DNA from: Kineococcus sp. NBC_00420
GTDB taxonomy: Bacteria; Actinomycetota; Actinomycetes; Actinomycetales; Kineococcaceae
Assembly: GCF_036021035.1 (NCBI RefSeq)
Contig: NZ_CP107930.1
Span: 1,426,001 to 1,490,000 of the forward strand
Direction of reading: 5' to 3'
DNA: 64,000 nucleotides
The translations under genes were made by a program, and so were the position numbers. Below, piece by piece: positions 1-64,000 of the stretch (position 1 is the first letter of the stretch; every line of letters starts with the position of its first letter). The notes under the pieces are model-generated. The model ran no database searches, was not told the DNA's origin, and saw nothing but the letters and a program-made list of their open reading frames with translations.

Positions 1-1
1 C

Positions 2-934
2 CCGCTGCTGGCGACCCGCGCCGACGACGACGTCCCGTGGGTGCTGGCGCTCTCCGCGCTGACCGTGGGCGCCGGGGCGGTGGCCGCGCCGTCGCTGAGG
101 GGGACGCTGGGGCTGACGTCCCTGCACCTCGCCCTGCGGGGGCTGCTGCAGGTCAGCGGCGTCTGGTTCGTCGCCCCCGACGTAGGCGTCCTCGAGGCCG
201 TCGGACTGCTCGTCGTCGCGATCGCCGTGTCCGTCGCCGTCCAGGCCGTGCACGACGCCGCCCACCAGGTCGAGTCGGCCCGCACCACCGCCGATCGCGC
301 CGCGGCCGCCGCGGCCGCGGCCCGCGCGGTGGAGCTGGAGAACTCCCACTGGGACGGCATCGTGCACGACGACGTGCTCGCCTCGCTGTCGCTGACCGCG
401 CACGCCCGTGACGACGTCGCCGACCGGGTGCGCACCGCGGCCGCCGCGGAGCGGGCGCTCGCGAGCATCGACGCGGGGTCCACCGGTCTGCGCGACCCGG
501 CACCGGTCGGGCTGGGAGAGACGGTGTCGCGCCTGCAGGACACCGTCCTCGCGCTGCACCCGCAGGCGGTGCTGAGCACGCCGCCGGTCCCCGTCGGCCG
601 CCTCGCCCCGGAGGCCCTCGAGGCCCTCGTCGCGGCGACGGCGGAGGCCGTGCGCAACGCGGTGCGGCACGGGTCGTCGGCGGGGGCTGCGCCCACCGTC
701 CGGGTCCGGCTCCGCGCGGACGTGGCGCGGGGCCGCTTCAGCGTCGAGGTGCGCGACGACGGGGTCGGGTTCGACACCCGTCGCGCCACCCCCCGCCTCG
801 GGCTCGCGGTCTCGGTGCGTCGGCGTGCCGACGTCGTCGGCGGCCGGGCGCTGGTGCGCTCGGTCCCGGGGGTCGGCACCGTCGTCCTGCTCGGCGTCCC
901 GTTGCTGGACGTCACCGCCGAGGTCGTGGGGTGA
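2..934 (+). CDS. Sensor histidine kinase, C-terminal part (5' end outside window)
   Basis: The frame is open from the first bases, so only the last 310 residues are seen. They show a hydrophobic stretch (LEAVGLLVVAIAVSVAV), an Ala-rich linker, then HDDVLASL, which resembles the phospho-acceptor H-box of the HPK7/HisKA_3 class. The C-terminal ATPase domain has an N-box (AEAVRNAVRHG) and a G-box (VRDDGVGFD). The protein should autophosphorylate and pass phosphate to a response regulator. No regulator lies downstream here, so it is probably encoded upstream of the window. The stop overlaps the next start in GTGA, which indicates translational coupling. The family is clear; the signal sensed is unknown. 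Confidence 0.75.
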   Translation, partial: PLLATRADDDVPWVLALSALTVGAGAVAAPSLRGTLGLTSLHLALRGLLQVSGVWFVAPDVGVLEAVGLLVVAIAVSVAVQAVHDAAHQVESARTTADRAAAAAAAARAVELENSHWDGIVHDDVLASLSLTAHARDDVADRVRTAAAAERALASIDAGSTGLRDPAPVGLGETVSRLQDTVLALHPQAVLSTPPVPVGRLAPEALEALVAATAEAVRNAVRHGSSAGAAPTVRVRLRADVARGRFSVEVRDDGVGFDTRRATPRLGLAVSVRRRADVVGGRALVRSVPGVGTVVLLGVPLLDVTAEVVG

Positions 935-2025
935 CCGGGGTCCAACGGGCCTGTCTCATCGGCACGGTCATCTGGCTGTTCTCGCACGGGCCGCTGGTGG
1001 CGTTGCTGTCCCTGCACCAGCACCGCGCGCCCGCGCTGTCGCTGCTGGCCCTGACCGTCGTCCTGATCGTGAGCGCCGTCGCGGTCCGCCCCCTGCTCGG
1101 GCGGCCGCTGGACCTCTCCACCCGCGCCGCCCTGGGGATGGCGCTCGTCGTGCCGCTGAGCGGACTGGCCGTCACCCCGTTCCTCGACGAGTCGCTGTGG
1201 CGCACCTACGGCGACTACTGGCCGGGACTGACCCAGATCGTCGTCGCCGCCCTGGTGATGCGCCGGCAGTGGCTGCCGGGGCTGATCGCCGAACTCGCCT
1301 CCGCCGCGGTGCTCGGTGTCCTCGTCGCCGGCTCCGACCTGCCGGACCGGGCGGTGGTGTTCGCAGCGCTCAACCAGCCGGCCATCGTCTGGTTCACCGC
1401 CTCGGTCGGGGTCCGGTTCGTCTTCGACCGCACCGCCCGCGACGTCGCCCGCTACGACGCCGACACCGGACGGGCGATCGCCGCGCAGGCGAGCACGCAG
1501 GCCCGGGACGCGAGCGCCCGGGCACGCCGCGAGGACCTGGAGCACGGTGTCGTGCCGCTCCTGCGGCGGGTCGCGATGACCCGGCCCGGGGCCCCGACGT
1601 GGTCGCTGCTGTCCCGGGGCGCCCTGGTGCTGGAGCGGCAGCTGCGCGACGACCTGCGCGCCCGCGAACTCCTCGACGACACCGTCCGGGCCGGCCTGCG
1701 CGAGGCCCGGGCGCGCGGCTGCACCGTGGACGTCGTCGACGACCGCGGCACCGGGGTCGAGGACCGACCCGAGTTCGTCGCCGCCGTGCGGGCCGTCCTG
1801 GCTCCCGCGCTGCGCGTCTGCACCGACGCCCGGGTCACCCTGCGGCTCACCCCGGGCGGGCGGCACGCGACGTTGTCCGTCGACGGCTCCGCCGCCGACG
1901 CCGACGCGGTCGCGACGTCGTTGCGGGCGGCGGAGCTGCGCGGGACCCCGCTCACGGTGGAGACGGAGGTGGACCTGCTCGACGGGGCCGGTTCGCTCTG
2001 GGCGGACCTGCGCCCGCCCCGCTGA
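931..2025 (+). CDS. Membrane protein resembling a degenerate sensor kinase
   Basis: 364 residues. The N-terminal half has about five or six membrane segments (for example CLIGTVIWLFSHGPLVALL and ALSLLALTVVLIVSAVAV). The cytoplasmic C-terminal half has a helical stretch with DLEHGVVPLLRRV where a kinase dimerisation helix would be, and a region of alternating strands. No convincing H-box, N-box or G-box is present. It starts inside the stop codon of the sensor kinase (GTGA), so the two are co-translated. It may be a catalytically dead partner or sensor subunit for that kinase. That is inference; a plain conserved membrane protein is possible. Confidence 0.6.
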   Translation: MTGVQRACLIGTVIWLFSHGPLVALLSLHQHRAPALSLLALTVVLIVSAVAVRPLLGRPLDLSTRAALGMALVVPLSGLAVTPFLDESLWRTYGDYWPGLTQIVVAALVMRRQWLPGLIAELASAAVLGVLVAGSDLPDRAVVFAALNQPAIVWFTASVGVRFVFDRTARDVARYDADTGRAIAAQASTQARDASARARREDLEHGVVPLLRRVAMTRPGAPTWSLLSRGALVLERQLRDDLRARELLDDTVRAGLREARARGCTVDVVDDRGTGVEDRPEFVAAVRAVLAPALRVCTDARVTLRLTPGGRHATLSVDGSAADADAVATSLRAAELRGTPLTVETEVDLLDGAGSLWADLRPPR

Positions 2026-2050
2026 GGCCCCGCGCGGGGGTGGGGCTCAG
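2022..2050. terminator. Stem-loop shared by two convergent stop codons
   Basis: CTGAGGCCCC at 2022-2031 pairs with GGGGCTCAG at 2042-2050 with one bulged base. The stem covers both stop codons of the convergent genes (2023-2025 plus, 2047-2049 minus). It is probably a bidirectional, U-tract-free terminator. Confidence 0.5.
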
Positions 2051-3252
2051 ACGGGGAAGCCGTGGACGGCGAGGTAGTCGCGCAGTCGACGCGCGGCGAG
2101 GTCGGGGTCGCCGAGGACGCCGGCCTCGTCGGCGAGGCGGAACGTCTCGGCCTGGTGCACGGCGCTGCGGGCGGAGTGCAGACCCCCGACCATCGCGTAG
2201 CCGGGCTGGCGACCGTCCAGCCAGTTCAGGAAGGCGATCCCGGCCTTGTAGTAGGGCGTGGGCGCCCCGAACACGTGCCGCGCCAACGGGACCGTCGGGT
2301 CGAGGGCCGCCCGGAACCCGGTGACGTCACCGGCGTCGAGGCGGACCAGCGCCGCGGCGGCGACGTTCGCGATGCCCGCGAAGATGCCGAGCAGGGCGTC
2401 GGAGTGGAACCGCCCGTCGCCCTGGATGAGGTCGGGGTAGTTGAAGTCGTCGCCGGTGTAGAGCCGGACCCCCTCGGGCAGCCGGGCGCGCAACGCCTTC
2501 TCGTGGTCCGCGTCGAGCAGCGACACCTTGACCCCGTCGACGTGGGCGGCGTTGGCCCGCACCAGCTCGACGAAGGTGTCGGTCGCCGCGGCGACGTCGC
2601 GCGAACCCCAGTACCCGGCGAGCGCGGGGTCGAACACCTCCCCCAGCCAGTGCAGCACGGCGGGCCGGCGGACCTGGGACAGCAGGCCGGAGTACAGCGT
2701 GAGGTACTCCTCCGGGCCCTGGGCGCTCGCGGCGAGGTGCCGGCTCGCCATGAGGATGGGCTGGGCGCCGGTGTCCTCGACGATCGCGAGCTGTTCCTCG
2801 TAGGCGGCGCGGACGACGTCGAGGCCGTGCGGGCCGGGGGCGAGCTGGTCGGTACCCACCCCCGCGGCGATGGAGCCGCCGACGGCCGCGGCCTCGGCGG
2901 CGCTGCGGCGCACGAGTTCCGTCGTCGCGGCGAAGTCGAGGCCCATCCCGCGTTGCGCGGTGTCCATCGCCTCGGCCACCCCGAGACCGAGGGAGAACAG
3001 CCGGCGCCGGAACGCCAGCGTCGCGTCCCAGTCGAGGTCGGCGACCGCGCCGGGGACGTTCTCGGCCCCGGCGCGGGGGACGACGTGGGCCGCGGCGAAG
3101 ACCGTCCGGGACCGGGCCGGCCCGGACGGGACCTCCCACGCGACGGGTTCGTGCACGGCGTGCTCGACGAGTTCCACGGAGCCGTCGCTACCCCGACGGG
3201 GCAGTCGCAGCACCTGCCCCGTCCGGGCACGGTCCTGCGTCAGCGTGGTCAC
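2047..3252 (-). CDS. DUF993 family dihydrodipicolinate synthase-like protein
   Basis: 401 residues. It matches the actinobacterial DUF993 family, which is annotated as dihydrodipicolinate synthase-like and predicted to be a class I aldolase TIM barrel. VKVSLLDADHEKAL carries a candidate Schiff-base lysine, and YTGDDFNYPDLI is a conserved loop. The GTG start at 3252 overlaps the stop of the upstream oxidoreductase in GTGA, so it is the second gene of a coupled pair. With the dehydrogenase and the divergent isomerase it probably cleaves or condenses a keto-sugar-acid intermediate. The substrate is not known. Confidence 0.8.
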   Translation of the reverse strand: MTTLTQDRARTGQVLRLPRRGSDGSVELVEHAVHEPVAWEVPSGPARSRTVFAAAHVVPRAGAENVPGAVADLDWDATLAFRRRLFSLGLGVAEAMDTAQRGMGLDFAATTELVRRSAAEAAAVGGSIAAGVGTDQLAPGPHGLDVVRAAYEEQLAIVEDTGAQPILMASRHLAASAQGPEEYLTLYSGLLSQVRRPAVLHWLGEVFDPALAGYWGSRDVAAATDTFVELVRANAAHVDGVKVSLLDADHEKALRARLPEGVRLYTGDDFNYPDLIQGDGRFHSDALLGIFAGIANVAAAALVRLDAGDVTGFRAALDPTVPLARHVFGAPTPYYKAGIAFLNWLDGRQPGYAMVGGLHSARSAVHQAETFRLADEAGVLGDPDLAARRLRDYLAVHGFPV

Positions 3253-4397
3253 AGCGACAGCTCCGTGATCTCCATGCGCCGTCCCTGCGCCGAGGACTCC
3301 AGTCCGGCCTGCGCGAGGCGCACACCCCGTGCGCCGGAGAGGAAGTCGTAGGGGTGGGGGGTGTCGGCGACGACGTGGCGGACGAACTGCTCCCACTGGA
3401 CCTTGAACCCGTTGTCCACGGGTTCGTTGTCGGGCACGACGGCCCAGTCGTCGCGGTAGCGGTGCTGCTCGGGCAGGTCGGGGTTCCAGACGGCCTTCGG
3501 GGTCACCGAACGCGGCTGGACCCGGCAGGAGAACAACCCGGCCACCGCGCTGCCGAGGGTCCCGTCGACCTGGAACTCGACGAGTTCGTCGCGGTCCACG
3601 CGGACCGCCCACGAGGAGTTGAGCTGGGCGATGATCCCGCCCTCGAGCTCGAAGATGGCGTACGCGGCGTCGTCGGCCGTGGCCTTGTACGCCTCGCCCT
3701 TCTCGTCGTAGCGGACCGGCACGTGGGTGACGGCCTTCGCCGTCACGGCCTCGACGGGGGCGATGGTCTGCTCCAGCACGTAGTTCCAGTGGCAGAACAT
3801 GTCGGCCACGATCCCGCCGCCGTCTTCCGCGCGGTAGTTCCAGCTGGGGCGCTGCGCGGGCTGCCAGTCGCCCTCGAACACCCAGTAGCCGAACTCCCCG
3901 CGGACGGAGAGGATCTCGCCGAAGAACCCGGAGTCGACGAGGCGCTTCAGCTTCCGCAGCCCGGGGAGGAAGATCTTGTCGTGGACGACGCCGTTCTTGA
4001 CCCCCGCGCGGGCGGCGGCGCGGGCGAGTTCGAGGGCTCCCTCGACGCTCTCCGCGGTGGGCTTCTCGGTGTAGACGTGGCGGCCCGCGGCGATCGCCTG
4101 CAGGATCGAGCGTTCGCGCGCGGAGGTCACCTGCGCGTCGAAGTAGAGCGGGTAGTCGTCGTCGGCGAGCGCCGCGTCGAGGTCGGTCGTCCAGTGCTGC
4201 AGGTCGTGGCGTTCGGCGATCTCGCGGAGCTTGTCCTCGGAACGTCCCACCAGGAGGGGTTCCAGCTGGACCCGGGAACCGTCGGGGAGTTCGACCCCAC
4301 CCTGTTCGCGGATGGCCAGGACGGACCGCAGCAGGTGCTGGCGGTACCCCATCCGGCCCGTGACGCCGTTCATGACCACACCGAGGCGGTGCACCAT
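3249..4397 (-). CDS. Gfo/Idh/MocA family NAD(P)-dependent oxidoreductase
   Basis: 382 residues. The N-terminal Rossmann fold (VVMNGVTGRMGYRQHL) and the EKPTAES segment, whose Glu-Lys-Pro is diagnostic of the family, identify a sugar or inositol-type dehydrogenase. A histidine-containing segment (DMFCHWNYVL) lies in the substrate domain. I chose the ATG at 4397 because GGAGG sits 5 bases upstream; an in-frame ATG four codons earlier would consume that ribosome binding site. It leads the minus-strand operon with DUF993. A LacI-type palindrome lies about 20 bases upstream. The true sugar is unknown. Confidence 0.85.
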   Translation of the reverse strand: MVHRLGVVMNGVTGRMGYRQHLLRSVLAIREQGGVELPDGSRVQLEPLLVGRSEDKLREIAERHDLQHWTTDLDAALADDDYPLYFDAQVTSARERSILQAIAAGRHVYTEKPTAESVEGALELARAAARAGVKNGVVHDKIFLPGLRKLKRLVDSGFFGEILSVRGEFGYWVFEGDWQPAQRPSWNYRAEDGGGIVADMFCHWNYVLEQTIAPVEAVTAKAVTHVPVRYDEKGEAYKATADDAAYAIFELEGGIIAQLNSSWAVRVDRDELVEFQVDGTLGSAVAGLFSCRVQPRSVTPKAVWNPDLPEQHRYRDDWAVVPDNEPVDNGFKVQWEQFVRHVVADTPHPYDFLSGARGVRLAQAGLESSAQGRRMEITELSL

Positions 4398-4418
4398 CGC
4401 TGCCTCCAAGAGAGTTCG

Positions 4419-4432
4419 GGAATGCGCTTTCC
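4419..4432. promoter_or_regulatory. LacI-family-type operator in divergent promoter
   Basis: GGAATGCGCTTTCC is a 14-bp palindrome with one mismatched pair, between divergent genes starting at 4397 and 4475. On the minus strand it reads GGAAAGCGCATTCC. Central-CG palindromes of this kind are typical LacI-family operators. The half-site recurs at 53741-53753. No LacI gene adjoins it. Confidence 0.5.
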
Positions 4433-4474
4433 AGAGGCTAGGCCAGGGCGGTCGCCCCGTGCAAGGATCCGGAC

Positions 4475-5236
4475 GTGCTGGTTCCCGGGTTGTGCTCGAT
4501 CACGTACCGACAGCTCGACGTCGACGGCGTCCTGGAGCTCGCCGCGGCGGCCGGGCTGTCCTGCGTGGAGTGGGGCGGTGACGTCCACGTGCCCGTCGGC
4601 GACGTCGCCACCGCGGCCGACGTGGCGCGGCGCACGGCCGACGCCGGCCTGACCGTCGCCTCCTACGGCTCCTACCACCGGGCGGGCGTCCACGACGACG
4701 CCGACGCCGTCATCGCGACGGCGACCGCCCTCGGCGCGCCCCGGATCCGGGTCTGGGCCGGCGACCAGGGGTCGGCCGAGGCCAGCCCGGTGGACCGGCT
4801 GCGGGTCGTCGCCTCGCTGGCCGAGACCGTCCGGCGCGCCCACGACGCGGGCGTCGAGATCGGCACGGAGTCCCACGGCGGCACCCTCACCGACACCACC
4901 GACTCGACCCGGCGCCTGCTCGCCGAGGTCGACGAACTCGTCGGCGCCCGCACCCTCACGACGTACTGGCAGCCGAGCGTCGACGCGGGCGAGGACGCGG
5001 CCATCGCCGAGCTCGCGGCGCTGGTGGACCGGGTCAGCACCGTGCACGCGTTCTCCTGGTGGCCGGGCACGACCCGGCTCCCCCTGCGGTCCCGGCACTC
5101 GCTGTGGCACCGGGCGTTCGAGCTGGTGCGGGCGGCGGGCGGCGACCACGACGTGCTCCTGGAGTTCGTCCCGGGCGACGACCCCGACCTGCTCGCGGGC
5201 GAGGCGGCGACGTTGCGGGGGTGGTTGAACCCGTGA
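4475..5236 (+). CDS. Sugar phosphate isomerase/epimerase-type TIM-barrel protein
   Basis: 253 residues. Features of the xylose isomerase-like / AP endonuclease 2 superfamily are seen: an N-terminal strand-helix unit (LVPGLCSITYRQLDVDGVL), CVEWGGDVHV, a metal-ligand-type segment EIGTESHGGTLTD, and TYWQPSVDAG. These enzymes use a divalent metal to isomerise, epimerise or dehydrate sugars and inosose-like compounds. It starts at GTG 4475 and is divergent from the Gfo/Idh-DUF993 pair with a shared operator, so the three probably belong to one small regulon. It ends about 145 bases before an unrelated exporter operon. Confidence 0.8.
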   Translation: MLVPGLCSITYRQLDVDGVLELAAAAGLSCVEWGGDVHVPVGDVATAADVARRTADAGLTVASYGSYHRAGVHDDADAVIATATALGAPRIRVWAGDQGSAEASPVDRLRVVASLAETVRRAHDAGVEIGTESHGGTLTDTTDSTRRLLAEVDELVGARTLTTYWQPSVDAGEDAAIAELAALVDRVSTVHAFSWWPGTTRLPLRSRHSLWHRAFELVRAAGGDHDVLLEFVPGDDPDLLAGEAATLRGWLNP

Positions 5237-5380
5237 CCGTCGACGCGGTTCGTGGAGGTTTCTCGTACGTCCCACGAAGATCACACAGACGCTGCTAGGT
5301 TCCGGCCCAGCCGTTCGGGGGACCGGCAGCCTGCAGCGTGCACCAGCGACCCACCCCCGAGAAGACCCGGAGGTGCCGTC

Positions 5381-6397
5381 GTGGGCGTTGTCCGCACTGT
5401 CGTGTTCCCCGCCCTCAGACTGGTCGTCTGGGCCGTGATCGCGATCGCCCTGCTCTACATCGCCTTCGTCCGCCCGTCCGGCAACGACGCCGACGCGGCC
5501 GCCAGCCCCTCCGCCGTCGTCGACCCGCCCGCCGCGGCCGTCACCCGGGGGGACGTGACCAACACCGTGTCCCTGCAGGGCAGCATCCAGGCCGACCCCG
5601 CGACCACCGTGAAGAACACCACGACCGGGGTCGTCGGCAAGGTCCGCGCCGACGTCGGCGACACCGTCGACAAGGGCACCCCGCTGTTCACGGTCGTGGT
5701 CACGACCGACCCGCCGGTCTCCACCGACCCGCTGGCCCCGCCCGCCCAGCCGACCAAGAAGACGGTCACGGTGACCTCCACCGTCGCCGGGAAGCTCGCC
5801 ACCCTCGACGTGCTCGCCGACCAGGCCGTCACCGTCGGGGACGCCGTCGCGACCGTCAGCCCGGGAACCCTCTCGATCTCCGCTCCCATGACGCAGGCCC
5901 AGCAGTTCCGCCTGCTCGCCCCACCGACGACCGCGCAGGTCACCGTGCCCGGTGGCCCCGGCACGTTCGAGTGCACGGGCCTGCGCACCGGGACCCCCAC
6001 CACCACCCCCACGCCCTCGGACCCGGGCACCGGCGGCTACGTCGACCCCTACGCCGACCCGTCCGCGTCGATGACCGGCGCCACCGTCTCCTGCGCCGTG
6101 CCGCAGGGGGTCCAGGTCTTCGCCGGGCTGAGCGCGACCGTCGACGTCACGGCCGGCAACGCGACCGGCGTCCTGCTGGCCCCCGTCACCGCGGTCCAGG
6201 GCAGCGTCGGGAAGGGCAAGGTCTGGGTCGTCGCCGACGACGGTTCCCAGGTCGAGACCGAGGTCAGCCTCGGCCTGACCGACGGCCAGAACGTCGAGAT
6301 CACCCAGGGGCTCACCGAGAACCAGCAGATCCTGCAGTTCGTCCCGAACACCGACACCCCGAGCGACGGTTCCGGCACGTACGGGATGGGCTACTGA
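5381..6397 (+). CDS. Periplasmic adaptor (MacA/HlyD-like) of an ABC exporter
   Basis: 338 residues. One N-terminal membrane helix (VFPALRLVVWAVIAIALLYI) is followed by a biotinyl-lipoyl-like hairpin (GVVGKVRADVGDTVDKG), a Pro/Thr-rich insert and a C-terminal beta region (VLLAPVTAVQG). This is the membrane fusion protein layout. The GTG at 5381 has GGAGG 7 bases upstream; a longer in-frame start at 5252 has no such site. Its stop overlaps the ATG of the ATPase by one base. With the next two genes it forms a MacAB-type tripartite set. In a monoderm the adaptor probably acts outside the membrane on peptides, lipids or drugs. Confidence 0.8.
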   Translation: MGVVRTVVFPALRLVVWAVIAIALLYIAFVRPSGNDADAAASPSAVVDPPAAAVTRGDVTNTVSLQGSIQADPATTVKNTTTGVVGKVRADVGDTVDKGTPLFTVVVTTDPPVSTDPLAPPAQPTKKTVTVTSTVAGKLATLDVLADQAVTVGDAVATVSPGTLSISAPMTQAQQFRLLAPPTTAQVTVPGGPGTFECTGLRTGTPTTTPTPSDPGTGGYVDPYADPSASMTGATVSCAVPQGVQVFAGLSATVDVTAGNATGVLLAPVTAVQGSVGKGKVWVVADDGSQVETEVSLGLTDGQNVEITQGLTENQQILQFVPNTDTPSDGSGTYGMGY

Positions 6398-7152
6398 TGG
6401 AGACCGGCCCCTCCGCGGCGGGATCGGACGACGTGGTGAGCCTCACCGACGTCAGTCGCACCGTCCGCCTGCCCGACGGGAAGGACCTGCACATCCTCAC
6501 CGGGGTGAACCTGCACATCGCGCGCGGCGAGCACATCGCCGTCGTGGGGCGCTCCGGGTCGGGGAAGTCCACGCTGCTCAACATCGTCGGCCTGCTCGAC
6601 GCGCCCACCGGCGGTCAGTACCTGCTCGACGGGAAACCCGTCTCGGGGTTGTCCGGCCGGCGCACCGCGAAGCTGCGGGGAGCGACGTTCGGGTTCGTCT
6701 TCCAGCAGTTCAACCTGCTGCCCGGCCGCACCGCGACCGAGAACGTCGCCAACCCGCTGATGTACGGCACCGGTCGGGACTTCCTGCGGCGCAAGAAGAC
6801 CGCGCGCGCCATGCTGGAACGCGTCGGCCTCGGCCACCGCCTCGACACCATGCCGGAGAAGCTGTCCGGCGGTGAGCAGCAGCGGGTCGCGCTGGCCCGC
6901 AGCCTGGTCCGCCGTCCCCGCGTGCTGCTGGCCGACGAACCCACCGGCGCGCTCGACGTCGACACGGGCTCGGCGGTGATGGACGTGCTCGAGGAACTCG
7001 TGCGCGACGACGGCACGACGCTGGTCACCATCACCCACGACCTGTCCGTCGCCTCGCGCGCCGACCGGCAGTTCCGTCTCGACCACGGCGTCCTCACCGA
7101 GATCACGGCGGACACCCTGGCGAGTGCGACGGCCCACCGGGAGACGATGTGA
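6397..7152 (+). CDS. ABC transporter ATP-binding protein (MacB/LolD type)
   Basis: 251 residues with a complete nucleotide-binding domain: Walker A GRSGSGKST, Q-loop FVFQQFNLLPGRTATENV, signature LSGGEQQRVALARSL, Walker B VLLADEPTGALD and the H-loop TITHDL. The FNLLPGRTATENV and EPTGALD wording is typical of the MacB/LolD/FtsE branch. The ATG at 6397 uses the last base of the upstream TGA. Its stop lies inside the permease start (GTGATG), so all three genes are coupled. Confidence 0.92.
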   Translation: METGPSAAGSDDVVSLTDVSRTVRLPDGKDLHILTGVNLHIARGEHIAVVGRSGSGKSTLLNIVGLLDAPTGGQYLLDGKPVSGLSGRRTAKLRGATFGFVFQQFNLLPGRTATENVANPLMYGTGRDFLRRKKTARAMLERVGLGHRLDTMPEKLSGGEQQRVALARSLVRRPRVLLADEPTGALDVDTGSAVMDVLEELVRDDGTTLVTITHDLSVASRADRQFRLDHGVLTEITADTLASATAHRETM

Positions 7153-8381
7153 TGGGCTTCTTCGCGGCGATCTCCGAGGCCTGGAGCGAGATCCGCGTCA
7201 ACCGGACCCGCGTCGTGCTGTCCCTGGTCGGGGTGTTCCTCGCGGTGTTCGCGATGACCACGATCACGGCCGTCGGCAACATGGCCCGCCAGATGGTGGG
7301 TGAGACCACCGAACGCTCCAGCGGTCGCCCGGCCACCCTCCGGGTCGACGCCTACAGCAACGGCACGAACTCCGCCGACGGTGTGCAGACGGTGGAGACC
7401 GCCCTGCGCGAGACGGCCGTGCGGCACGAGGTCGGCTGGTGGGGCCTGGCGTCCTACCAGTACGGCAGCGGCGGGCAGCTCACCGTCCGCTTCCCCGCCG
7501 GGACGCAGCTCGTCACGGCCACGACGGTCGACCCGAGCTACGGCACGATGCACCGGGTCATCACCTCCGAGGGCCGCTGGTTCTCCGCGGGCGACGACGA
7601 CGCGTTCTCGCCCCGCCTCGTCGTGAACCAGGCCTTCGCCGACCAGCTCGGAGGTTTCGACCCCGCGAACCCGTTGACCGTCGTCCTCGGCGGCGACACC
7701 CCCGTCACCGCCACCGTCGTCGGGATCTCGTCGTCCGCGAGCTACGACGCGACGACCCCGGGCGCCTACGTCCTCAACGCCGACGCGCAGCGCTGGAACC
7801 TGCTGGGCGACCCGGCGAACTCCTCCCCCCCGGGTCTGGAGCTGTGGGTCCCGAACGCCGACGCGGACGCCCTCGTCTCCGCCCTGCAGACCGAGGTCCA
7901 GGCCAGCCTGCCGGGGTACTCCGTCTCGGTGCAGCGCCAGGACGCCGGCGACGAGCTGAACATCCTCGACACGATCCTCGCCTACGGGGTCCGCGGCGTC
8001 GGGATCTTCGCGCTGCTGCTCGGCGGGATCGGGGTGCTGAACGTCGGCCTCGTGACCGTGCGTCAGCGCATCCGCGAGATCGGGGTGCGGCGCAGCTTCG
8101 GGGCGACGGGGAGCCGGGTGTTCTTCGCCGTGCTCTTCGAGTCCGTCGCGGCCACGTTCGTGGCGGGATTCCTCGCGGTGATGCTCTCGATCATCCTGAT
8201 CTCGAACTTCCCGCTGCAGTCCGTGCTGCCGGCGGGGGTGACCCTGGAGGACGTTCCGCCGTTCCCGCTGGAGGCGGCCGTGGAGGGCCTGGTCGCCGCG
8301 ACCGCCGTCGGCGCCCTCGCCGGCCTCGTCCCCGCCACGATGGCCGTGCGCGCCAAGGTCATCGACGCGATCCGCTACTGA
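7149..8381 (+). CDS. ABC transporter permease (MacB/FtsX family)
   Basis: 410 residues. One N-terminal helix (VVLSLVGVFLAVFAMTTITAV) is followed by a roughly 220-residue extracellular MacB core and three C-terminal helices with the cytoplasmic motif RQRIREIGVRRSFGATG. This topology is characteristic of MacB-type mechanotransmission permeases. GTG 7149 and ATG 7152 are adjacent possible starts and both overlap the ATPase stop. It is the last gene of the exporter operon; a strong stem-loop follows 15 bases later. Confidence 0.9.
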   Translation: MMGFFAAISEAWSEIRVNRTRVVLSLVGVFLAVFAMTTITAVGNMARQMVGETTERSSGRPATLRVDAYSNGTNSADGVQTVETALRETAVRHEVGWWGLASYQYGSGGQLTVRFPAGTQLVTATTVDPSYGTMHRVITSEGRWFSAGDDDAFSPRLVVNQAFADQLGGFDPANPLTVVLGGDTPVTATVVGISSSASYDATTPGAYVLNADAQRWNLLGDPANSSPPGLELWVPNADADALVSALQTEVQASLPGYSVSVQRQDAGDELNILDTILAYGVRGVGIFALLLGGIGVLNVGLVTVRQRIREIGVRRSFGATGSRVFFAVLFESVAATFVAGFLAVMLSIILISNFPLQSVLPAGVTLEDVPPFPLEAAVEGLVAATAVGALAGLVPATMAVRAKVIDAIRY

Positions 8382-8395
8382 CCCTCGACCCACTT

Positions 8396-8447
8396 CTGGG
8401 GAACGTCCCACCCTTCCGCGAACCGGGAAGGGTGGGAAGTTCCCCAG
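8396..8447. terminator. 22-bp-arm stem-loop between convergent genes
   Basis: Arms 8396-8417 and 8426-8447 are complementary over 22 bases with one mismatch and an 8-base loop. It lies between the permease stop (8381) and the cbs stop (8455), so it can serve both strands. There is no U-tract, which is common in actinomycetes. Confidence 0.7.
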
Positions 8448-8454
8448 GAGTCGT

Positions 8455-9819
8455 TCAGTGCGAGATGGCGAGGTAGGCCAGGAGGTCGTGGCGCGTGATG
8501 ACGCCCACGGGCTTCCCGTCCTCCACCACGACGGCCGCGTCCGCGCTCGAGAACACCGCGCGGGCGTCCTCGACCGACTGCCCCGCACCGACCAGCGGCA
8601 GGGCCGGGCCCATGTGCGCGCTGACGGCGTCGGACATCTTCGCCTTGCCGGTGAACAGGGCGTCGAGCAGCTCCCGCTCGTTCACCGCGCCGGCGATCTC
8701 CCCCGCCATGACCGGCGGTTCCGCCCCGACGACGGGCAGCTGCGAGACGCCGTACTCGCGCATGATCTCGATGACGTCGTGGACGGTCTCCGTCGGGTGC
8801 GTGTGCACCAGCGCGGGCAGCCCGGCCGACTTGGCACGCAGCACCCCGCCGACGGTCCCGCTGGAGCCGGAGTCGAGGAACCCGTAGGACGACATCCAGT
8901 CGTCGTTGAAGATCTTCCCCAGGTAGCCGCGGCCGCTGTCGGGCAGCAGCACCACGACGACGTCGTCGGGGCCGAGGTCCTTCGCCGCGCGCAGCGCCGC
9001 GACGACGGCCATCCCGCAGGAGCCCCCGACGAGGAGCCCCTCCTCGCGGGCCAGGCGACGGGTCATCGCGAAGGAGTCCCCGTCGGAGACGGCGATGATC
9101 TGGTCGGGGATCGAGGGGTCGTAGGCCGTGGGCCAGAAGTCCTCGCCCACGCCTTCGACGAGGTAGGGGCGGCCGGTGCCACCGGAGTAGACCGAACCCT
9201 CCGGGTCGGCGCCGATGACCTTCACGTCGCCCTGTTCCTTGAGGTAGCGCCCGGTGCCGGTGATGGTCCCCCCGGTGCCGACCCCGGCGACGAAGTGCGT
9301 GATCCTGCCGTCGGTGTCGGCCCAGACCTCGGGACCGGTCGTCTCGTAGTGGCTGCGCGGGCCCTGGACGTTGCTGTACTGGTCCGGCTTCCAGGCGCCC
9401 TCGATCTCACGGACCAGGCGGTCGGAGACGGAGTAGTAGGACTGCGGGTCCTCCGGCGGGACGGCCGTCGGGCAGACGACGACCTCGGCCCCGTAGGCCT
9501 TGAGGACGTTGCGCTTGTCGACGCTGACCTTGTCCGGGCAGACGAAGACGCACTGGTAGCCGCGCTGCTGCGCGACGAGCGCCAGCCCGACCCCCGTGTT
9601 GCCGCTCGTGGGTTCGACGATCGTCCCGCCCGGCTTCAGCAGCCCCTCGGCCTCGGCGGCGTCGATCATGCGGGTCGCGATGCGGTCCTTCACGGAGCCA
9701 CCGGGGTTGAGGTACTCCACCTTCGCGAGCACCGTGCAGGCCAGGCCCTCGGTGACGCGGTTGAGCTTGACCAGCGGGGTACCGCCCACGAGGTCGACGA
9801 CGGTCTCGGCATAGCGCAT
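8455..9819 (-). CDS. cbs: Cystathionine beta-synthase
   Basis: 454 residues, close to other actinobacterial enzymes of this name. The N-terminal fold-II PLP domain has NPGGSVKDRIA (Schiff-base lysine K44) and the PLP phosphate-binding TSGNTGVGLA. Two C-terminal CBS domains follow (THPTETVHDVIEIMREYGVS and later DGKPVGVITRHDLLAYL). It condenses serine (or O-acetylserine) with homocysteine in transsulfuration. The two CBS domains separate it from plain cysteine synthase. Its ATG at 9819 lies next to the divergent lipoprotein gene. Confidence 0.92.
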   Translation of the reverse strand: MRYAETVVDLVGGTPLVKLNRVTEGLACTVLAKVEYLNPGGSVKDRIATRMIDAAEAEGLLKPGGTIVEPTSGNTGVGLALVAQQRGYQCVFVCPDKVSVDKRNVLKAYGAEVVVCPTAVPPEDPQSYYSVSDRLVREIEGAWKPDQYSNVQGPRSHYETTGPEVWADTDGRITHFVAGVGTGGTITGTGRYLKEQGDVKVIGADPEGSVYSGGTGRPYLVEGVGEDFWPTAYDPSIPDQIIAVSDGDSFAMTRRLAREEGLLVGGSCGMAVVAALRAAKDLGPDDVVVVLLPDSGRGYLGKIFNDDWMSSYGFLDSGSSGTVGGVLRAKSAGLPALVHTHPTETVHDVIEIMREYGVSQLPVVGAEPPVMAGEIAGAVNERELLDALFTGKAKMSDAVSAHMGPALPLVGAGQSVEDARAVFSSADAAVVVEDGKPVGVITRHDLLAYLAISH

Positions 9820-9871
9820 GGCCCCATCATCCCGCACGGAACCCGGCCCCCGGGCGCCGCGTCCCACCGTC

Positions 9872-10960
9872 GTGCTGCGCCGCCGCGACCTGCTGATCTC
9901 GCTGACCGCCACGGGAGTGCTGGCCGGGTGCGGGAACGACCCGACGTCACCGTCGGCGAACACCGGCTGGCCGGGCGACCTCCCCGCCACGTCCGCGACC
10001 TGGCAGGAACTCCCTGTCCCGCCGATGGTCCCCCGCCGGCGACCGACGCTGACCTGGACGGGCTCCGAGGTCCTGGTCACCGGGGGCGAGTTCATCCCCG
10101 CGACGACGCCGCCTCCCTGCCCGGCGAACGCCGACTGCTACTTCCCCTCGAATCCCGTGACCGACGGTGCGGCCTTCGATCCCGCGACCGGCACCTGGCG
10201 CCACTTCGACGACGCGCCGGCGTTCCACCACGAGCCGGTCTGGACCGGCTCCCTGCTCACCGACGGCTGGACGTGGTTCGACCCGGCGTCCGGGGCGAGG
10301 GGTCAAGCCCCGTGGAGCGACCTCCTCGTCTACGCCCCGGCCTGGTGGTCAGGGTCGGAGGTGGTCTGCGTGGGGACCGACGGGAGCATGGAGCCCGTGG
10401 CCCACACCCTCTGGGCCTGTAACCCCGTCACGGGCGCCACCCGCACCTCTCCCGTCCCTTCGCCCGCGGCCGGGGAGTCAGTGAGCACCTTCGGCACCGA
10501 CCACGAGTTGTTCGTGGGGACCTCGAAGATCATCGACGCCGAGTGCAGCAGCGGCGGCTCCTGCGGTCGGCTCAACGCCTGGGACGCGGTCACGGGAAGT
10601 TGGCGTGCGGTCGACGGGGAACTGGTCGCGAGCGGATGGGACGGTTCGCGCGGCGTCGGGATCCGCTGGGACGACTCCGGTCCCGTGGGGGTCGTGACCG
10701 TCGACCCGGCCGACGGCTCCAGCAGCGAACTCCCCGCCCTGCCCGCGGCGCTCCGCGGCTCCCCGCGCCTGCTGGTGGGTCCCGGCCGGATCGCGGTGAG
10801 CGAGTCGGGCCGCACGGCCGTCCTCGACGGGACGCAGTGGGTCGCCCTGCCCGAGCTCACCATCGCCCCCGACTCGGTGCCGACCGTCGAGTGGGCGGGC
10901 GACCGGCTCGTCGCCTGGGACGACTCCGGGCGCACCGGCCGGTCGATCCAGCTCGAGTGA
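9872..10960 (+). CDS. Lipoprotein with Kelch-like beta-propeller repeats
   Basis: 362 residues from GTG 9872. The N-terminus LRRRDLLISLTATGVLAGC has a twin arginine, a hydrophobic core and a lipobox (VLAGC), so the protein should be exported and lipid-anchored. Repeated units of the form WTGSEVLVTGG, FDPATGTWRHF and WDAVTGSWRAV suggest a Kelch-type propeller. An earlier in-frame ATG at 9818 would overlap the divergent cbs start and put a non-signal extension before the lipobox, so I prefer 9872, although no good ribosome site is seen for it. Function is unknown. Confidence 0.65.
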   Translation: MLRRRDLLISLTATGVLAGCGNDPTSPSANTGWPGDLPATSATWQELPVPPMVPRRRPTLTWTGSEVLVTGGEFIPATTPPPCPANADCYFPSNPVTDGAAFDPATGTWRHFDDAPAFHHEPVWTGSLLTDGWTWFDPASGARGQAPWSDLLVYAPAWWSGSEVVCVGTDGSMEPVAHTLWACNPVTGATRTSPVPSPAAGESVSTFGTDHELFVGTSKIIDAECSSGGSCGRLNAWDAVTGSWRAVDGELVASGWDGSRGVGIRWDDSGPVGVVTVDPADGSSSELPALPAALRGSPRLLVGPGRIAVSESGRTAVLDGTQWVALPELTIAPDSVPTVEWAGDRLVAWDDSGRTGRSIQLE

Positions 10961-11004
10961 TCTGCGGACAGGGACCGTTCGGCCGACGCCTCCGAGCAGA
11001 CCCT

Positions 11005-11060
11005 CGACTGGAGCGTTCCGCGGCGCAGAGGCCGCTTCGCGACGCGCAATGCTCCAGTCG
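11005..11060. terminator. 18-bp-arm stem-loop between convergent genes
   Basis: Arms 11005-11022 (CGACTGGAGCGTTCCGCG) and 11043-11060 pair with two mismatches around a 20-base loop. The position between the stops at 10960 (plus) and 11066 (minus) fits a bidirectional terminator. Confidence 0.55.
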
Positions 11061-11065
11061 GTGAC

Positions 11066-11419
11066 CTACAGCGCCCGGCGCACCGCCGCGACCACGTCGT
11101 GGGCGGCGGCGAGCGCCGCGGCGTCGCCGAAGTGCACGACGTCGTGGCCGACGACGGCGAGCTGGTCGCCGATCCCGTGGGTGGCCAGCCTCGGCAACGG
11201 ACGGCGGGGTTCACCCTCGGCGTCGGCGGCGAGGTCGGCGAGCGCCTGGGCGGCGGACCGGACCGCGTCCGCGGGGCTGGGCCCGTCCGGGGACCTCGGC
11301 CGGTCGAGCCGCGCGAGGGGGAGGCCCCGGACGCGGTCGGCCTGCAGGTCCAGGAAACGCGAGAGCTCGGTGCGCTGGACCCGCAGGTCCCGCGCACCGA
11401 GCTCGTCGTGGTCGGGCAC
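11066..11419 (-). CDS. Small conserved-looking hypothetical protein
   Basis: 117 residues from GTG 11419. It is Ala/Asp/Arg-rich and predicted mostly helical, with no signal or membrane segment. The C-terminal part (AVVGHDVVHFGDAAALAAAH) has hydrophobic periodicity consistent with a folded domain. It begins 2 bases after the stop of the Bax inhibitor-1 gene on the same strand, so it is probably its operon partner. I do not recognise a family. Codon third positions are strongly G/C, as in the neighbours, which supports coding. Confidence 0.55.
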   Translation of the reverse strand: MPDHDELGARDLRVQRTELSRFLDLQADRVRGLPLARLDRPRSPDGPSPADAVRSAAQALADLAADAEGEPRRPLPRLATHGIGDQLAVVGHDVVHFGDAAALAAAHDVVAAVRRAL

Positions 11420-11421
11420 GG

Positions 11422-12240
11422 TCAGTTGTCGCCGCGCAGGATGGAGATCAGTCGGAGGATCTCCAGGTACAGCCAGACCAGCGTCACCATCAGGCCGAAG
11501 CCCGCGCGCCAGGACTCCTTCACCGGCAGGCCGTTCTTGATGCCCTGCTCGATGTAGTCGAAGTCGAGGACGAGGAACAGCGAGGCCAGGACGACGCCGA
11601 AGGCGCTGACGAGGATCCCCAGGCCGCCGATGGAGTAGACGTTGGTGCCGCCGAGCAGCGAGAACGCGAGGTTCGCGAGCGCGAAGACGAGGTAGCCGAT
11701 CCCCGCGATCATCAGGATCTTGGTGAAGCGCGGGCTGTTGCGGACGATGCCCGTCTTGTAGGCGATGAGCATCCCGGCGAAGGCCCCGAGCGTGCCGATG
11801 ACGGCCTGCCCGACGATGCCGTCGTAGAACGACGCGTACGCGTGCGAGATCGCCCCGACGAAGAGACCCTCGAAGGCCGCGTACGCGAACATCACGCCTG
11901 GGCGGACCTTCTTGGACATCTGCGCCCACAGGCCCAGGACCATCGCGACGAGGGCCGCGCCGATCGCCGGGAGCAGCTTCAGGTCACCGAACCACGCGAG
12001 CGCCGCGCCGACGAGCAGCATCGCGAACAGCGAGGCCGTGCGGACGACGACGTCGTCCAGGGTCATCCGGCGCGACTGCGCCGGCGTGGCGGACGGCTTC
12101 TGGTACCAGTCCTCCAGCGTGCGGGCGGAAGCGTCGGCCGGCGGTGCCTGACGCTGCGCGCTGCTGGGCGCGTCGAACGTGGCGTAGCCGTTGTTCTTCC
12201 ATTCCTTGCTGCGTGCGAAGACCGGGTTCTTGCTCTCCAT
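11422..12240 (-). CDS. Bax inhibitor-1/YccA family membrane protein
   Basis: 272 residues. A soluble N-terminal tail of about 70 residues precedes seven closely spaced hydrophobic helices (for example TASLFAMLLVGAALAWFGDL, LLPAIGAALVAMVLGLWA and GIGYLVFALANLAFSLL). FDYIEQGIKNGLP near the end carries the conserved acidic residues of the TMBIM/BI-1 fold, which in other bacteria forms a calcium leak channel. The ATG at 12240 has GGAGG upstream. The family is firm from the sequence; its role in this organism is unknown. Confidence 0.85.
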   Translation of the reverse strand: MESKNPVFARSKEWKNNGYATFDAPSSAQRQAPPADASARTLEDWYQKPSATPAQSRRMTLDDVVVRTASLFAMLLVGAALAWFGDLKLLPAIGAALVAMVLGLWAQMSKKVRPGVMFAYAAFEGLFVGAISHAYASFYDGIVGQAVIGTLGAFAGMLIAYKTGIVRNSPRFTKILMIAGIGYLVFALANLAFSLLGGTNVYSIGGLGILVSAFGVVLASLFLVLDFDYIEQGIKNGLPVKESWRAGFGLMVTLVWLYLEILRLISILRGDN

Positions 12241-12331
12241 GGCTCCCCTCCGGAGCAGACCTTCAGTGATGGTGGCAACGGCCGAGCAGCTGCCGTGGTT
12301 CCCTGCACCGATCACGGATCAGTCACGAAAG

Positions 12332-12415
12332 TACCCGGGACGGGGATCGAACCCGCACGCCGCGAACGGCCCGGGGGTTTAAGCCCCGTGCGCCTACCAG
12401 TTACGCCACCCGGGC
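12332..12415 (-). tRNA. tRNA-Leu (anticodon UAA)
   Basis: An 84-nt cloverleaf with a long variable arm, as class II tRNAs have. The acceptor stem begins GCCCGGG, with a G-U pair at 1-72. The anticodon stem CGGGG/CCCCG encloses the loop CTTAAAC, giving anticodon TAA. The variable arm is GGCCGTTCGCGGC and the T-loop TTCGATC. The discriminator is A, as required for leucine. CCA is not encoded. Confidence 0.93.
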
Positions 12416-12457
12416 CTGGACAGGCCACGGTGTCGCAGCCTGCGCGGGGTCATCCTC

Positions 12458-13783
12458 TCAGGAACGCGCCGCCCGTTCGAATTCGGCGAAGGGGTCGGAC
12501 AACGCCGCCATCGCCACGGCCTCGCGGTGGAAGAGCGCCGCCTGCACCCAGCCGAGCAGCACACCGGCCTTGCGCGAGCGGGTCGGCATCTTGGACAGGT
12601 GGTAGACGCGGTGCGCCAGCCACGCGGGGTAGCCCCGCACGCGCACCCCGTAGATCTGCGCGACGCCCTTGTGCAGGCCGAGGGAGGCCACGGACCCGGC
12701 GTAGGTGTGCCGGTAGTCGGTGGTGGGCCTGCCCCGCAGGTCGGCGAGGAGGTTGTCGGCGAGGCGGCGGGCCTGTCGGACGGCGTGCTGGGCGTTGGGG
12801 GCGCAGAACCCACCCGGCCGGGTGAGGTCGGGGACGGCGCAGCTGTCCCCCGCACCCCAGGCCCCCTCCACGCCCCGCACCCGCAGGTCGGCGTCCACGA
12901 CGAGACGCCGCCGCTCGTCGAGGGGGAGGTCGGTCGCCTCCAGCAGCGGGTGCGCCTTCACCCCCGCGGTCCAGACGATCGTGGCGGCGTCGAGCTCGCG
13001 GCCGTCGGAGAGGACGACCCGGCCGTCGACGCAGCTCGTCATCGTGGTGCCCAGCGCGACGTCGATGCCCCGCGAGCGCAGCACGTCGACGGCGTAGCGG
13101 CCCAGGCGCGACCCGACCTCGGGCAGGATCCGGTCGGTGGCCTCGACGAGGACGAACCGCAGGTCGGCGGGGCGGATCGTGCGGTGCAGGCGGGTCGCGT
13201 AGCGGGCCATGTCCTCGAGCTCGGCGATGGCCTCGATCCCCGCGTAGCCACCCCCGACGAACACGAACGTCAACGCGCGACGTCGCCCGTCCGCCTCGGT
13301 GCTCGCCTCCGCGAGGTCGAGCTGCGCGAGCACCCGGTTGCGCAGGTGGACGGCCTCCTCGACGGTCTTGAACCCGATCGCCTGCTCGGCGAGGCCCGGG
13401 ATCGGCAGGGTGCGCGAGACCGATCCCGGGGCCATGACCAGCACGTCGTAGTCGAGGTCGCGTTCGGCGCCGTCGGCGCAGCGGATGCGGGCGGTGCGGT
13501 CGCCGTGGGCGATCTTCACGACGTCGGCGGCGACCACCTCGGCCCCGCCCCCGACGTGCGACAACGTGCGGCGCAACGAGACCACGACGTTGCGGGCGTC
13601 GATGGAGCCGGCCGCGGCCTCCGGCAGGAACGGGTGGTAGGTCATGTAGCCGCGCGGGTCGACGAGGGTGATCTCCGCCTCGCCCGGGCGCAGCCGGTGC
13701 AGCAGCCGCAGCGTCGCGTTGAGCCCGACGTAGCCACCCCCCACGACGAGGACGCGGGTCGGGGACTTCGGCACGGAGTGCAC
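12458..13783 (-). CDS. Type II NADH dehydrogenase-like FAD oxidoreductase
   Basis: 441 residues with two dinucleotide-binding motifs: VLVVGGGYVGLNATLRLL for FAD near the N-terminus and FVFVGGGYAGIEAIAEL for NAD(P)H in the middle. WGAGDSCAVP near the C-terminus is the conserved FAD-contacting segment. It has the length and layout of NDH-2 enzymes, which pass electrons from NADH to quinone at the inner face of the membrane. The C-terminal LLGWVQAALFHREAVAM region could supply membrane contact. GTG 13783 follows GGGAGG by 5 bases. Similar proteins exist with other acceptors, so the quinone assignment is by family. Confidence 0.8.
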   Translation of the reverse strand: MHSVPKSPTRVLVVGGGYVGLNATLRLLHRLRPGEAEITLVDPRGYMTYHPFLPEAAAGSIDARNVVVSLRRTLSHVGGGAEVVAADVVKIAHGDRTARIRCADGAERDLDYDVLVMAPGSVSRTLPIPGLAEQAIGFKTVEEAVHLRNRVLAQLDLAEASTEADGRRRALTFVFVGGGYAGIEAIAELEDMARYATRLHRTIRPADLRFVLVEATDRILPEVGSRLGRYAVDVLRSRGIDVALGTTMTSCVDGRVVLSDGRELDAATIVWTAGVKAHPLLEATDLPLDERRRLVVDADLRVRGVEGAWGAGDSCAVPDLTRPGGFCAPNAQHAVRQARRLADNLLADLRGRPTTDYRHTYAGSVASLGLHKGVAQIYGVRVRGYPAWLAHRVYHLSKMPTRSRKAGVLLGWVQAALFHREAVAMAALSDPFAEFERAARS

Positions 13784-13784
13784 C

Positions 13785-14660
13785 CTAACCTCCCAGCTGC
13801 GCCGCGCGTCCGACGACGTCGTCGAGCATCGCGACGGTGAGGCGCCCCGTCGAGGTGTTCTGCTGGCTCACGTGGTAGCTGGCGAGGAGGTGCACCGGAC
13901 CGTGCGGGCCCTGCAGGACGGCCTCGGCGCCGTGCCCGAACCTCGGCTGCGGCCGGGGCACCACCCACCCGTTGCGGCGGGCCGACCCGAGCGCGGACGC
14001 CCACGCGAACGCGCCCAGCACGAGCAGCACCCGCACGCTCGGGGTCACGAGGTCCAGCTCCGCGTCCAGCCAGCCCGCGCAGGTGTTGCGTTCCGTCGTG
14101 GTGGGCTTGTTGTCCGGTGGGGCGCACCGCACGGGCGCGACGATCCGGGTGCGCTGCAGTGCGAGTCCGTCCGCGGCGTCCACGGACGTGGGCTGGTTCG
14201 CGAGACCCGCGCGGTGCAGCGCGGCGATGATCCAGTCCCCCGAACGGTCACCGGTGAACATCCGGCCGGTGCGGTTCCCGCCGTGCGCCGCCGGGGCCAG
14301 GCCGACGACGAGCACCCGGGGGTCGTCCACGCCGAGGCTGGGGACGGGTCGACCCCAGTACGGCTGGTCGCGGTAGGCGCGGCGCTTCTCCCGGGCGACG
14401 TCCTCGCGCCAGGTCACCAGCCGCGGGCAGGCCCGGCAGACGCAGGCCCGCCCCACGAGGTCGGCGACGGTGAGGTCGGTGACGGCGAGGTCGGTGACGG
14501 CGAGCGCCCGCACCTGCGCCGCGTCGTGCGCGACCGGGGTGTCGGGGGCCGAGGGGTCCCCCGGCCAGCCGCTCCCCGGCGGGACGGGCGAGGGGAAGGG
14601 GCGACCCGTCGCGGGGTGCTCAGCGGGCGACGGCGTCGGCGAGGTTGTCGAGGAGTTCAC
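13785..14660 (-). CDS. Uracil-DNA glycosylase, family 5 (UdgB type)
   Basis: 291 residues if started at GTG 14660. CRACPRL and later cysteines fit the Fe-S cluster of family 4/5 glycosylases. Motif [19 protein letters not shown], with no polar residue at the usual catalytic position, and [11 protein letters not shown] in place of HPSPLN mark family 5. These remove uracil, hypoxanthine and related bases from DNA. The start is uncertain: 14660 overlaps the SRPBCC gene by 41 bases, and GTG 14513 would give 242 residues. The N-terminus carries two copies of a 15-bp repeat. Confidence 0.8.
14472..14501. repeat. Two tandem copies of a 15-bp unit
   Basis: GAGGTCGGTGACGGC occurs at 14472-14486 and 14487-14501 inside the glycosylase gene. 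It encodes a repeated AVTDL and a degenerate third copy adjoins it. A slippage duplication is likely. Confidence 0.8.
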
Positions 14661-15063
14661 CGTAGATCCGGTCCAGTCCGCGCGGCGCGAAGGTACGCTC
14701 GAAGAATCCACCGATGCCGCTCGCCCCGCGCCACTCACTGGTCACGACGACCTCGGAGGCGTCGGGACCGTCGGTCTCCACGCGCCACGTCGTGACCATC
14801 GAGGAGTTCTCGTCGCTCTCGACGAGGGCGTGGCGGTCGGTGGAGGAGACGACGGCCAGGACGTCGCGGACGCGCTTCTTGGTCGCGTGCAGCTTCCAGC
14901 GGACCTGGGTGCCCGGTCCCTCCCCGCCCTCGACGACCTCGTAGTCGGTGAACTGCTCGGGCAGCAACCGGGGACGCGTACCGCGGTAGTCGGCCAGCGC
15001 GGCGAGGACGCGCTCGGCGGGCGCGTCGATCCGTCGGGTGGTCGTTGCGCTCACGGTGCTCAT
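14620..15063 (-). CDS. SRPBCC family (START-like) protein
   Basis: 147 residues from ATG 15063; an in-frame GTG three codons earlier (15072) is also possible. The sequence shows the SRPBCC pattern: [17 protein letters not shown] at the N-terminus, a series of beta strands ([39 protein letters not shown]) and a long C-terminal helix ending [13 protein letters not shown]. Such proteins form a hydrophobic ligand cavity. No catalytic residues can be assigned. It is divergent from the MmcQ/YjbR gene. Confidence 0.7.
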
Positions 15064-15101
15064 GCTTCCCACCCTGCCAGATCTGCGATTGGCTGTTGCG
15101 C

Positions 15102-15470
15102 GTGGTGACGAGCGACACCCTGCGCGGCTGGGCTTTGGAGCTGCCCGAGGCCGTCGAGGAGGAGACGTGGGGCGCGGCGACGTTCCGGGTGCGGACGAAG
15201 ATCTTCGTCATCCTCCGCGCCGAGGACGGCGTCGCCTCCGTCAAGGCCTCGAAACCCGACCAGGCCGAGCTCATCGCCGGTGACGCGGAGACCTACCGGG
15301 TCGCCTCGCACGTCGGCCGCTTCGGCTGGGTGGAGGTGACGCTGGCGAGCGCGGACCCGACCGAGCTGCACTCCGTCGTGCTGGAGGCCTGGCGCCGCAC
15401 CGCGCCGCGGCGCCTGCAGAGCGCGCTCCCCGACGAGCTGAGGGAGTTGCTGCCGACCCCTCCCGGCTGA
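15102..15470 (+). CDS. MmcQ/YjbR family protein
   Basis: 122 residues. ALELPEAVEEETWGAATFRV at the N-terminus, KASKPDQAELI in the middle and WVEVTLASADPTELHSVV further on match the MmcQ/YjbR fold (CyaY-like, often called DNA-binding). The starts GTG 15102 and GTG 15105 are adjacent; neither has a strong ribosome site. It converges on ppx, with 6 bases between the stops. A biochemical role is not known for the family. Confidence 0.8.
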   Translation: MVTSDTLRGWALELPEAVEEETWGAATFRVRTKIFVILRAEDGVASVKASKPDQAELIAGDAETYRVASHVGRFGWVEVTLASADPTELHSVVLEAWRRTAPRRLQSALPDELRELLPTPPG

Positions 15471-15476
15471 GTACGG

Positions 15477-16406
15477 CTAGGGGCCTGCGAGGGCGACGGC
15501 GATCCCGTCGAGGATGTCGTGCTCGGAGGTGACGACCTCGGTGATCCCGGCCTCGGCCTCGACACGGTCGAGGACCGTGCGCCAGACCAGCGCGCCGGCG
15601 CCGATGACGTCGACGCGACCGGGGTGGACGAAGGGCATCGCGGCGCGTTCGGCGCGGGTCGCGTGCAGCAGCCGGTCGCAGGCCGCACGGACCTGGTCGA
15701 GCGGGAGCCGGACCCCGTGCAGGACACCGGGAACGTACTCGGCGAGCTCCATCGCGGCGGCGGTGATCGTGGTGATCGAGCCGGCCACGCCGACGAGGGT
15801 GCGGGCCCGGGCCAGCGGGACGTCGCAGGCGGCGAGGGCCGCGTCGACGTCCGCGCGGGCCGCGGCGATCTGCCCGGGCGAGGCCGGGTCGTCGTGCAGG
15901 TGCCGCTCGGTCATCCGGACCGAGCCGATGTCGAGCGAGCGGGCCGCCTCGACGTCACGGGCCCCGAGGACGAGTTCCGTCGACCCCCCGCCGAGGTCGA
16001 CGACGAGGAAGGGAGCGCCGTCGTCGCCGAGTTCACGGGTGGCCCCGGCGAAGCTCAGCGCGGCCTCCTCGTCCCCGGTGACGACGTCGGGCTCGACACC
16101 CAGGCGGGCGTGGATCCCGGCGAAGAACTCGTCGCGGTTGGAGACGTCCCTCGACGCGGACGTCGCGACGAAGCGGATCGCCCCCGGCCGGTGCCGCGCG
16201 ATCAGCGCCGCGGCGCGGTCGACGGCGGAGAACGTGCGCTGCAACGCTTCCGGGGCGAACGCGCCGGTCCGGTCGACGCCCTGGCCGAGGCGGACGACCT
16301 CCATCGTGCGCTCGAGCTCCACGCTGGACCCCTGCTCGGCGATGTCCGCGATGAGCAGGCGCAACGAGTTCGTCCCGCAGTCGATCGCGGCGACGCGGCG
16401 GCTCAC
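15477..16406 (-). CDS. ppx: Exopolyphosphatase / pppGpp phosphohydrolase (Ppx/GppA)
   Basis: 309 residues. ASKHA-fold motifs are present: AIDCGTNSLRLLI (phosphate 1), ATSASRDVSNRDEF, the catalytic-Glu region VVTGDEEAALSFAG, and VVDLGGGSTEL (phosphate 2). It degrades polyphosphate from the chain end, and relatives also act on pppGpp. The short length without a C-terminal HD domain is usual for actinobacterial Ppx. GTG 16406 overlaps the DUF501 stop in GTGA. It is the last gene of the eno-ftsB-DUF501-ppx run, an order widely kept in Actinomycetota. Confidence 0.88.
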   Translation of the reverse strand: MSRRVAAIDCGTNSLRLLIADIAEQGSSVELERTMEVVRLGQGVDRTGAFAPEALQRTFSAVDRAAALIARHRPGAIRFVATSASRDVSNRDEFFAGIHARLGVEPDVVTGDEEAALSFAGATRELGDDGAPFLVVDLGGGSTELVLGARDVEAARSLDIGSVRMTERHLHDDPASPGQIAAARADVDAALAACDVPLARARTLVGVAGSITTITAAAMELAEYVPGVLHGVRLPLDQVRAACDRLLHATRAERAAMPFVHPGRVDVIGAGALVWRTVLDRVEAEAGITEVVTSEHDILDGIAVALAGP

Positions 16407-16921
16407 GCGATCGGCCCGTGCGGGCAGACGGCGGGCCAGCCACCGTCGGCGGCGAGGCGTTGCAGGGTCTGGTCCCCGAACGGGTTCACCCCCGGGCCGG
16501 CGGCCAGGGCGTGCCCGACGAGGGCGTGCAGGCACTTCACCCGCGAGGGCATCCCCCCGGCGGAGATGCCCTCGATCTCCGGGACGTCGGCGTCGCCGAG
16601 AGCGGCACGGCGGCGCAGGTAGTCCTCGTGGGCGGCGGCGTAGGCGGTGGCGAGGTCGGGGTCGGCGGCGAGCTGCTCGCTCATCTCGCGCATGACGCCC
16701 TCCGCCTCCAGGGTGCTGATGGCACCCGCGGCGGTCGGGTCGACGAGGTAGTACGTCGTGGGGAACGGGGTGCCGTCGGGCAGTCGCGGAGCGGTCTCGA
16801 CGACGTCGGGGCGGCCGCACCGGCAGCGGTGGGCGATGGCGACCACTCCCCGCGGGACCCGGCCCAGGCGTTCGGCGATGCTGTCCAGGTCGGCCTGGGT
16901 GGCGGGGGTGGAACCGGTCAC
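16403..16921 (-). CDS. DUF501 domain-containing protein
   Basis: 172 residues. AIAHRCRCGRPDVVETAPRL near the N-terminus, TPFPTTYYLVDP, and GGMPSRVKCLHALVGHALA near the C-terminus are hallmarks of DUF501. Conserved Cys and His residues (CRCG, CLHALVGH, VCPHG) could bind a metal. The family's activity is unknown, but it sits almost invariably between the DivIC/FtsB gene and ppx. It starts with GTG 18 bases after the FtsB-like gene and is translationally coupled to ppx. Confidence 0.85.
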   Translation of the reverse strand: MTGSTPATQADLDSIAERLGRVPRGVVAIAHRCRCGRPDVVETAPRLPDGTPFPTTYYLVDPTAAGAISTLEAEGVMREMSEQLAADPDLATAYAAAHEDYLRRRAALGDADVPEIEGISAGGMPSRVKCLHALVGHALAAGPGVNPFGDQTLQRLAADGGWPAVCPHGPIA

Positions 16922-16939
16922 GACGATCTCACTTCGGGC

Positions 16940-17566
16940 TCACTTCGAGGTGGTGGAGCTGGAACTGCCGGAGAGTCCCGGCGTCTTGACCGGGGCGGCG
17001 TTGTCGGGGTTGCCCGCCAGGCGCAACGACTCCCAGATGTTCTCGTACCAGGCGGCGGAGGGTTTCGGCACCGTCGTCGCGGCCTGCTGCGGTGGTACCT
17101 CGTCGGCGTCGGTCGAACCGTCGACGGCGTAGGGGACCTCGCCGGGCATCACGAACCGCAGCCGCTCGCGCGCCTGGGTGATGACGTAGGCGTCGTCCTT
17201 CCAGCGCTGCTCCTGGGCCTGCGCGGCGCTGAGGTCGGTCTGCTGCTGGGAGATCTGCGCGTTCAGCCGGCCGATCTCGGACCGCTGCTCGAGCCACTTC
17301 TGCAGGCTGGGCACGAGGAAGATCGCGAGCAGCAGCGCGACGACGGAGAGCACGAGGACGCGCGGACCGCGGGTGCGCCGCCGCTCGGCCGCCGACATCG
17401 TGGCCCCGCTGCGACCGCGGGCGGCGGCGGCGGGACGGGTGGCCGGTGCGGCGCCGGCCGCGCGGCGGGTGCTGCCCGGACCCCGACCGGGGCGGGAGGC
17501 AGCACTGCGCCCCGCGGTCCCGCCCGAGCGGGGGCCGCGAGGCGCAGTCGGTCGTCGCGAACCCAT
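16940..17566 (-). CDS. FtsB/DivIC family septum formation initiator
   Basis: 208 residues. An Arg/Gly/Ala-rich cytoplasmic N-terminus of about 65 residues precedes one membrane helix (VLVLSVVALLLAIFLVPSL). A coiled coil follows (LEQRSEIGRLNAQISQQQTD), with the DivIC-type segment ITQARERLRFVMPGE. The Ser-rich tail is disordered. Members join FtsL and FtsQ at the division septum. The position downstream of eno is conserved in actinobacteria. The N-terminal extension is unusually basic. Confidence 0.88.
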   Translation of the reverse strand: MGSRRPTAPRGPRSGGTAGRSAASRPGRGPGSTRRAAGAAPATRPAAAARGRSGATMSAAERRRTRGPRVLVLSVVALLLAIFLVPSLQKWLEQRSEIGRLNAQISQQQTDLSAAQAQEQRWKDDAYVITQARERLRFVMPGEVPYAVDGSTDADEVPPQQAATTVPKPSAAWYENIWESLRLAGNPDNAAPVKTPGLSGSSSSTTSK

Positions 17567-17601
17567 GGGTCCAGCTTCTCCCGTGTCCTGCCGGTATCCG
17601 G

Positions 17602-18936
<1,335 letters not shown>

Positions 18937-18976
18937 TCAGGGCTTTGCGGTCCGAGCCTAGTGGCTCGGACGGTGA

Positions 18977-19924
18977 TCACCGCGAGAGCGTCTGCCACCC
19001 CAGCCGACCCGCCCCGACGAGACCGGACATCCGGGGCAACGCGGACGCGCTGATCCGCACGTCGGCGAGGTGCGGGTAGACGGCGAGCTCGGCGTAGGCG
19101 CGGCGCAGCGGCTCCATCAGGACGTCACCGGCCGAGGCCACTCCCCCGCCGACGACGACGTCCTCGAGGTCGAAGAGCGCCGCGGTGGACAGGAACGCCG
19201 ACGCCAGGGCGCGGGTCCCGCGGGCGATGACGTCGACGGCGATCGGGTCGCCGGCCCGGGCGTCGGTGGTGAGGACCTTCGCGTCGACCTGCTCGCCCGC
19301 GCGCCAGCCCCGGGCCAGGGCGGCGCGGACCATCGCGGGTCCGCTGGCGTAGGACTCCACGACCCCGTGGGCGCCCGAGCCGGGCAGCAGTTCCCCGTCC
19401 AAGACGACCCCGACGTGGCTGATGAACCCGGCGTTGCCGGTCTTGCCGGACAGGATGCGGCCGTCCAGGACGATCCCGCCGCCGATGCCCGTGGACACGA
19501 CGACACCCATCATCGAGCGCGACCCCTCGGCGGCACCGATCCACTGCTCGGCCGCGGCGAAGCACTGCCCGTCCTGCGCCAGCGCGGCGGAGACGCTGCG
19601 GCCCAGCACGTCCGACGCGGTCCGGGCGACGTGCTCGACGAGCGGGAAACCCCGCAACGAGACGATGTTCACGGGGTGCACGGTGCCGCTCACGGTGTCG
19701 ACGGGACCGGCGGACCCGACGCCGACGACGTCGGCCACCTCGAGGCCCTGCTCCCGGGCCGAGCGCAGGACGTCGGTGACCAGGCCCTCCAGCGCCGACG
19801 CGACGGCGCTCGCGCTCGTCTGGTCGGTGGGCACCTCACGATCCAGCCGCACGGTCCCGTCGTCCCCGACGAGGCCTGCGGCGATCTTCGTCCCGCCGAT
19901 GTCGATGGCCAGCACGTTCGTCAC
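18977..19924 (-). CDS. ROK family sugar kinase (glucokinase-like)
   Basis: 315 residues. LAIDIGGTKIAAGLV is the ATP phosphate-binding loop of ROK proteins, GVGSAGPVDTVSG follows, and GVVVSTGIGGGIVLDG and GNAGFISHVGVV (sugar- and zinc-region) are typical. There is no N-terminal helix-turn-helix, so it is a kinase rather than a NagC-type repressor. LEDVVVGGGVASAGDVL is the second ATP motif. It probably phosphorylates glucose or an amino-sugar. It starts 11 bases after mazG. Confidence 0.85.
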   Translation of the reverse strand: MTNVLAIDIGGTKIAAGLVGDDGTVRLDREVPTDQTSASAVASALEGLVTDVLRSAREQGLEVADVVGVGSAGPVDTVSGTVHPVNIVSLRGFPLVEHVARTASDVLGRSVSAALAQDGQCFAAAEQWIGAAEGSRSMMGVVVSTGIGGGIVLDGRILSGKTGNAGFISHVGVVLDGELLPGSGAHGVVESYASGPAMVRAALARGWRAGEQVDAKVLTTDARAGDPIAVDVIARGTRALASAFLSTAALFDLEDVVVGGGVASAGDVLMEPLRRAYAELAVYPHLADVRISASALPRMSGLVGAGRLGWQTLSR

Positions 19925-19934
19925 GTCGGGGACC

Positions 19935-20585
19935 CTACCGAGAGGCCGGCGCGCGCTCGGCCGCCCGTGCGGCCGTCTCCAGCCGCCGGGTGGCCGTGCG
20001 CAGCGCCGCCTCCGGGTCCACCCCGGACGCGTGGGCGCGGCGGACCAGGTCCAGCAGTTCCCGGCCGAACGACTCCTCGTCCCCACCCTCGTCGGGGACC
20101 GTCTCGTCCAGCCCGTTGCGCTGGAGCCGCCCCAGGACCTTGTCGGCGCGGGCCAGCGCCGGCAGCGACGACGGGATGCCGTCCAGCACGCTCTCGCGCG
20201 CCTTCTCGGTCGCCTTGATCGCGTCCCACCCCGCCTGCAGGTCCTCGGCGACGGCCTCGCCGGCGAAGACGTGCGGGTGGCGGCGTTCGAGCTTGCTGAC
20301 GATGGCCGCCGCGACGTCGTCGATGTCGAACGGCTCGTCGGTGGACTCCTGCGCGACGCGGGCGTGGAAGACGACCTGCAGCAGCAGGTCCCCCAGTTCG
20401 TCCCGCAGTTCCTCCCGCGTCCCGTTCTCGACGGCGTCGACGACCTCGTAGCTCTCCTCGACGAGGTACTTCAGCAGGCTCACGTGGGTCTGCTGCGCGT
20501 CCCACGGGCAGCCGCCGGGCGAGCGGAGGCGGTCCATGACGGCGACGAGGTCGAGGAGTCGGGATCCGGCCGGGGTCTCGCTCAT
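19935..20585 (-). CDS. mazG: MazG family nucleoside triphosphate pyrophosphohydrolase
   Basis: 216 residues from ATG 20585 (an in-frame GTG lies three codons upstream). LRSPGGCPWDAQQTHVSLL and LVEESYEVVDAV carry the EExxE-type acidic motif; RDELGDLLLQVVFHARVA supplies the second ExxD motif. These bind magnesium and hydrolyse (d)NTPs to NMP and pyrophosphate, removing aberrant nucleotides. A second, weaker MazG-like half follows, as in the longer bacterial forms. It is divergent from the Uma2 gene. Confidence 0.88.
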   Translation of the reverse strand: MSETPAGSRLLDLVAVMDRLRSPGGCPWDAQQTHVSLLKYLVEESYEVVDAVENGTREELRDELGDLLLQVVFHARVAQESTDEPFDIDDVAAAIVSKLERRHPHVFAGEAVAEDLQAGWDAIKATEKARESVLDGIPSSLPALARADKVLGRLQRNGLDETVPDEGGDEESFGRELLDLVRRAHASGVDPEAALRTATRRLETAARAAERAPASR

Positions 20586-20597
20586 GGGCTGCACGAT

Positions 20598-20634
20598 ACG
20601 AGTGCACCGAGGTAGGTGGCCGACCTACACTCGT
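20598..20634. promoter_or_regulatory. Nested inverted repeats between divergent mazG and Uma2 genes
   Basis: ACGAGTG at 20598-20604 pairs with CACTCGT at 20628-20634, and inside it GTAGGT (20612-20617) pairs perfectly with ACCTAC (20623-20628) across 5 bases. TACACT at 20626-20631 could be a plus-strand -10 element. A regulator site or a leader hairpin are both possible. Confidence 0.4.
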
Positions 20635-20660
20635 GTCGACGGCCTGAGGAGGCGAGCGTG

Positions 20661-21209
20661 ATGACCGTGGCCACACCACTCCCTGCTGGCGAGCCCATGT
20701 CGTGGGAGCAGTTCGACGCCCTGCCGGAAGATCCCTGCCGTGAGTACATCGACGGAGTCGCCATCGTGACGCCCAGCCCTGACCTGGACCACCAGGACAT
20801 CTCCCTCGCCTTGGTGGTGATGCTGCGAGCGGTGCTGCCGCCAACCCACCGCGCCATCTTCGCCTGGGCATGGAAGCCGGCGAGGGATGAATTCATCCCC
20901 GACGTCATGGTCTGGGCTCGTGAGGACGAGACGGGCACGAAGCGCTTCACCAATATTCCGGCACTCGTCGTCGAGGTGCTCTCGACCAACCGCAGCGACG
21001 ACCTGCTGCTGAAGATGGCCAAGTACGCCGCGGCCGGGCTGCCGAACTACTGGATCGTCGACCCGCGGGAGCGCACGCTCAGCGTCCACGTCCTCGACGA
21101 CAGCGGGGTCTTCCGGGCCGATCGCGTCCTGCGGGACGGCGATGCCGCCGTCCCGCTGTCCTTCGGACCCGCCTCGTTGACGATCGACGTGACCGCCCTC
21201 CTGCCCTAG
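20661..21209 (+). CDS. Uma2 family endonuclease-fold protein
   Basis: 182 residues from ATG 20661 (GTG 20658 is adjacent); GAGGAGG lies 8 bases upstream. SWEQFDALPEDPCREYIDG opens the domain. EFIPDVMVWARED and PALVVEVLSTN hold the acidic D...E-V residues of the PD-(D/E)XK core, and KMAKYAAAGLPNYWIVDPRE is the family signature (PF05685). The family is common as scattered single genes, and cellular roles are poorly known. Its 5' codons are less G/C-rich at third positions than the neighbours, which is compatible with later acquisition. Confidence 0.85.
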   Translation: MTVATPLPAGEPMSWEQFDALPEDPCREYIDGVAIVTPSPDLDHQDISLALVVMLRAVLPPTHRAIFAWAWKPARDEFIPDVMVWAREDETGTKRFTNIPALVVEVLSTNRSDDLLLKMAKYAAAGLPNYWIVDPRERTLSVHVLDDSGVFRADRVLRDGDAAVPLSFGPASLTIDVTALLP

Positions 21210-21214
21210 ACCGG

Positions 21215-24200
21215 TCAGCGCGCGTTGGCCGCCGCCACCGCCGCCGGCTGGTCCAGCAGCACGGAGTTCACGAACTCCGTCGCCCAGGTCAGCATCTCCG
21301 CGTCGCGCAACGGCTTGCCCCCGATCCGCGCGGTCATCGGCGCCGGCACCAGCGCCACCGACAACGCGGGCTTGAGCAGCGTCCCCGGGTAGAGCCGCTT
21401 CAGGCGCAGTTCGCGCGACTCCGGCAGGTCGATCGGCGCGAACCGGACCTGCTTGCCCTGCAGGGACACCTCGCGCAGCCCGGCCTTGCGGGCGGCGATG
21501 CGGAACTTCGCCACCTCGAACAGGTTGAGGACCGGCTGCGGCGGGTTGCCGTAGCGGTCGACGAGTTCCGCGTGCAGTTCGACGAGGTCGGTGTCGGAGT
21601 TCGCCGCGGCCATCCGCCGGTAGGCGTCGAGACGCAGCCGCTCCGAGGGCACGTAGTCGTGCGGCACGTGTGCGTCCACGGGCAGCTCGATCTTGACCTC
21701 GGTGGGTTCCGGTTCCTCGTCGCTCCCGGCCCCCGACACCTGGTTGCGCGCGTCGGCGACGGCGTCGGCCACCATCCGCATGTAGAGGTCGAAACCGACC
21801 CCCGCGATGTGCCCGGACTGCTCACCGCCGAGCATGTTCCCGGCCCCGCGGATCTCGAGGTCCTTCATCGCCACCGCCATCCCCGACCCGAGGTCGGTGT
21901 GCTGGGCGATCGTCGCGAGCCGGTCGTGCGCGGTCTCGGTGAGGGGCTTCTCCGGCGGGAACAGGAAGTAGGCGTAGGCCCGTTCCCGGCCGCGCCCGAC
22001 CCGGCCGCGCAGCTGGTGCAGCTGGGAGAGACCCATGGCGTCCGCGCGTTCCACGATGAGCGTGTTCGCGTTGGAGATGTCGAGACCGGTCTCGACGATC
22101 GTCGTGCAGACCAGGACGTCGAAGCGCTTCTCCCAGAAGTCGACGACGACCTGTTCGAGGCGGTGCTCGCCCATCTGCCCGTGCGCGGTCGCGATCCGCG
22201 CCTCGGGGACGAGCTCCTTCAGCCGGGCCGCGGTGCGCTCGATGGACTGCACCCGGTTGTGGACGTAGAACACCTGGCCCTCGCGCAGGAGTTCCCGCTT
22301 GATGGCCGCGGTGATCTGCTTCTCCTCCTGGCCCCCGACGTAGGTCAGGACCGGGTGGCGTTCCTCCGGCGGGGTCGCCAGCGTCGACATCTCGCGGATG
22401 CCCGTCACGGCCATCTCGAGCGTGCGCGGGATCGGCGTCGCGCTCATCGCCAGCACGTCGACGTTGGTGCGCAACGTCTTCAACGCCTCCTTGTGCTCGA
22501 CGCCGAAGCGCTGTTCCTCGTCGACCACCACGAGGCCGAGGTCCTTGAACTGGATCTCGCCGCTGAGCAGGCGGTGGGTACCGATGACGATGTCGACGGA
22601 ACCGTCGGCCAGGCCGGCGATCGTCTCCTTCGCCTCCTTGCCCGGGGTGAAGCGCGACAACGGCTTCGCAACGACGGGGAACTGGGCGAAGCGCTCGGCG
22701 AAGGTCTTGAAGTGCTGCTGCACCAGCAGCGTCGTCGGCACCAGGACGGCGACCTGCTTGCCGTCCTGCACGGCCTTGAACGCGGCGCGCAGCGCGATCT
22801 CCGTCTTGCCGTACCCGACGTCACCGCAGATGAGGCGGTCCATCGGCACCGGTTTCATCATGTCGGCCTTGACCTCGTCGATGCTGGCCAGCTGGTCCGG
22901 CGTCTCGACGTAGGGGAAGGCGTCCTCGAGCTCGCGCTGCCACGGGGTGTCGGGGCCGAACTGGTAGCCCTTGGTCGCCATCCGGGCCGAGTACAGCTTG
23001 ATGAGGTCGCCGGCGATCTGCTTGACCGCCCGGCGGGCGTTGTTCTTCGTCTTCGACCAGTCCGAACCGCCCATCTTGGACAGCGTCGGCGCCTCACCAC
23101 CGGTGTACTTGGTGACCTGGTCGAGGGTGTCGGAGGGGACGAACAGGCGGTCCCCGGGCTGGCCGCGCTTGCTCGGCGCGTACTCGAGGACGAGGTACTC
23201 CCGCGTCGCGCCCTGGATCGTCCGCTGCACCATCTCGATGAACCGGCCGACGCCGTGCTGTTCGTGCACGACGAAGTCGCCGGGACGCAGGGCGAGCGGG
23301 TCGACGGCGTTGCGGCGACGACGCGGGGCCATCCGCCGCATGTCCTTGGTGGACTGCCCGCCCACGCCGGTGATGTCGGCTTCGGTGACCAGTGCGGTCT
23401 TCAACGTCTCCGCGACGAACCCGTGCTCGACGGTGGCGGTCGTGACCGTCACGATCGACGGCGCGGGTTCCTCGAGGAGGTCGTCGACGAGGCGGGCCGG
23501 GACGTCCTCGCCGGAGAGCATCTCGACGAGACGCTTCGCGGGGCCGTGTCCCTCCGTCGTCACGACGATGCGCCAGCCCGCGGAGGCGAGGTCACGCAGT
23601 TCCCCGAGCGCCTTCTCCGTCTCGCCGCGGTAGCCGGTGACGTCGCGGGCGGCGACGCGCAGGATCCGGACGTCCTCGAGGTCGCGCAGGTCCCCGTCGG
23701 AGTCCAGCGAGGTGATCGACCACCAGGGACGGCCGGTGAGCTCGGCGTGGCCGCGGACCTCGGCCAGCGTCGCGAAGGAAGAGGAGCCCAGGTCGACCGG
23801 GGTCGCCCCACCGGCGGCGGCGTTCATCCAGGCGGCGTCGAGGAACTCCGCCCCGGTCGCCACGAGGTCGTGGGCGCGGGAGCGGACCTTCTCGGGGTCG
23901 GCCAGCACGACGTGGGTGCCCGCGGGCAGCACGTCGAGCAGCGGTTCCATCCCGTCGACCAGGGCCGGGGCCAGCGACTCCATGCCCTCGACCGCGATCC
24001 CCTCGGCGATCTTGGCCAGGACGTCAGCCGCGCCGGGCAGGGTCTCCATCAGGGCCCGGGCGCGTTCGCGGACCAGGGGCGTCAGGAGGAGCTCCCGGCA
24101 CGGCGGGGCCCACACCCCGTCGGGTTCGACCTCGAGGGTTCGCTGGTCGGCCACGGAGAAGGAGCGGACCTCCTCGACCTCGTCGCCGAAGAACTCCACG

Positions 24201-24799
24201 CGCAGCGGGTGCGGCCGCGTGGGGGGGAAGACGTCGAGGATGCCACCGCGCACGGCGAACTCGCCGCGCCGCTCCACCATGTCCACGCGCGCGTAGGCGG
24301 CGGCCGCGAGCGCCGCGACGGAGGCGTCCAGGCCGGCGTCGTCACCGGCCCGCAGCCGGACGGGTTCGAGGTCGGCGAGGCCCTTGACCAGCGGCTGCAG
24401 CACGGCGCGCACGGGGGCGACGACGACACGGACCTCCCCCGTCGTCGGGTCGTCCGGGGAGGGGTGGGCGAGGCGGCGGAGCACGGCGAGGCGCTGGGCG
24501 ACCGTGTCGCTGCGCGGGGAGAGCCGTTCGTGCGGCAGCGTCTCCCAGGCCGGGAACTCCGCGACCTGGTCGGCCGGCAGGTAGCACCGCAGCCAGGTGA
24601 CCATGTCCTCGCACTCGCGGCCCGTCGCGGTGACGACGAGGAGCGGGCGTTCGGCGGCGAAGGCCGCGATCAGCGCGGGGCGGACCCCGAGGGGGGCGAC
24701 GACGTCGAGCGCGGAACTCCCGCCCTCGTGCGCGGTCTCGACGGCGGCGCGGACAGCGGATTCGGTGCGCAGGACGTCGAGCAGGCCGTTGAGGCTCAC
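21215..24799 (-). CDS. mfd: Transcription-repair coupling factor Mfd
   Basis: 1194 residues, full length. The order is: a UvrB-like N-terminal region, the RNA polymerase interaction domain around FVVHEQHGVGRF, a superfamily 2 translocase with Walker A GDVGYGKTEIALRAA, VVVDEEQRFGVEHKE (motif II), SATPIPRTLEM (motif III) and QLRGRVGRGRERAY (motif VI), and a C-terminal TRCF domain. It removes stalled RNA polymerase and recruits UvrA. I prefer GTG 24799, which has GGAG 5 bases upstream, over GTG 24805. Confidence 0.96.
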   Translation of the reverse strand: MSLNGLLDVLRTESAVRAAVETAHEGGSSALDVVAPLGVRPALIAAFAAERPLLVVTATGRECEDMVTWLRCYLPADQVAEFPAWETLPHERLSPRSDTVAQRLAVLRRLAHPSPDDPTTGEVRVVVAPVRAVLQPLVKGLADLEPVRLRAGDDAGLDASVAALAAAAYARVDMVERRGEFAVRGGILDVFPPTRPHPLRVEFFGDEVEEVRSFSVADQRTLEVEPDGVWAPPCRELLLTPLVRERARALMETLPGAADVLAKIAEGIAVEGMESLAPALVDGMEPLLDVLPAGTHVVLADPEKVRSRAHDLVATGAEFLDAAWMNAAAGGATPVDLGSSSFATLAEVRGHAELTGRPWWSITSLDSDGDLRDLEDVRILRVAARDVTGYRGETEKALGELRDLASAGWRIVVTTEGHGPAKRLVEMLSGEDVPARLVDDLLEEPAPSIVTVTTATVEHGFVAETLKTALVTEADITGVGGQSTKDMRRMAPRRRRNAVDPLALRPGDFVVHEQHGVGRFIEMVQRTIQGATREYLVLEYAPSKRGQPGDRLFVPSDTLDQVTKYTGGEAPTLSKMGGSDWSKTKNNARRAVKQIAGDLIKLYSARMATKGYQFGPDTPWQRELEDAFPYVETPDQLASIDEVKADMMKPVPMDRLICGDVGYGKTEIALRAAFKAVQDGKQVAVLVPTTLLVQQHFKTFAERFAQFPVVAKPLSRFTPGKEAKETIAGLADGSVDIVIGTHRLLSGEIQFKDLGLVVVDEEQRFGVEHKEALKTLRTNVDVLAMSATPIPRTLEMAVTGIREMSTLATPPEERHPVLTYVGGQEEKQITAAIKRELLREGQVFYVHNRVQSIERTAARLKELVPEARIATAHGQMGEHRLEQVVVDFWEKRFDVLVCTTIVETGLDISNANTLIVERADAMGLSQLHQLRGRVGRGRERAYAYFLFPPEKPLTETAHDRLATIAQHTDLGSGMAVAMKDLEIRGAGNMLGGEQSGHIAGVGFDLYMRMVADAVADARNQVSGAGSDEEPEPTEVKIELPVDAHVPHDYVPSERLRLDAYRRMAAANSDTDLVELHAELVDRYGNPPQPVLNLFEVAKFRIAARKAGLREVSLQGKQVRFAPIDLPESRELRLKRLYPGTLLKPALSVALVPAPMTARIGGKPLRDAEMLTWATEFVNSVLLDQPAAVAAANAR

Positions 24800-24961
24800 G
24801 AACACTCCGTGTCTTCAGGTGCGGGGGGGGTTGTGCGGGGAGGTCTTCGCGGGGAAGTTCGGGGTGGGAGGGGTGCGGCCAGCCTACGTCCGCCCTCCGA
24901 CACGAGCCCTCCGTGAGCGTCGCCGGACCGGCCGCGCAGCCGCACTCGCTACTGTCGCGGC

Positions 24962-26770
24962 GTGTCCGGCTACTCCGAGCAGTCCCCCGACGAGCCGTCG
25001 CCGACCCGCCGCGCACTGCCCCGGGAGGGCCGCGGCCGGCGGCGGCGCCCGCTGCGGATCGTGCTCGGCGTCCTGGTCCTGCTCCTCCTGGCCTGGGCCG
25101 TCGCGGTCGCCGTCGCCGGTGTGCAGGCCGGCCGGTCCCTGCAGAAGGTCGCCGACGCCGCCCCCGCCCTGGAGCGGCAGGTGCGCGACAAGGACTTCGC
25201 CGGCGCGCAGGAGCGCGCGGAGGGGGTCAAGGACGACGCGGCCGCCGCGGACCGGGCCACCGGTCAGCTCCCCTACCGCCTCGCCGAGCACCTCCCCTGG
25301 CTCGGAGCCCAGCTGGCGGCCGTCCGCGGCGGCGCGCACGCCGCGGCCCTGCTCACCGAGCCGCTGCCGGACGCCCTCGGGAGCGCCGAGGCGGTCGTCG
25401 GCGACGGTCTCGTCTCGGCGGACCAGACGGTGAACGTCGCCGCGATCGCGGAGCTGACGCCGATCGTCACCGACTACCAGGCTCGGGTCGCCGCCGCGCG
25501 GACGGCGCTGGCCGAAGGCGACAGCGCCGCGGTGCTGGGCGTCATCGCGGACCGCCTCGAACCGGTCTCCCGGCAGCTCGACGACGTCGCCGGCCCCTTG
25601 GACACCGCGGCGGAGGTGCTGCCGCAGCTGCCCTCCCTGCTGGGGGCGGACGGCGCGCGGACCTTCCTCGTGGCCTTCACCAACCCCGCGGAGATCCGGC
25701 CGGTGCAGGGCATCGTGGGCGCCTACGCCTACCTCACCGTGGACCACGGCAAGATCTCGCTCACCCGGACCGGTACCGACGCCGAGCTCTACGACGCCCG
25801 CGCGGACGTCTCCGCGGTCGGTACGGAGTTCGCGGCCCTCTACGGGCAGGACGCGGCGATCATCCAGAACGTCACCGCGGGGGGCAGCGCCGACGAGGCG
25901 GGTGTCCTCACCTCGTCGCTCTTCACCGACGGCGGGCTCCCCACCCCCGACGTCGTCGTCTTCGTGGACCCGGTCGGGCTCGGCCAGCTGCTGGGCCCCG
26001 ACCACGCCGCGCTGGGGCTCGGCCCGTTCGGGGACGTCGCCACCGCGGACATCTCCAAGACCCTGATGTACGACGCCTACGTCACGTACGGCGCCGACAA
26101 CGACGCCCGCAAGGCGTTCCTGGCGGCGACCTCGGCCGCCGCGTTCGAGGCCGTGCTCTCCGACGGACTGTCGACGACGGCCCTGGACGGGGCCCGCACC
26201 GCGATCGACTCCGGACACCTCGCGGTGTGGTCCTCCCGGGCGCAGGAACAGGACGCGCTCGTCGCGGCGGGGGTCGCCGGGGTGCTGGGCGACCCGGCGA
26301 GCGCCGGACCGGTGGCCCGGATCGGGCTGACGAACACCGAACCGTCCAAGCTGGACTTCTGGTTGCAGCCGGCGGTCGAGGTCTCCGCGCCGTGCGCGAA
26401 GGTCGGCTCGGCGACCTCCTCGGTGCAGCTGACCCTGACGAACACGGTGCCCGAGACGATCCCGGCCTACGTCGCCAACGCGACGGCCCGCTCGGCGATC
26501 GGCAAGCGCACCGCGCAGGACACGGTGTCGTTCTGGGTCGCGCCGTGGGTCGGTCTGGACCGGGTGACGGTGGACGGCCAGGTGGTCGGGACCGCGGTGG
26601 ACGGCGAGGAGGGCTGGCGGCTGGTGCGCCTGACCGTCGACGTCCCCCCGGGTGCGCCGGTGGTCGTGAGGTGGGAGCTGAGCGGTGCGGCCGACGCCCT
26701 CCCGCGGACGGTCACGGGACCCAGCACCGCAACCGCGCCGACCCTCACTACCGGTAGCTGTACTCCGTGA
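24962..26770 (+). CDS. DUF4012 domain-containing membrane protein
   Basis: 602 residues. A short basic cytoplasmic N-terminus is followed by one membrane helix (LRIVLGVLVLLLLAWAVAVA) and a large extracellular part. That part contains the DUF4012 segment TFLVAFTNPAEIRPVQGIVG and LGQLLGPDHAAL. DUF4012 proteins often occur near surface polysaccharide genes in actinobacteria; their activity is unknown. It is monocistronic here, followed about 150 bases later by a sortase substrate gene. Confidence 0.8.
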   Translation: MSGYSEQSPDEPSPTRRALPREGRGRRRRPLRIVLGVLVLLLLAWAVAVAVAGVQAGRSLQKVADAAPALERQVRDKDFAGAQERAEGVKDDAAAADRATGQLPYRLAEHLPWLGAQLAAVRGGAHAAALLTEPLPDALGSAEAVVGDGLVSADQTVNVAAIAELTPIVTDYQARVAAARTALAEGDSAAVLGVIADRLEPVSRQLDDVAGPLDTAAEVLPQLPSLLGADGARTFLVAFTNPAEIRPVQGIVGAYAYLTVDHGKISLTRTGTDAELYDARADVSAVGTEFAALYGQDAAIIQNVTAGGSADEAGVLTSSLFTDGGLPTPDVVVFVDPVGLGQLLGPDHAALGLGPFGDVATADISKTLMYDAYVTYGADNDARKAFLAATSAAAFEAVLSDGLSTTALDGARTAIDSGHLAVWSSRAQEQDALVAAGVAGVLGDPASAGPVARIGLTNTEPSKLDFWLQPAVEVSAPCAKVGSATSSVQLTLTNTVPETIPAYVANATARSAIGKRTAQDTVSFWVAPWVGLDRVTVDGQVVGTAVDGEEGWRLVRLTVDVPPGAPVVVRWELSGAADALPRTVTGPSTATAPTLTTGSCTP

Positions 26771-26923
26771 GGGTTCACCCGAACGTGTAGAAGTGGTCAC
26801 TCTCGTCGCAACACGGACCGAGAATGGACCGATTGACTGGACTACAGGGGTGACGTTCCGTCATCCTGGAGTCTGCTCCGCGATCACTGGGTTCTGCGGG
26901 GCATTCGAAAGTGGGGGGACCAC

Positions 26924-27274
26924 GTGCGCAAGACCACCGCCCGGCTGGCTGCTGCCGGCGTTCTGACCGTCGCCGCTCTCGGCGCCACCTCCGGGGCGGC
27001 CTTCGCCGACAACTACGCCCCGGCGACCCCGACGCCGACCGTGTCGGACGTCGTGACGCCTTCGGCGAGCCCGACCACCGGGGGTTCCACGACCCCGTCG
27101 CGCTCCACCACCCCGTCGCGTTCCACCACCCCGGCCGCCGTGGGCAACTCCAACGACGAGCTGGCCTACACCGGCGCCGACGTCCTGCCCTGGGCCGCCG
27201 CCGGCACCGTCCTGGTGCTGGGGGGCGCCGCGATGGTCGTCGCGAGCCGTCGCAAGCCGGGTCGCTCGCACTGA
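26924..27274 (+). CDS. Small LAXTG-type sortase-anchored surface protein
   Basis: 116 residues. A signal peptide (residues 1-28, ending SGAAFA) is followed by a Pro/Thr/Ser-rich spacer with repeated PSRSTT units. The sorting signal is LAYTG (80-84), then a hydrophobic helix (about 88-107) and RRK at the end. LAXTG is the motif used by class E sortases of high-GC actinobacteria. The mature chain is only about 55 residues, so it is a minimal wall-anchored peptide. GTG 26924 follows a G-rich ribosome site. No sortase gene is in the window. Confidence 0.8.
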   Translation: MRKTTARLAAAGVLTVAALGATSGAAFADNYAPATPTPTVSDVVTPSASPTTGGSTTPSRSTTPSRSTTPAAVGNSNDELAYTGADVLPWAAAGTVLVLGGAAMVVASRRKPGRSH

Positions 27275-27290
27275 GCTGACCCGCAGCAAC

Positions 27291-27330
27291 GCCGAAGGGG
27301 CCGCCAGGAGATCCTGGCGGCCCCTTCGGC
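27291..27330. terminator. Perfect 19-bp stem-loop
   Basis: Arms 27291-27309 and 27312-27330 are perfectly complementary with a 2-base formal loop (really about 4 nt). It lies 16 bases after the LAXTG gene stop on plus and 12 bases after the stop of a small minus-strand reading frame at 27343. Confidence 0.85.
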
Positions 27331-27342
27331 GTTCTCGGGCGC

Positions 27343-27504
27343 TCAACCGACCGGCAGGGCGGCCACACCCTGCGGGAACAGCCAGTCGACCTGGTTGCGG
27401 TCGCGGGCGATGCCTCCCAGGCAGGCGACGACGAGGATCCACCCGACAGGGTCCGGACCGCTGACCGGCGGGCGCCGCGGGCGCGGCGCTGTCCTGCCAC
27501 TCAA
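27343..27504 (-). CDS. Possible 53-residue membrane-associated microprotein
   Basis: A TTG-initiated frame of 53 codons with GAGG 7 bases upstream. An Arg/Pro-rich N-terminus is followed by a short hydrophobic run (GWILVVACLGGIA) and an amphipathic tail ending FPQGVAALPVG. From the middle onward almost every third codon position is G or C, as in true genes here. The perfect stem-loop just past its stop is where a minus-strand terminator would sit. No family is recognised, and it may be a gene remnant. Confidence 0.3.
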   Translation of the reverse strand: MSGRTAPRPRRPPVSGPDPVGWILVVACLGGIARDRNQVDWLFPQGVAALPVG

Positions 27505-27541
27505 CCCGCTACCTCTAGCCAGAGAAGAGTCTGGACTTCCA

Positions 27542-27814
27542 ATGCCTCGTGACCTGCCGCGTGACCTGCCGCGCGGGGACCGTCGCGTACTCGACGGGGC
27601 TGGACGGCACGGAGCTCAGCACCGCCGACGGGACCCGGTTCCCCTCGCCCAGCTCACCACCACCTCCGGGGTGGCCGCCGGCGAGGGGAACACCACCGAC
27701 GTCACCGACGTCACCGACGTCGCCGGCGCTCTGCGACTCTGCCAGCAGCGCGGTTCCCTGCCGGCCCGCACGTTCTCCTGGGCCGCCACCCCGCTGCGGG
27801 AGGATTCTTGCTGA
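27542..27814 (+). CDS. Doubtful 90-codon reading frame
   Basis: It runs from ATG 27542 to TGA 27814. The first third is Arg-rich and looks non-coding. The rest (VPLAQLTTTSGVAAGEGNTT onward) has the G/C third-position bias of a gene and three TDV repeats. There is no clear ribosome site and no recognised family. A degraded gene end or chance are both possible. Confidence 0.2.
   Translation: MPRDLPRDLPRGDRRVLDGAGRHGAQHRRRDPVPLAQLTTTSGVAAGEGNTTDVTDVTDVAGALRLCQQRGSLPARTFSWAATPLREDSC
27548..27571. repeat. 12-bp tandem repeat, two copies
   Basis: CGTGACCTGCCG occurs at 27548-27559 and 27560-27571 with no spacer. Confidence 0.8.
27695..27721. repeat. 9-bp tandem repeat, three copies
   Basis: ACCGACGTC is repeated three times without a gap at 27695, 27704 and 27713. 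It is a likely slippage site. Confidence 0.8.
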
Positions 27815-27888
27815 TCTTGAGGGCCGCCACCTAGCATGACCACGTTGGGTCATCAGATCTTGCCTCAAGTGACTTGAAGGACTCGAAC

Positions 27889-28695
27889 ATGCAGCGAGCC
27901 GCAGTTGTCATGCCCGTCTTCCACAAGCAGGACGTCACCAGACAAGCTGTCGCTGATTGCCGCCGTGAATCCGAGCTCGTCGAGGTGGTGATCGTCGACA
28001 ACGGAGGTGACCTGGATCCCGCGGAGTTCCCCGACTGCGTCGTGCTGACGCCGGGCGAGAACCTCGGCTGGTTGCGCGGGACGAACCTCGGCATGGAGCA
28101 CGCCCTCGAGCGGGGGAGCACGAGCCTGGTCGCGCTCAACAACGACATCCGACTGAGCGAGAACTTCTTCTCCGGGCTCCTCACCGCCCTGGAAACCCGT
28201 CCCGGCGACTTGGTCGCCCCGTCGTACGACGACGTCTACAGCCCGCAGAACAGCTACTTCAAGGGACCCCCGCAGGACTTCACGCCTGCGTCCGAAGAGG
28301 TGGAGGCCGGCATCATCGACGGCACCTGCTTCGCGGTGACGGCGTCCCGGTGGCGTGAACTCGGCCCGCTGGACGAACGCAACTTCGCGCGTCGCGGCTG
28401 GGGTGGGATGACCGACTACGTCATCCGGAACACCCGAGCGGGGGGCAAGAACGTCGTCACCCGGCGGGCGTACCTCACCCACGCGCGGGGCACGACGGCC
28501 AAGGCGACGATGTCGAACTACAGGTGGTACGCCGCCTCCGAGATGCGCACCGGACTGCGCCGCAAGTACGGGGCGAACTGGCGGACCGAGGTCTACGAGA
28601 ACCCCGAACCGCCGGAAGGTCTGAAGGTCCGCCTGCACGACCACTACCGGATGGTCAGGGACCGTTTCGACCGTCCACGGCCGAGCCACGGCTGA
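27889..28695 (+). CDS. Family 2 glycosyltransferase
   Basis: 268 residues. AAVVMPVFHKQDVTRQAV is the GT-A N-terminal strand-helix; VEVVIVDNGGD, GENLGWLRGTNLGMEHAL and LVALNNDIRLSENF (NND in place of DXD) follow the rhamnosyltransferase-like GT2 pattern. GIIDGTCFAVTASRWRELG and a Trp-Gly-Gly loop complete the domain. There is no membrane helix. ATG 27889 has GAAGG 8 bases upstream. It is isolated from other glycan genes, and its first codons are less G/C-biased, which may indicate transfer. The acceptor is unknown. Confidence 0.85.
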   Translation: MQRAAVVMPVFHKQDVTRQAVADCRRESELVEVVIVDNGGDLDPAEFPDCVVLTPGENLGWLRGTNLGMEHALERGSTSLVALNNDIRLSENFFSGLLTALETRPGDLVAPSYDDVYSPQNSYFKGPPQDFTPASEEVEAGIIDGTCFAVTASRWRELGPLDERNFARRGWGGMTDYVIRNTRAGGKNVVTRRAYLTHARGTTAKATMSNYRWYAASEMRTGLRRKYGANWRTEVYENPEPPEGLKVRLHDHYRMVRDRFDRPRPSHG

Positions 28696-28705
28696 CCCCG
28701 CCCGC

Positions 28706-29302
28706 TCAGGCGGGGGCGTGGAACTTCTGCTGCGCCGCCTCGAGTCCTTCGGCGACGAGCTTCTCGACCGCGTCGGCGGCGTCCATCACCAGGAACGGCA
28801 GGTCCTTCTTCTCCGTGGTGGCGAACTCCTTCAGCACGAAGTCGGCCGGGTCCTGGCGACCGGGCGGGCGGCCGATGCCGACGCGCACCCGGGCGTAGTC
28901 CTTGTCCGCCAACGACTTCGAGACCGAGCGCAACCCGTTGTGGCCGCCCTCTCCCCCGCCGCGCTTGAGGCGGACGGAGCCGAAGGGGACGTCGAGCTCG
29001 TCGTGCACGATGACGAGGTGCTCGACGTCGACGTCGAAGTACTTCGCCAGTCCGGCGACGGGGCCGCCGGAGACGTTCATGTAGGAGGTCGGGGCCGCGA
29101 GGACGACCCGCGGTCCCGGCGCACCGCCGGGCAGGACGCCGAGGCGGGCCTCGGCGACCCTGGCTCCGGAACGGTGCTTCTTGAAGGACACCCGCGTGCG
29201 TGACGCCAGCTCGTCGAGCACCATCTGGCCGACGTTGTGCCGGGTGCGCTCGTACTCGGCTCCGGGGTTGCCCAGGCCGACGACGAGCCAGACGTCACTC
29301 AC
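28706..29302 (-). CDS. pth: Peptidyl-tRNA hydrolase
   Basis: 198 residues. WLVVGLGNPGAEYERTRHNV holds the catalytic histidine region, APTSYMNVSGG and VIVHDELDVPFGSVRLK the catalytic Asp, and GGGEGGHNGLRS the tRNA-contact loop. It recycles peptidyl-tRNA released from ribosomes. It lies 26 bases after rplY on the same strand, the usual actinobacterial rplY-pth pair. Confidence 0.96.
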   Translation of the reverse strand: MSDVWLVVGLGNPGAEYERTRHNVGQMVLDELASRTRVSFKKHRSGARVAEARLGVLPGGAPGPRVVLAAPTSYMNVSGGPVAGLAKYFDVDVEHLVIVHDELDVPFGSVRLKRGGGEGGHNGLRSVSKSLADKDYARVRVGIGRPPGRQDPADFVLKEFATTEKKDLPFLVMDAADAVEKLVAEGLEAAQQKFHAPA

Positions 29303-29328
29303 GGGAGCGATCCTTCAGCAGTCGGGTC

Positions 29329-29958
29329 TCAGGCCTCTTCGCCCTCGACCGGGGTGTGCTCCTCCTTGACGATGCCGGCCTCGGCCTCGAGGGCCTCCAG
29401 CTCGGCCTCGGCCTGCGCGGCGGTCGCGACGGCGGTGATGACCACCACGAGCTGCTCGGGGTCACCGGCGAGGGTCGTGCCCTCGGGCAGCGTGACCTGG
29501 GAGGCGGCGACGTGCGAGCCGGCGGTGAGGCCCTCGACGTTGGCGACCACGGCGGTCGGGATGTTCGCGGCGTCCGCCTCGACGGAGAGGGTCGTGAGCT
29601 CCTGCTGGACGACGGTCTCCGGCGCGGCTTCGCCCTCGACGTGCAGGGGGACGTCGACGGTGACCTTCTCGCCACGACGCACGACGAGGAGGTCGACGTG
29701 CTCGATGAAGCCCTTGATCGGGTCGCGCTGGACGTCCTTCGGCAGGGTCAGGTGCGAGGTGCCGTCGAGGTCGATGTCGAGCAGCACGTTGGCGCTGCGC
29801 AGCGCGATCATGGTGTCGTGGCCCGGCAGGGACACGTGGATCGGCGCTTCGCCGTGGCCGTAGACGACCGCGGGGATGCGGTTGGCGCGGCGGATGGTGC
29901 GGGCGGCGCCCTTGCCGAAGCTGGTGCGGGTCTCGGCGGTGAGCTTGGTCTCGGCCAT
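29329..29958 (-). CDS. rplY: 50S ribosomal protein L25 (general stress protein Ctc form)
   Basis: 209 residues. The N-terminal 5S rRNA-binding domain has TRTSFGKGAARTIRRANRIP and VVYGHGEAPIHVSLPG. The C-terminal TL5/CTC beta domain contains HVEGEAAPETVVQQELTTLS, and the tail is acidic. This two-domain form is typical of Gram-positive bacteria. It precedes pth. Confidence 0.95.
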   Translation of the reverse strand: MAETKLTAETRTSFGKGAARTIRRANRIPAVVYGHGEAPIHVSLPGHDTMIALRSANVLLDIDLDGTSHLTLPKDVQRDPIKGFIEHVDLLVVRRGEKVTVDVPLHVEGEAAPETVVQQELTTLSVEADAANIPTAVVANVEGLTAGSHVAASQVTLPEGTTLAGDPEQLVVVITAVATAAQAEAELEALEAEAGIVKEEHTPVEGEEA

Positions 29959-30115
29959 GGTGGGGCTCCTCGATCTCAGGGTCTGGTGCGTGCACAGGCC
30001 CCGGGAGAGAACAGCGACTCATCCACCGCGTCGATCACGGTGACGCTCACGCGTCACCCTCGCCGAGGCAACCGCCGACCAGTCTAACCGGTCGACGGCG
30101 GCCTCGGCGCGCGGC

Positions 30116-30174
30116 GGTGGGATCGTTGCCTCCACGGTCCCGCTGTACGACACCGTGGAGGCAACGATCCCACC
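30116..30174. terminator. Perfect 23-bp-arm stem-loop after prs
   Basis: Arms 30116-30138 and 30152-30174 are perfectly complementary around a 13-base loop. It begins 9 bases past the prs stop (minus strand) and about 160 bases upstream of rplY, so it most likely ends the glmU-prs transcript. Confidence 0.75.
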
Positions 30175-30183
30175 CCGCGGACG

Positions 30184-31161
30184 TCAGCTGTGGCCGTCGA
30201 AGAGCGACGTGACCGACCCGTCGTCGAAGACCTCGCGGATCGCGCGGGCCAGCAGCGGGGCGATGCTCAGCACGGTCAGCTGCGGGAACTGCTGGGACTC
30301 CGAGATCGGCAGCGTGTTGGTCACGACCAGCTCGGAGATCGGCGAGTTCTTCAGCCGGTCGATCGCCGGACCGGAGAGCACGGCGTGCGTCGCGGTCGCG
30401 ATGACGTCGGCGGCGCCGTTGGCCATGAGCGCCTCGGCGGCCTGGACGATGGTGCCGGCGGTGTCGATGAGGTCGTCGACGAGCACGCAGGTGCGGCCCT
30501 CGACGTCACCGACGACCTCGTGCACCTTCACCTGGTTCGGGACGTTCGGGTCGCGACGCTTGTGGATGATCGCCAGCGGGGCGCCCAGGCGGTCCGACCA
30601 CAGGTCGGCGACGCGCACCCGGCCCGCGTCCGGGGACACGATGGTGATGTTGGAGCGGTCGACGCGCTTGCCGACGTGGTCGGCGAGCAGCGGCAGCGCC
30701 CACAGGTGGTCGACGGGACCGTCGAAGAAGCCCTGGATCTGCGCGGTGTGCAGGTCGACGGACATGAGGCGGTCCGCCCCGGCGGTCTTGAACATGTCGG
30801 CGATGAGGCGGGCCGAGATCGGCTCGCGGCCACGGCCCTTCTTGTCCTGGCGGGCGTAGCCGTAGAACGGCGCGACGACGGTGATCCGCTTGGCGGAGGC
30901 CCGCTTCAGCGCGTCGACCATGATCAGGTGTTCCATGATCCACTGGTTGACGTTCGAGGTGTGGCTCTGGATGACGAACGCGTCGGAGCCGCGGACGCTC
31001 TCCTCGAAGCGGACGTAGATCTCGGAGTTGGCGAAGTCGTAGGCGCTGGTCGGGACGAGTTCGGCACCGAGTGCGGCCGACACCTCCTCCGCGAGTTCCG
31101 GGTGCGCTCGCCCGGAGATGAGCACCATCCGCTTCTCGCCCGTGGTGGTGATACCGGTCAT
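30184..31161 (-). CDS. prs: Ribose-phosphate pyrophosphokinase
   Basis: 325 residues. [37 protein letters not shown] and the PRPP loop [17 protein letters not shown] are diagnostic. It makes PRPP from ribose 5-phosphate and ATP for nucleotide, His and Trp synthesis and for arabinan precursors in actinobacteria. The ATG at 31161 overlaps the glmU stop (ATGA), so the two are coupled. Confidence 0.96.
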
Positions 31162-32609
31162 GACTGGCTCTCCCTGTCCGTGCTGCTCTGCTCGTTCGCC
31201 CGCTGCGCCGCTTCGGCCGCGGGAGTTCCTGGGCGCCTGGAGAGGGTCCAACCCTCCATGTTGCGCTGGGGAGCCACGTTGATCGCGAGCGCCCCGGCGG
31301 GGACGTCCTTGCGGATCACGGTGCCGGCCCCGGAGTAGGCGCCGTCGCCGACGGTGACGGGAGCGACGTACATGTTGTCCGAGCCCATCCGCACGTGGTC
31401 GCCGACGGTGGTGTGGGACTTGCGGACCCCGTCGTAGTTCACGAAGACGGACGCGGCACCGATGTTGGAGTGCTCGCCGATCGTCGCGTCGCCGACGTAG
31501 GACAGGTGCGGCACCTTCGAGCCCCGGCCGATGGTGGCGTTCTTCGTCTCGACGAAGGTGCCGATCTTGCCGTCCGCACCCAGACGCGTGCCCGGGCGGA
31601 GGTAGGCGAAGGGACCGACCTGGGCGCCCGCACCGATGACGGCCGAGGAGCCGTGGGTGCGTTCGAGCACCGCGTCGGCGCCGACCTCGACGTCGGTGAG
31701 GGTGCAGTCGGGGCCGACGACGGCGCCCGTGGCGACGCGGGTGCTCCCGTGCAGCTGCACGCCGGGGCGGATCGTCACGTCGGGTTCGAGGGTGACGTCG
31801 GCGTCGATCCAGGTGGTCGACGGGTCCACGATCGTGACGCCGGCGAGCATCCAGTGCCGCAGCGTCCGGCGGTTGGCCTCGGCGGCGAGGTCGGCGAGCT
31901 GGACGCGGTCGTTGACCCCGCGGATCTCCCACTCGTCCTCGAGGGCGAGAGCCTCGACGCGGCCGCCGGCGGAGCGGACGAGCGCGAGGACGTCGGTCAG
32001 GTAGACCTCGCCGGCGGCGTTGTCGCGGCCGACCCCGGCGAGCGCGGTCCGCAGCGCGGTGACCTCGAAGGCGTAGACGCCGGAGTTCACCTCGCGCACG
32101 GCCCGCTGGTCCTCGGTGGCGTCCTTCTGCTCGACGATGGCGCTGACGCCGTTCTCGTCGCGCAGCACCCGGCCGTAGCCGGTGGGGTCGTCCAGCCGGG
32201 CGGTGAGGACGGTCATGGCGTTGGCGCCCTCGGTGTGGACCCGGGTGAGCCGCTCCAGGGTCTCCCCCGACAGCAGCGGCACGTCGCCGTAGGTGACCAG
32301 GACGGTGCCGGTGAGGTCGTCGGGGAGGGCGTCGAGCCCGCACTGGACGGCGCGGCCGGTGCCGGGGACCTCGTCCTGCAGCGCGACCCGCGCCTCGGGG
32401 AAGTCGGCGGCGAGCGCCGCACGGACCCGTTCGGCCTGGTGGCGCAGCACGAGCACGAGGTGCCCGGGGCCGGTGGACCGCGCGGCGCGCAGGGCGTGCC
32501 CGACGAGGGGACGTCCACCGAGGGGGTGCAGGACCTTCGGGGTGGCCGACTTCATCCGGGTGCCCTCACCCGCGGCGAGGACGATGACGGCGGCGGGCTG
32601 GGTGGTCAC
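31158..32609 (-). CDS. glmU: Bifunctional GlmU (GlcN-1-P acetyltransferase / UDP-GlcNAc pyrophosphorylase)
   Basis: 483 residues. The N-terminal uridylyltransferase has [20 protein letters not shown] and [16 protein letters not shown]. The C-terminal left-handed beta helix carries hexapeptide repeats, with [19 protein letters not shown] and [20 protein letters not shown] in the acetyltransferase site. It makes UDP-GlcNAc for peptidoglycan. GTG 32609 is the first codon giving the standard N-terminus. A tRNA-Gln lies just upstream on the same strand. Confidence 0.95.
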
Positions 32610-32698
32610 GCGGGGCGCGCTCCTCGCGGCTGGGGTGACGTCGGCGGACGGTGCCGAGGGTATCGGCCCCTGCAGGTTGCGACGGACACCCGCACGAG

Positions 32699-32770
32699 CT
32701 CCCGGGAGAGGATTCGAACCCCTACTGGACGAGACCAAAACCCGCCGTGCTGCCGTTACACCACCCGGGA
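32699..32770 (-). tRNA. tRNA-Gln (anticodon UUG)
   Basis: A 72-nt cloverleaf. Acceptor TCCCGGG pairs with CCCGGGA, the D-loop is GGTGTAACGGC, the anticodon loop TTTTGGT gives TTG, the T-arm is AGGGG TTCGAAT CCTCT, and the discriminator is G. Location just upstream of glmU is common in actinomycetes. CCA is not encoded. Confidence 0.93.
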
Positions 32771-32862
32771 CAGCTGTCGCGGACCATGATGCCAGTCCTC
32801 CACGGGCTCGCGGTCCGCACCCGTGCGACCACCCCTTCGGCCCAGCAGGGCAGGATGGGCCC

Positions 32863-33537
32863 GTGACGCCAGCCCCCAGCGGACGATCCCGGTCCCGCAT
32901 GACCGGTGGCGAGCGTCGCGAGCAGCTCATCGGGGTCGGTCGGGCGCTCTTCGCCGCCAAGGGCGTCGAGGGGACCTCGGTGGAGGAGATCGCGGCCGCG
33001 GCGGGCGTGTCGAAGCCGGTGGTCTACGAGCACTTCGGAGGCAAGGAAGGCCTGTACGCGGTCGTCGTGGACCGTGAGATCGCCGCTCTGCTCGGTGCGA
33101 TCACCCGGTCCCTGTCCGGCCGCGGCAGTCCGCGCACGTTGCTGGAACGGGCGACGATCGCGCTGCTCGACTACATCGAGGGCTCCACCGACGGCTTCCG
33201 CATCCTGGTCCGCGACTCCCCCGTCACCCAGGCGACGGGGAGCTTCGCCAGCCTCATCTCCGACATCGCCCGCCAGGTCGAGCACCTGCTGGTCGACGCG
33301 TTCGCGGCGCGCGGGTACTCCCCGGAGCGCTCCGGGATGTACGCCCAGATGCTGGTGGGGATGGTCGCGATGACCGGCCAGTGGTGGCTGGACACCCGGG
33401 AGCCGGACAAGGAGGAGGTCGCCGCGCACCTGGTGAACCTCGCCTGGAACGGACTGACCGGCCTGGAGGCCGAACCGCGGCTCGCGTCCCGCTCGCGACC
33501 GGCCGAGCCGGAGGAGGCGCCCCGTGACCTCGCCTGA
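32863..33537 (+). CDS. TetR family transcriptional regulator
   Basis: 224 residues. The N-terminal helix-turn-helix reads [20 protein letters not shown], then [20 protein letters not shown] with FGGKEGLY, the TetR hallmark. The C-terminal ligand domain contains [20 protein letters not shown] and [14 protein letters not shown]. It starts at GTG 32863. Its end overlaps the MarR gene by 14 bases, so both regulators are made together. The ligand is unknown. Confidence 0.88.
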
Positions 33538-34057
33538 CCGGGGTGCGGACGCGACGCAGGACCTGACGCGGAGCTCGGACGAGGTCGACCTGATCGTCGC
33601 CGCCTGGCGGCGTGAGGCCCCGCAGCTGGACGTCGAGCCCCTGGAGGTCCTCTCCCGGGTCGCGCGCCTGGCCCGCCACCTGGACAGGTTGCGTCGCAAC
33701 GCCTTCAGCGCCCACGAGCTCGAAACGTGGGAGTTCGACGTCCTCGCGGCCCTGCGCCGGGCCGGCCACCCGCACGAGCTGTCCCCGGGTCAGCTGCTGG
33801 TGGAGACCCTGGTGACGAGCGGCACGATGACCAACCGCGTCGACCGGCTGACCTCACGCGGCCTCGTCGAGCGCCGACCGGACCCCGACGACCGGCGCAG
33901 CGTCCGGGTCCGGCTCACCCCGGCCGGTTCGGCCGTCGTCGACGCCGCGCTGGCCGACCTCGTCGACGCCGAGCACCACATGCTGGACGTGCTGCCACGT
34001 GAAGAGCGCCGGGCACTCGCCACGTTGCTGCGGCGGGTGTCGGCGCCCTTCGAATGA
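33524..34057 (+). CDS. MarR family transcriptional regulator
   Basis: 177 residues with a winged helix: ETWEFDVLAALRRAGHPHEL, then LSPGQLLVETLVTSGTMTNR (recognition region) and the wing LVERRPDPDDRRSVRVRLT. This Asp-Asp-Arg-Arg wing is the MarR signature. A dimerisation helix ends the chain. Encoded directly after, and overlapping, a TetR regulator; no target operon is evident next to it. Confidence 0.88.
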   Translation: MTSPDRGADATQDLTRSSDEVDLIVAAWRREAPQLDVEPLEVLSRVARLARHLDRLRRNAFSAHELETWEFDVLAALRRAGHPHELSPGQLLVETLVTSGTMTNRVDRLTSRGLVERRPDPDDRRSVRVRLTPAGSAVVDAALADLVDAEHHMLDVLPREERRALATLLRRVSAPFE

Positions 34058-34093
34058 AGGAGCGGAGCGCTCAGTAGGCCCCGCGGCGCGACA

Positions 34094-35677
34094 TCAGTAC
34101 GCTCCGCGTCCCCGAAGCACGGCCCCGGCGGTCTTCCACAGGATCATGAAGTCGAACGTGAAGGACCAGTTCTCGACGTAGCGGACGTCGAGGCGCACCG
34201 ACTCGTCCCAGTCCAGGTCGGAGCGGCCGTTGATCTGCCACAGGCCGGTCAGACCGGGCTTGACGAGCAGGCGGCGACGCATGTCGTAGCCGTACTCGTC
34301 GACCTCCTTCTGCAGCGGCGGGCGCGGGCCCACCAGGGACATCTCGCCGCGGACGACGTTGATGAGCTGCGGGAGCTCGTCGATGGAGTAGCGGCGCAGG
34401 ACGCGGCCGATGCGGGTGATCCGCGGGTCGACCTTCATCTTGAAGAGCACGCCGTTGCCGTCGGTGGACTCCCGCAGGTCGATGAGCAGCTTCTCCGCGT
34501 CGGTGACCATCGAGCGGAACTTCATCATCGGGAAGGTCTTGCCGTCCTTGCCGACGCGCTGCTGCTTGAAGAACACCGGGCCACGGCTGTCGAGCTTGAT
34601 GGCCAGGGCGAGGACCAGGATCAGCGGGCTGAGCACGACGAGCGCGGTGGCGGCCGAGACGCGGTCCACGGTGGTCTTCGCCAGTCGGCGCACACCCTCG
34701 AGCTCGGGGCGCTCCACGTGCAGCAGCGGCAGGCCGCAGACGGGCCGGATGGCGACGCGCGGGCCGATGACCTCGGTCAGGGCGGGAGCCACGACGAGGT
34801 CGGCGCGGGTGGCCTCCAGCTCCCAGCCGAGGCGGCGCAGGCCCGGGCCGTCGAGCTCGGGCGAGGCGGTGACGAGGACGACGTCGGCGTCCACGCTGGT
34901 GACGGCGTGCCGGACGTCGTCGAGGCTGCCGATGACCGGGATGCCCAGCTCGGTGAGCTCGGCGTCGTCGGCGGCGCTGCCCTGGCCACCGGGGACGCAG
35001 GCCCCGACGATCCGCATGCCGTGGTAGCTGGCGCGGTGCAGCTGGCGGGCCATCGCCGCGACACCGGCGCGGTGGCCGACGGCGACGACGGTCTGACCGG
35101 CCTCACCGCGGGTGCGCGCGGCGTGCAGCTGCTGGCGCAGCGCGTAGCGGCCGATGAGCGTGAGGAGCGTCGCGATGGGGAAGGCGACGACGACGTAGCC
35201 GCGGGCGATCTCGAGGCCGAAGGCCCACGAGCTCGTCCCGACGAGGGCGACGAAGGCGAGCGCGGCCGTCAGGACGCGGTGGAACTCCTCGGAGCCGACC
35301 CCCAGGAAGCGGGGTTCGTAGGTGCGCAGGGCGCCCATGGCCACGACCCAGAGGACGGGCAGCAGGACCGCGCAGGCCACGACGGCCCGACCGGAGGTGG
35401 TGGCGAGGTTGGCGGGGCTGTCGTTGAACCGGGCGAAGAAGCCGACGAAGGCGGCGAACGCGGCGGCCAGCGCGTCGACGGCGATGATCTTCTGGACGTA
35501 GGTGCGCTGCCAGGCGGGCGTGCGTTCGGCGAAGCCGAAGGTGTTCCGCTGACGAGGGACGAGCAGACGTTCACGCCGGACGGGGTCGGACAGGTCGTCC
35601 GCCGGCGAGGTCCCGAGGAGCTGGTCGTCCAACTCCCCTGGTGACGTTCTGGTGCCGGGTACGTCGCTGATGCTCAA
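34094..35677 (-). CDS. Polyprenyl-phosphate sugar-1-phosphate transferase (initiating glycosyltransferase)
   Basis: 527 residues if started at TTG 35677, which has AGGGGGG just upstream; longer in-frame starts to GTG 35818 exist. Several N-terminal helices and a CoA-binding-like domain (VAVGHRAGVAAMARQLH) precede the Bac_transf domain. That domain has a membrane helix (TALVVLSPLILVLALAIKL), RGPVFFKQQRVGKDGKTF, MKFRSMVTDAEKL and the YSIDELPQLINVVRGEMSLV to LTGLWQINGRSDLDW region. It loads the first sugar on undecaprenyl phosphate for exopolysaccharide assembly. No other polysaccharide genes adjoin it. Confidence 0.85.
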   Translation of the reverse strand: MSISDVPGTRTSPGELDDQLLGTSPADDLSDPVRRERLLVPRQRNTFGFAERTPAWQRTYVQKIIAVDALAAAFAAFVGFFARFNDSPANLATTSGRAVVACAVLLPVLWVVAMGALRTYEPRFLGVGSEEFHRVLTAALAFVALVGTSSWAFGLEIARGYVVVAFPIATLLTLIGRYALRQQLHAARTRGEAGQTVVAVGHRAGVAAMARQLHRASYHGMRIVGACVPGGQGSAADDAELTELGIPVIGSLDDVRHAVTSVDADVVLVTASPELDGPGLRRLGWELEATRADLVVAPALTEVIGPRVAIRPVCGLPLLHVERPELEGVRRLAKTTVDRVSAATALVVLSPLILVLALAIKLDSRGPVFFKQQRVGKDGKTFPMMKFRSMVTDAEKLLIDLRESTDGNGVLFKMKVDPRITRIGRVLRRYSIDELPQLINVVRGEMSLVGPRPPLQKEVDEYGYDMRRRLLVKPGLTGLWQINGRSDLDWDESVRLDVRYVENWSFTFDFMILWKTAGAVLRGRGAY

Positions 35678-35919
35678 AGTCCCCCCTGGACTGGTACGTC
35701 GCACCTGATCACCAGGCGCGTCACCGGCGGTCGACGCCCCCACGTGTGGACCACCGGTACGTGGCACAGAGTAGGGGAGAGCCACCCGAACGACGCAAGG
35801 CGTGGCAGGTCGCGTCACCGTCCTGGTGCAGGAATCGTCCGGTTGGCGTCACCCGTTCGACGCAATGGTCACCAGACGCAACTGTCGGTGATCGAAACGC
35901 TCGCCGGCCCCGCAACGCG

Positions 35920-37722
35920 TCACTCCGCCAGCTCGGAGGCCTCCAGCCAGCTCTCCTCGAGGTGCTCCCGCTCCGCGCTCAGGGAGCGCAGCTCGGCGTC
36001 CAGCGTGGTCACCGCGGCCACGTCGGTGGCCTTCTCGACCATCTGCGCGTGCAACTCCACCTCGCGCTGGTCGAGCTTCTGCAGCTGCCGTTCGATGCGG
36101 CCCATCTCCTTGCGCGCGGCCCGCACGGCGGCCCCGTCGACGACGGTCACCGCCGCACCCTGGGTCTGAGGTGCAGGTCGAGCCTGGCCCGCGGCCTTCA
36201 GCACCGCACGGCGCTGCAGGTACTCCTCCACCCCGTTCGGCAGGTCGCGCACGGCCCCGTCGCCCAGCAGCGCCACCTGGCGGTCGGTGATCCGCTCGAG
36301 CAGGTACCGGTCGTGGCTGACGACGACGAGCGTGCCCGGCCACCCGTCGAGGAGGTCCTCGACGGCGGCCAGGGTGTCGGTGTCGAGGTCGTTCGTCGGC
36401 TCGTCCAGCAGCAGCACGTTCGGCTCGGCCATCAGCAGCCGCAGCAGCTGCAGCCGACGACGTTCACCGCCGGAGAGGTCGTCGACGCGGGTCCAGGCCC
36501 GCTGGGCCGTGAACCCGAGCCGCTCCAGCAGCTGTCCCGCCGGCACGTCGCGGTCCCCGAGCCGGACGTGGCTGGCGACCTTGTCCACGGCCTCCAGGGC
36601 CCGCAGCTCGCCGACCTCGTCGAGCTCGAGCACCTCCTGGGTGAGCGTGGCGACGACGACGGTCGACCCGCGCTTCACCCGCCCGGAGTCCGGTTCCAGC
36701 GTGTCGTTGACCAGGCGCAGCAGCGAGGACTTCCCGGCGCCGTTGACGCCGACGATCCCGATCCGGTCCCCCGGCCCCAACCGCCAGGTCACCTTGTCGA
36801 GCAGCGTCTTCCCGCGGAAGGCGAGCGTGACGTCCTCGAGGTCGACGACGTCCTTGCCGAGGCGGGTGGTGGCCATCTTCGCGAGCTCGACGGTGTCGCG
36901 CAGCGGTGGGACGTCCTCGATGAGGGCGTTGGCGGCGTCGATGCGGAAGCGCGGTTTGCTCGTGCGGGCCGGCGCCCCGCGGCGCAGCCACGCGAGCTCC
37001 TTGCGCAGCAGGTTCTGCCGGCGCTCCTCCGTCACGGCGGCGACGCGGGAGCGTTCGGCCCGGGTCAGGACGTAGGCGGCGTACCCACCCTCGTAGGGGT
37101 CGACGACCCCGTCGTGGACCTCCCAGACGCGCTCGCAGACGGCGTCGAGGAACCACCGGTCGTGGGTGACGACCAGCAGCGCGCCGGACCCGAGCGGCCA
37201 GCGGGTGCGCAGGTGCTCGGCCAGCCAGGCCACGCCCTCGACGTCGAGGTGGTTGGTCGGTTCGTCGAGGACGACGATGTCGTGGTCGTCGGCGAGCAGC
37301 GCGGCGAGCGCGACGCGACGGCGCTGCCCCCCCGACAGCGTGGAGACGACGGCCTCCAGGCCTCCGACGTCGGAGGCCTCGAGGTCGCCCAGCAGCCCCG
37401 CGACGACGTCGCGGATGCGCGACTGCGAGGCCCAGGCGTGGGCCGGCTGGTCGCCCAGGACGGCCTCGCGGACTGTGGCGCCCGGCGCCAGGGTGTCGGT
37501 CTGGGACAGCATCCCCATCCGCAGCCCCCCGGTGTGGGTGACGCGACCGCCGTCGGCCTCCTGGGACTTCGCGAGCAGGCGCAGCAGGGTCGACTTGCCG
37601 TCGCCGTTGCGGCCGACGACGCCGATGCGGTCCCCGTCGGAGACCCCCAGCGACACCCCGTCCAGCAGGGTGCGCGAGCCGTGGACGACGGTGAGTTGTT
37701 CGGCGCTGATGAGGTTGGCCAT
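35920..37722 (-). CDS. ABC-F family ATPase (ribosome-associated type)
   Basis: 600 residues with two nucleotide-binding domains and no membrane helices. Walker A motifs are GRNGDGKSTLL and GVNGAGKSSLL, signatures are LSGGQRRRVALA and LSGGERRRLQLL, and Walker B motifs are VVLDEPTNHLD and LLLDEPTNDLD. A charged linker (about residues 230-300) and a C-terminal coiled coil (EMGRIERQLQKLDQREVELH) match the Uup-like branch. ABC-F proteins act on the ribosome. The ATG shares a base with the ispE stop. Confidence 0.92.
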   Translation of the reverse strand: MANLISAEQLTVVHGSRTLLDGVSLGVSDGDRIGVVGRNGDGKSTLLRLLAKSQEADGGRVTHTGGLRMGMLSQTDTLAPGATVREAVLGDQPAHAWASQSRIRDVVAGLLGDLEASDVGGLEAVVSTLSGGQRRRVALAALLADDHDIVVLDEPTNHLDVEGVAWLAEHLRTRWPLGSGALLVVTHDRWFLDAVCERVWEVHDGVVDPYEGGYAAYVLTRAERSRVAAVTEERRQNLLRKELAWLRRGAPARTSKPRFRIDAANALIEDVPPLRDTVELAKMATTRLGKDVVDLEDVTLAFRGKTLLDKVTWRLGPGDRIGIVGVNGAGKSSLLRLVNDTLEPDSGRVKRGSTVVVATLTQEVLELDEVGELRALEAVDKVASHVRLGDRDVPAGQLLERLGFTAQRAWTRVDDLSGGERRRLQLLRLLMAEPNVLLLDEPTNDLDTDTLAAVEDLLDGWPGTLVVVSHDRYLLERITDRQVALLGDGAVRDLPNGVEEYLQRRAVLKAAGQARPAPQTQGAAVTVVDGAAVRAARKEMGRIERQLQKLDQREVELHAQMVEKATDVAAVTTLDAELRSLSAEREHLEESWLEASELAE

Positions 37723-38696
37723 CAGGACCTCCCTCCGGGAGTGGGTGTGGAGACGGCTTCGAGGACCTGGGCGCCGGGGACCGGTCCGGTGGCGGTGCGC
37801 AGACGCTCGGTCCCGAAGACGGGGGCGAGGTCGAGCGCGAGCCGACGGGCGGCGGGGGCCGAGGGGGCGAGGAGGGCGACGGTGGGGCCGGAGCCGGAGA
37901 CGATCCCGGCGAGCGCCCCGGCGCGACGGCCGACGGCGATCGTCGCGGCGAGACCGGGGGCCAGGGCGAAGGCGGCGTCCTGCAGGTCGTTGGACAGCGC
38001 CGCCCCGAGGGCGTCGGCGTCGCCGCTGCGCAGCGCCGTCTCGACGGCCTCGAGCCGGCCGGGGCGGGGTTCGTACCCGCTCGCGCGCTGCCGGTCGCAC
38101 TCGGCGAAGACGGTGGGGGTGGACAACCCCTCCTCGCCGAGGACGAAGACCCACGCGAAGGAGGCGTTGGTCAGGACGGGGACGAGGTGTTCGCCCCGGC
38201 CGGTGCCGACGGCGGTGCGACCGTGCAGGCCGAAGGGGACGTCGGACCCGAGTTCGGCGCCGAGTTCGGCGAGCGCGTCGAGGCCGGAACGCAAGCGCCA
38301 CAGCGCGTCGCAGGCCACCAGGGCCGCGGCGGCGTCGGCGGAGCCGCCGGCCATGCCGCCGGCGACCGGGACCTCCTTGCGCACGTGCAGGTGGACCGCC
38401 TCGGTGACACCGGCCCGCTCGGCCAGCAGTCGCGCGGCCCGCACCGCGAGGTTGGTGTCGTCCAGCGGCACGCCGCCGACGTCGGTGCCGCCCACGCCCT
38501 CGACGGTGACGGTGAACTCCTCGGCGGGGGTGACGGTCACCTCCTCGTGCAGCGAGACGGCCTGGAAGACCGTCACGAGGTCGTGGAAGCCGTCGTCGCG
38601 TCGGGGGCCGACCTGCAGGAGCAGGTTGACCTTCGCGGGGGCACGCACGGTGACCGAGGGGAGCTCGGGGGGTGCGTTGCGGGGACTGCCGGACAC
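37722..38696 (-). CDS. ispE: 4-diphosphocytidyl-2-C-methyl-D-erythritol kinase
   Basis: 324 residues of GHMP kinase type. VRAPAKVNLLLQVGPRRDDG is the substrate-binding N-terminus, VPVAGGMAGGSADAAAALVA the ATP loop, and GIVSGSGPTVALLAP the C-terminal glycine-rich motif. It is step four of the MEP isoprenoid pathway. GTG 38696 is the start. The gene lies between ksgA and the ABC-F gene, as in most actinobacteria. Confidence 0.94.
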   Translation of the reverse strand: MSGSPRNAPPELPSVTVRAPAKVNLLLQVGPRRDDGFHDLVTVFQAVSLHEEVTVTPAEEFTVTVEGVGGTDVGGVPLDDTNLAVRAARLLAERAGVTEAVHLHVRKEVPVAGGMAGGSADAAAALVACDALWRLRSGLDALAELGAELGSDVPFGLHGRTAVGTGRGEHLVPVLTNASFAWVFVLGEEGLSTPTVFAECDRQRASGYEPRPGRLEAVETALRSGDADALGAALSNDLQDAAFALAPGLAATIAVGRRAGALAGIVSGSGPTVALLAPSAPAARRLALDLAPVFGTERLRTATGPVPGAQVLEAVSTPTPGGRS

Positions 38697-38747
38697 GAGG
38701 TCCGACCCTACGGTGTCCGGGACCGCTCCCCCGCCGCGACGGTGCCC

Positions 38748-39614
38748 TCAGCCCACGCGGTGCGCGGCGATCCGGGCGAAGTCCTCCACGCGGAGCTGCT
38801 CGCCCCGCACGGACGGCTCGATCCCCGCCGCCCGCAGCGCCTCCTCGGCCAGCGCGGGCGATCCGGCCCAGCCGGCGAGCGCCGCGCGCAACGTCTTGCG
38901 GCGCTGGGCGAAGGCGGCGTCGACGACGGCGAAGACCTCTTCGCGGGTGGCGGTCGTCTCCGGGGCAGGGCGCCCGGTGAAGGCGACGAGACCGGAGTCG
39001 ACGCGGGGCACGGGCCAGAACACCGGCGGGGGGACGGACCCGGCGCGCCGGGCCGCGGCGTACCAGGCCGTCTTGACGCTGGGCACGCCGTAGGTGCGGC
39101 TGCCGGGTGGGGCGACGAGCCGGTCGGCGACCTCGGACTGGACCATGACGAGGCCGCTGCGCAGGCTCGGGAAGCGCGCGAGCATCGTCAGCAGGACGGG
39201 GACGGCGACGTTGTAGGGCAGGTTCGCGACGAGCGCGGTGGGCGCGGGGCCGGGCAGTTCCTCGACCTGGAGCGCGTCGGCGAGGACGACCTCGAACTCG
39301 GCGCCCGCGCGGCCGCGGGCCGCGACGGTGGCCGGGAGTTCGGCGGCGAGGACCGGGTCGATCTCGACGGCGACGACGCGGTCGACGGCCTCGAGCAGGG
39401 CGAGGGTCAGGGAACCGAGCCCCGGACCGACCTCCACGACGACGTCCTCGGACCTCAGGTCCGCGACCCGCACGATCTTGCGGACGGTGTTGGCGTCGAC
39501 GACGAAGTTCTGACCGAGGGTCTTCGTCGGACGGATGTCGAGCTTGTCGGCCAGGTCGCGAACGTCCCTGGCCGACAAGAGGGAACTCAGAGGTTCTTGC
39601 CGCACACGGGCCAT
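38748..39614 (-). CDS. ksgA: 16S rRNA A1518/A1519 dimethyltransferase
   Basis: 288 residues. [16 protein letters not shown] is the N-terminal motif, [19 protein letters not shown] the SAM-binding glycine loop, [11 protein letters not shown] motif II, and [13 protein letters not shown] the catalytic NLPY motif. It dimethylates two adenines near the 3' end of 16S rRNA. ATG 39614 lies inside the end of the rpfB gene (28-base overlap), showing tight coupling. Confidence 0.95.
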
Positions 39615-40780
39615 TGTCCGGCACCGGCGCGCTGGTAGAGCAGCTTGGCGCGGTAGGTCTGCTCGCCGGCGGAGGCCTGGCTCGGCAGCCCGCTGCCGCC
39701 GACGGCCTTCCAGGTGGAGACGCTGAACTGGTAGAGGCCGTGGTACTTGCCGTTGCTGGAGACGATCGAGGGGTTCCCGCCCGACTCGCAGCGGGCCAGC
39801 GCGCCCCAGTTGAGGCCGTCGGCGCTGCCGCCCACGGACCCGCCGCCGCCCGAGGAGCTGGAGGCGCCGGAGGAGCTGGGGGCCGCGGCCGGCGCGGCGA
39901 GCGGGACGGGCTTGGGCTTGGCCTTCGTCCCGACCTGCACGACCTCCTCGACGGGAGCGTCGTCGACGACCTCACCGGTCACGTCGTGCTGGCTGCGGAC
40001 GCCGTCGCGGAAGACGTCGGCGTAGCTGAGGGTCTTGGACCCGTCGACGCCGGGCGTGACGACCTTCTTCTCGCCTGTGAAGAGGGTGTCGGTGTTCTCG
40101 GTGCGGCTGCCGTGGGCGATGGCCACGGTCTCGGTGCTGGCGGAGCGGTCGACGCGGACGACGGTGACGACCATGCCGGCGCTCAGCGCGTCGGCGCCGG
40201 CGTTGGACATCTCGTCGCCCGGGCGCATCGTGACGCCGGCCTCGGCGAGCAGGCCGTTGACGTCGGCGGCGGTGCTGGTGAGGTTCCTGGTCTGACCGTC
40301 GGCGAGGACGGTCACGGCCTTGGGGGTGGTGACGTCGAGGGCGAGGCCCGCACGGCCCAGCGGTTCGGAGCGGGAGGCGGAGAGCTTGGCCCCGTCGGCG
40401 CGGACGTCGAGGTCGGACAGCGCCGCGTCGACGGTCTGCGCGGTGGTCCAGTAGGTCTTGGTCTGACCGTCGACGGTGAGGGTCAGCTGACGGCCGTAGC
40501 GGACCACGATGGTCTGGCCGTCGGAGACGTCGGTGGTCGCGGCGGGGGCGACGAGGTCGTGCTCCCCGACGGTGATGCCCTGCTTCTCGAGCACGTCGGC
40601 GACGGTGCCGCCGAAGGCGCTCGCCTGCGTCCGCGCTCCGTCGGCGTCGATGACGACGTCCTTGTCGAAGGCCGTGAAGGCCACGGTGCCACCGACCACG
40701 GCGGCGAGGCAGGTGCCTCCCGCGGCGATGCGCACGGTGCGGGAGGAGCGGCGGACCGCGGAGGCGAGGGGGAACGGCAC
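39587..40780 (-). CDS. rpfB: Resuscitation-promoting factor RpfB-like muralytic protein
   Basis: 397 residues. A signal-anchor ([20 protein letters not shown]) is followed by DUF348 repeats ([20 protein letters not shown] and two relatives), a G5 domain ([18 protein letters not shown] onward), a Ser/Gly-rich linker, and the Rpf lysozyme-like domain [17 protein letters not shown] with catalytic Glu. It cleaves peptidoglycan glycan strands and promotes regrowth. GTG 40780 has AAGGAT 6 bases upstream. The tatD-rpfB-ksgA-ispE order is a conserved actinobacterial cluster. Confidence 0.93.
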
Positions 40781-40893
40781 GAGGGATCCTTCGACGATGT
40801 GCCCGGGCACGAGTTCCCGGACGCAGGCCCGCGCGGAGGGACCCCCGTCCCCACGTCGAACCGTTCGGTCCGGCCACCTCGATCCGGCCGACA

Positions 40894-40914
40894 GGAGCGG
40901 ACCGTAACCGCTCC
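40894..40914. promoter_or_regulatory. Short hairpin in rpfB leader region
   Basis: GGAGCGG (40894-40900) and CCGCTCC (40908-40914) pair perfectly over 7 bases with a 7-base loop, about 115 bases upstream of rpfB. It could be a leader hairpin or an operator. Confidence 0.35.
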
Positions 40915-40965
40915 GAGACCTTCTCGACAAGTCCCCGTGACCGCTTGAGCCGCCGGAACCCCTTC

Positions 40966-40983
40966 GGCCCCTCACCAGGGGCC
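40966..40983 (-). terminator. Small stem-loop overlapping the tatD stop
   Basis: GGCCCCT (40966-40972) pairs perfectly with AGGGGCC (40977-40983) across 4 bases, covering the tatD stop codon. It is a candidate weak terminator between tatD and rpfB. Confidence 0.4.
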
Positions 40984-41793
40984 GTAGACCGCCTCCGTCG
41001 TGGCGGTGATCGCGGCGCACAGCTCGTCGAGGTCGCAGTCCAGCGTCGCGGCCATCGAGCGGACCGTCAGGGGCACCAGGTAGCCGGCGTTGGGCCGGCC
41101 GCGGTGGGGCGTCGGGGTCAGGTACGGGGCGTCGGTCTCGACCATGATCCTGTCCCGCGGGGCGACCCGCAGAGCCTCCCGCAACGGGTCGGCGTTCTTG
41201 AACGTGACCGTCCCCGCGAACGACAGGTAGTACCCGGCGTCGCCGCAGACCCGCGCCATCGCGGCGTCCCCGGAGAAGCAGTGGAACACCGTCCTCTCCG
41301 GGGCACCCTCCTCGCGCAGGACGCGCAGGACGTCGTCGTGGGCGTCGCGGTCGTGGATCTGCAGCGCGAGGCCGAGTTCCTTGGCGAGGCGGATGTGGGC
41401 GCGGAAGGACTCCTGCTGGACCTCGACGCCCTCGGGGCCCGTGCGGAAGTGGTCCAGACCCGTCTCGCCGATGACCCGGACGCGCGGGTGCGCGGCGAGG
41501 GTGCGGATCTCCTCGAGGGCGGCCTCGTACTCCCCCGCGGCCACGAGGTCGGGGATCTCGTTGGGGTGCAACGCGATTCCCCCGAGCAGCTCCGGGTGGC
41601 GGTCGAGGGCCGCCACCGTCCAGCGGGCCGCGGGGAGGTCGCAGCCGATCTGGACGCTGCGCGGCACCCCGGCCGCCGCGGCGGCGGACAACAGCACCGC
41701 GACGTCCTCGGGGGTCTCCGAGTCGAGGTGGGTGTGGTTGTCGATCACCGCGACGGCCAGCGGTTGCGGCGCGGGCGGGCGTTCGCCCCTCAC
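40972..41793 (-). CDS. tatD: TatD family metal-dependent deoxyribonuclease
   Basis: 273 residues. Metal-site motifs are [10 protein letters not shown] near the N-terminus, [39 protein letters not shown] and [12 protein letters not shown]. This is the full TatD pattern; such enzymes are 3'-5' exonucleases and some act on D-aminoacyl groups. GTG 41793 overlaps the metG stop (GTGA). It links metG to rpfB in the conserved cluster. Confidence 0.9.
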
Positions 41794-43592
41794 TTCTGCA
41801 ACCGGGCCAGTTCCTCCTCGACGACGGCCGCGACGTCGAGCTTGGTGAAGACCGGCGTCGGGGTGGCCACCGGCGTCCCGGGGACGACCGGGTGCGAGGC
41901 CCACTCCGGCAGCGTCTCCCCGCGGCGGTAGTCGCCCGTGAGGATCGGGTAGTCGCGGCCGTCGTCGAGGTCGGTGACCTCGCGCAGCTCCGGCATCGGC
42001 GAGACGGTGCCGGTGCCGCCGAAGGCCTCGTGCACCTTCTGCGCCGAGTGCGGCAGGAAGGGCGAGAGCAACGTCCGGCAGTCGGAGACGGCCTGCGCCG
42101 TGACGTGCAGCACCGACTTCATCCGCTCGGGGTCGGAGTTCTTGATCTTCCAGGGTTCCTGCTCGGTCAGGTACTTGTTGACCTCGCCGACGACGCGCAT
42201 GGCCTCGCCGATCCCGGCGCGCTGGCGGTGGTGGGAGATGAGGTCCCCGACCGTCCCGAACCCGGCGCGGGTGGTGGTGAGCAGGGTGCGGTCGGCGTCG
42301 GTGAGCTCACCGGCGGCGGGGATCTCCCCCACGTTCTTGGCGATGAGCGAGGCCGTCCGGTTCACCAGGTTGCCCCAGCCCGCGACGAGCTCGGAGTTCG
42401 TCCGGGTGGCGAACTCCTGCCAGGTGAAGTCGGAGTCGTTGTTCTCCGGACCGGCCGCGGAGATGAAGTAGCGCAACGCGTCCGGCTGGTAGCGGGCCAG
42501 CACGTCGCGGACGTAGATGACGACCCCCCGGCTGGAGGAGAACTGCTTGCCCTCCATCGTGAGGAACTCGCTCGCCACGACCTCGGTGGGCAGGTTGAGG
42601 TTCCCGAACTTGCCCGGGGCCCCACCCTTCGCCCCCCGCCCGTCGTAGGCCAGCAGCTCGGCCGGCCAGATCTGGGAGTGGAAGGTGATGTTGTCCTTGC
42701 CCATGAAGTAGTACGACTCCGCGGACGGGTCGGTCCACCAGGCCTTCCACGCGTCCGGGTCACCGCTGCGCCGGGCCCACTCCACCGAGGCGGACAGGTA
42801 GCCGATGACGGCGTCGAACCACACGTAGAGCCGCTTGGCGGGGTTGTCCTCCCAGCCCTCGAGCGGGATCGGGATGCCCCAGTCGATGTCGCGGGTCATG
42901 GCCCGGGGCTTCATGTCCGCGAGCAGGTTCTGCGAGAACTTCAGGACGTTGGGGCGCCAGCGCCCCGTGTCGGCGCGCGTCTGCAACCACGAGCCGAGGA
43001 CCTCGGCCAGCGCGGGCAGGTCGAGGTAGAAGTGCTCGGTCTCGACGAAGACGGGCGTCTCGCCGTTGATCCGGCTGCGCGGGTTCTTCAGCTCGATCGC
43101 GTCGAGCTGGTTGCCGCAGTTGTCGCACTGGTCGCCGCGGGCGCCGTCGTAGCCGCAGATCGGGCAGGTGCCCTCGACGTAGCGGTCGGGCAGGGTGCGG
43201 CCCGTGGACGGGGAGATGGCCCCCATCCCCTTCCGCGCGACCATGTAGCCGTTCTGGTGGACCGTGCGGAACATCTCCTGCACGACGGAGTAGTGGTTCG
43301 CGGTGGTGGTCCGGGTGAACAGGTCGTAGGAGAGGCCGAGGCCGTGCAGGTCCTCGGCGATGACGCGGTTGTAGCGGTCGGCGAGCTGCTGCGGGGTCAC
43401 GCCCTCCTGCTCGGCCTGGACGAGGATCGGCGTCCCGTGCTCGTCGGTGCCCGACACCATGAGGACGTCGTGACCCGCCATCCGCATGTAGCGGCTGAAC
43501 ACGTCGGAGGGGACGCCGAAGCCGGCGACGTGGCCGATGTGCCGGGGCCCGTTGGCGTAGGGCCAGGCCACCGCGGAGAGGACGTGGGTCAT
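41790..43592 (-). CDS. metG: Methionyl-tRNA synthetase
   Basis: 600 residues. The HIGH-type motif is [10 protein letters not shown], the zinc knuckle is [17 protein letters not shown], and the KMSKS position reads GKQFSSSRG, a variant common in the MetG1-type branch. There is no C-terminal tRNA-binding (Trbp111) domain. It charges initiator and elongator tRNA-Met. It starts at ATG 43592 and is followed by overlapping tatD. Confidence 0.97.
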
Positions 43593-43602
43593 GGTCAGGA
43601 GT

Positions 43603-44724
43603 CTAGGCGGGCGGGACGAGCAGGGCGGGCGACCTCCTCCGCGTCGGCAGGGCGAAGAGCCAGCCGGCCCCGACCCGCTGCGCCAGCGTCTGCGCCGCCA
43701 GGCAGCACCACGCGATCGCGAGGGTCAGCACGAGCGGGTACACCAGCACCAGCAGCAGCTGCGCCGGGTGCGGCAACGCCCCGAACAGGGGTTCGGTGAC
43801 GGCGGCCAGCGGTCGCTGCACCACGATGAGGACGAGTCCGTGCAGGGCGTAGACCGGCAGGGTCCGTCGCCCCAGCCGCAGCAGCGGGGACGCCGCCCGC
43901 GGGAACCACGTGACGAACAGGACGGCCAGCAGCATCCCGGCGACCACGGCCCCGGCCCGGGTCGGGATCTCCAGGACCGCAGCCGGCACCCGCGGCAGGT
44001 CGAGGACGCGGACGGCGCCGAGCACCGCCACCAGGACGACGACGACCGCGAGCAGGGCCAGCGGCCGGGGACGTCGCGACAGTCGCCGGACCTGCTCGGG
44101 GAACCGCGCCCCGGCCAGGAACCAGACGAGGTTCTCCAGGACGGAGTGGGTGTCGCCCGCCCCGGGCAGGACGCCCGAGAAGGAGGCGACGGCCAGCGCC
44201 GCGGCCAGCGCGACGGGGACGGGCGCCGGCCACGACCGGGTGGCCCGCGCGAGCACGAAGTACACGGCGAGGGCGTAGAGGTACCAGAGTCCCGTCGAGG
44301 CGGTCAGCGCCGCACCCGGCAGACCGGAGGCGTGCTCGGGGGCCATGAAGGTCGGGATCCCGACCGCGAGCGCGACCCCGAAGCCCACCAGCATCCACAG
44401 GACGTGCAGGTAGAGGTTCTGCCCGACCCGGCCTCGGACCGACGCGCGCCAGGGCCGCGTCAGCGCCCGGGCGGCGAAGAACCCCGACACCGCGAAGAAC
44501 AGCGGCATGCGCACGGGTCGCAGGACGACGTCGAGGAGGTCCCAGAGCGGCGGGGCGCCGGCCGCCGCGTACCAGCGCGACTCCTCCACGTGGAGGTAGG
44601 TCACGTGCCCCAGGACGACCAGCAGGATGCAGACGGCCTTGGCGGCGTCGGGCCAGGCCACGCGCGGTGGCGGTGCAGCGACCAGGGACCTCACGGCCCG
44701 TTCCGCCGCGGCGTCGTACGCCAC
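43603..44724 (-). CDS. Acyltransferase 3 family integral membrane protein
   Basis: 373 residues with about ten hydrophobic helices. The family motifs are [18 protein letters not shown] (first helix and catalytic His), [20 protein letters not shown] and [17 protein letters not shown] near the end. These proteins acylate sugars or other extracytoplasmic substrates. GTG 44724 follows GGAGGGGG by 4 bases. It ends 10 bases upstream of metG on the same strand, so it may be co-transcribed with it. Confidence 0.88.
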
Positions 44725-44837
44725 GGTTCCCCCTCCACGACAGTTCAGTGGGCACACGGTATCGGCCGGTGGCGGGGCCGGGAACTCGCGTCACCCGTCG
44801 GCGCGCGCACTTCGTACAGGCGTCGTACGGTCAGCCG

Positions 44838-45047
44838 GTGAGCGAAACCCCCGACCCCACCCAGAACGCCGAGAAGGACCCCGAGACCTGGGTCACCGGC
44901 GACGAGCCCATGACCGGTCCGCAGAAGAGCTACCTGCAGACCCTGGCCCGCGAAGCCGGACGCGAGGTCCCCGAGGACCTCGACAAGGCCCGCGCCTCCG
45001 AGATGATCGACGAACTGCAGCAGGAGACCGGCCGCGGGAACTCCTGA
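44838..45047 (+). CDS. DUF3072 domain protein
   Basis: 69 residues from GTG 44838. The central PMTGPQKSYLQTLAREAG and the helix KARASEMIDELQQETGRG match DUF3072 (PF11272), a small acidic domain of unknown function. No signal peptide or membrane segment. It is followed 18 bases later by a VOC-family gene on the same strand and may share its transcript. Confidence 0.8.
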   Translation: MSETPDPTQNAEKDPETWVTGDEPMTGPQKSYLQTLAREAGREVPEDLDKARASEMIDELQQETGRGNS

Positions 45048-45065
45048 ACGGCTAGCCTCGCGGAC

Positions 45066-45800
45066 GTGGACAGCCGCTTGGTGAACGTGGTCGTGAACGC
45101 CGTCGACCCCGGCCACCTCTCCCGCTGGTGGGCGCAGGCCCTCTCGTGGCGCGTCGGGTACTCCGACGCGGACGAGATCGACGTGGTCCCACCGGCGGGC
45201 GAACCCGGTCTGGAACTCGTGTTCCTGCAGGTGCAGGACGAGAAGGTCGCTCCCAACCGCGTGCACCTCGACCTGGACACCTCCTCGACCGCCGAACAGC
45301 GGGAGACCGTGGAGTTCCTGCTCGACCTCGGAGCCCGTCGCGCGGACGTGGGCCAGGGGGAGGCTCCCTGGGTGGTCCTGGCCGACCCCGAGGGGAACGA
45401 GTTCTGCGTCCTCGACCCGAGACCGGAGTACGACAGGACCGGCACCATCGCCGCCGTCGTCTGCCAGGCCCGCGACCCGCAGGGCCTCGCCGACTTCTGG
45501 GCCCCCGTCGCCGGTTTCAGCGTGGCCCGTTCCAGCCCGCAGGTGTCCGCGCTGCGGGCCGGGAACCGCGGCCCGTTCCTGGAGTTCGTCTCCTCCCCCA
45601 CCCCGCACACGGTGAAGAACCGCTGGCACCTCGACGTCCGCGCCACCCGGACCGGCCCCGGCCGGGAACGCGTCATCGCCGACGCCCTCGCGGCCGGGGC
45701 CCGCCACGCCGACGTCGGTCAGGGCGACGGTGCCGGCTGGACCGTCCTGGCCGATCCCGAGGGCAACGAGTTCTGCGTCCTGAGCGGCACCGTCGACTAG
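45066..45800 (+). CDS. Tandem glyoxalase-like (VOC) domain protein
   Basis: 244 residues made of two homologous halves. Each has a DPxxLxxxW entry (VDPGHLSRWWAQALSW; RDPQGLADFWAPVAGF) and the ending VLADPEGNEFCVL. Residues for a metal site are only partly visible (HLDLDT; HLDVRA). The glyoxalase-like 6 subfamily is mostly uncharacterised. The stop overlaps the convergent quinone oxidoreductase stop within CTAG. Confidence 0.8.
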   Translation: MDSRLVNVVVNAVDPGHLSRWWAQALSWRVGYSDADEIDVVPPAGEPGLELVFLQVQDEKVAPNRVHLDLDTSSTAEQRETVEFLLDLGARRADVGQGEAPWVVLADPEGNEFCVLDPRPEYDRTGTIAAVVCQARDPQGLADFWAPVAGFSVARSSPQVSALRAGNRGPFLEFVSSPTPHTVKNRWHLDVRATRTGPGRERVIADALAAGARHADVGQGDGAGWTVLADPEGNEFCVLSGTVD

Positions 45801-46759
45801 GGGATCACCAGGAGCTTGCCCGTGGTGCGGCGCGCTTCGAGGTCCTCGTGGGCCCGGCGGGCGTCGGCTAGCGGGTAGGTGTGTCCGATCCGCACGACGA
45901 GGTCCCCGGCCGCGATCCAGCCGAAGACCTCCTCGGTCCGCGACACCAGCTCCGCCCGGTCCCGGGTGTAGGAACCCAGCGTCGGACGGGTCAGGAACAG
46001 CGATCCGCCGGTGTTGAGCCGTTGGACGTCGAAGGGCGGGACCTGACCGCTCGAACCACCGAAGAGCACCATCAACCCCCTGGGGCGCAGGGCGTCCAGG
46101 CTCGCGTCGAAGGTGTCCTTGCCCACGCTGTCGTAGACGACGTCGACTCCGCGCCCGCCGGTCAGTTCGCGGGCCCGCGCGCTCGCCCCGTCGTAGCCGA
46201 CGACGTCGTCCGCGCCCGCCGCGCGCGACAACTCGGCCTTCTCCGGCGTCGACACCGTGGTGAGGACCTTCGCCCCGCGCAGCTTCAGCATCTGCGTCAG
46301 CAGCAACCCCACCCCGCCGGCCCCGGCGTGCAGCAACGCCCAGGTGCCCTCGGTGACGGCGAAGGTGTCGGTGCAGAGGTAGTGCGCGGTCAGGCCCTGG
46401 AGCATCACCGCGGCCGCCGTGGCGGCCTCGACCCCCTCGGGCACCGGGACGAGTTCCTCCTGGGCCACGAGGACCTGTTCCGCGTAGCTCCCGGGCGCCT
46501 CCTTCCAGGCGACGAGCTGCCCGACGGTGAACCCCTCGACCCCCGGGCCGAGCCGGGCCACCCGCCCCGCGCCCTCGCTGCCGAGCACCGTCGGCAGCTG
46601 CAGCGGGTACACCCCGCTCCGGCGGTAGGTGTCGATGAAGTTCACACCCGCCGCCTCCACGTCGACGAGGACCTGGCCGGACCCGGGTTCCGGGGTGGTC
46701 AGCTCGGTGACGGTGAGGACCTCGGGTCCCCCGGTCGCTTCGATCTGCACGGCTCGCAC
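45797..46759 (-). CDS. NADPH:quinone oxidoreductase, zinc-independent MDR family
   Basis: 320 residues. AVQIEATGGPEVLTVTE begins the GroES-like domain, GVNFIDTYRRSGVYPLQLP is the QOR signature, and WALLHAGAGGVGLLLTQMLK the NADPH-binding motif. No catalytic zinc ligands are present, as expected for quinone reductases. It reduces quinones or enones. The start GTG 46759 is followed by the usual family N-terminus. Confidence 0.88.
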   Translation of the reverse strand: MRAVQIEATGGPEVLTVTELTTPEPGSGQVLVDVEAAGVNFIDTYRRSGVYPLQLPTVLGSEGAGRVARLGPGVEGFTVGQLVAWKEAPGSYAEQVLVAQEELVPVPEGVEAATAAAVMLQGLTAHYLCTDTFAVTEGTWALLHAGAGGVGLLLTQMLKLRGAKVLTTVSTPEKAELSRAAGADDVVGYDGASARARELTGGRGVDVVYDSVGKDTFDASLDALRPRGLMVLFGGSSGQVPPFDVQRLNTGGSLFLTRPTLGSYTRDRAELVSRTEEVFGWIAAGDLVVRIGHTYPLADARRAHEDLEARRTTGKLLVIP

Positions 46760-46802
46760 GGGCCGATGCTGCCACCCCGCCCCGGTGGCGGCCCGGCCGG
46801 CG

Positions 46803-47834
46803 TCAGCCGCCGGAGCTCTCCCGGACCACGAGCCGGCCGGTCACCGTGAGCAGCCGTTCCGGGCCGTCGTGCCCCGCGAGGCGGTCGGCCAGCAGGCCCA
46901 TGGCCAGGTCGGCCATCTCGGAACGGTCCAGCGTGATCGTGGTCAGGGTGGGCGCGCTGTAGCGGGCCTGCTCGACGTCGTCGACCCCCATGACGGCGAC
47001 GTCCTGCGGCACCCGCAGTCCCAGCCCGCGCAACGCGTGCATCGCCCCGAAGGCCAGCAGGTCGTTGGCCGCGAAGATCGCGTCGACGTCGGGGCGGGCG
47101 GCCATCAGCGCCAGGGTCCCCTCGTAGCCGTACGCGCGGTCCCACTCGGGCAGCGGCCACAGCAGCGACGGGTCGAACTTGAGCTTCGCCCGGCGCAGGG
47201 CCCTGCGGTAGCCCTCGATGCGCTGGGCCACCACCGGGGGCCGCGTCGACGTCTGGAGCTTGTCCCCGAGGAAGGCGATGGTGTGGCGGCCGACCTCGGT
47301 CAGGTGGCGGACGGCGATGTCCCCGAGGTCGACGGAGTCGATGGTGACGCGGTCGTAGCCCGACCCCTCGCCGTGCTCGCCGATCAGGACGGCCGGCGTC
47401 GAGTCGCGGCGCTGCGCCAGCTCCCCCCCGGGCATGGTCAACGGGACGAAGACCAGGCCGTCGACCAGTCGCACGGGGAAGCCGTTGGCGACCTCGCGCT
47501 CGCGTTCGAGGTCCCCGTCGGTCTGCTCCACGAGCAGCGTGATCCCGCGGGCCCGGGCCGCGGTCACCAGGGCGGAGGTCAGCTCGCCGTAGTAGGGACT
47601 CGTCACGTTGGGCAGCGCGAGCGCGACCAGTCCCGTCCGGCCCTGCCGCAGTTGACGCCCGATCCCGTTGGGGCGGTAGTCGAGCCGCTCGATGACGACC
47701 TTGACGCGCTCGCGCATCTCCGGCCGCACGTGCGGGTGGTCGTTGACGACGTTGGACACCGTCTTGATGGACACGCCGGCCGCCTCGGCCACGTCCCGCA
47801 GCGTCGTGGGTCGCGAACCGGTTCGGGGAGGCAC
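46803..47834 (-). CDS. LacI family transcriptional repressor
   Basis: 343 residues. The helix-turn-helix TLRDVAEAAGVSIKTVSNVV and hinge LDYRPNGIGRQLRQG are followed by a periplasmic-binding-like sugar domain (FAANDLLAFGAMHALRGLGL). It is divergent from the GH51 arabinofuranosidase gene, and a palindromic site lies between them, so it most likely senses arabinose or arabino-oligosaccharides. No ribosome site is clear at GTG 47834, but the frame fits the family's N-terminus. Confidence 0.88.
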   Translation of the reverse strand: MPPRTGSRPTTLRDVAEAAGVSIKTVSNVVNDHPHVRPEMRERVKVVIERLDYRPNGIGRQLRQGRTGLVALALPNVTSPYYGELTSALVTAARARGITLLVEQTDGDLEREREVANGFPVRLVDGLVFVPLTMPGGELAQRRDSTPAVLIGEHGEGSGYDRVTIDSVDLGDIAVRHLTEVGRHTIAFLGDKLQTSTRPPVVAQRIEGYRRALRRAKLKFDPSLLWPLPEWDRAYGYEGTLALMAARPDVDAIFAANDLLAFGAMHALRGLGLRVPQDVAVMGVDDVEQARYSAPTLTTITLDRSEMADLAMGLLADRLAGHDGPERLLTVTGRLVVRESSGG

Positions 47835-47890
47835 CGGCGCATTCTTGCACCGCGCACCTTGACGGCGCTGCAGCTTTCGCGTTGACTGCC

Positions 47891-47904
47891 TTCCAACGTT
47901 GCAA
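47891..47904. promoter_or_regulatory. Probable LacI-family operator upstream of abfA
   Basis: TTCCAACGTTGCAA is a 14-bp palindrome with one mismatched pair centred on AACGTT, 70 bases before the arabinofuranosidase start and 56 bases from the LacI gene. It overlaps the region just after a TTGACT hexamer (47882-47887). Confidence 0.55.
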
Positions 47905-47974
47905 TCGTGCTGACCGACCCTTCACACCGCCGTGGCCATCACACAGTCGTGACCGTCAAAACAGGAGACCAACC

Positions 47975-49486
47975 GTGCGCACCGCTCGTCTCGCCCTCGA
48001 CCCCGCCTTCACCGTGGGTCCCGTCCCGCGGAGGCTGTTCGGCTCGTTCGTCGAGCACATGGGCCGCTGCGTCTACACCGGCATCTTCGAACCCGACCAC
48101 CCGAGCGCGGACGAGGACGGCCTGCGGACCGACGTGCTCGAACTCACCAAGGAGATCGGCCCGACCGTCGTCCGCTACCCCGGCGGGAACTTCGTCTCCG
48201 GTTTCGACTGGGAGGACTCCGTCGGCCCCCGCGAGGACCGTCCGCGCCGCATCGACCGCGCCTGGCGTTCCGTCGAGACCAACCAGTTCGGTCTCGCGGA
48301 GTTCGACGCCTGGGCCCGCAAGGTCGAGACCGAGACGATGATGGCGGTGAACCTCGGCACCCGTGGGCTGCAGGAGGCCTGCGACCTGCTGGAGTACGCG
48401 AACCTGAACTCCGGGACGAAGTTCGCGGACCTGCGCAAGGCGCACGGCAGCAAGGACCCCTTCGACATCAAGCTCTGGTGCCTCGGCAACGAGCTCGACG
48501 GTCCCTGGCAGACCGGCCACAAGACGGCCGCGGAGTACGGCCGGCTCGCCGCCGAGACCGGCATGGCGATGCGCTCGATCGACCCCGACATCGAACTCGT
48601 CGCCGTGGGTTCCTCCAGCCGTGCGATGCCGACGTTCGGCGAGTGGGAGCAGACCGTCCTGGAACTCTCCTACCACGCGGTCGACTACGTCTCGCTGCAC
48701 GCCTACTACCAGGAGCACGACGGCGACGCCGCCAGCTTCCTGGCCTCCGCGGTCGACATGGACCTCTTCATCGACCAGGTCGTCGCGACGGCGGACGCGG
48801 TGCGCGCCAAGGGCAAGCACTCCAAGCGCATCAACCTGAGCTTCGACGAGTGGAACGTCTGGTACCAGTCGAAGCCCCACCACGCCGAGGGTGTCGAACC
48901 CTGGGACGTCGCCCCGCGCGTCATCGAGGACGAGTACTCGATCACCGACGCCGTCGTCGTCGGAACCCTGCTGAACTCCCTCCTCCGCCACTCCGACCGC
49001 GTGCACATCGGCGCGCAGGCGCAGCTCGTGAACGTCATCGGCCTGCTGCGCAGCGAACCCGGCAAGGAGGCGTGGAAGCAGTCCATCGCCCACCCCTTCG
49101 AGCAGATGCGCCGCCTCGCGACGGGCAACGTGCTTCAGGTCGTCACGACCAGCGAGAAGTACGAGACCGACAAGTTCGGCGACGTCGACGTCGTGGACGC
49201 CGCGGCGACCTACGACGACGAGTTCCTCACGCTGTTCCTGGCCAACCGCGACCAGACCGAACCAGCCTCGGTCGAGGTCCCGCTGCGGGGGTTCGACGTG
49301 GACCGCCTCGTGTCGGCGAAGGTCCTCGCGGCCACCGAGGGGCAGGACCGCCACACCACCAACCTCGAGGGCGACCACCAGGCCGTCGGTCTGCGCACCC
49401 TCGACGAGGTCACCGTGACCGCCGAGCAGGCGACGATCGTGCTGCCCCCGCTGTCCTGGGCCGTCGTCCAGCTCCGCAAGGGCTGA
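47975..49486 (+). CDS. abfA: GH51 alpha-L-arabinofuranosidase
   Basis: 503 residues. RRLFGSFVEHMGRCVYTGIF opens the (beta/alpha)8 barrel; RYPGGNFVSGFDWED is a family block. The acid/base is E173 in WCLGNELDGPWQ and the nucleophile E292 in SFDEWNVWY. A C-terminal beta domain follows. There is no signal peptide, so it acts inside the cell on imported arabino-oligosaccharides. GTG 47975 has AGGAGA 6 bases upstream. A LacI repressor is encoded divergently. Confidence 0.94.
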   Translation: MRTARLALDPAFTVGPVPRRLFGSFVEHMGRCVYTGIFEPDHPSADEDGLRTDVLELTKEIGPTVVRYPGGNFVSGFDWEDSVGPREDRPRRIDRAWRSVETNQFGLAEFDAWARKVETETMMAVNLGTRGLQEACDLLEYANLNSGTKFADLRKAHGSKDPFDIKLWCLGNELDGPWQTGHKTAAEYGRLAAETGMAMRSIDPDIELVAVGSSSRAMPTFGEWEQTVLELSYHAVDYVSLHAYYQEHDGDAASFLASAVDMDLFIDQVVATADAVRAKGKHSKRINLSFDEWNVWYQSKPHHAEGVEPWDVAPRVIEDEYSITDAVVVGTLLNSLLRHSDRVHIGAQAQLVNVIGLLRSEPGKEAWKQSIAHPFEQMRRLATGNVLQVVTTSEKYETDKFGDVDVVDAAATYDDEFLTLFLANRDQTEPASVEVPLRGFDVDRLVSAKVLAATEGQDRHTTNLEGDHQAVGLRTLDEVTVTAEQATIVLPPLSWAVVQLRKG

Positions 49487-49487
49487 C

Positions 49488-49850
49488 CTACAGCTCGTCC
49501 AACCGCAGGCGCAGCAGTTCGCTGAGTTCCACGGACTCGCCGTCGCGGGCGCCGCGACCGACCTGCAGGGGCGGTTCCGAGGGGCTGATCACGACCCCCC
49601 GGAACCGTCCGGCCAGGCTCGGCGCCACGTCGAGGACGTAGTACTCCCCCGCGGGCCCGACCGCGAGGGAACCGTTGGCGCGCAGGTACCACCCCACGAG
49701 GTCGGTCCGGTACCGCGCCGAGCCGGCGCGGGCCCGCAGCGCCTCCGGTGCGATCCCCCGACGGCGCAGTTCGCCGACGAAGTCGCGCAGCAGCTCCTGC
49801 GCCCGGACGGTCTCGGCCGCCCGGGCGCGCTCCCACCACTCCGCCGTCAC
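49488..49850 (-). CDS. Hypothetical protein, partner of the downstream-strand nuclease gene
   Basis: 120 residues from GTG 49850. The N-terminal half is helical and charged (ELLRDFVGELRRRGIAPEAL). The C-terminal half has beta-type segments (VGWYLRANGSLAVGPAGEYY, FRGVVISPSEPPLQVG). No family is recognised. It starts 7 bases after the stop of the DNA/RNA nuclease gene, on the same strand, so the pair is surely one transcript. A nuclease inhibitor or accessory role is possible but only inferred from position. Confidence 0.65.
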   Translation of the reverse strand: MTAEWWERARAAETVRAQELLRDFVGELRRRGIAPEALRARAGSARYRTDLVGWYLRANGSLAVGPAGEYYVLDVAPSLAGRFRGVVISPSEPPLQVGRGARDGESVELSELLRLRLDEL

Positions 49851-49857
49851 CCGGCCA

Positions 49858-50766
49858 CTACAGCAGCAGGTCCGCGGCCCGGCCAACGGGGCGCCAGAGC
49901 GGGACCTCGCCCTCGGCGCTGGAGACCGGGACCAGCCCCGGCATCCGGTCCGCCGCGACGAGCGGCCCGAAGTCGAGCCGGGTGAGGTCGGTGACGTCCG
50001 CGACGGGAACCTGGAACGTCCGGAACCCGCCCAGTTCGGGGACCTCCCGGGAACGCGGCGACCCGACGATCTCCTCCACCAGCGGGGTCTGGTCGAGGAC
50101 GAAACCGGCGCTGGCGAGCACCGACACCTCCTCGGAGGGGTCGAGGTCGAGGGGTTGCGGCAGCAGGTACGCCGCGATCTTGTAGAAGCGACGCGGGATC
50201 CGCACACCGCGGTACTCGGGGTCGTCGTCCGCGAACACCGGTCCGCTCACCACGACGAGGCGCTGGTCCCACTGCCTGGCGTAGGCCAGGACGTGGTCCT
50301 CCAGCCCGAGCCACAGCTCCAGCGACTGGTTGAACGTCGAGGCCTGCGGGGCCGCGTTGGCGTAGGAGAACGTGTCGGCGTTGGCCCGCACCGCGTCGAC
50401 CCCCCAGCCGGGGTCGCGGCGGCGCACCAGGTGTCCGCGGTCGAAGTCGTTGCGCGCGTAGAGCTCGGCACCGGCCTGGTCGTCGGGGCCCAGCCGCGGG
50501 TCGAGGAACCACTGGTCCCCCGACCGTTCGACGTCCACCAGGGAGGCGCCGTCGACGGCGACGACCGTCGCGGCCGCGAGGCGCCGGTCCGGCCGCTGCA
50601 CGATGGAGAAGTGCGTGTACGGCAGGACGACGACCTCGGCCCCGTCGAGGGGTTCGGGCAACGGGACCAGCGGACCAGGCGCCAGGAACCGGGGGTCGAA
50701 CCCCGCCCGGCCGAGAAGTTGCAGTCCCTGCGCCGTCTGCGTCTCGCTCATCCTCCGAGGGTGCAC
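49858..50766 (-). CDS. DNA/RNA non-specific endonuclease (NUC1 family)
   Basis: 302 residues from GTG 50766, which has GGAGG 4 bases upstream; ATG 50751 is a second choice but has no spacing. ARNDFDRGHLVRRRDPGWG contains the DRGH catalytic histidine motif of the beta-beta-alpha metal fold, and FSYANAAPQASTFNQ supplies the metal-binding Asn. The rest of the barrel (LVVVSGPVFADDD, FYKIAAYLL) is intact. No signal peptide is visible, unlike most secreted NUC1 nucleases. Confidence 0.85.
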   Translation of the reverse strand: MHPRRMSETQTAQGLQLLGRAGFDPRFLAPGPLVPLPEPLDGAEVVVLPYTHFSIVQRPDRRLAAATVVAVDGASLVDVERSGDQWFLDPRLGPDDQAGAELYARNDFDRGHLVRRRDPGWGVDAVRANADTFSYANAAPQASTFNQSLELWLGLEDHVLAYARQWDQRLVVVSGPVFADDDPEYRGVRIPRRFYKIAAYLLPQPLDLDPSEEVSVLASAGFVLDQTPLVEEIVGSPRSREVPELGGFRTFQVPVADVTDLTRLDFGPLVAADRMPGLVPVSSAEGEVPLWRPVGRAADLLL

Positions 50767-50810
50767 CCGACCTCCGACACGAGGGCCGTCCTGCGGGTGA
50801 CGGGAGGGTG

Positions 50811-51572
50811 TCAGCTCAACGCACGGTCCGCGAACACGTCCGCCGCCCGGGCCAGGAAGTCGGCCGTGCCCGGTCCGGCGGCGTCGTAGGCCGCGCGGAA
50901 CCGCCCATCCTCGACGTACATCCGCACCAACCCGCGGTACGCGGCCGCGTCGGGGGTCCAGAACACCGAGACCCAGGCGCGGTGGCGCCGCACGAGGTCC
51001 TGGACGGCCGGGGCACCCGGATCCTCCCCCACGGCGGCGGCCAGGCCGGCGGCGATCGCCTCGTGCTCGCGCTAGTGCTCCGCGCGGCCCTGCGGCCCGA
51101 GCTCGGACCACGTCCGGCCGGCGTCGTCGTGGGCGAGGCGCCCCCAGCGCTCGACGACCTCCTCCTCGTACCGTCCTGCGTCGAAACCGTCGAACATCCG
51201 AGACACCTCGATCTCCTTCCCGTCGGCCCCGTCGCCACCCTGGGACAACGTGGTGCGCACGCTCGTGGTGAGCCGGGCGATCCGGTCCGCCTGCTCCTCC
51301 AGCAGGGCGAGGTGCGTCCGCAGGGCGGCGACCTCGTCGACCCGGGCCTCGAGGACGTCGGCGATGGCCGCCAGGCCCAGACCCAGCTCGCGCAGCAGCA
51401 GGATCCGCTGCAACCGGCGCAGGGCGACGGCGTCGTAGTAGCGGTAGCCGTTGGCCCCGGTGCGGCTGGGGGTCAGCAGTCCGACGTCGTCGTAGTGGCG
51501 CAGGGTGCGGGCCGTCGCTCCCGTGGCCGTGGCGACCTCGTGGATCGTCCACTCCCGTGTTCTCGCGTGCAC
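50811..51572 (-). pseudogene. MerR/TipAS regulator interrupted by an in-frame amber codon
   Basis: One frame runs from GTG 51572 to the stop at 50811 except for a TAG at 51072-51074. The first part (166 residues) has the MerR helix-turn-helix WTIHEVATATGATARTLRHY, the wing RTGANGYRYYD and the dimer helix. The part after the TAG has the conserved end of a TipAS drug-binding domain (FWTPDAAAYRGLVRMYVEDG). Intact TipAL proteins are about 250 residues, the length found when the TAG is read through. The truncated product would keep DNA binding but lose the ligand pocket end. Confidence 0.8.
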
Positions 51573-51578
51573 GGGACG

Positions 51579-51609
51579 ACGGTAGGAGTTGACGCCACGA
51601 CAACTGCAA
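51579..51609 (-). promoter_or_regulatory. MerR-type promoter with 19-bp spacer and internal dyad
   Basis: On the minus strand TTGCAG (51604-51609) and TACCGT (51579-51584) are separated by 19 bases, the long spacer that MerR activators require. AGTTG and CAACT (51587-51591, 51601-51605) form a dyad centred in the spacer. Transcription would start near 51572, at the GTG itself, giving a leaderless mRNA. Confidence 0.5.
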
Positions 51610-51694
51610 GCCCGGGACTCAAGGGATCGCCGTCTCGTGACGACACGAACGCTCAGTGGACAGGAACGTCCAGGCCGACGGAGGAGGATTTCTC

Positions 51695-52279
51695 GTGCGT
51701 GTCACGCGGGCTGTCGTGCTGCTCCCGGTCCCTGCGGGCGACCTGCCTGCGCTGGATGCCTGCCTGGAGCACCTGGCGGCCGCGGCCGACGAGGCCTCCG
51801 CGGCCGGCATCCCCACGACCCTCGTGCTCGCGACGTCCTGCGACGCCCCTGCGTTGGCCCCGCTCCTCGGCGACTGGGGCCCGTTGGTCGACCTGCTGGA
51901 CGACGTGGAGCTGACCGTCGACCACCACCCCGACGACACGCGCTCCCGCGGGGAACTGCGCGAGCTGACGGCCCACACCCTGGCCGCCCTCGTCGTGGAC
52001 CCGGCAGAGGTCGTCGTCCTCACCACCACCTGCGACGTCGGCGTGAGCGTCGGGTGGATCACCGAGCACGTCCGTCACCACCGGGCGGGCGCGAAGGCCA
52101 GCACCGGTCCGGTCCGCGGGTCCGAGGGTCCGCACGAACCGGGCGCCAACCTCGCCGTCCGGGCGGACCTGCTGTCCACCGGCGCGCTCGCGCCCGACGG
52201 CTGGCGGCAGGTCCACCTCGTCCACGCGGTGACCCCTGTCGTGGCGACCCCGCAGGTCATCCTCCGGGCGTTTCCCTGA
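51695..52279 (+). CDS. Degenerate family 2 glycosyltransferase-like protein
   Basis: 194 residues from GTG 51695, with GAGGAGGA a few bases upstream. The first strand (RAVVLLPVPAGDLPALDACL) and HEPGANLAVRADLLSTGAL resemble GT2-like proteins that read TTDADS and HEGANLGVRA at these positions. Here the DXD segment reads LTTTCDVGVSVGW, so the metal motif is lost, and the chain is shorter than usual. It may be inactive or a fold reuse. Its end overlaps the convergent PadR gene by 23 bases. Confidence 0.55.
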   Translation: MRVTRAVVLLPVPAGDLPALDACLEHLAAAADEASAAGIPTTLVLATSCDAPALAPLLGDWGPLVDLLDDVELTVDHHPDDTRSRGELRELTAHTLAALVVDPAEVVVLTTTCDVGVSVGWITEHVRHHRAGAKASTGPVRGSEGPHEPGANLAVRADLLSTGALAPDGWRQVHLVHAVTPVVATPQVILRAFP

Positions 52280-52919
52280 GGTCCTCGGCGAGGATCCCCA
52301 GCAGTTCCCGGCGCGCCTTCTCGAGCACGTCGCCGGCCCGCTGGAGGTCGCCGGGACGACCGGACAGCGCGATCTGCTGGTAGGTCATCGCGATCGAGCC
52401 GAGCTGCCTGCGCACCTGGTGCGCGCGCTCCCGGTCGGGTCCGCCGTCGAGGTTCTCCCACGGCGGCGGGGTCTCGGAGTACTCCTGCTCGACGTAGGCG
52501 CGACCCTCGTCGGTCAGGGTGAACTGCTTGGCGTCCGCGGGGTCCGCCGCGACGAGCCCCTCGTCCTGCAACTGCTGCAGGATCGGGTAGACCGACCCCG
52601 GGCTCGGCTTCCACTCACCGTCGCTGCGGCGGGTGACCTCCCCGATGATGCGGTAGCCGTTGCTCGGCCCCTCGGCCAGGAGCACGAGGACCGCGGCCCG
52701 CACGTCACCGCGCGGGCGACGGCCGCCACCCCGGCCGAACCCCCCGAAACCGCGTCCGGGGCCCCGCCCCTCGAACATCTCGCCGAACGCGGCGAACCCG
52801 GGGCCGAAACCCCGTCCGGGTCCGCCGAACGGGCCGCCACCGCCGGGGTGGTGCCCCCGGCCGTCCTGACGTCCTTCCCACGCGCCGCCCCACGGGCCGG
52901 CGAATCGGTTGCCTCTCAT
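52257..52919 (-). CDS. PadR family regulator with Gly/Phe/Arg-rich N-terminus
   Basis: 220 residues. About 70 N-terminal residues are low-complexity (GGPGRGFGPGFAAFGEMFEG, FGGFGRGGGRRPRG). The PadR winged helix follows: DVRAAVLVLLAEGPSNGYRI, then KPSPGSVYPILQQLQDEGLV and the wing FTLTDEGRAYVEQ. A C-terminal helical dimer domain ends the chain. ATG 52919 has GGAGG 7 bases upstream. A CGATATATCG palindrome lies upstream, suggesting autoregulation. Confidence 0.88.
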   Translation of the reverse strand: MRGNRFAGPWGGAWEGRQDGRGHHPGGGGPFGGPGRGFGPGFAAFGEMFEGRGPGRGFGGFGRGGGRRPRGDVRAAVLVLLAEGPSNGYRIIGEVTRRSDGEWKPSPGSVYPILQQLQDEGLVAADPADAKQFTLTDEGRAYVEQEYSETPPPWENLDGGPDRERAHQVRRQLGSIAMTYQQIALSGRPGDLQRAGDVLEKARRELLGILAEDLRETPGG

Positions 52920-52969
52920 GTCTGCACCTCCGGGTCATCGCGCAGCCTCGTGCTGTCGCGATGCCTCAA

Positions 52970-52979
52970 CGATATATCG
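52970..52979. promoter_or_regulatory. Likely PadR operator
   Basis: CGATATATCG is a perfect 10-bp palindrome 51 bases upstream of the PadR start, in an A/T-rich island rare in this DNA. The related TATCGCTAT follows it. TATATCG-type sites are usual before actinobacterial PadR genes. Confidence 0.5.
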
Positions 52980-53008
52980 CTATGGCTCGGAAGTGAAGAG
53001 GTGAGTGG

Positions 53009-53398
53009 TCAGGAGTCCAGGGACTGGATCTGCAGCAGGTTCCCGCACGTGTCGTCGAGCACCGCCGTGGTGACCGGACCCATCACCGTCGCCGGCTGGG
53101 TGAAGACGACCCCGAGGGCGGCGAGGCGCTCGGCCTCCGCGGCGGCGTCCTCGACGACGAAGGCCGCGCTCGGGATGCCGTCGGCCACGAGCCCCTCGGT
53201 GTAGGCGATGGCGACGGGATGCTCCCGCGGCTCGAGGACCAGCTCGACGCCGTCCGGGTCCTCGGGTGAGACCACGGTCAGCCAGCGGTGCTCGCCGAGC
53301 GGCACGTCGACCTTCTTCACGAAGCCGAGCACCTCCGTGTAGAAGGCCAGGGCCTTGTCCTGGTCGTCGACGAACACGCTCGTGTACGCGATCCTCAT
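53009..53398 (-). CDS. VOC family (glyoxalase/bleomycin resistance-type) protein
   Basis: 129 residues. YTSVFVDDQDKALAFYTEVL is the first beta-alpha unit, WLTVVSPEDPDGVELVLEP the strand with a metal-ligand-type Glu, and TTAVLDDTCGNLLQIQSL the end. Such dimers act as dioxygenases, epimerases or resistance proteins. Its ATG overlaps the ArsR gene stop (ATGA), so the regulator and this gene form one operon. The substrate is unknown. Confidence 0.85.
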   Translation of the reverse strand: MRIAYTSVFVDDQDKALAFYTEVLGFVKKVDVPLGEHRWLTVVSPEDPDGVELVLEPREHPVAIAYTEGLVADGIPSAAFVVEDAAAEAERLAALGVVFTQPATVMGPVTTAVLDDTCGNLLQIQSLDS

Positions 53399-53688
53399 GC
53401 TGGTCGCCACCTCTCCTCGATCTCGGTCAGGAACCTGCGCAGTGGAGACGGGTCCAGGTCCAGGAACGTGTAGCGCCCCTCCCGGCGGAGCACGACGAGC
53501 CCGACCCCCTCGAGGACCGCGAGGTGCTGCGAGACGGCCTGGCGGGTCGAACCCGAGCCGTGCCGTTCGATCAGGCGCACCCGCAGCTCGAAGAGGGTCT
53601 GACCGCTGCGCCGGGTCAGCTCGTCGAGGATCGCGCGCCGGGTCGGATCCGCCAGCGCCTTGAACACGTCGTCCACACGTCCTGACAT
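53395..53688 (-). CDS. ArsR family transcriptional regulator
   Basis: 97 residues from ATG 53688 (GTG 53700 is an in-frame alternative). VFKALADPTRRAILDELTRR and the recognition helix STRQAVSQHLAVLEGVGLVV, then the wing RREGRYTFLDLDP, are typical of the SmtB/ArsR winged helix. No metal-binding cysteines are present, so it probably responds to something other than metals. A perfect dyad overlaps its start region. Confidence 0.88.
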   Translation of the reverse strand: MSGRVDDVFKALADPTRRAILDELTRRSGQTLFELRVRLIERHGSGSTRQAVSQHLAVLEGVGLVVLRREGRYTFLDLDPSPLRRFLTEIEERWRPA

Positions 53689-53689
53689 T

Positions 53690-53707
53690 GGCAAGTTCAC
53701 ACTTGCC
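53690..53707. promoter_or_regulatory. ArsR operator candidate
   Basis: GGCAAGT (53690-53696) and ACTTGCC (53701-53707) form a perfect 7-bp inverted repeat with a 4-base spacer, touching the ArsR start codon. This suggests autorepression. Confidence 0.55.
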
Positions 53708-53740
53708 TGTCAAGGGAGCGGCGGCGGTGCTAGCGTGTGA

Positions 53741-53753
53741 GCAAGCGCTTTCC
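53741..53753. promoter_or_regulatory. LacI-family-type operator before the acyltransferase fusion gene
   Basis: GCAAGCGCTTTCC has a perfect AAGCGCTT core and lies 20 bases before the GTG at 53773. Its minus strand begins GGAAAGCGC, the same half-site as at 4419-4432. Confidence 0.45.
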
Positions 53754-53772
53754 AGTGACGGGAGGACGACCG

Positions 53773-55395
53773 GTGAGCAGGTTCGACGTCGAACCCTGGG
53801 GATTCCGCCGCGAGGCGACCGCGGCCGAGCGGGAGGAGCAGCAGGCCTTCCACGACGAGCACCCGAAGTGGTCGCTCGGCGTCGACACGTTCGTCAGCCG
53901 GCTGGCCGCCGTCGAGACCGACTCCCTGGTCCTGGGCGACCGTTCCTACGTCGCGGCGAACGCCTACCTCAGCCACGACGTCCGCTTCGGCGCCGACTGC
54001 ACCGTGAACGTCTTCGCCGTGGTCCGCGGCGACGTGCGCTGCGGGGACGGTGTCCGCATCGGGGCCCACACGTCGATCCTCGGGTTCAACCACGGCATCG
54101 AACCCGGGACGCCGGTGTTCCGGCAGCCGCTGAGTTCGCGCGGGATCGTCATCGGCGACGACGTCTGGATCGGGTCGAACGTCGTCGTGCTCGACGGCGT
54201 CCACGTCGGGGACCACGCCGTCCTCGCCGCGGGCGCGGTCGTCACCCGGGACGTCGCCGCCGGGGCGATCGTCGGCGGGAACCCGGCCCGTCGGATCCGC
54301 TGGCGGGTTCCGCCGGCCGGGGCAGGCGACGACCTGGCGACCGCGCTCGGGCAGTTCGAGGAACGGGCCCGGTCCCAGGCCGGCGACGTCCTGGCGAGGT
54401 GCTGGAACCCGTCGCTACCCGGTGGCCAGTTCACCGACTCCCCCGGCGCCGGCCCCACCGTCCGCGCCCAGGCCGACGCCCTCGAGATCGCCGCCTACCT
54501 GCTCGACGACGCCCCGCCGCAACTCCCCCGCGACGAGCAGTTGGCCCGGCTCACGGCGCTCCAGGACCCGGAGACGGGGTTGGTGCCGTTGTTCGGCGCC
54601 GACGGCCTCCCCGTCCCGGGAACCCCGGACGCCGGCGACGGCAACGTGCTCTACCACGCACTCTCCGTGGGCTACGCCCTCGACGTGTTCGGTGAGCGGT
54701 TCTCGCGCCCGATCGGGTACTTCGCCCGGATGACCGCACCAGAACTCCTGGAGAACCTCGACGGCCTCCCGTGGGACGGCCGGGCGTGGGGTTCCGGGGC
54801 CTGGGTGGACGCGGCGGGGACCGCGTTCCGCTGGAACCTGGCCCGCGGGGAGCGCGGGGTCCCCGGAACCCTGGAGGCGCTCTTCGGCTGGCTCACGGCG
54901 CGCGCCGCGCCCGGTACCGGCATGTGGGGGACCCCCGCCCCGGGCGAGGGGGTGCTGCAGGTCGTCAACGGTTTCTACCGCGCGAGCCGCGGGACCTTCG
55001 CCCAGTTCGGGGTTCCGCTCCCCCACCCCGAACGCGTCGTCGACACCGTCCTGACCCACCTCGGCGACCAGAGGCTGTTCGCCCCCGAACGCCGCAACGC
55101 CTGCAACGTCCTCGACGTGGCGCACCCCCTCTGGCTCGCCGGCAAGCAGACCCACCACCGCCGCGAGGAGGTGGTCACGGCCGCCCGGGGGCTGCTCGCC
55201 GACGCGCTGCGCACCTGGCAGGACGGCAGGGGTTTCTCGTTCCTGGTCGGCCGCGAACCGGGCCTGCAGGGGACCGAGATGTGGCTGGCCATCGTGTGGT
55301 TGCTGGCCGACCTCGCCGGCTGTTCCGACGTCCTGCGCTACCGCCCCCGCGGCGTGCACCGCCCCGAAGCGGCGATCTCCGCCGTCCCGCGCTGA
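53773..55395 (+). CDS. Hexapeptide acyltransferase fused to an uncharacterised helical domain
   Basis: 540 residues. Residues about 50-190 form a left-handed beta helix of the maltose-acetyltransferase type ([20 protein letters not shown] with its catalytic-type His, [33 protein letters not shown]). The remaining 340 residues are predicted mostly helical, with [15 protein letters not shown] and [19 protein letters not shown], reminiscent of alpha/alpha-toroid proteins. GTG 53773 has GGAGGA 6 bases upstream. It could O-acetylate a sugar or glycan held by the second domain. The substrate is unknown. Confidence 0.7.
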
Positions 55396-55409
55396 TCCGA
55401 CCGTCGAGG

Positions 55410-55455
55410 GGAACGTTCCGCGGCTCGGGAGGCCGCACGAGCCGCGGAACGTTCC
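55410..55455. terminator. Perfect 18-bp stem-loop
   Basis: GGAACGTTCCGCGGCTCG (55410-55427) and its exact complement (55438-55455) enclose a 10-base loop, 14 bases after the acyltransferase fusion stop. There is no U-tract. Confidence 0.7.
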
Positions 55456-55479
55456 ACTTCCCGGCGGTAGCCTGACGAC

Positions 55480-55671
55480 ATGCCCTCCCCCAGCGGACGC
55501 CGCCGTCTGCCTCTCTGGGTCTGGGCGGTCCTCGCGTTCGCCGCGTACTACGCCTTCGCCGCCTTCGCCGGCTACTACCGCTGGCCGTGGTGGGTGCGGG
55601 GCGTCGGGCTCGCGGCGTGCATCGCCGGGTTCGCCCTCCTCGCCCGGCACCGCCGGAGCCGTTCGGACTGA
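55480..55671 (+). CDS. Small two-helix membrane protein
   Basis: 63 residues from ATG 55480. A basic start (SGRRRLP) is followed by LWVWAVLAFAAYYAFAAFAG and, after an aromatic turn (YYRWPWW), a second helix (VRGVGLAACIAGFALLA) and a basic end. The frame has strong third-position G/C bias. No family is recognised. It lies alone between a terminator and a convergent aldolase gene. Confidence 0.6.
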   Translation: MPSPSGRRRLPLWVWAVLAFAAYYAFAAFAGYYRWPWWVRGVGLAACIAGFALLARHRRSRSD

Positions 55672-55697
55672 CCCGGGGACGCGGTGCGGGCCCCCCG

Positions 55698-56312
55698 CTA
55701 ACCCATCGCGGCGACGAAGGCGGCGGCCCGCTCGGTGATGCCCGTCCAGTCCGCGGCGGCGACCAGTTGCGGCGGAACGACTCCGGTACCCGCGGTGACC
55801 GCCGCCGCCCCGGCGGCGAGGTACTCGGCGGCGTTGCCCGCGCTGACCCCGCCGGAGGGGACGAGCCGGACGTCGGGGTAGGGGCCGTGCAGATCGGTCA
55901 GGTAGCCGGGTCCGAGACGACCCGCGGGGAACACCTTGACCGCAGCCGCACCGGACTCGTGCGCGACCAGGACCTCGCTGGGGGTGAACGCGCCCATGAG
56001 AAACGGGATCCCCGCCGCCACCGCGGCCGCCGCCACCGCGGGCCGCAGGCCCGGGGTGACGAGGAACCGGGCTCCGGCGTCGATCGCGGCCCGCGCGTCG
56101 TCGTCGTCCAGGACCGTGCCGACGCCGAGGGAGATCCCCTCGGCACCGGCGGCGTCCCGCAGGTGGCGCAGGACGTCGGGGGTCGTGAACGTCAGTTCGA
56201 CGGTGCGGATCCCGCCCGCGGCGAGCGCCGCGCACAGGGCCCGGGCGTCGGGGATCTCCGGCGCGCGGACGACGGCCACCACCCGGTCGGTGAACAACTG
56301 CTCGAGGCTCAT
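55698..56312 (-). CDS. eda: 2-dehydro-3-deoxy-phosphogluconate (KDPG) aldolase
   Basis: 204 residues, family length. E39 in VELTFTTPD and the Schiff-base lysine K126 in AAVKVFPAG are in place, and VPSGGVSAGN is the phosphate-binding loop. It splits KDPG, or the galacto form, into pyruvate and glyceraldehyde 3-phosphate. ATG 56312 overlaps the deacylase stop (ATGA). As third gene of the minus-strand operon, opposite a PfkB kinase, it supplies the last step of a sugar-acid pathway. Confidence 0.9.
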   Translation of the reverse strand: MSLEQLFTDRVVAVVRAPEIPDARALCAALAAGGIRTVELTFTTPDVLRHLRDAAGAEGISLGVGTVLDDDDARAAIDAGARFLVTPGLRPAVAAAAVAAGIPFLMGAFTPSEVLVAHESGAAAVKVFPAGRLGPGYLTDLHGPYPDVRLVPSGGVSAGNAAEYLAAGAAAVTAGTGVVPPQLVAAADWTGITERAAAFVAAMG

Positions 56313-57892
56313 GCGGTGACTCCTGTCGAGGGGTGGTGGCGCAGCGCCCGACCGGGCAGCGCGTCGGTGCGCCGGCCGTCGGCGACGACGGGCTCGCCGC
56401 CGAGGAGGACGTGCGGGATGCCGACGGCCTGGCGTCGGGGGTGCTCGAAGGTGGCCCCGGCGGCCACCGTCGTCGGGTCGAAGAGGACGAGGTCGGCGAC
56501 CGCGCCCGGCCGCAGGACTCCGCGGTCCCGCAGCCCCAGCCGCCGGGCCGGACGGGAGGTCATGTGGGCGATGCAGTCCTCCAGCCCGAGGACCCCCTCC
56601 TCCCGCACGTAGTGCCCGAGGTAGTGCGGGAAGGTCCCCCAGGCCCGGGGGTGCGGGCGGGCACCGACGAGGAGGCCGTCGCTGCCGACGGTGTGGCGCG
56701 GGTGGGCCATGATGGCGCGGACGTTCTCCTCGTGGCCGACGTGCTGCAGGATCGTCGTGCCGAGGCGGTCGCGACGCAGGACGTCGACGAACATCTCGAA
56801 CCCGGTGATCCTGCGCCCCACGAGGTCCGCGAGTTCCGCGATCTCCGGGTGGCGGACCCCGGAGACCTGCACCGTGTCCCAGTCGACCGTGACGCCGTGG
56901 CAGCCGTCGGACCCCTCGACCTCGAGGGCGTACCGGATGCGCCGCAACGCCTCCGGGTCCCCGAGGCGGAGCAGGGTCGCCTCCGGGCCACCCTCGCTCG
57001 CCCAGCTCGGCAGCACCGCCGCGAGGGTGGTGGACCCGGGCAGGTAGGGGTAGGAGTCCAGGGTCACGTCGACACCGTCGGCGAGCGCCGCGTCGACGAG
57101 GTCGAGGAGTTCCCCGCCGCGGCCGGCGTTGACGCCGAAGTTCATCGTGGCGTGGGTGAGGTGCAGGGCGCAGCCGGCGCGGCGGGCGACGTCGACGACC
57201 TCGGCGTAGGCCTCGAGGGCGCCCTTGCCGTAGGAACGCTGGTGGGGGGCGTAGAAACCTCCGGCCGCACCGACGACCTGGCACAACGCCACGAGTTCCG
57301 CGGTGTCGGCGTACATGCCGGGCGTGTAGGTGAGCCCGCTCGACATCCCGACGGCACCTTCGGCCAGGCCGAGTCCCACGAGTTCCCGCATGCGCTGGAG
57401 TTCCGCCGCGGTGGCGGGGCGGTCGGTGGTTCCGACCACGACCATCCGTACCGTGCCCTGGGGGACGAGGTAGCAGACGTTGACGGCGGCGCCGCGGTCG
57501 ACGCGGTCGAGGTAGGCCCCGACCCCGGGCCACCCGAGGTCGTCGTCGGGGATCCCGTTCCACCCCGCGAGCTGGTCGCGCAGGACGGCGAGGGCGGCGG
57601 CGTCGACGGGGGCGTAGCTCAGCCCGTCCTGGCCGACGACCTCGGTGGTGACCCCCTGGGTGGTCTTCGCGAGGTGCTGCGGGTCGGTGACGACCGCGAG
57701 GTCGGAGTGGGCGTGCATGTCGATGAAACCCGGCGACAGCACGAGCCCGTCGGCCCGCAGCTCCCGCGCCCCGGCGGTCGTCCCGACGTCCCCGAGTTCC
57801 GCGATCCGGCCGTCGACGACGAGGGCGTCACCGCGGCGGCCGGGTCTCCCCGTGCCGTCGACGATGGTGGCCCCGCGGACGACGAGGTTCAC
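56309..57892 (-). CDS. D-aminoacylase family amidohydrolase
   Basis: 527 residues. The metal motif is FIDMHAHSDLAV (H60, H62). Other family blocks are GVTTEVVGQDGLSYAP, MSSGLTYTPGMYAD, LTHATMNFGVNAG and HTVGSDGLLVGARPHP, the catalytic-Asp region. It should remove an acyl group from an N-acyl-D-amino acid or N-acetyl amino-sugar acid. GTG 57892 overlaps the PLP enzyme stop (GTGA), and its own stop overlaps eda. The context suggests the deacylated product is passed to the PLP enzyme. Confidence 0.85.
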   Translation of the reverse strand: MNLVVRGATIVDGTGRPGRRGDALVVDGRIAELGDVGTTAGARELRADGLVLSPGFIDMHAHSDLAVVTDPQHLAKTTQGVTTEVVGQDGLSYAPVDAAALAVLRDQLAGWNGIPDDDLGWPGVGAYLDRVDRGAAVNVCYLVPQGTVRMVVVGTTDRPATAAELQRMRELVGLGLAEGAVGMSSGLTYTPGMYADTAELVALCQVVGAAGGFYAPHQRSYGKGALEAYAEVVDVARRAGCALHLTHATMNFGVNAGRGGELLDLVDAALADGVDVTLDSYPYLPGSTTLAAVLPSWASEGGPEATLLRLGDPEALRRIRYALEVEGSDGCHGVTVDWDTVQVSGVRHPEIAELADLVGRRITGFEMFVDVLRRDRLGTTILQHVGHEENVRAIMAHPRHTVGSDGLLVGARPHPRAWGTFPHYLGHYVREEGVLGLEDCIAHMTSRPARRLGLRDRGVLRPGAVADLVLFDPTTVAAGATFEHPRRQAVGIPHVLLGGEPVVADGRRTDALPGRALRHHPSTGVTA

Positions 57893-59172
57893 CCGAACAC
57901 CGTGCGCACCCAGTCGACGAGCACGGGTTGCGGGGCGAGGGCGTCGTCGACGACGGGCAGGAGCTGCCACTTGTCGAACGTCGTGCAGGGGTGGGACAGA
58001 CCGAGGCGGACGACGTCACCGACCCGCAGTTCCCGGGCGTCGCCGGTCAGGGACAGGAACGTGTGCTGGTCGTTCATCGCGGTGACGGTGGCTCCCTCGA
58101 GGGGTTCGGTGTCGCCCGTGGCCGCGCGGCGCACCGCCTGCACCTCGGGGAGCCCTTCGTCGAAGGCGAGGTCGCGCTTGCCCGCGTCGCCGAGCGCGAG
58201 ACCCGGTTCGGGGCGGGAGACGATGCGGACCCACCCGTGGAGGGCGGCGCGCAACTCCCCCTCGCTGCCGCGGTTCATCGGGGTGATCCCGCGGTAGAAC
58301 CCGTCGTCGTGGGCGACGTAGGCGCCGGCCCGCACGACGACGCGCGTCGGGGCTCCCCGCGTCCCGTCGGGGTCGTGCGCCCCGGCGAGCACGTCGGCCA
58401 CGGCGTCGAAGTAGGCGCTGCCACCGGCGCTGACGACGAGTCCACCGGGGACGTCTCCGTACAGACCCTGGTCCAGCAGCGTCCAGTGCAGCGCGGCGAG
58501 GTCGGAGAGGTAGGTGCGGACCACGACGAGGCTCGCGGGGCTCGCGTCGTGAGCCAGCGCTCCCTCGTAGCCCGCGACCCCCGCCAACCGCAGGCCGGGG
58601 GTCGCGGCGACGGCCCGGGCGACCTCCGCCGCGGCACTGCGGGAGCGGGCTCCGGTCCGGCCCCCGGTAGCCCCGAGTTCGACGAGGACGTCGACGGGTG
58701 CGACGGCGTCGGCGACGTGCGGGGCCATCGCCTCGACGACGTCGACCCCGTCCACCCAGGTGAGGACGCGGGCGGTGCGGGGTTTGCCGAGGAACCGCAG
58801 CACCTGCGGGTCGAGGACGGGGTAGGCCGCCAGGACCCAGTCCAGCCCCTCGCGCAGGGCCACGGTGAGCTGCCACCCGGTCGCGACGGTGATCCCGATC
58901 GCGCCGGCCTCGAGCTGGGCCCGCCAGATCGAGGGGGCCATCGTCGTCTTGCCGTGCGGGGCGAGGTCGACACCGGCCGCGGCGGCCCAGGCGGCCATCG
59001 TCGCGACGTTGCGGGTCAGGGCGGTGGCGTCGAGGGTGACGAGCGGGGTGGGGAGGTCGGCCAGGCCGGGGCGGGTCGCCACGAACTCGTCGGCCGGAAC
59101 CCCCCAGGCGTCGACCGGCACCGCCTTGCCCCCGGCCGGGAGCGCGCCGATCTCCGGGGCGTCGTACACCAC
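57889..59172 (-). CDS. Fold-III PLP enzyme of the D-serine dehydratase / D-threonine aldolase family
   Basis: 427 residues from GTG 59172, with GGAGG 5 bases upstream. The alanine-racemase-type barrel contains DLAPHGKTTMAP with the PLP lysine K75 and LVELGATGGRTGARS. The C-terminal beta domain ends in LSHPCTTFDKW; the His and Cys of HPC (394, 396) are the metal ligands of DSD1-like enzymes. Members eliminate ammonia from D-serine or D-glucosaminate, or cleave D-threonine. It is first in the deacylase-aldolase operon, which favours an amino-sugar-acid dehydratase role (inference). Confidence 0.82.
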   Translation of the reverse strand: MVYDAPEIGALPAGGKAVPVDAWGVPADEFVATRPGLADLPTPLVTLDATALTRNVATMAAWAAAAGVDLAPHGKTTMAPSIWRAQLEAGAIGITVATGWQLTVALREGLDWVLAAYPVLDPQVLRFLGKPRTARVLTWVDGVDVVEAMAPHVADAVAPVDVLVELGATGGRTGARSRSAAAEVARAVAATPGLRLAGVAGYEGALAHDASPASLVVVRTYLSDLAALHWTLLDQGLYGDVPGGLVVSAGGSAYFDAVADVLAGAHDPDGTRGAPTRVVVRAGAYVAHDDGFYRGITPMNRGSEGELRAALHGWVRIVSRPEPGLALGDAGKRDLAFDEGLPEVQAVRRAATGDTEPLEGATVTAMNDQHTFLSLTGDARELRVGDVVRLGLSHPCTTFDKWQLLPVVDDALAPQPVLVDWVRTVFG

Positions 59173-59197
59173 ACCGACCTCCACTGCGTCGTGACTG

Positions 59198-59216
59198 CGT
59201 TGCGCGCTGCGCAACG
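59198..59216. promoter_or_regulatory. Perfect inverted repeat, likely IclR operator
   Basis: CGTTGCGC (59198-59205) and GCGCAACG (59209-59216) are perfectly complementary with a 3-base spacer, between divergent starts at 59172 and 59257. An IclR gene lies in the plus-strand operon, so one regulator could control both directions. Confidence 0.6.
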
Positions 59217-59256
59217 GACGTTGCAGCAGCGGTCGACGCCGTTCTAGCATCGCGCC

Positions 59257-60192
59257 GTGTCCCGGTCAAAGGTCCTGTGCGTCGGCGAGGCGATGGTCGT
59301 GCTGACGCCCGCCCGGGACGTCCCCCTCGCCGAGGCGGACCTCTTCGTCCGCACCGTCGGCGGCGCGGAACTCAACGTGGCCCTGACCCTCGCCCGCCTC
59401 GACGTGGACGTGAGCTGGCTCTCGCGCCTGGGCGACGACGGGTTCGGTGAGCACGTCCTGGCCCTCGCCGACGGGGTCGGCGTGGACGTCGGCGCCGTCG
59501 AACTCGACCCGTACCGGCCGACCGGCCTCTACGTCAAGGCTCCGGGGGTCGCCGCCGACGGGTCCCGGCGTTCGCGCATGCACTACTACCGCAGCGGGTC
59601 CGCGGCCTCGGCCCTCTCCCCCGAGTTCCTCGACCGACCCGCCGCGCGCGCGGCCCTGGCCGAGGCCGACACCGTCCACGTCAGCGGGATCACACCCGGC
59701 CTCTCCGACTCCGCGGCCGCGTTCTGCGTCGAACTCGCCGACCGGGCGCGGGGCAGCGCCACGACGCTGTCGGTGGACCTGAACCACCGCCCCGCGCTGT
59801 GGCGCGGACGTAGCGAGGAACCGCTGCGCCGGTTGGCCGCCGCGGCCGACGAGGTCCTGCTCGGCGCCGACGAGGCGCGGGTGGTGTTCGGGACCGACGA
59901 CCCGGCCGCGCTGCGCGCGGCCCTGCCGGGCGCCCGGCGGATCCTGCTGAAGCAGGAGGAGCACGGCGTGCTCGTGCTCGAACCGGGGAACCCCGACCGT
60001 CACGTCCCCGCCCTGACGGTCGACGTCGTCGAGCCCGTCGGCGCCGGTGACGCCTTCGCCGCCGGCTACCTCGCCGGGCGCGCCCACGGGTTCGCCGTCG
60101 ACGCCGCCGTCGGGTTCGGTCACCGCTGCGCCGCCGCCGCTCTCGTGACCCGGGGCGACCGCCCCGCCGAGGTCCCGGCGTTGACGGGGTGA
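59257..60192 (+). CDS. PfkB family sugar-acid kinase (KDG kinase-like)
   Basis: 311 residues. VLCVGEAMVVLTPARDVPL and TVGGAELNVALTLARLDVDV are the N-terminal sugar-binding signature of KDG-kinase-type proteins, and VEPVGAGDAFAAGYLAG the C-terminal anion hole with catalytic D265. The pairing with eda supports phosphorylation of 2-keto-3-deoxygluconate. It starts with GTG 59257. The stop overlaps the IclR start (GTGA). Confidence 0.87.
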   Translation: MSRSKVLCVGEAMVVLTPARDVPLAEADLFVRTVGGAELNVALTLARLDVDVSWLSRLGDDGFGEHVLALADGVGVDVGAVELDPYRPTGLYVKAPGVAADGSRRSRMHYYRSGSAASALSPEFLDRPAARAALAEADTVHVSGITPGLSDSAAAFCVELADRARGSATTLSVDLNHRPALWRGRSEEPLRRLAAAADEVLLGADEARVVFGTDDPAALRAALPGARRILLKQEEHGVLVLEPGNPDRHVPALTVDVVEPVGAGDAFAAGYLAGRAHGFAVDAAVGFGHRCAAAALVTRGDRPAEVPALTG

Positions 60193-60959
60193 GCCAGTCG
60201 CTGCTGCGCGCCCTCGGGCTGCTCGACCTCGTCGCCGGCGGTACGGCGACCCTGGGGGAACTCGCCGAGGCGGCGGGGGCCCACAAGAGCACCGTCCTGC
60301 GGTTGCTGCGGGTCCTCGAGGACGCGGGCTACGTCCACCACGACGAGCAGCACCGCTACGCCCTCGGCTCCCACCTGTTCCGCCTCGCCCAGCAGGCCCT
60401 GGACTCCTTCGACGTCCGGGCCGTGGCCGCCCCCCGGTTGCGGCGCCTGCGCGACGACGTGGGCCAGACCGTCCACCTGGCGGCCTTCGACGGTTCCGTC
60501 GCCACCTACGTGGACAAGCTCGAACCTCGCAGCGCCGCCGTCCGGATGGCCTCACGCATCGGGAACACCGCCGCGCTGCACTGCACCGCCGTCGGGAAGG
60601 TGTTCCTCGCCGACCTGCGGCCTCCCGACCGGGCGGAACTCGTGGCGACCCTGGAGTTCCCCCGGCTGACGACGAGGACCCTCACCGGCCCCGAGGAACT
60701 GCTCGCCGAGGTCGCGACCGTCGCCGCGGCGGGCTGGGCGCAGGACCACGCGGAGAACGAGACCTTCGTCAACTGCGTCGGCGCCCCGGTCCGCGGCGCC
60801 GACGGACGCGTCCTCGCCGCGGTCTCGATCTCGGTGCCCGACGTGCTGCTCCCCCACGAGGCCGTCCTCGACCTCGTGCCCGCCCTGTTGTCCGCGACCG
60901 CGGACATCTCCCGCTCCTGCGGGTTCCTCGACCACCCCGACGAGAAGGAGAACTCCTGA
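60189..60959 (+). CDS. IclR family transcriptional regulator
   Basis: 256 residues. The N-terminal winged helix reads LRALGLLDLVAGGTATLGEL, then AGAHKSTVLRLLRVLEDAGY. The C-terminal ligand domain has ALHCTAVGKVFLADL, GWAQDHAENETFVNCVGAPV and AAVSISVPDVLLP, all IclR hallmarks. It is co-translated with the kinase and RidA and probably binds the 59198-59216 repeat, with a pathway intermediate as effector. Confidence 0.92.
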   Translation: MSQSLLRALGLLDLVAGGTATLGELAEAAGAHKSTVLRLLRVLEDAGYVHHDEQHRYALGSHLFRLAQQALDSFDVRAVAAPRLRRLRDDVGQTVHLAAFDGSVATYVDKLEPRSAAVRMASRIGNTAALHCTAVGKVFLADLRPPDRAELVATLEFPRLTTRTLTGPEELLAEVATVAAAGWAQDHAENETFVNCVGAPVRGADGRVLAAVSISVPDVLLPHEAVLDLVPALLSATADISRSCGFLDHPDEKENS

Positions 60960-61366
60960 TGACCACCCGCACCGCCGTCACCACGACCGACGCCCCCGCC
61001 CCGGCGCACACGTTCTCGCAGGGCGTCCGCAAGGGACCGCTGCTGCAGGTCTCCGGCCAGGGCCCGGTGGACCCGGTGACCAACGAGTACCTGCACCCCG
61101 GCGATGTGAAGGCGCAGACCCTGCGGACCCTGCGCAACGTCGACGCGATCCTCCGCGCGGGTGGCGCGAGCTTCGACGACGTCGTCATGCTCCGCGTCTA
61201 CCTCACCACACGCGACGACTTCGCCGCGATGAACGAGGCCTACGGCGAGTACGTCGGCGCGCACTGCACCTCCGGTGTCCTGCCCGCCCGCACGACCGTC
61301 ATGACCGGCCTGCCCCGCGAGGAGATGCTCGTCGAGATCGACGCGCTCGCCGTCCTGGACGACTAG
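60959..61366 (+). CDS. ridA: RidA family reactive imine/enamine deaminase
   Basis: 135 residues. HTFSQGVRKGPLLQVSGQGP opens the chorismate-mutase-like fold; the catalytic Arg lies in LPARTTVMTGLP and Glu in EMLVEIDALAV, which is the true RidA pair rather than a paralogue lacking Arg. It hydrolyses enamine/imine products of PLP dehydratases. Its place in the same divergent locus as a fold-III PLP enzyme suggests it clears that enzyme's intermediate. ATG 60959 shares a base with the iclR stop. Confidence 0.9.
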   Translation: MTTRTAVTTTDAPAPAHTFSQGVRKGPLLQVSGQGPVDPVTNEYLHPGDVKAQTLRTLRNVDAILRAGGASFDDVVMLRVYLTTRDDFAAMNEAYGEYVGAHCTSGVLPARTTVMTGLPREEMLVEIDALAVLDD

Positions 61367-61449
61367 GGTCCAGGGCCACCTCGGCGGAGTCGCCGCACAC
61401 CCTCGTGGTTCAGGACCTCGGGTGGGGGTAGGGCCTTGCCACCTGTCGG

Positions 61450-61866
61450 GTGGCCGGCCGCAGTCACCGGTCCAACAGCGGGCGCGCCGTCACCCCCACT
61501 CCGAGGGCACGTACGGACTTCTCCGTCGACCAGCACCGCGAGAGTGACCTCGCGGTCATCTCGTTGCAGGGCAGCCTGACCACCGAAACTACGGACCGGC
61601 TCTCCGCGTGCCTCGACACCACGGTGCCCACGACCCGGTCCCTGGTCGTCGACCTCAGCCGCACCACCGCGCTGGACGAAGAGGGTCTCTCGGTGCGGCT
61701 CGACGCGGGACGCCGGGCACGTCGTCGAGGTGGCGCCGTGCGAGCGGCCGGGGTCCACGGCGCCGTCGAGGACGTGTTCGAGGAGTTCGACGCCTGGCAC
61801 AGCCTCGGAGGCCGACACAGCCCGGACGGAGGTGCGACGTCTCCACGCCCGCGACGCGGCCCGTGA
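61450..61866 (+). CDS. STAS-domain protein (anti-sigma factor antagonist-like)
   Basis: 138 residues from GTG 61450; the exact start is uncertain. SDLAVISLQGSLTTETTDRL and TTRSLVVDLSRTTALDEEGL follow the SpoIIAA/STAS pattern. At the position of the phosphorylatable Ser the sequence reads ALDEEGL, so regulation by phosphorylation is doubtful. The Arg/Gly-rich tail is poorly conserved in character. It is followed 69 bases later by a GAF-ANTAR gene, a common pairing in actinobacterial stress signalling. Confidence 0.65.
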   Translation: MAGRSHRSNSGRAVTPTPRARTDFSVDQHRESDLAVISLQGSLTTETTDRLSACLDTTVPTTRSLVVDLSRTTALDEEGLSVRLDAGRRARRRGGAVRAAGVHGAVEDVFEEFDAWHSLGGRHSPDGGATSPRPRRGP

Positions 61867-61935
61867 CTACTTCCGCCCCGCGGTCCCGGCGGGCCTCGAC
61901 GGTGACCGTCACCACCACGGCGATCGCGGGCCCGC

Positions 61936-62700
61936 ATGACCCTCGCCGACCACTTCCGCGAGGCCTACGTCTTCCACGCCGGCTGGGACGACGCCGACCT
62001 GGTGCCCACGACCCCGGCCCGGACCGTCGCCAGCGTGCTGGAGGTCGACGCCGCGAGCATCAGCTTCTTCGGCGGTGACCACCGGGTCCTGCTGGGGGCC
62101 AGCACCTCCGAGGCCACCGCCCCGGAGCAGTGGCAGTACGCCCTCGGCGAAGGACCCTGCATCACCGCGTTCCAGCACTCCGCGCCGGTCGTGGCCGACG
62201 AACCGTCCTTCGCCCGCCGCTGGCCGACTCTGCACCAGCGGGTCCGTCGGCACAGTCCCTACCGCTCCGTGGTCGCCGTGCCCCTGGTGCTGGGGAGCGG
62301 CGGCGGCATCGGTGCGATCGACCTCTACTTCACGGATGCCCAGGTGCGCCCGGGTTTCGACGTCGATTCCGCCCAGGCCGTGGCGGGCATGGCCTGTTCG
62401 GTGCTGCTGCAGGCCACCCTGCACGGTCACACCCGTGCGGAAACCGCCGACGGCGAGGGCGGAGAGGTCGAACTCACCCTCCCCACCGAGTGGCTGGACA
62501 CGCACGCGGCGAGCCGGCGCTACCGGGTGTGGCTGGCCGTCGGGATCCTCACCTCGACGCTCCAGACCGACACCTCGAGTGCCTTCGCGTTGCTGCGCGC
62601 CCACGCCCACTCCCGCGACCAGACGCTGGAGCAGGTGGCCGAGGACGTCGTCAGCGGCCGGACGCCGGTCGCCGACCTCGGGGACCGGCCGCACTCCTGA
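61936..62700 (+). CDS. GAF-ANTAR domain RNA-binding regulator
   Basis: 254 residues. The N-terminal GAF domain has WQYALGEGPCITAFQHSAPV and VVAVPLVLGSGGGIGAIDLY. The C-terminal three-helix ANTAR region is VWLAVGILTSTLQTDTSSAF, then ALLRAHAHSRDQTLEQVAED. ANTAR domains bind tandem hairpins in mRNA leaders and block terminators. Here the GAF pocket would sense a small molecule. The ANTAR helix lacks some usual residues, so RNA binding needs testing. Confidence 0.82.
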   Translation: MTLADHFREAYVFHAGWDDADLVPTTPARTVASVLEVDAASISFFGGDHRVLLGASTSEATAPEQWQYALGEGPCITAFQHSAPVVADEPSFARRWPTLHQRVRRHSPYRSVVAVPLVLGSGGGIGAIDLYFTDAQVRPGFDVDSAQAVAGMACSVLLQATLHGHTRAETADGEGGEVELTLPTEWLDTHAASRRYRVWLAVGILTSTLQTDTSSAFALLRAHAHSRDQTLEQVAEDVVSGRTPVADLGDRPHS

Positions 62701-62878
62701 CCCCCGGAGACCGCCGACAGCTCGACCCGGATGGTGTCACCGGACTCGGGGAAACCCTTCCGAACCCGAGCTCGCCACCCGGCGGTAGGCGCTTGCCGGT
62801 GACCGCGGGGCCGGGCACGCTGTGCACCGGCTGAGCGGCGACCCGCCGCCGTACTCCGACGTCGTGGAGGAAGAACCC

Positions 62879-63751
62879 GTGCTGCGCATCCCCTCGTCCC
62901 GCCGGCTGGTCGCCACCCTCGCCGCGCTCGCCGCCACCGGTGGCGCCCTGCTGAGCGCCGCCGCACCGGCCACCGCCGCCACCTGTTCCGACGTCGAGGT
63001 CGTCTTCGCGCGCGGCACCGGCGAGACGCCCGGCCTCGGCATCGTCGGCTCGCCCTTCGTGCGGGCCCTCACGAGCGAGCTGTCGGACCGGACCGTCACC
63101 TCCTACGCCGTGGACTACGCCGCCAACACCTCCCAGACCAGCGCCGGCCCCGGTGCCACCGACATGAGCGCCCACGTGCGCGAGGTGGCCGCGGCCTGCC
63201 CCTCGACCCGGTTCGTCCTCGGGGGCTACTCCCAGGGCGCGACCGTCACCGACATCGCGGTGGGCATCCGCACGGGTACCACCACCGGCACGCCCGTCCC
63301 CGCCGAGCTGTCCGGTCGCGTCGCCGCGGTCGTCGTGTTCGGCAACCCGCTGGGGCTGAGCGGACGCACCATCGCCACCGCCAGCACCACCTACGGGACG
63401 AAGTCGAAGGACTACTGCAACAGCAGCGACACCGTCTGCGGCAGCGCCCCCAAGACCGGGACGGGCAGCCACCTCAGCTACCCCAGCAACGGAGCCACGA
63501 CGGAGGGCGCCCGGTTCGCGGCGGGTCTGGTGCGCGCCGGGGGCGGACCCACCACGCCCACCCCGACCCCCACCCCGACGAGTTGCGTGCGCGACAGCAC
63601 CCGGGCCCACGTCGCCGCCGACCGCGCCGTGAGCCTGTACGGCTACGCCTACGCCCGCGGTTCCCGCGACGCCCTGGGCCTGACCAGCAGCTACACCATC
63701 GTCTCGCTGCGCCAGGTCGACGGCGGCTGGACCCGCGTCGCCGCCTGCTGA
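62879..63751 (+). CDS. Secreted cutinase with C-terminal esterase-type binding module
   Basis: 290 residues. The signal peptide ends near residue 33 (PATAA). The cutinase domain has VVFARGTGETPGLGIVG and nucleophile S118 in GGYSQG; D184 and H198 are likely partners, with paired Cys nearby. A Pro/Thr linker (221-235) leads to a 55-residue module with C236 and C290 and the pattern AHVAADRA...GYAYARGS..ALGL. That pattern resembles the substrate-binding domain of extracellular PHB depolymerases. GTG 62879 has GGAGG 8 bases upstream. Confidence 0.85.
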   Translation: MLRIPSSRRLVATLAALAATGGALLSAAAPATAATCSDVEVVFARGTGETPGLGIVGSPFVRALTSELSDRTVTSYAVDYAANTSQTSAGPGATDMSAHVREVAAACPSTRFVLGGYSQGATVTDIAVGIRTGTTTGTPVPAELSGRVAAVVVFGNPLGLSGRTIATASTTYGTKSKDYCNSSDTVCGSAPKTGTGSHLSYPSNGATTEGARFAAGLVRAGGGPTTPTPTPTPTSCVRDSTRAHVAADRAVSLYGYAYARGSRDALGLTSSYTIVSLRQVDGGWTRVAAC

Positions 63752-63762
63752 GCGGCACGTCG

Positions 63763-64000
63763 GTGGACTCCTTCACCCGGGCCGGCCTGGACTTCTCCAC
63801 CGGCGACCACGGCCCCGCCGACGGGGACGTGGTCGTCTGCCTGCACGGGTTCCCGCAGGGCCCGGAAGCCTACGACGCCGTCGTGCCCCGGCTCGTGGCG
63901 GGCGGGCTGCGGGTCCTCGTGCCCGAACAGCGGGGTTACGGCGCGCGCGCCCGGCCCCCGCGCCGCCGCGACTACGCGCTGCCCGAGCTCGTCGCCGACG
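63763..64000 (+). CDS. Alpha/beta hydrolase, N-terminal part (3' end outside window)
   Basis: The frame stays open to the window end, giving 79 residues from GTG 63763. VVVCLHGFPQGPEAYDAVVP carries the HG oxyanion-hole motif, and LRVLVPEQRGYGARARPP the strand-loop typical of epoxide hydrolase-like alpha/beta hydrolases. The nucleophile lies outside. It starts 11 bases after the cutinase stop, so the two may be co-transcribed. Confidence 0.75.
   Translation, partial: MDSFTRAGLDFSTGDHGPADGDVVVCLHGFPQGPEAYDAVVPRLVAGGLRVLVPEQRGYGARARPPRRRDYALPELVAD

Follow-up and report, generated by a model that had tools for sequence, protein, structure and literature searches.

A hexapeptide acyltransferase fused to a predicted (alpha/alpha)6 toroid in Kineococcus, with a possible role in glycan catabolism

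The window, that is, the whole 64,000-nucleotide stretch of Kineococcus sp. NBC_00420 DNA analysed here, contains a gene that joins a left-handed beta-helix acyltransferase to a predicted (alpha/alpha)6 toroid. The same fusion is present in six bacterial phyla and in the archaeon Haloarcula, and its neighbours are often genes for the use of plant-type sugars. While the family of the N-terminal domain (N-domain) is already known, its constant C-terminal partner (C-domain), a predicted toroid with what is probably a conserved pocket, is new and has no Pfam family model. The protein may be a cytoplasmic, sugar-induced two-domain enzyme of glycan catabolism, acetylating a sugar, probably of the uronate type, that the toroid binds or also converts; we give this reading about an even chance.

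The fusion gene: local signals and distribution

The gene is a single intact open reading frame of 540 codons, from a GTG start codon at 53773 to a stop codon at 55393-55395 (Table 1). It stands alone in the window, with divergent ArsR and VOC genes on one side and a convergent cluster (55698-60956) on the other. A joint operon with that cluster is ruled out, because the cluster lies on the opposite strand and a hairpin intervenes. Its genes encode a KDPG aldolase (passing the TIGR01182 cut-off), an Amidohydro_3 enzyme, a PLP enzyme like D-serine dehydratase, a PfkB kinase that comes closest to KDG kinases (under cut-off) and an IclR/KdgR-like regulator, and the cluster resembles the OngB-OngC-KdgK pathway for GlcNAc1A (oxidised chitin) described in PMC9537276.

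Table 1. Features of the fusion gene and its surroundings (window coordinates)
Feature	Position	Strand	Basis
Fusion gene: left-handed beta-helix acyltransferase and (alpha/alpha)6 toroid (predicted)	53773..55395	+	ORF, Pfam, homologues spanning both halves
N-domain, residues 1-183, hexapeptide acyltransferase	53773..54321	+	PF00132, H107 alignment with 2ic7
C-domain, residues 188-540, predicted (alpha/alpha)6 toroid	54334..55392	+	AF2 model, VIA-align, invariant residues
LacI-type operator AGCAAGCGCTTTCC	53740..53753	+	sequence; LacI family by resemblance
Probable promoter TGTCAA, 17 nt, TAGCGT	53708..53736	+	read by eye
Shine-Dalgarno-like ribosome-binding site GGGAGGA	53760..53766	+	sequence
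18-bp perfect inverted repeat, 10-nt loop, terminator-like	55410..55455	+	folding vs shuffles

The earlier note had credited the gene with its own operator and terminator. The operator stands, being conserved in five of the seven orthologue-bearing genomes of the genus (see below), and TAGCGT is placed before it in loci L104 and L105 as well. The terminator is likely: the arms of the 3' inverted repeat (55410-55427 and 55438-55455) form a strong hairpin, the region 55393-55475 folding at -52.1 kcal/mol (z -4.9; 0 of 200 shuffles equally stable), and no T-run follows the repeat. Before the divergent ArsR gene lies a perfect palindrome, GGCAAGT-TCAC-ACTTGCC (53690-53707), which is likely the ArsR operator; L104 has a similar one.

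Relatives are fused, not split. A scan of the whole collection confirmed 276 of them, and the best 80 of the 276 cover both halves except for L091, which lacks the N-domain and whose match begins at a contig end. The fusion reads through in all 37 aligned members; together with its spread over six bacterial phyla and Haloarcula, this rules out a misjoin, which the earlier note had named as a possible objection alongside separate genes in relatives. Among 72,556 plasmid records the C-domain was found in 136, and at least 80% of the whole protein in 135. The fusion is complete in 13 of 59 genomes of relatives, the other listed matches there being to the hexapeptide part, with a few extending beyond it; in G024 two match rows fall inside one open frame. 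Searches with the C-domain alone covered the plasmid records and, as a profile, 396 genomes of the phylum, which, with five candidates scored in each genome, gave at least two matches, own genome included. A stand-alone C-domain gene was not met in these scans (plasmid records, best 80 of 276 relatives, 396 genomes).

In a tree of 52 rows, rooted at its midpoint, the Actinomycetota split off (100/99) from the rest, in which Verrucomicrobiota, Chloroflexota, Planctomycetota, Rhizobiales, Paenibacillus and Haloarcula are intermixed. The grouping of Haloarcula with Paenibacillus (100/94) suggests that the gene moved between domains of life; Haloarcula, L074 and L082 are long-branched with an unusual letter make-up. 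The annotated records covered here label the family by its N-domain only ('acyltransferase', 'DapH/DapD/GlmU-related protein', 'putative acetyltransferase'), and open-licence PMC papers yielded no literature on the fusion, its homologue accessions or tags, or DUF2264, a recurrent neighbour.

Two domains and a predicted pocket

The N-domain bears out the maltose-acetyltransferase-like assignment of the earlier note. It carries hexapeptide repeats (PF00132, 59.7 bits against a cut-off of 27, E 1.5e-16), and among solved sequences maltose transacetylase 2ic7 is the closest (E 1.5e-17 over residues 55-177, and 2.8e-18 in a separate comparison). All 37 homologues conserve H107, which aligns with the THPL histidine of 2ic7, the catalytic residue of maltose acetyltransferase (MAT); N79, Q118 and W132 are also invariant. 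Acetyltransfer by this domain is thus well supported by family. The N-domain sequence and histidine position are like those of the maltose and galactoside O-acetyltransferases (MAT, LacA; 2ic7, 1ocx, 1kqa), but the fusion protein has an extra toroid of about 350 residues and falls far under the equivalog cut-offs (57.7 of 314 bits for maltose, NF007499; 41.5 of 347 for galactoside, NF007076).

By fold, the closest proteins to the N-domain are AntD (3vbn, 3vbi; Z 22.4-23.3 over about 165 residues, 16% identity) and several other amino-sugar N-acyltransferases, and the NeuD and WbbJ NCBIfam models score on the fusion protein, under cut-off. These matches would suit a biosynthetic enzyme that modifies a capsule, cell-wall or nucleotide sugar via AntD-like N-acyltransfer. 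However, the annotated stretches and the scanned neighbours of the fusion gene include no named glycosyltransferase (many neighbours being unannotated), and the neighbouring regulators and uptake systems point to catabolism, so that a biosynthetic role seems improbable. AntD itself acts on a dTDP-amino sugar (entry title) and, with about 187 residues, has no toroid. A hexapeptide acyltransferase with a second sugar-active domain is also found in bifunctional FdtD (4mzu), an N-acetyltransferase/ketoisomerase by its entry title. The partner domain of FdtD has a different fold, and its role lies in nucleotide-sugar biosynthesis.

The helical C-terminal region, in which the earlier note saw features of alpha/alpha-toroid proteins, is indeed predicted to be a toroid. 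Modelled alone with AlphaFold (AF2), it has a mean pLDDT of 96.0 and a pTM of 0.93 and contains twelve helices of at least 10 residues, which were assigned by alternation, not from coordinates, as six outer and six inner ones. The full-length monomer model reaches pLDDT 93.1 with a pTM of 0.71, so the relative placing of the two domains is uncertain. The fold search of the C-domain, a check that the earlier note had proposed, agrees with the model: the top VIA-align match is 1jcq_B (Z 20.3, 290 residues aligned, rmsd 3.8), and protein prenyltransferase beta chains fill all of the best 50 rows (Z 17.2-20.3, 272-296 aligned, 10-13% identity). In Foldseek the best match is 6j7f_B (E 9.9e-4, the sole E below 0.001), and the matches mix prenyltransferases with exo-oligoxylanase, other glycosidases, cyclases and cellobiose epimerase.

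Both searches could be taken to mean that the toroid is a bacterial relative of prenyltransferase beta chains or terpene cyclases, fused to an acyltransferase in an enzyme of isoprenoid metabolism or protein prenylation. The farnesyl and geranylgeranyl transferase beta chains (1jcq_B, 4ehm_B) share the alpha/alpha toroid, with 276-290 residues aligned at a Z of about 20, but they are only 12-13% identical to the fusion toroid, which has neither an alpha subunit nor a eukaryotic protein-modification setting. Protein prenyltransferase beta chains have a zinc site with a DxC motif. This motif is absent, in a sequence-only test, from all 37 members, where the residue at D448+2 is A (17), I (10), V (9) or L (1). 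PF00432 is not among the seven Pfam families matched by the 37 members at E <=10 (HMMER filters drop weak matches), and across 59 relatives it matches none in the own genome and gives two weak matches elsewhere. Sugar-active toroids lie at nearby Foldseek E-values (2drq, 0.020; 5z3d, 0.034), sugar genes adjoin the fusion gene in several lineages, and no isoprenoid gene occurs among the annotated neighbours. Given an identity of about 12% and the missing DxC, the match probably reflects a shared alpha/alpha-toroid fold rather than family membership, and an isoprenoid role is the least probable of the readings considered. Of the two substrates that the earlier note had suggested, a glycan or a terpenoid, the first is favoured by the sugar-type operator and the glycan-catabolic neighbours of several lineages, while the second is unsupported, with a PF00432 match, DxC and isoprenoid genes among the annotated neighbours all lacking.

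Nor does the C-domain prove to be a known domain of unrelated role, which the earlier note had allowed for. Residues 188-540 reach no Pfam cut-off in the window protein or the 37 members, the best Pfam row on the window protein's C-domain being SH3_KIN17_C (E 0.12), and the NCBIfam matches listed (25 of 48) all lie on the N-domain. Against solved structures the single C-domain sequence matched only 6f0t (Pizza6-SFW, E 0.021, 24 residues) and 2r55 (E 0.42), neither convincingly, and the C-domain profile matched none. One of 37 members matches MGH1-like_GH weakly (E 0.016 at full length, 0.13 for the domain alone), a match that found no support in hhalign (probability 1.3%). In four small local alignments, hhalign probabilities of the toroid with GH88, MGH1-like, heparinase II/III-like and DUF2264 families were 0.1-1.3%.

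The alignment of 37 members has 59 invariant columns, 27 before the C-domain and 32 within it. Inner helices hold 25 of these 32 and outer helices none. Thirteen of the 17 polar or aromatic C-domain invariants fall within the nine-residue start of an inner helix, and these six starts make up 54 of 353 C-domain positions (Fisher p about 1e-8, with both the nine-residue cut and the helix assignment of our own choosing). Invariant near the inner-helix starts are R231, D235, E238, Y294, W339, D346, N399, Y402, R403, C444, D448, E502 and W504. In toroid enzymes, that end of the inner helices usually lines the active site. The clustered invariants therefore probably mark a conserved central pocket, its position following from conservation and the predicted fold. 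Among the C-domain invariants are five acids, four arginines, one cysteine and one histidine. This composition speaks for catalysis rather than binding alone, with a polar and perhaps acidic substrate, and the predicted pocket looks catalytic.

Operator and gene neighbourhoods

The operator AGCAAGCGCTTTCC, which we take by resemblance to be a LacI-family site, has a single match in the window at up to two mismatches, where 0.09 was expected and 9 of 100 shuffles had one. Seven genus genomes carry the orthologue, and in five of them the exact pattern RGCAARCGCTTWCC lies upstream of it. The other two, G001 and G010, have no exact copy before the orthologue, and in both another gene is close upstream. 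Across 11 genus genomes there are 17 exact sites and none of the reversed pattern. In the own genome, sites with one mismatch are no commoner than the reversed control (five each), so only exact sites were used. One such inexact copy (62784-62797) lies in the window, 24 nt ahead of where a cutinase gene (62822-63748) is called to start. A LacI gene was not found next to the operator.

Besides the five sites before the fusion gene, 12 lie elsewhere: three before a 459-aa Gfo/Idh/MocA gene (Gfo459), three before a 384/378-aa Gfo followed by DUF993, one before an operon of an apparent alpha/beta hydrolase and then Gfo, and five by less informative genes, with two of these near ABC exporter genes, one near an MFS transporter gene, one near DUF624 and one in the gap between a histidine kinase and a rhamnogalacturonan lyase. 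At L152:5482-6636 there is a 385-aa protein that is alpha/beta-hydrolase-like by eye (GLSGGG, GHSF) and has no Pfam match. Gfo/Idh/MocA-DUF993 pairs thus stand behind the same LacI-type operator in three genus genomes (L169, L170, L171). Two of these three, G003 and G009, lack the fusion yet have the exact operator; G002 and G007 have neither. In Microbacterium L026, a Gfo-DUF993 pair adjoins the fusion gene itself and is about 65% and 49-54% identical to the operator-preceded pair of the genus.

Upstream of the L026 fusion gene, and overlapping it by 4 nt, is a run that comprises DUF2264, a solute-binding protein, two permeases, a 228-aa protein and a 2-hydroxyacid dehydrogenase; downstream come Gfo/Idh/MocA, DUF993 and a xylose-isomerase-like barrel. 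Direct scans in L026 cover DUF2264, Gfo, DUF993 and the barrel, and the remaining names, apart from the 228-aa protein, are taken from scanned cluster members. G010, of the window's genus, has a similar run that starts with the dehydrogenase and continues with DUF2264, a solute-binding protein, permeases, a 225-aa protein and, immediately before the fusion gene, ThuA; a divergent heparinase-like gene lies at the edge. In Cryobacterium and other Microbacterium, the genes immediately upstream encode a heparinase II/III-like protein and a DeoR/periplasmic-binding regulator. Agrobacterium vitis has uptake genes, GH88, DUF624 and DUF2264 upstream; Martelella has DUF2264 and a hydroxyacid dehydrogenase alongside; and Haloarcula has IclR, GH88 and DUF2264 downstream. 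Two GH28 genes precede the fusion gene on a Streptomyces plasmid (L096), while L111 has an alpha-galacturonidase-like gene upstream (848 of 1300 bits, under the model cut-off) and GH28 downstream. Single loci have adjoining GH2 (L052), GH35 (L022) or GH3 and GH16 (L021) glycosidases, and two Rhizobiales loci follow closely behind a solute-binding-protein gene (L084, scanned; L079, by position). DUF2264, itself uncharacterised, recurs beside the fusion gene in Actinomycetota, Rhizobiales and the archaeon Haloarcula (L108, L026, L098, L099, L146), and its hhalign probability to the toroid is 0.2% (small alignment).

After 14 duplicate fetches were dropped, 101 gene-called loci remained, and in 27 of them the fusion gene overlaps or starts within 30 nt of a same-strand upstream gene. 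DUF2264 was found in the fetched flanks of 17 loci, heparinase-like genes in 13 (including L108, added separately), GH28 in five, GH88 in three and any of the four in 25, leaving 76 with none; these counts describe the sample and are not rates, since its taxa are redundant and at 20 of the 101 loci one flank is shorter than 4 kb. Besides the 76 loci without a marker family and the isolated position of the gene in the window, several loci count against a sugar role. On four annotated Rhizobium plasmids the neighbours are proline/hydroxyproline, Rieske or GGDEF genes, not sugar genes; at four Streptomyces loci the scanned neighbours are CHAT, ABC, ABC-2 and protein-kinase genes; and L094 has URO-D upstream.

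The lacA gene sits at the end of a sugar operon, lac, and the fusion gene likewise sits in sugar operons in several lineages, ending sugar-uptake operons in L023, L026, L070 and L108. Together with MAT as the nearest solved sequence, this position would fit a LacA-like safety valve, in which the beta-helix alone is catalytic and acetylates non-metabolisable sugars for export, the toroid being a degenerate sugar-binding domain that confers specificity. If the domain served for binding only, it would hardly be expected to keep 17 polar or aromatic residues, including five acids and four arginines, invariant across 37 members and six bacterial phyla, and we regard this explanation as rather unlikely, though it is the strongest of the alternatives.

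Proposed function

Under the preferred reading of a sugar-induced catabolic enzyme, a putative LacI-family repressor at the conserved operator would release expression in the presence of sugar. The N-domain, presumably trimeric, would use acetyl-CoA to acetylate a sugar hydroxyl (or amino) group, H107 serving as the base. The sugar would be held in the central pocket of the toroid, and the toroid probably also converts it, whether by hydrolysis, by elimination or by epimerisation. Uronate-type mono- or oligosaccharides supplied by the linked ABC transporters, lyases and glycosidases are the likely substrates; it is the gene neighbours that suggest this class. A more specific and highly improbable version is acetylation-primed degradation, in which the beta-helix O-acetylates a hydroxyl to make a leaving group and the toroid, a new (alpha/alpha)6 family, eliminates acetate or cleaves the activated glycoside. 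Such a reaction would explain why no stand-alone C-domain gene was met.

A domain of 350 residues that has a strictly conserved predicted pocket and occurs in six bacterial phyla and an archaeon thus goes unnamed, because the annotated records covered here name the family by its N-domain only. The linked DUF2264, Gfo-DUF993, GH88, heparinase-like and galacturonidase-like genes reduce the candidate substrates to a panel that can be tested. Should the toroid prove to be an enzyme, it would represent a new sugar-active toroid family in which acetylation is built in.
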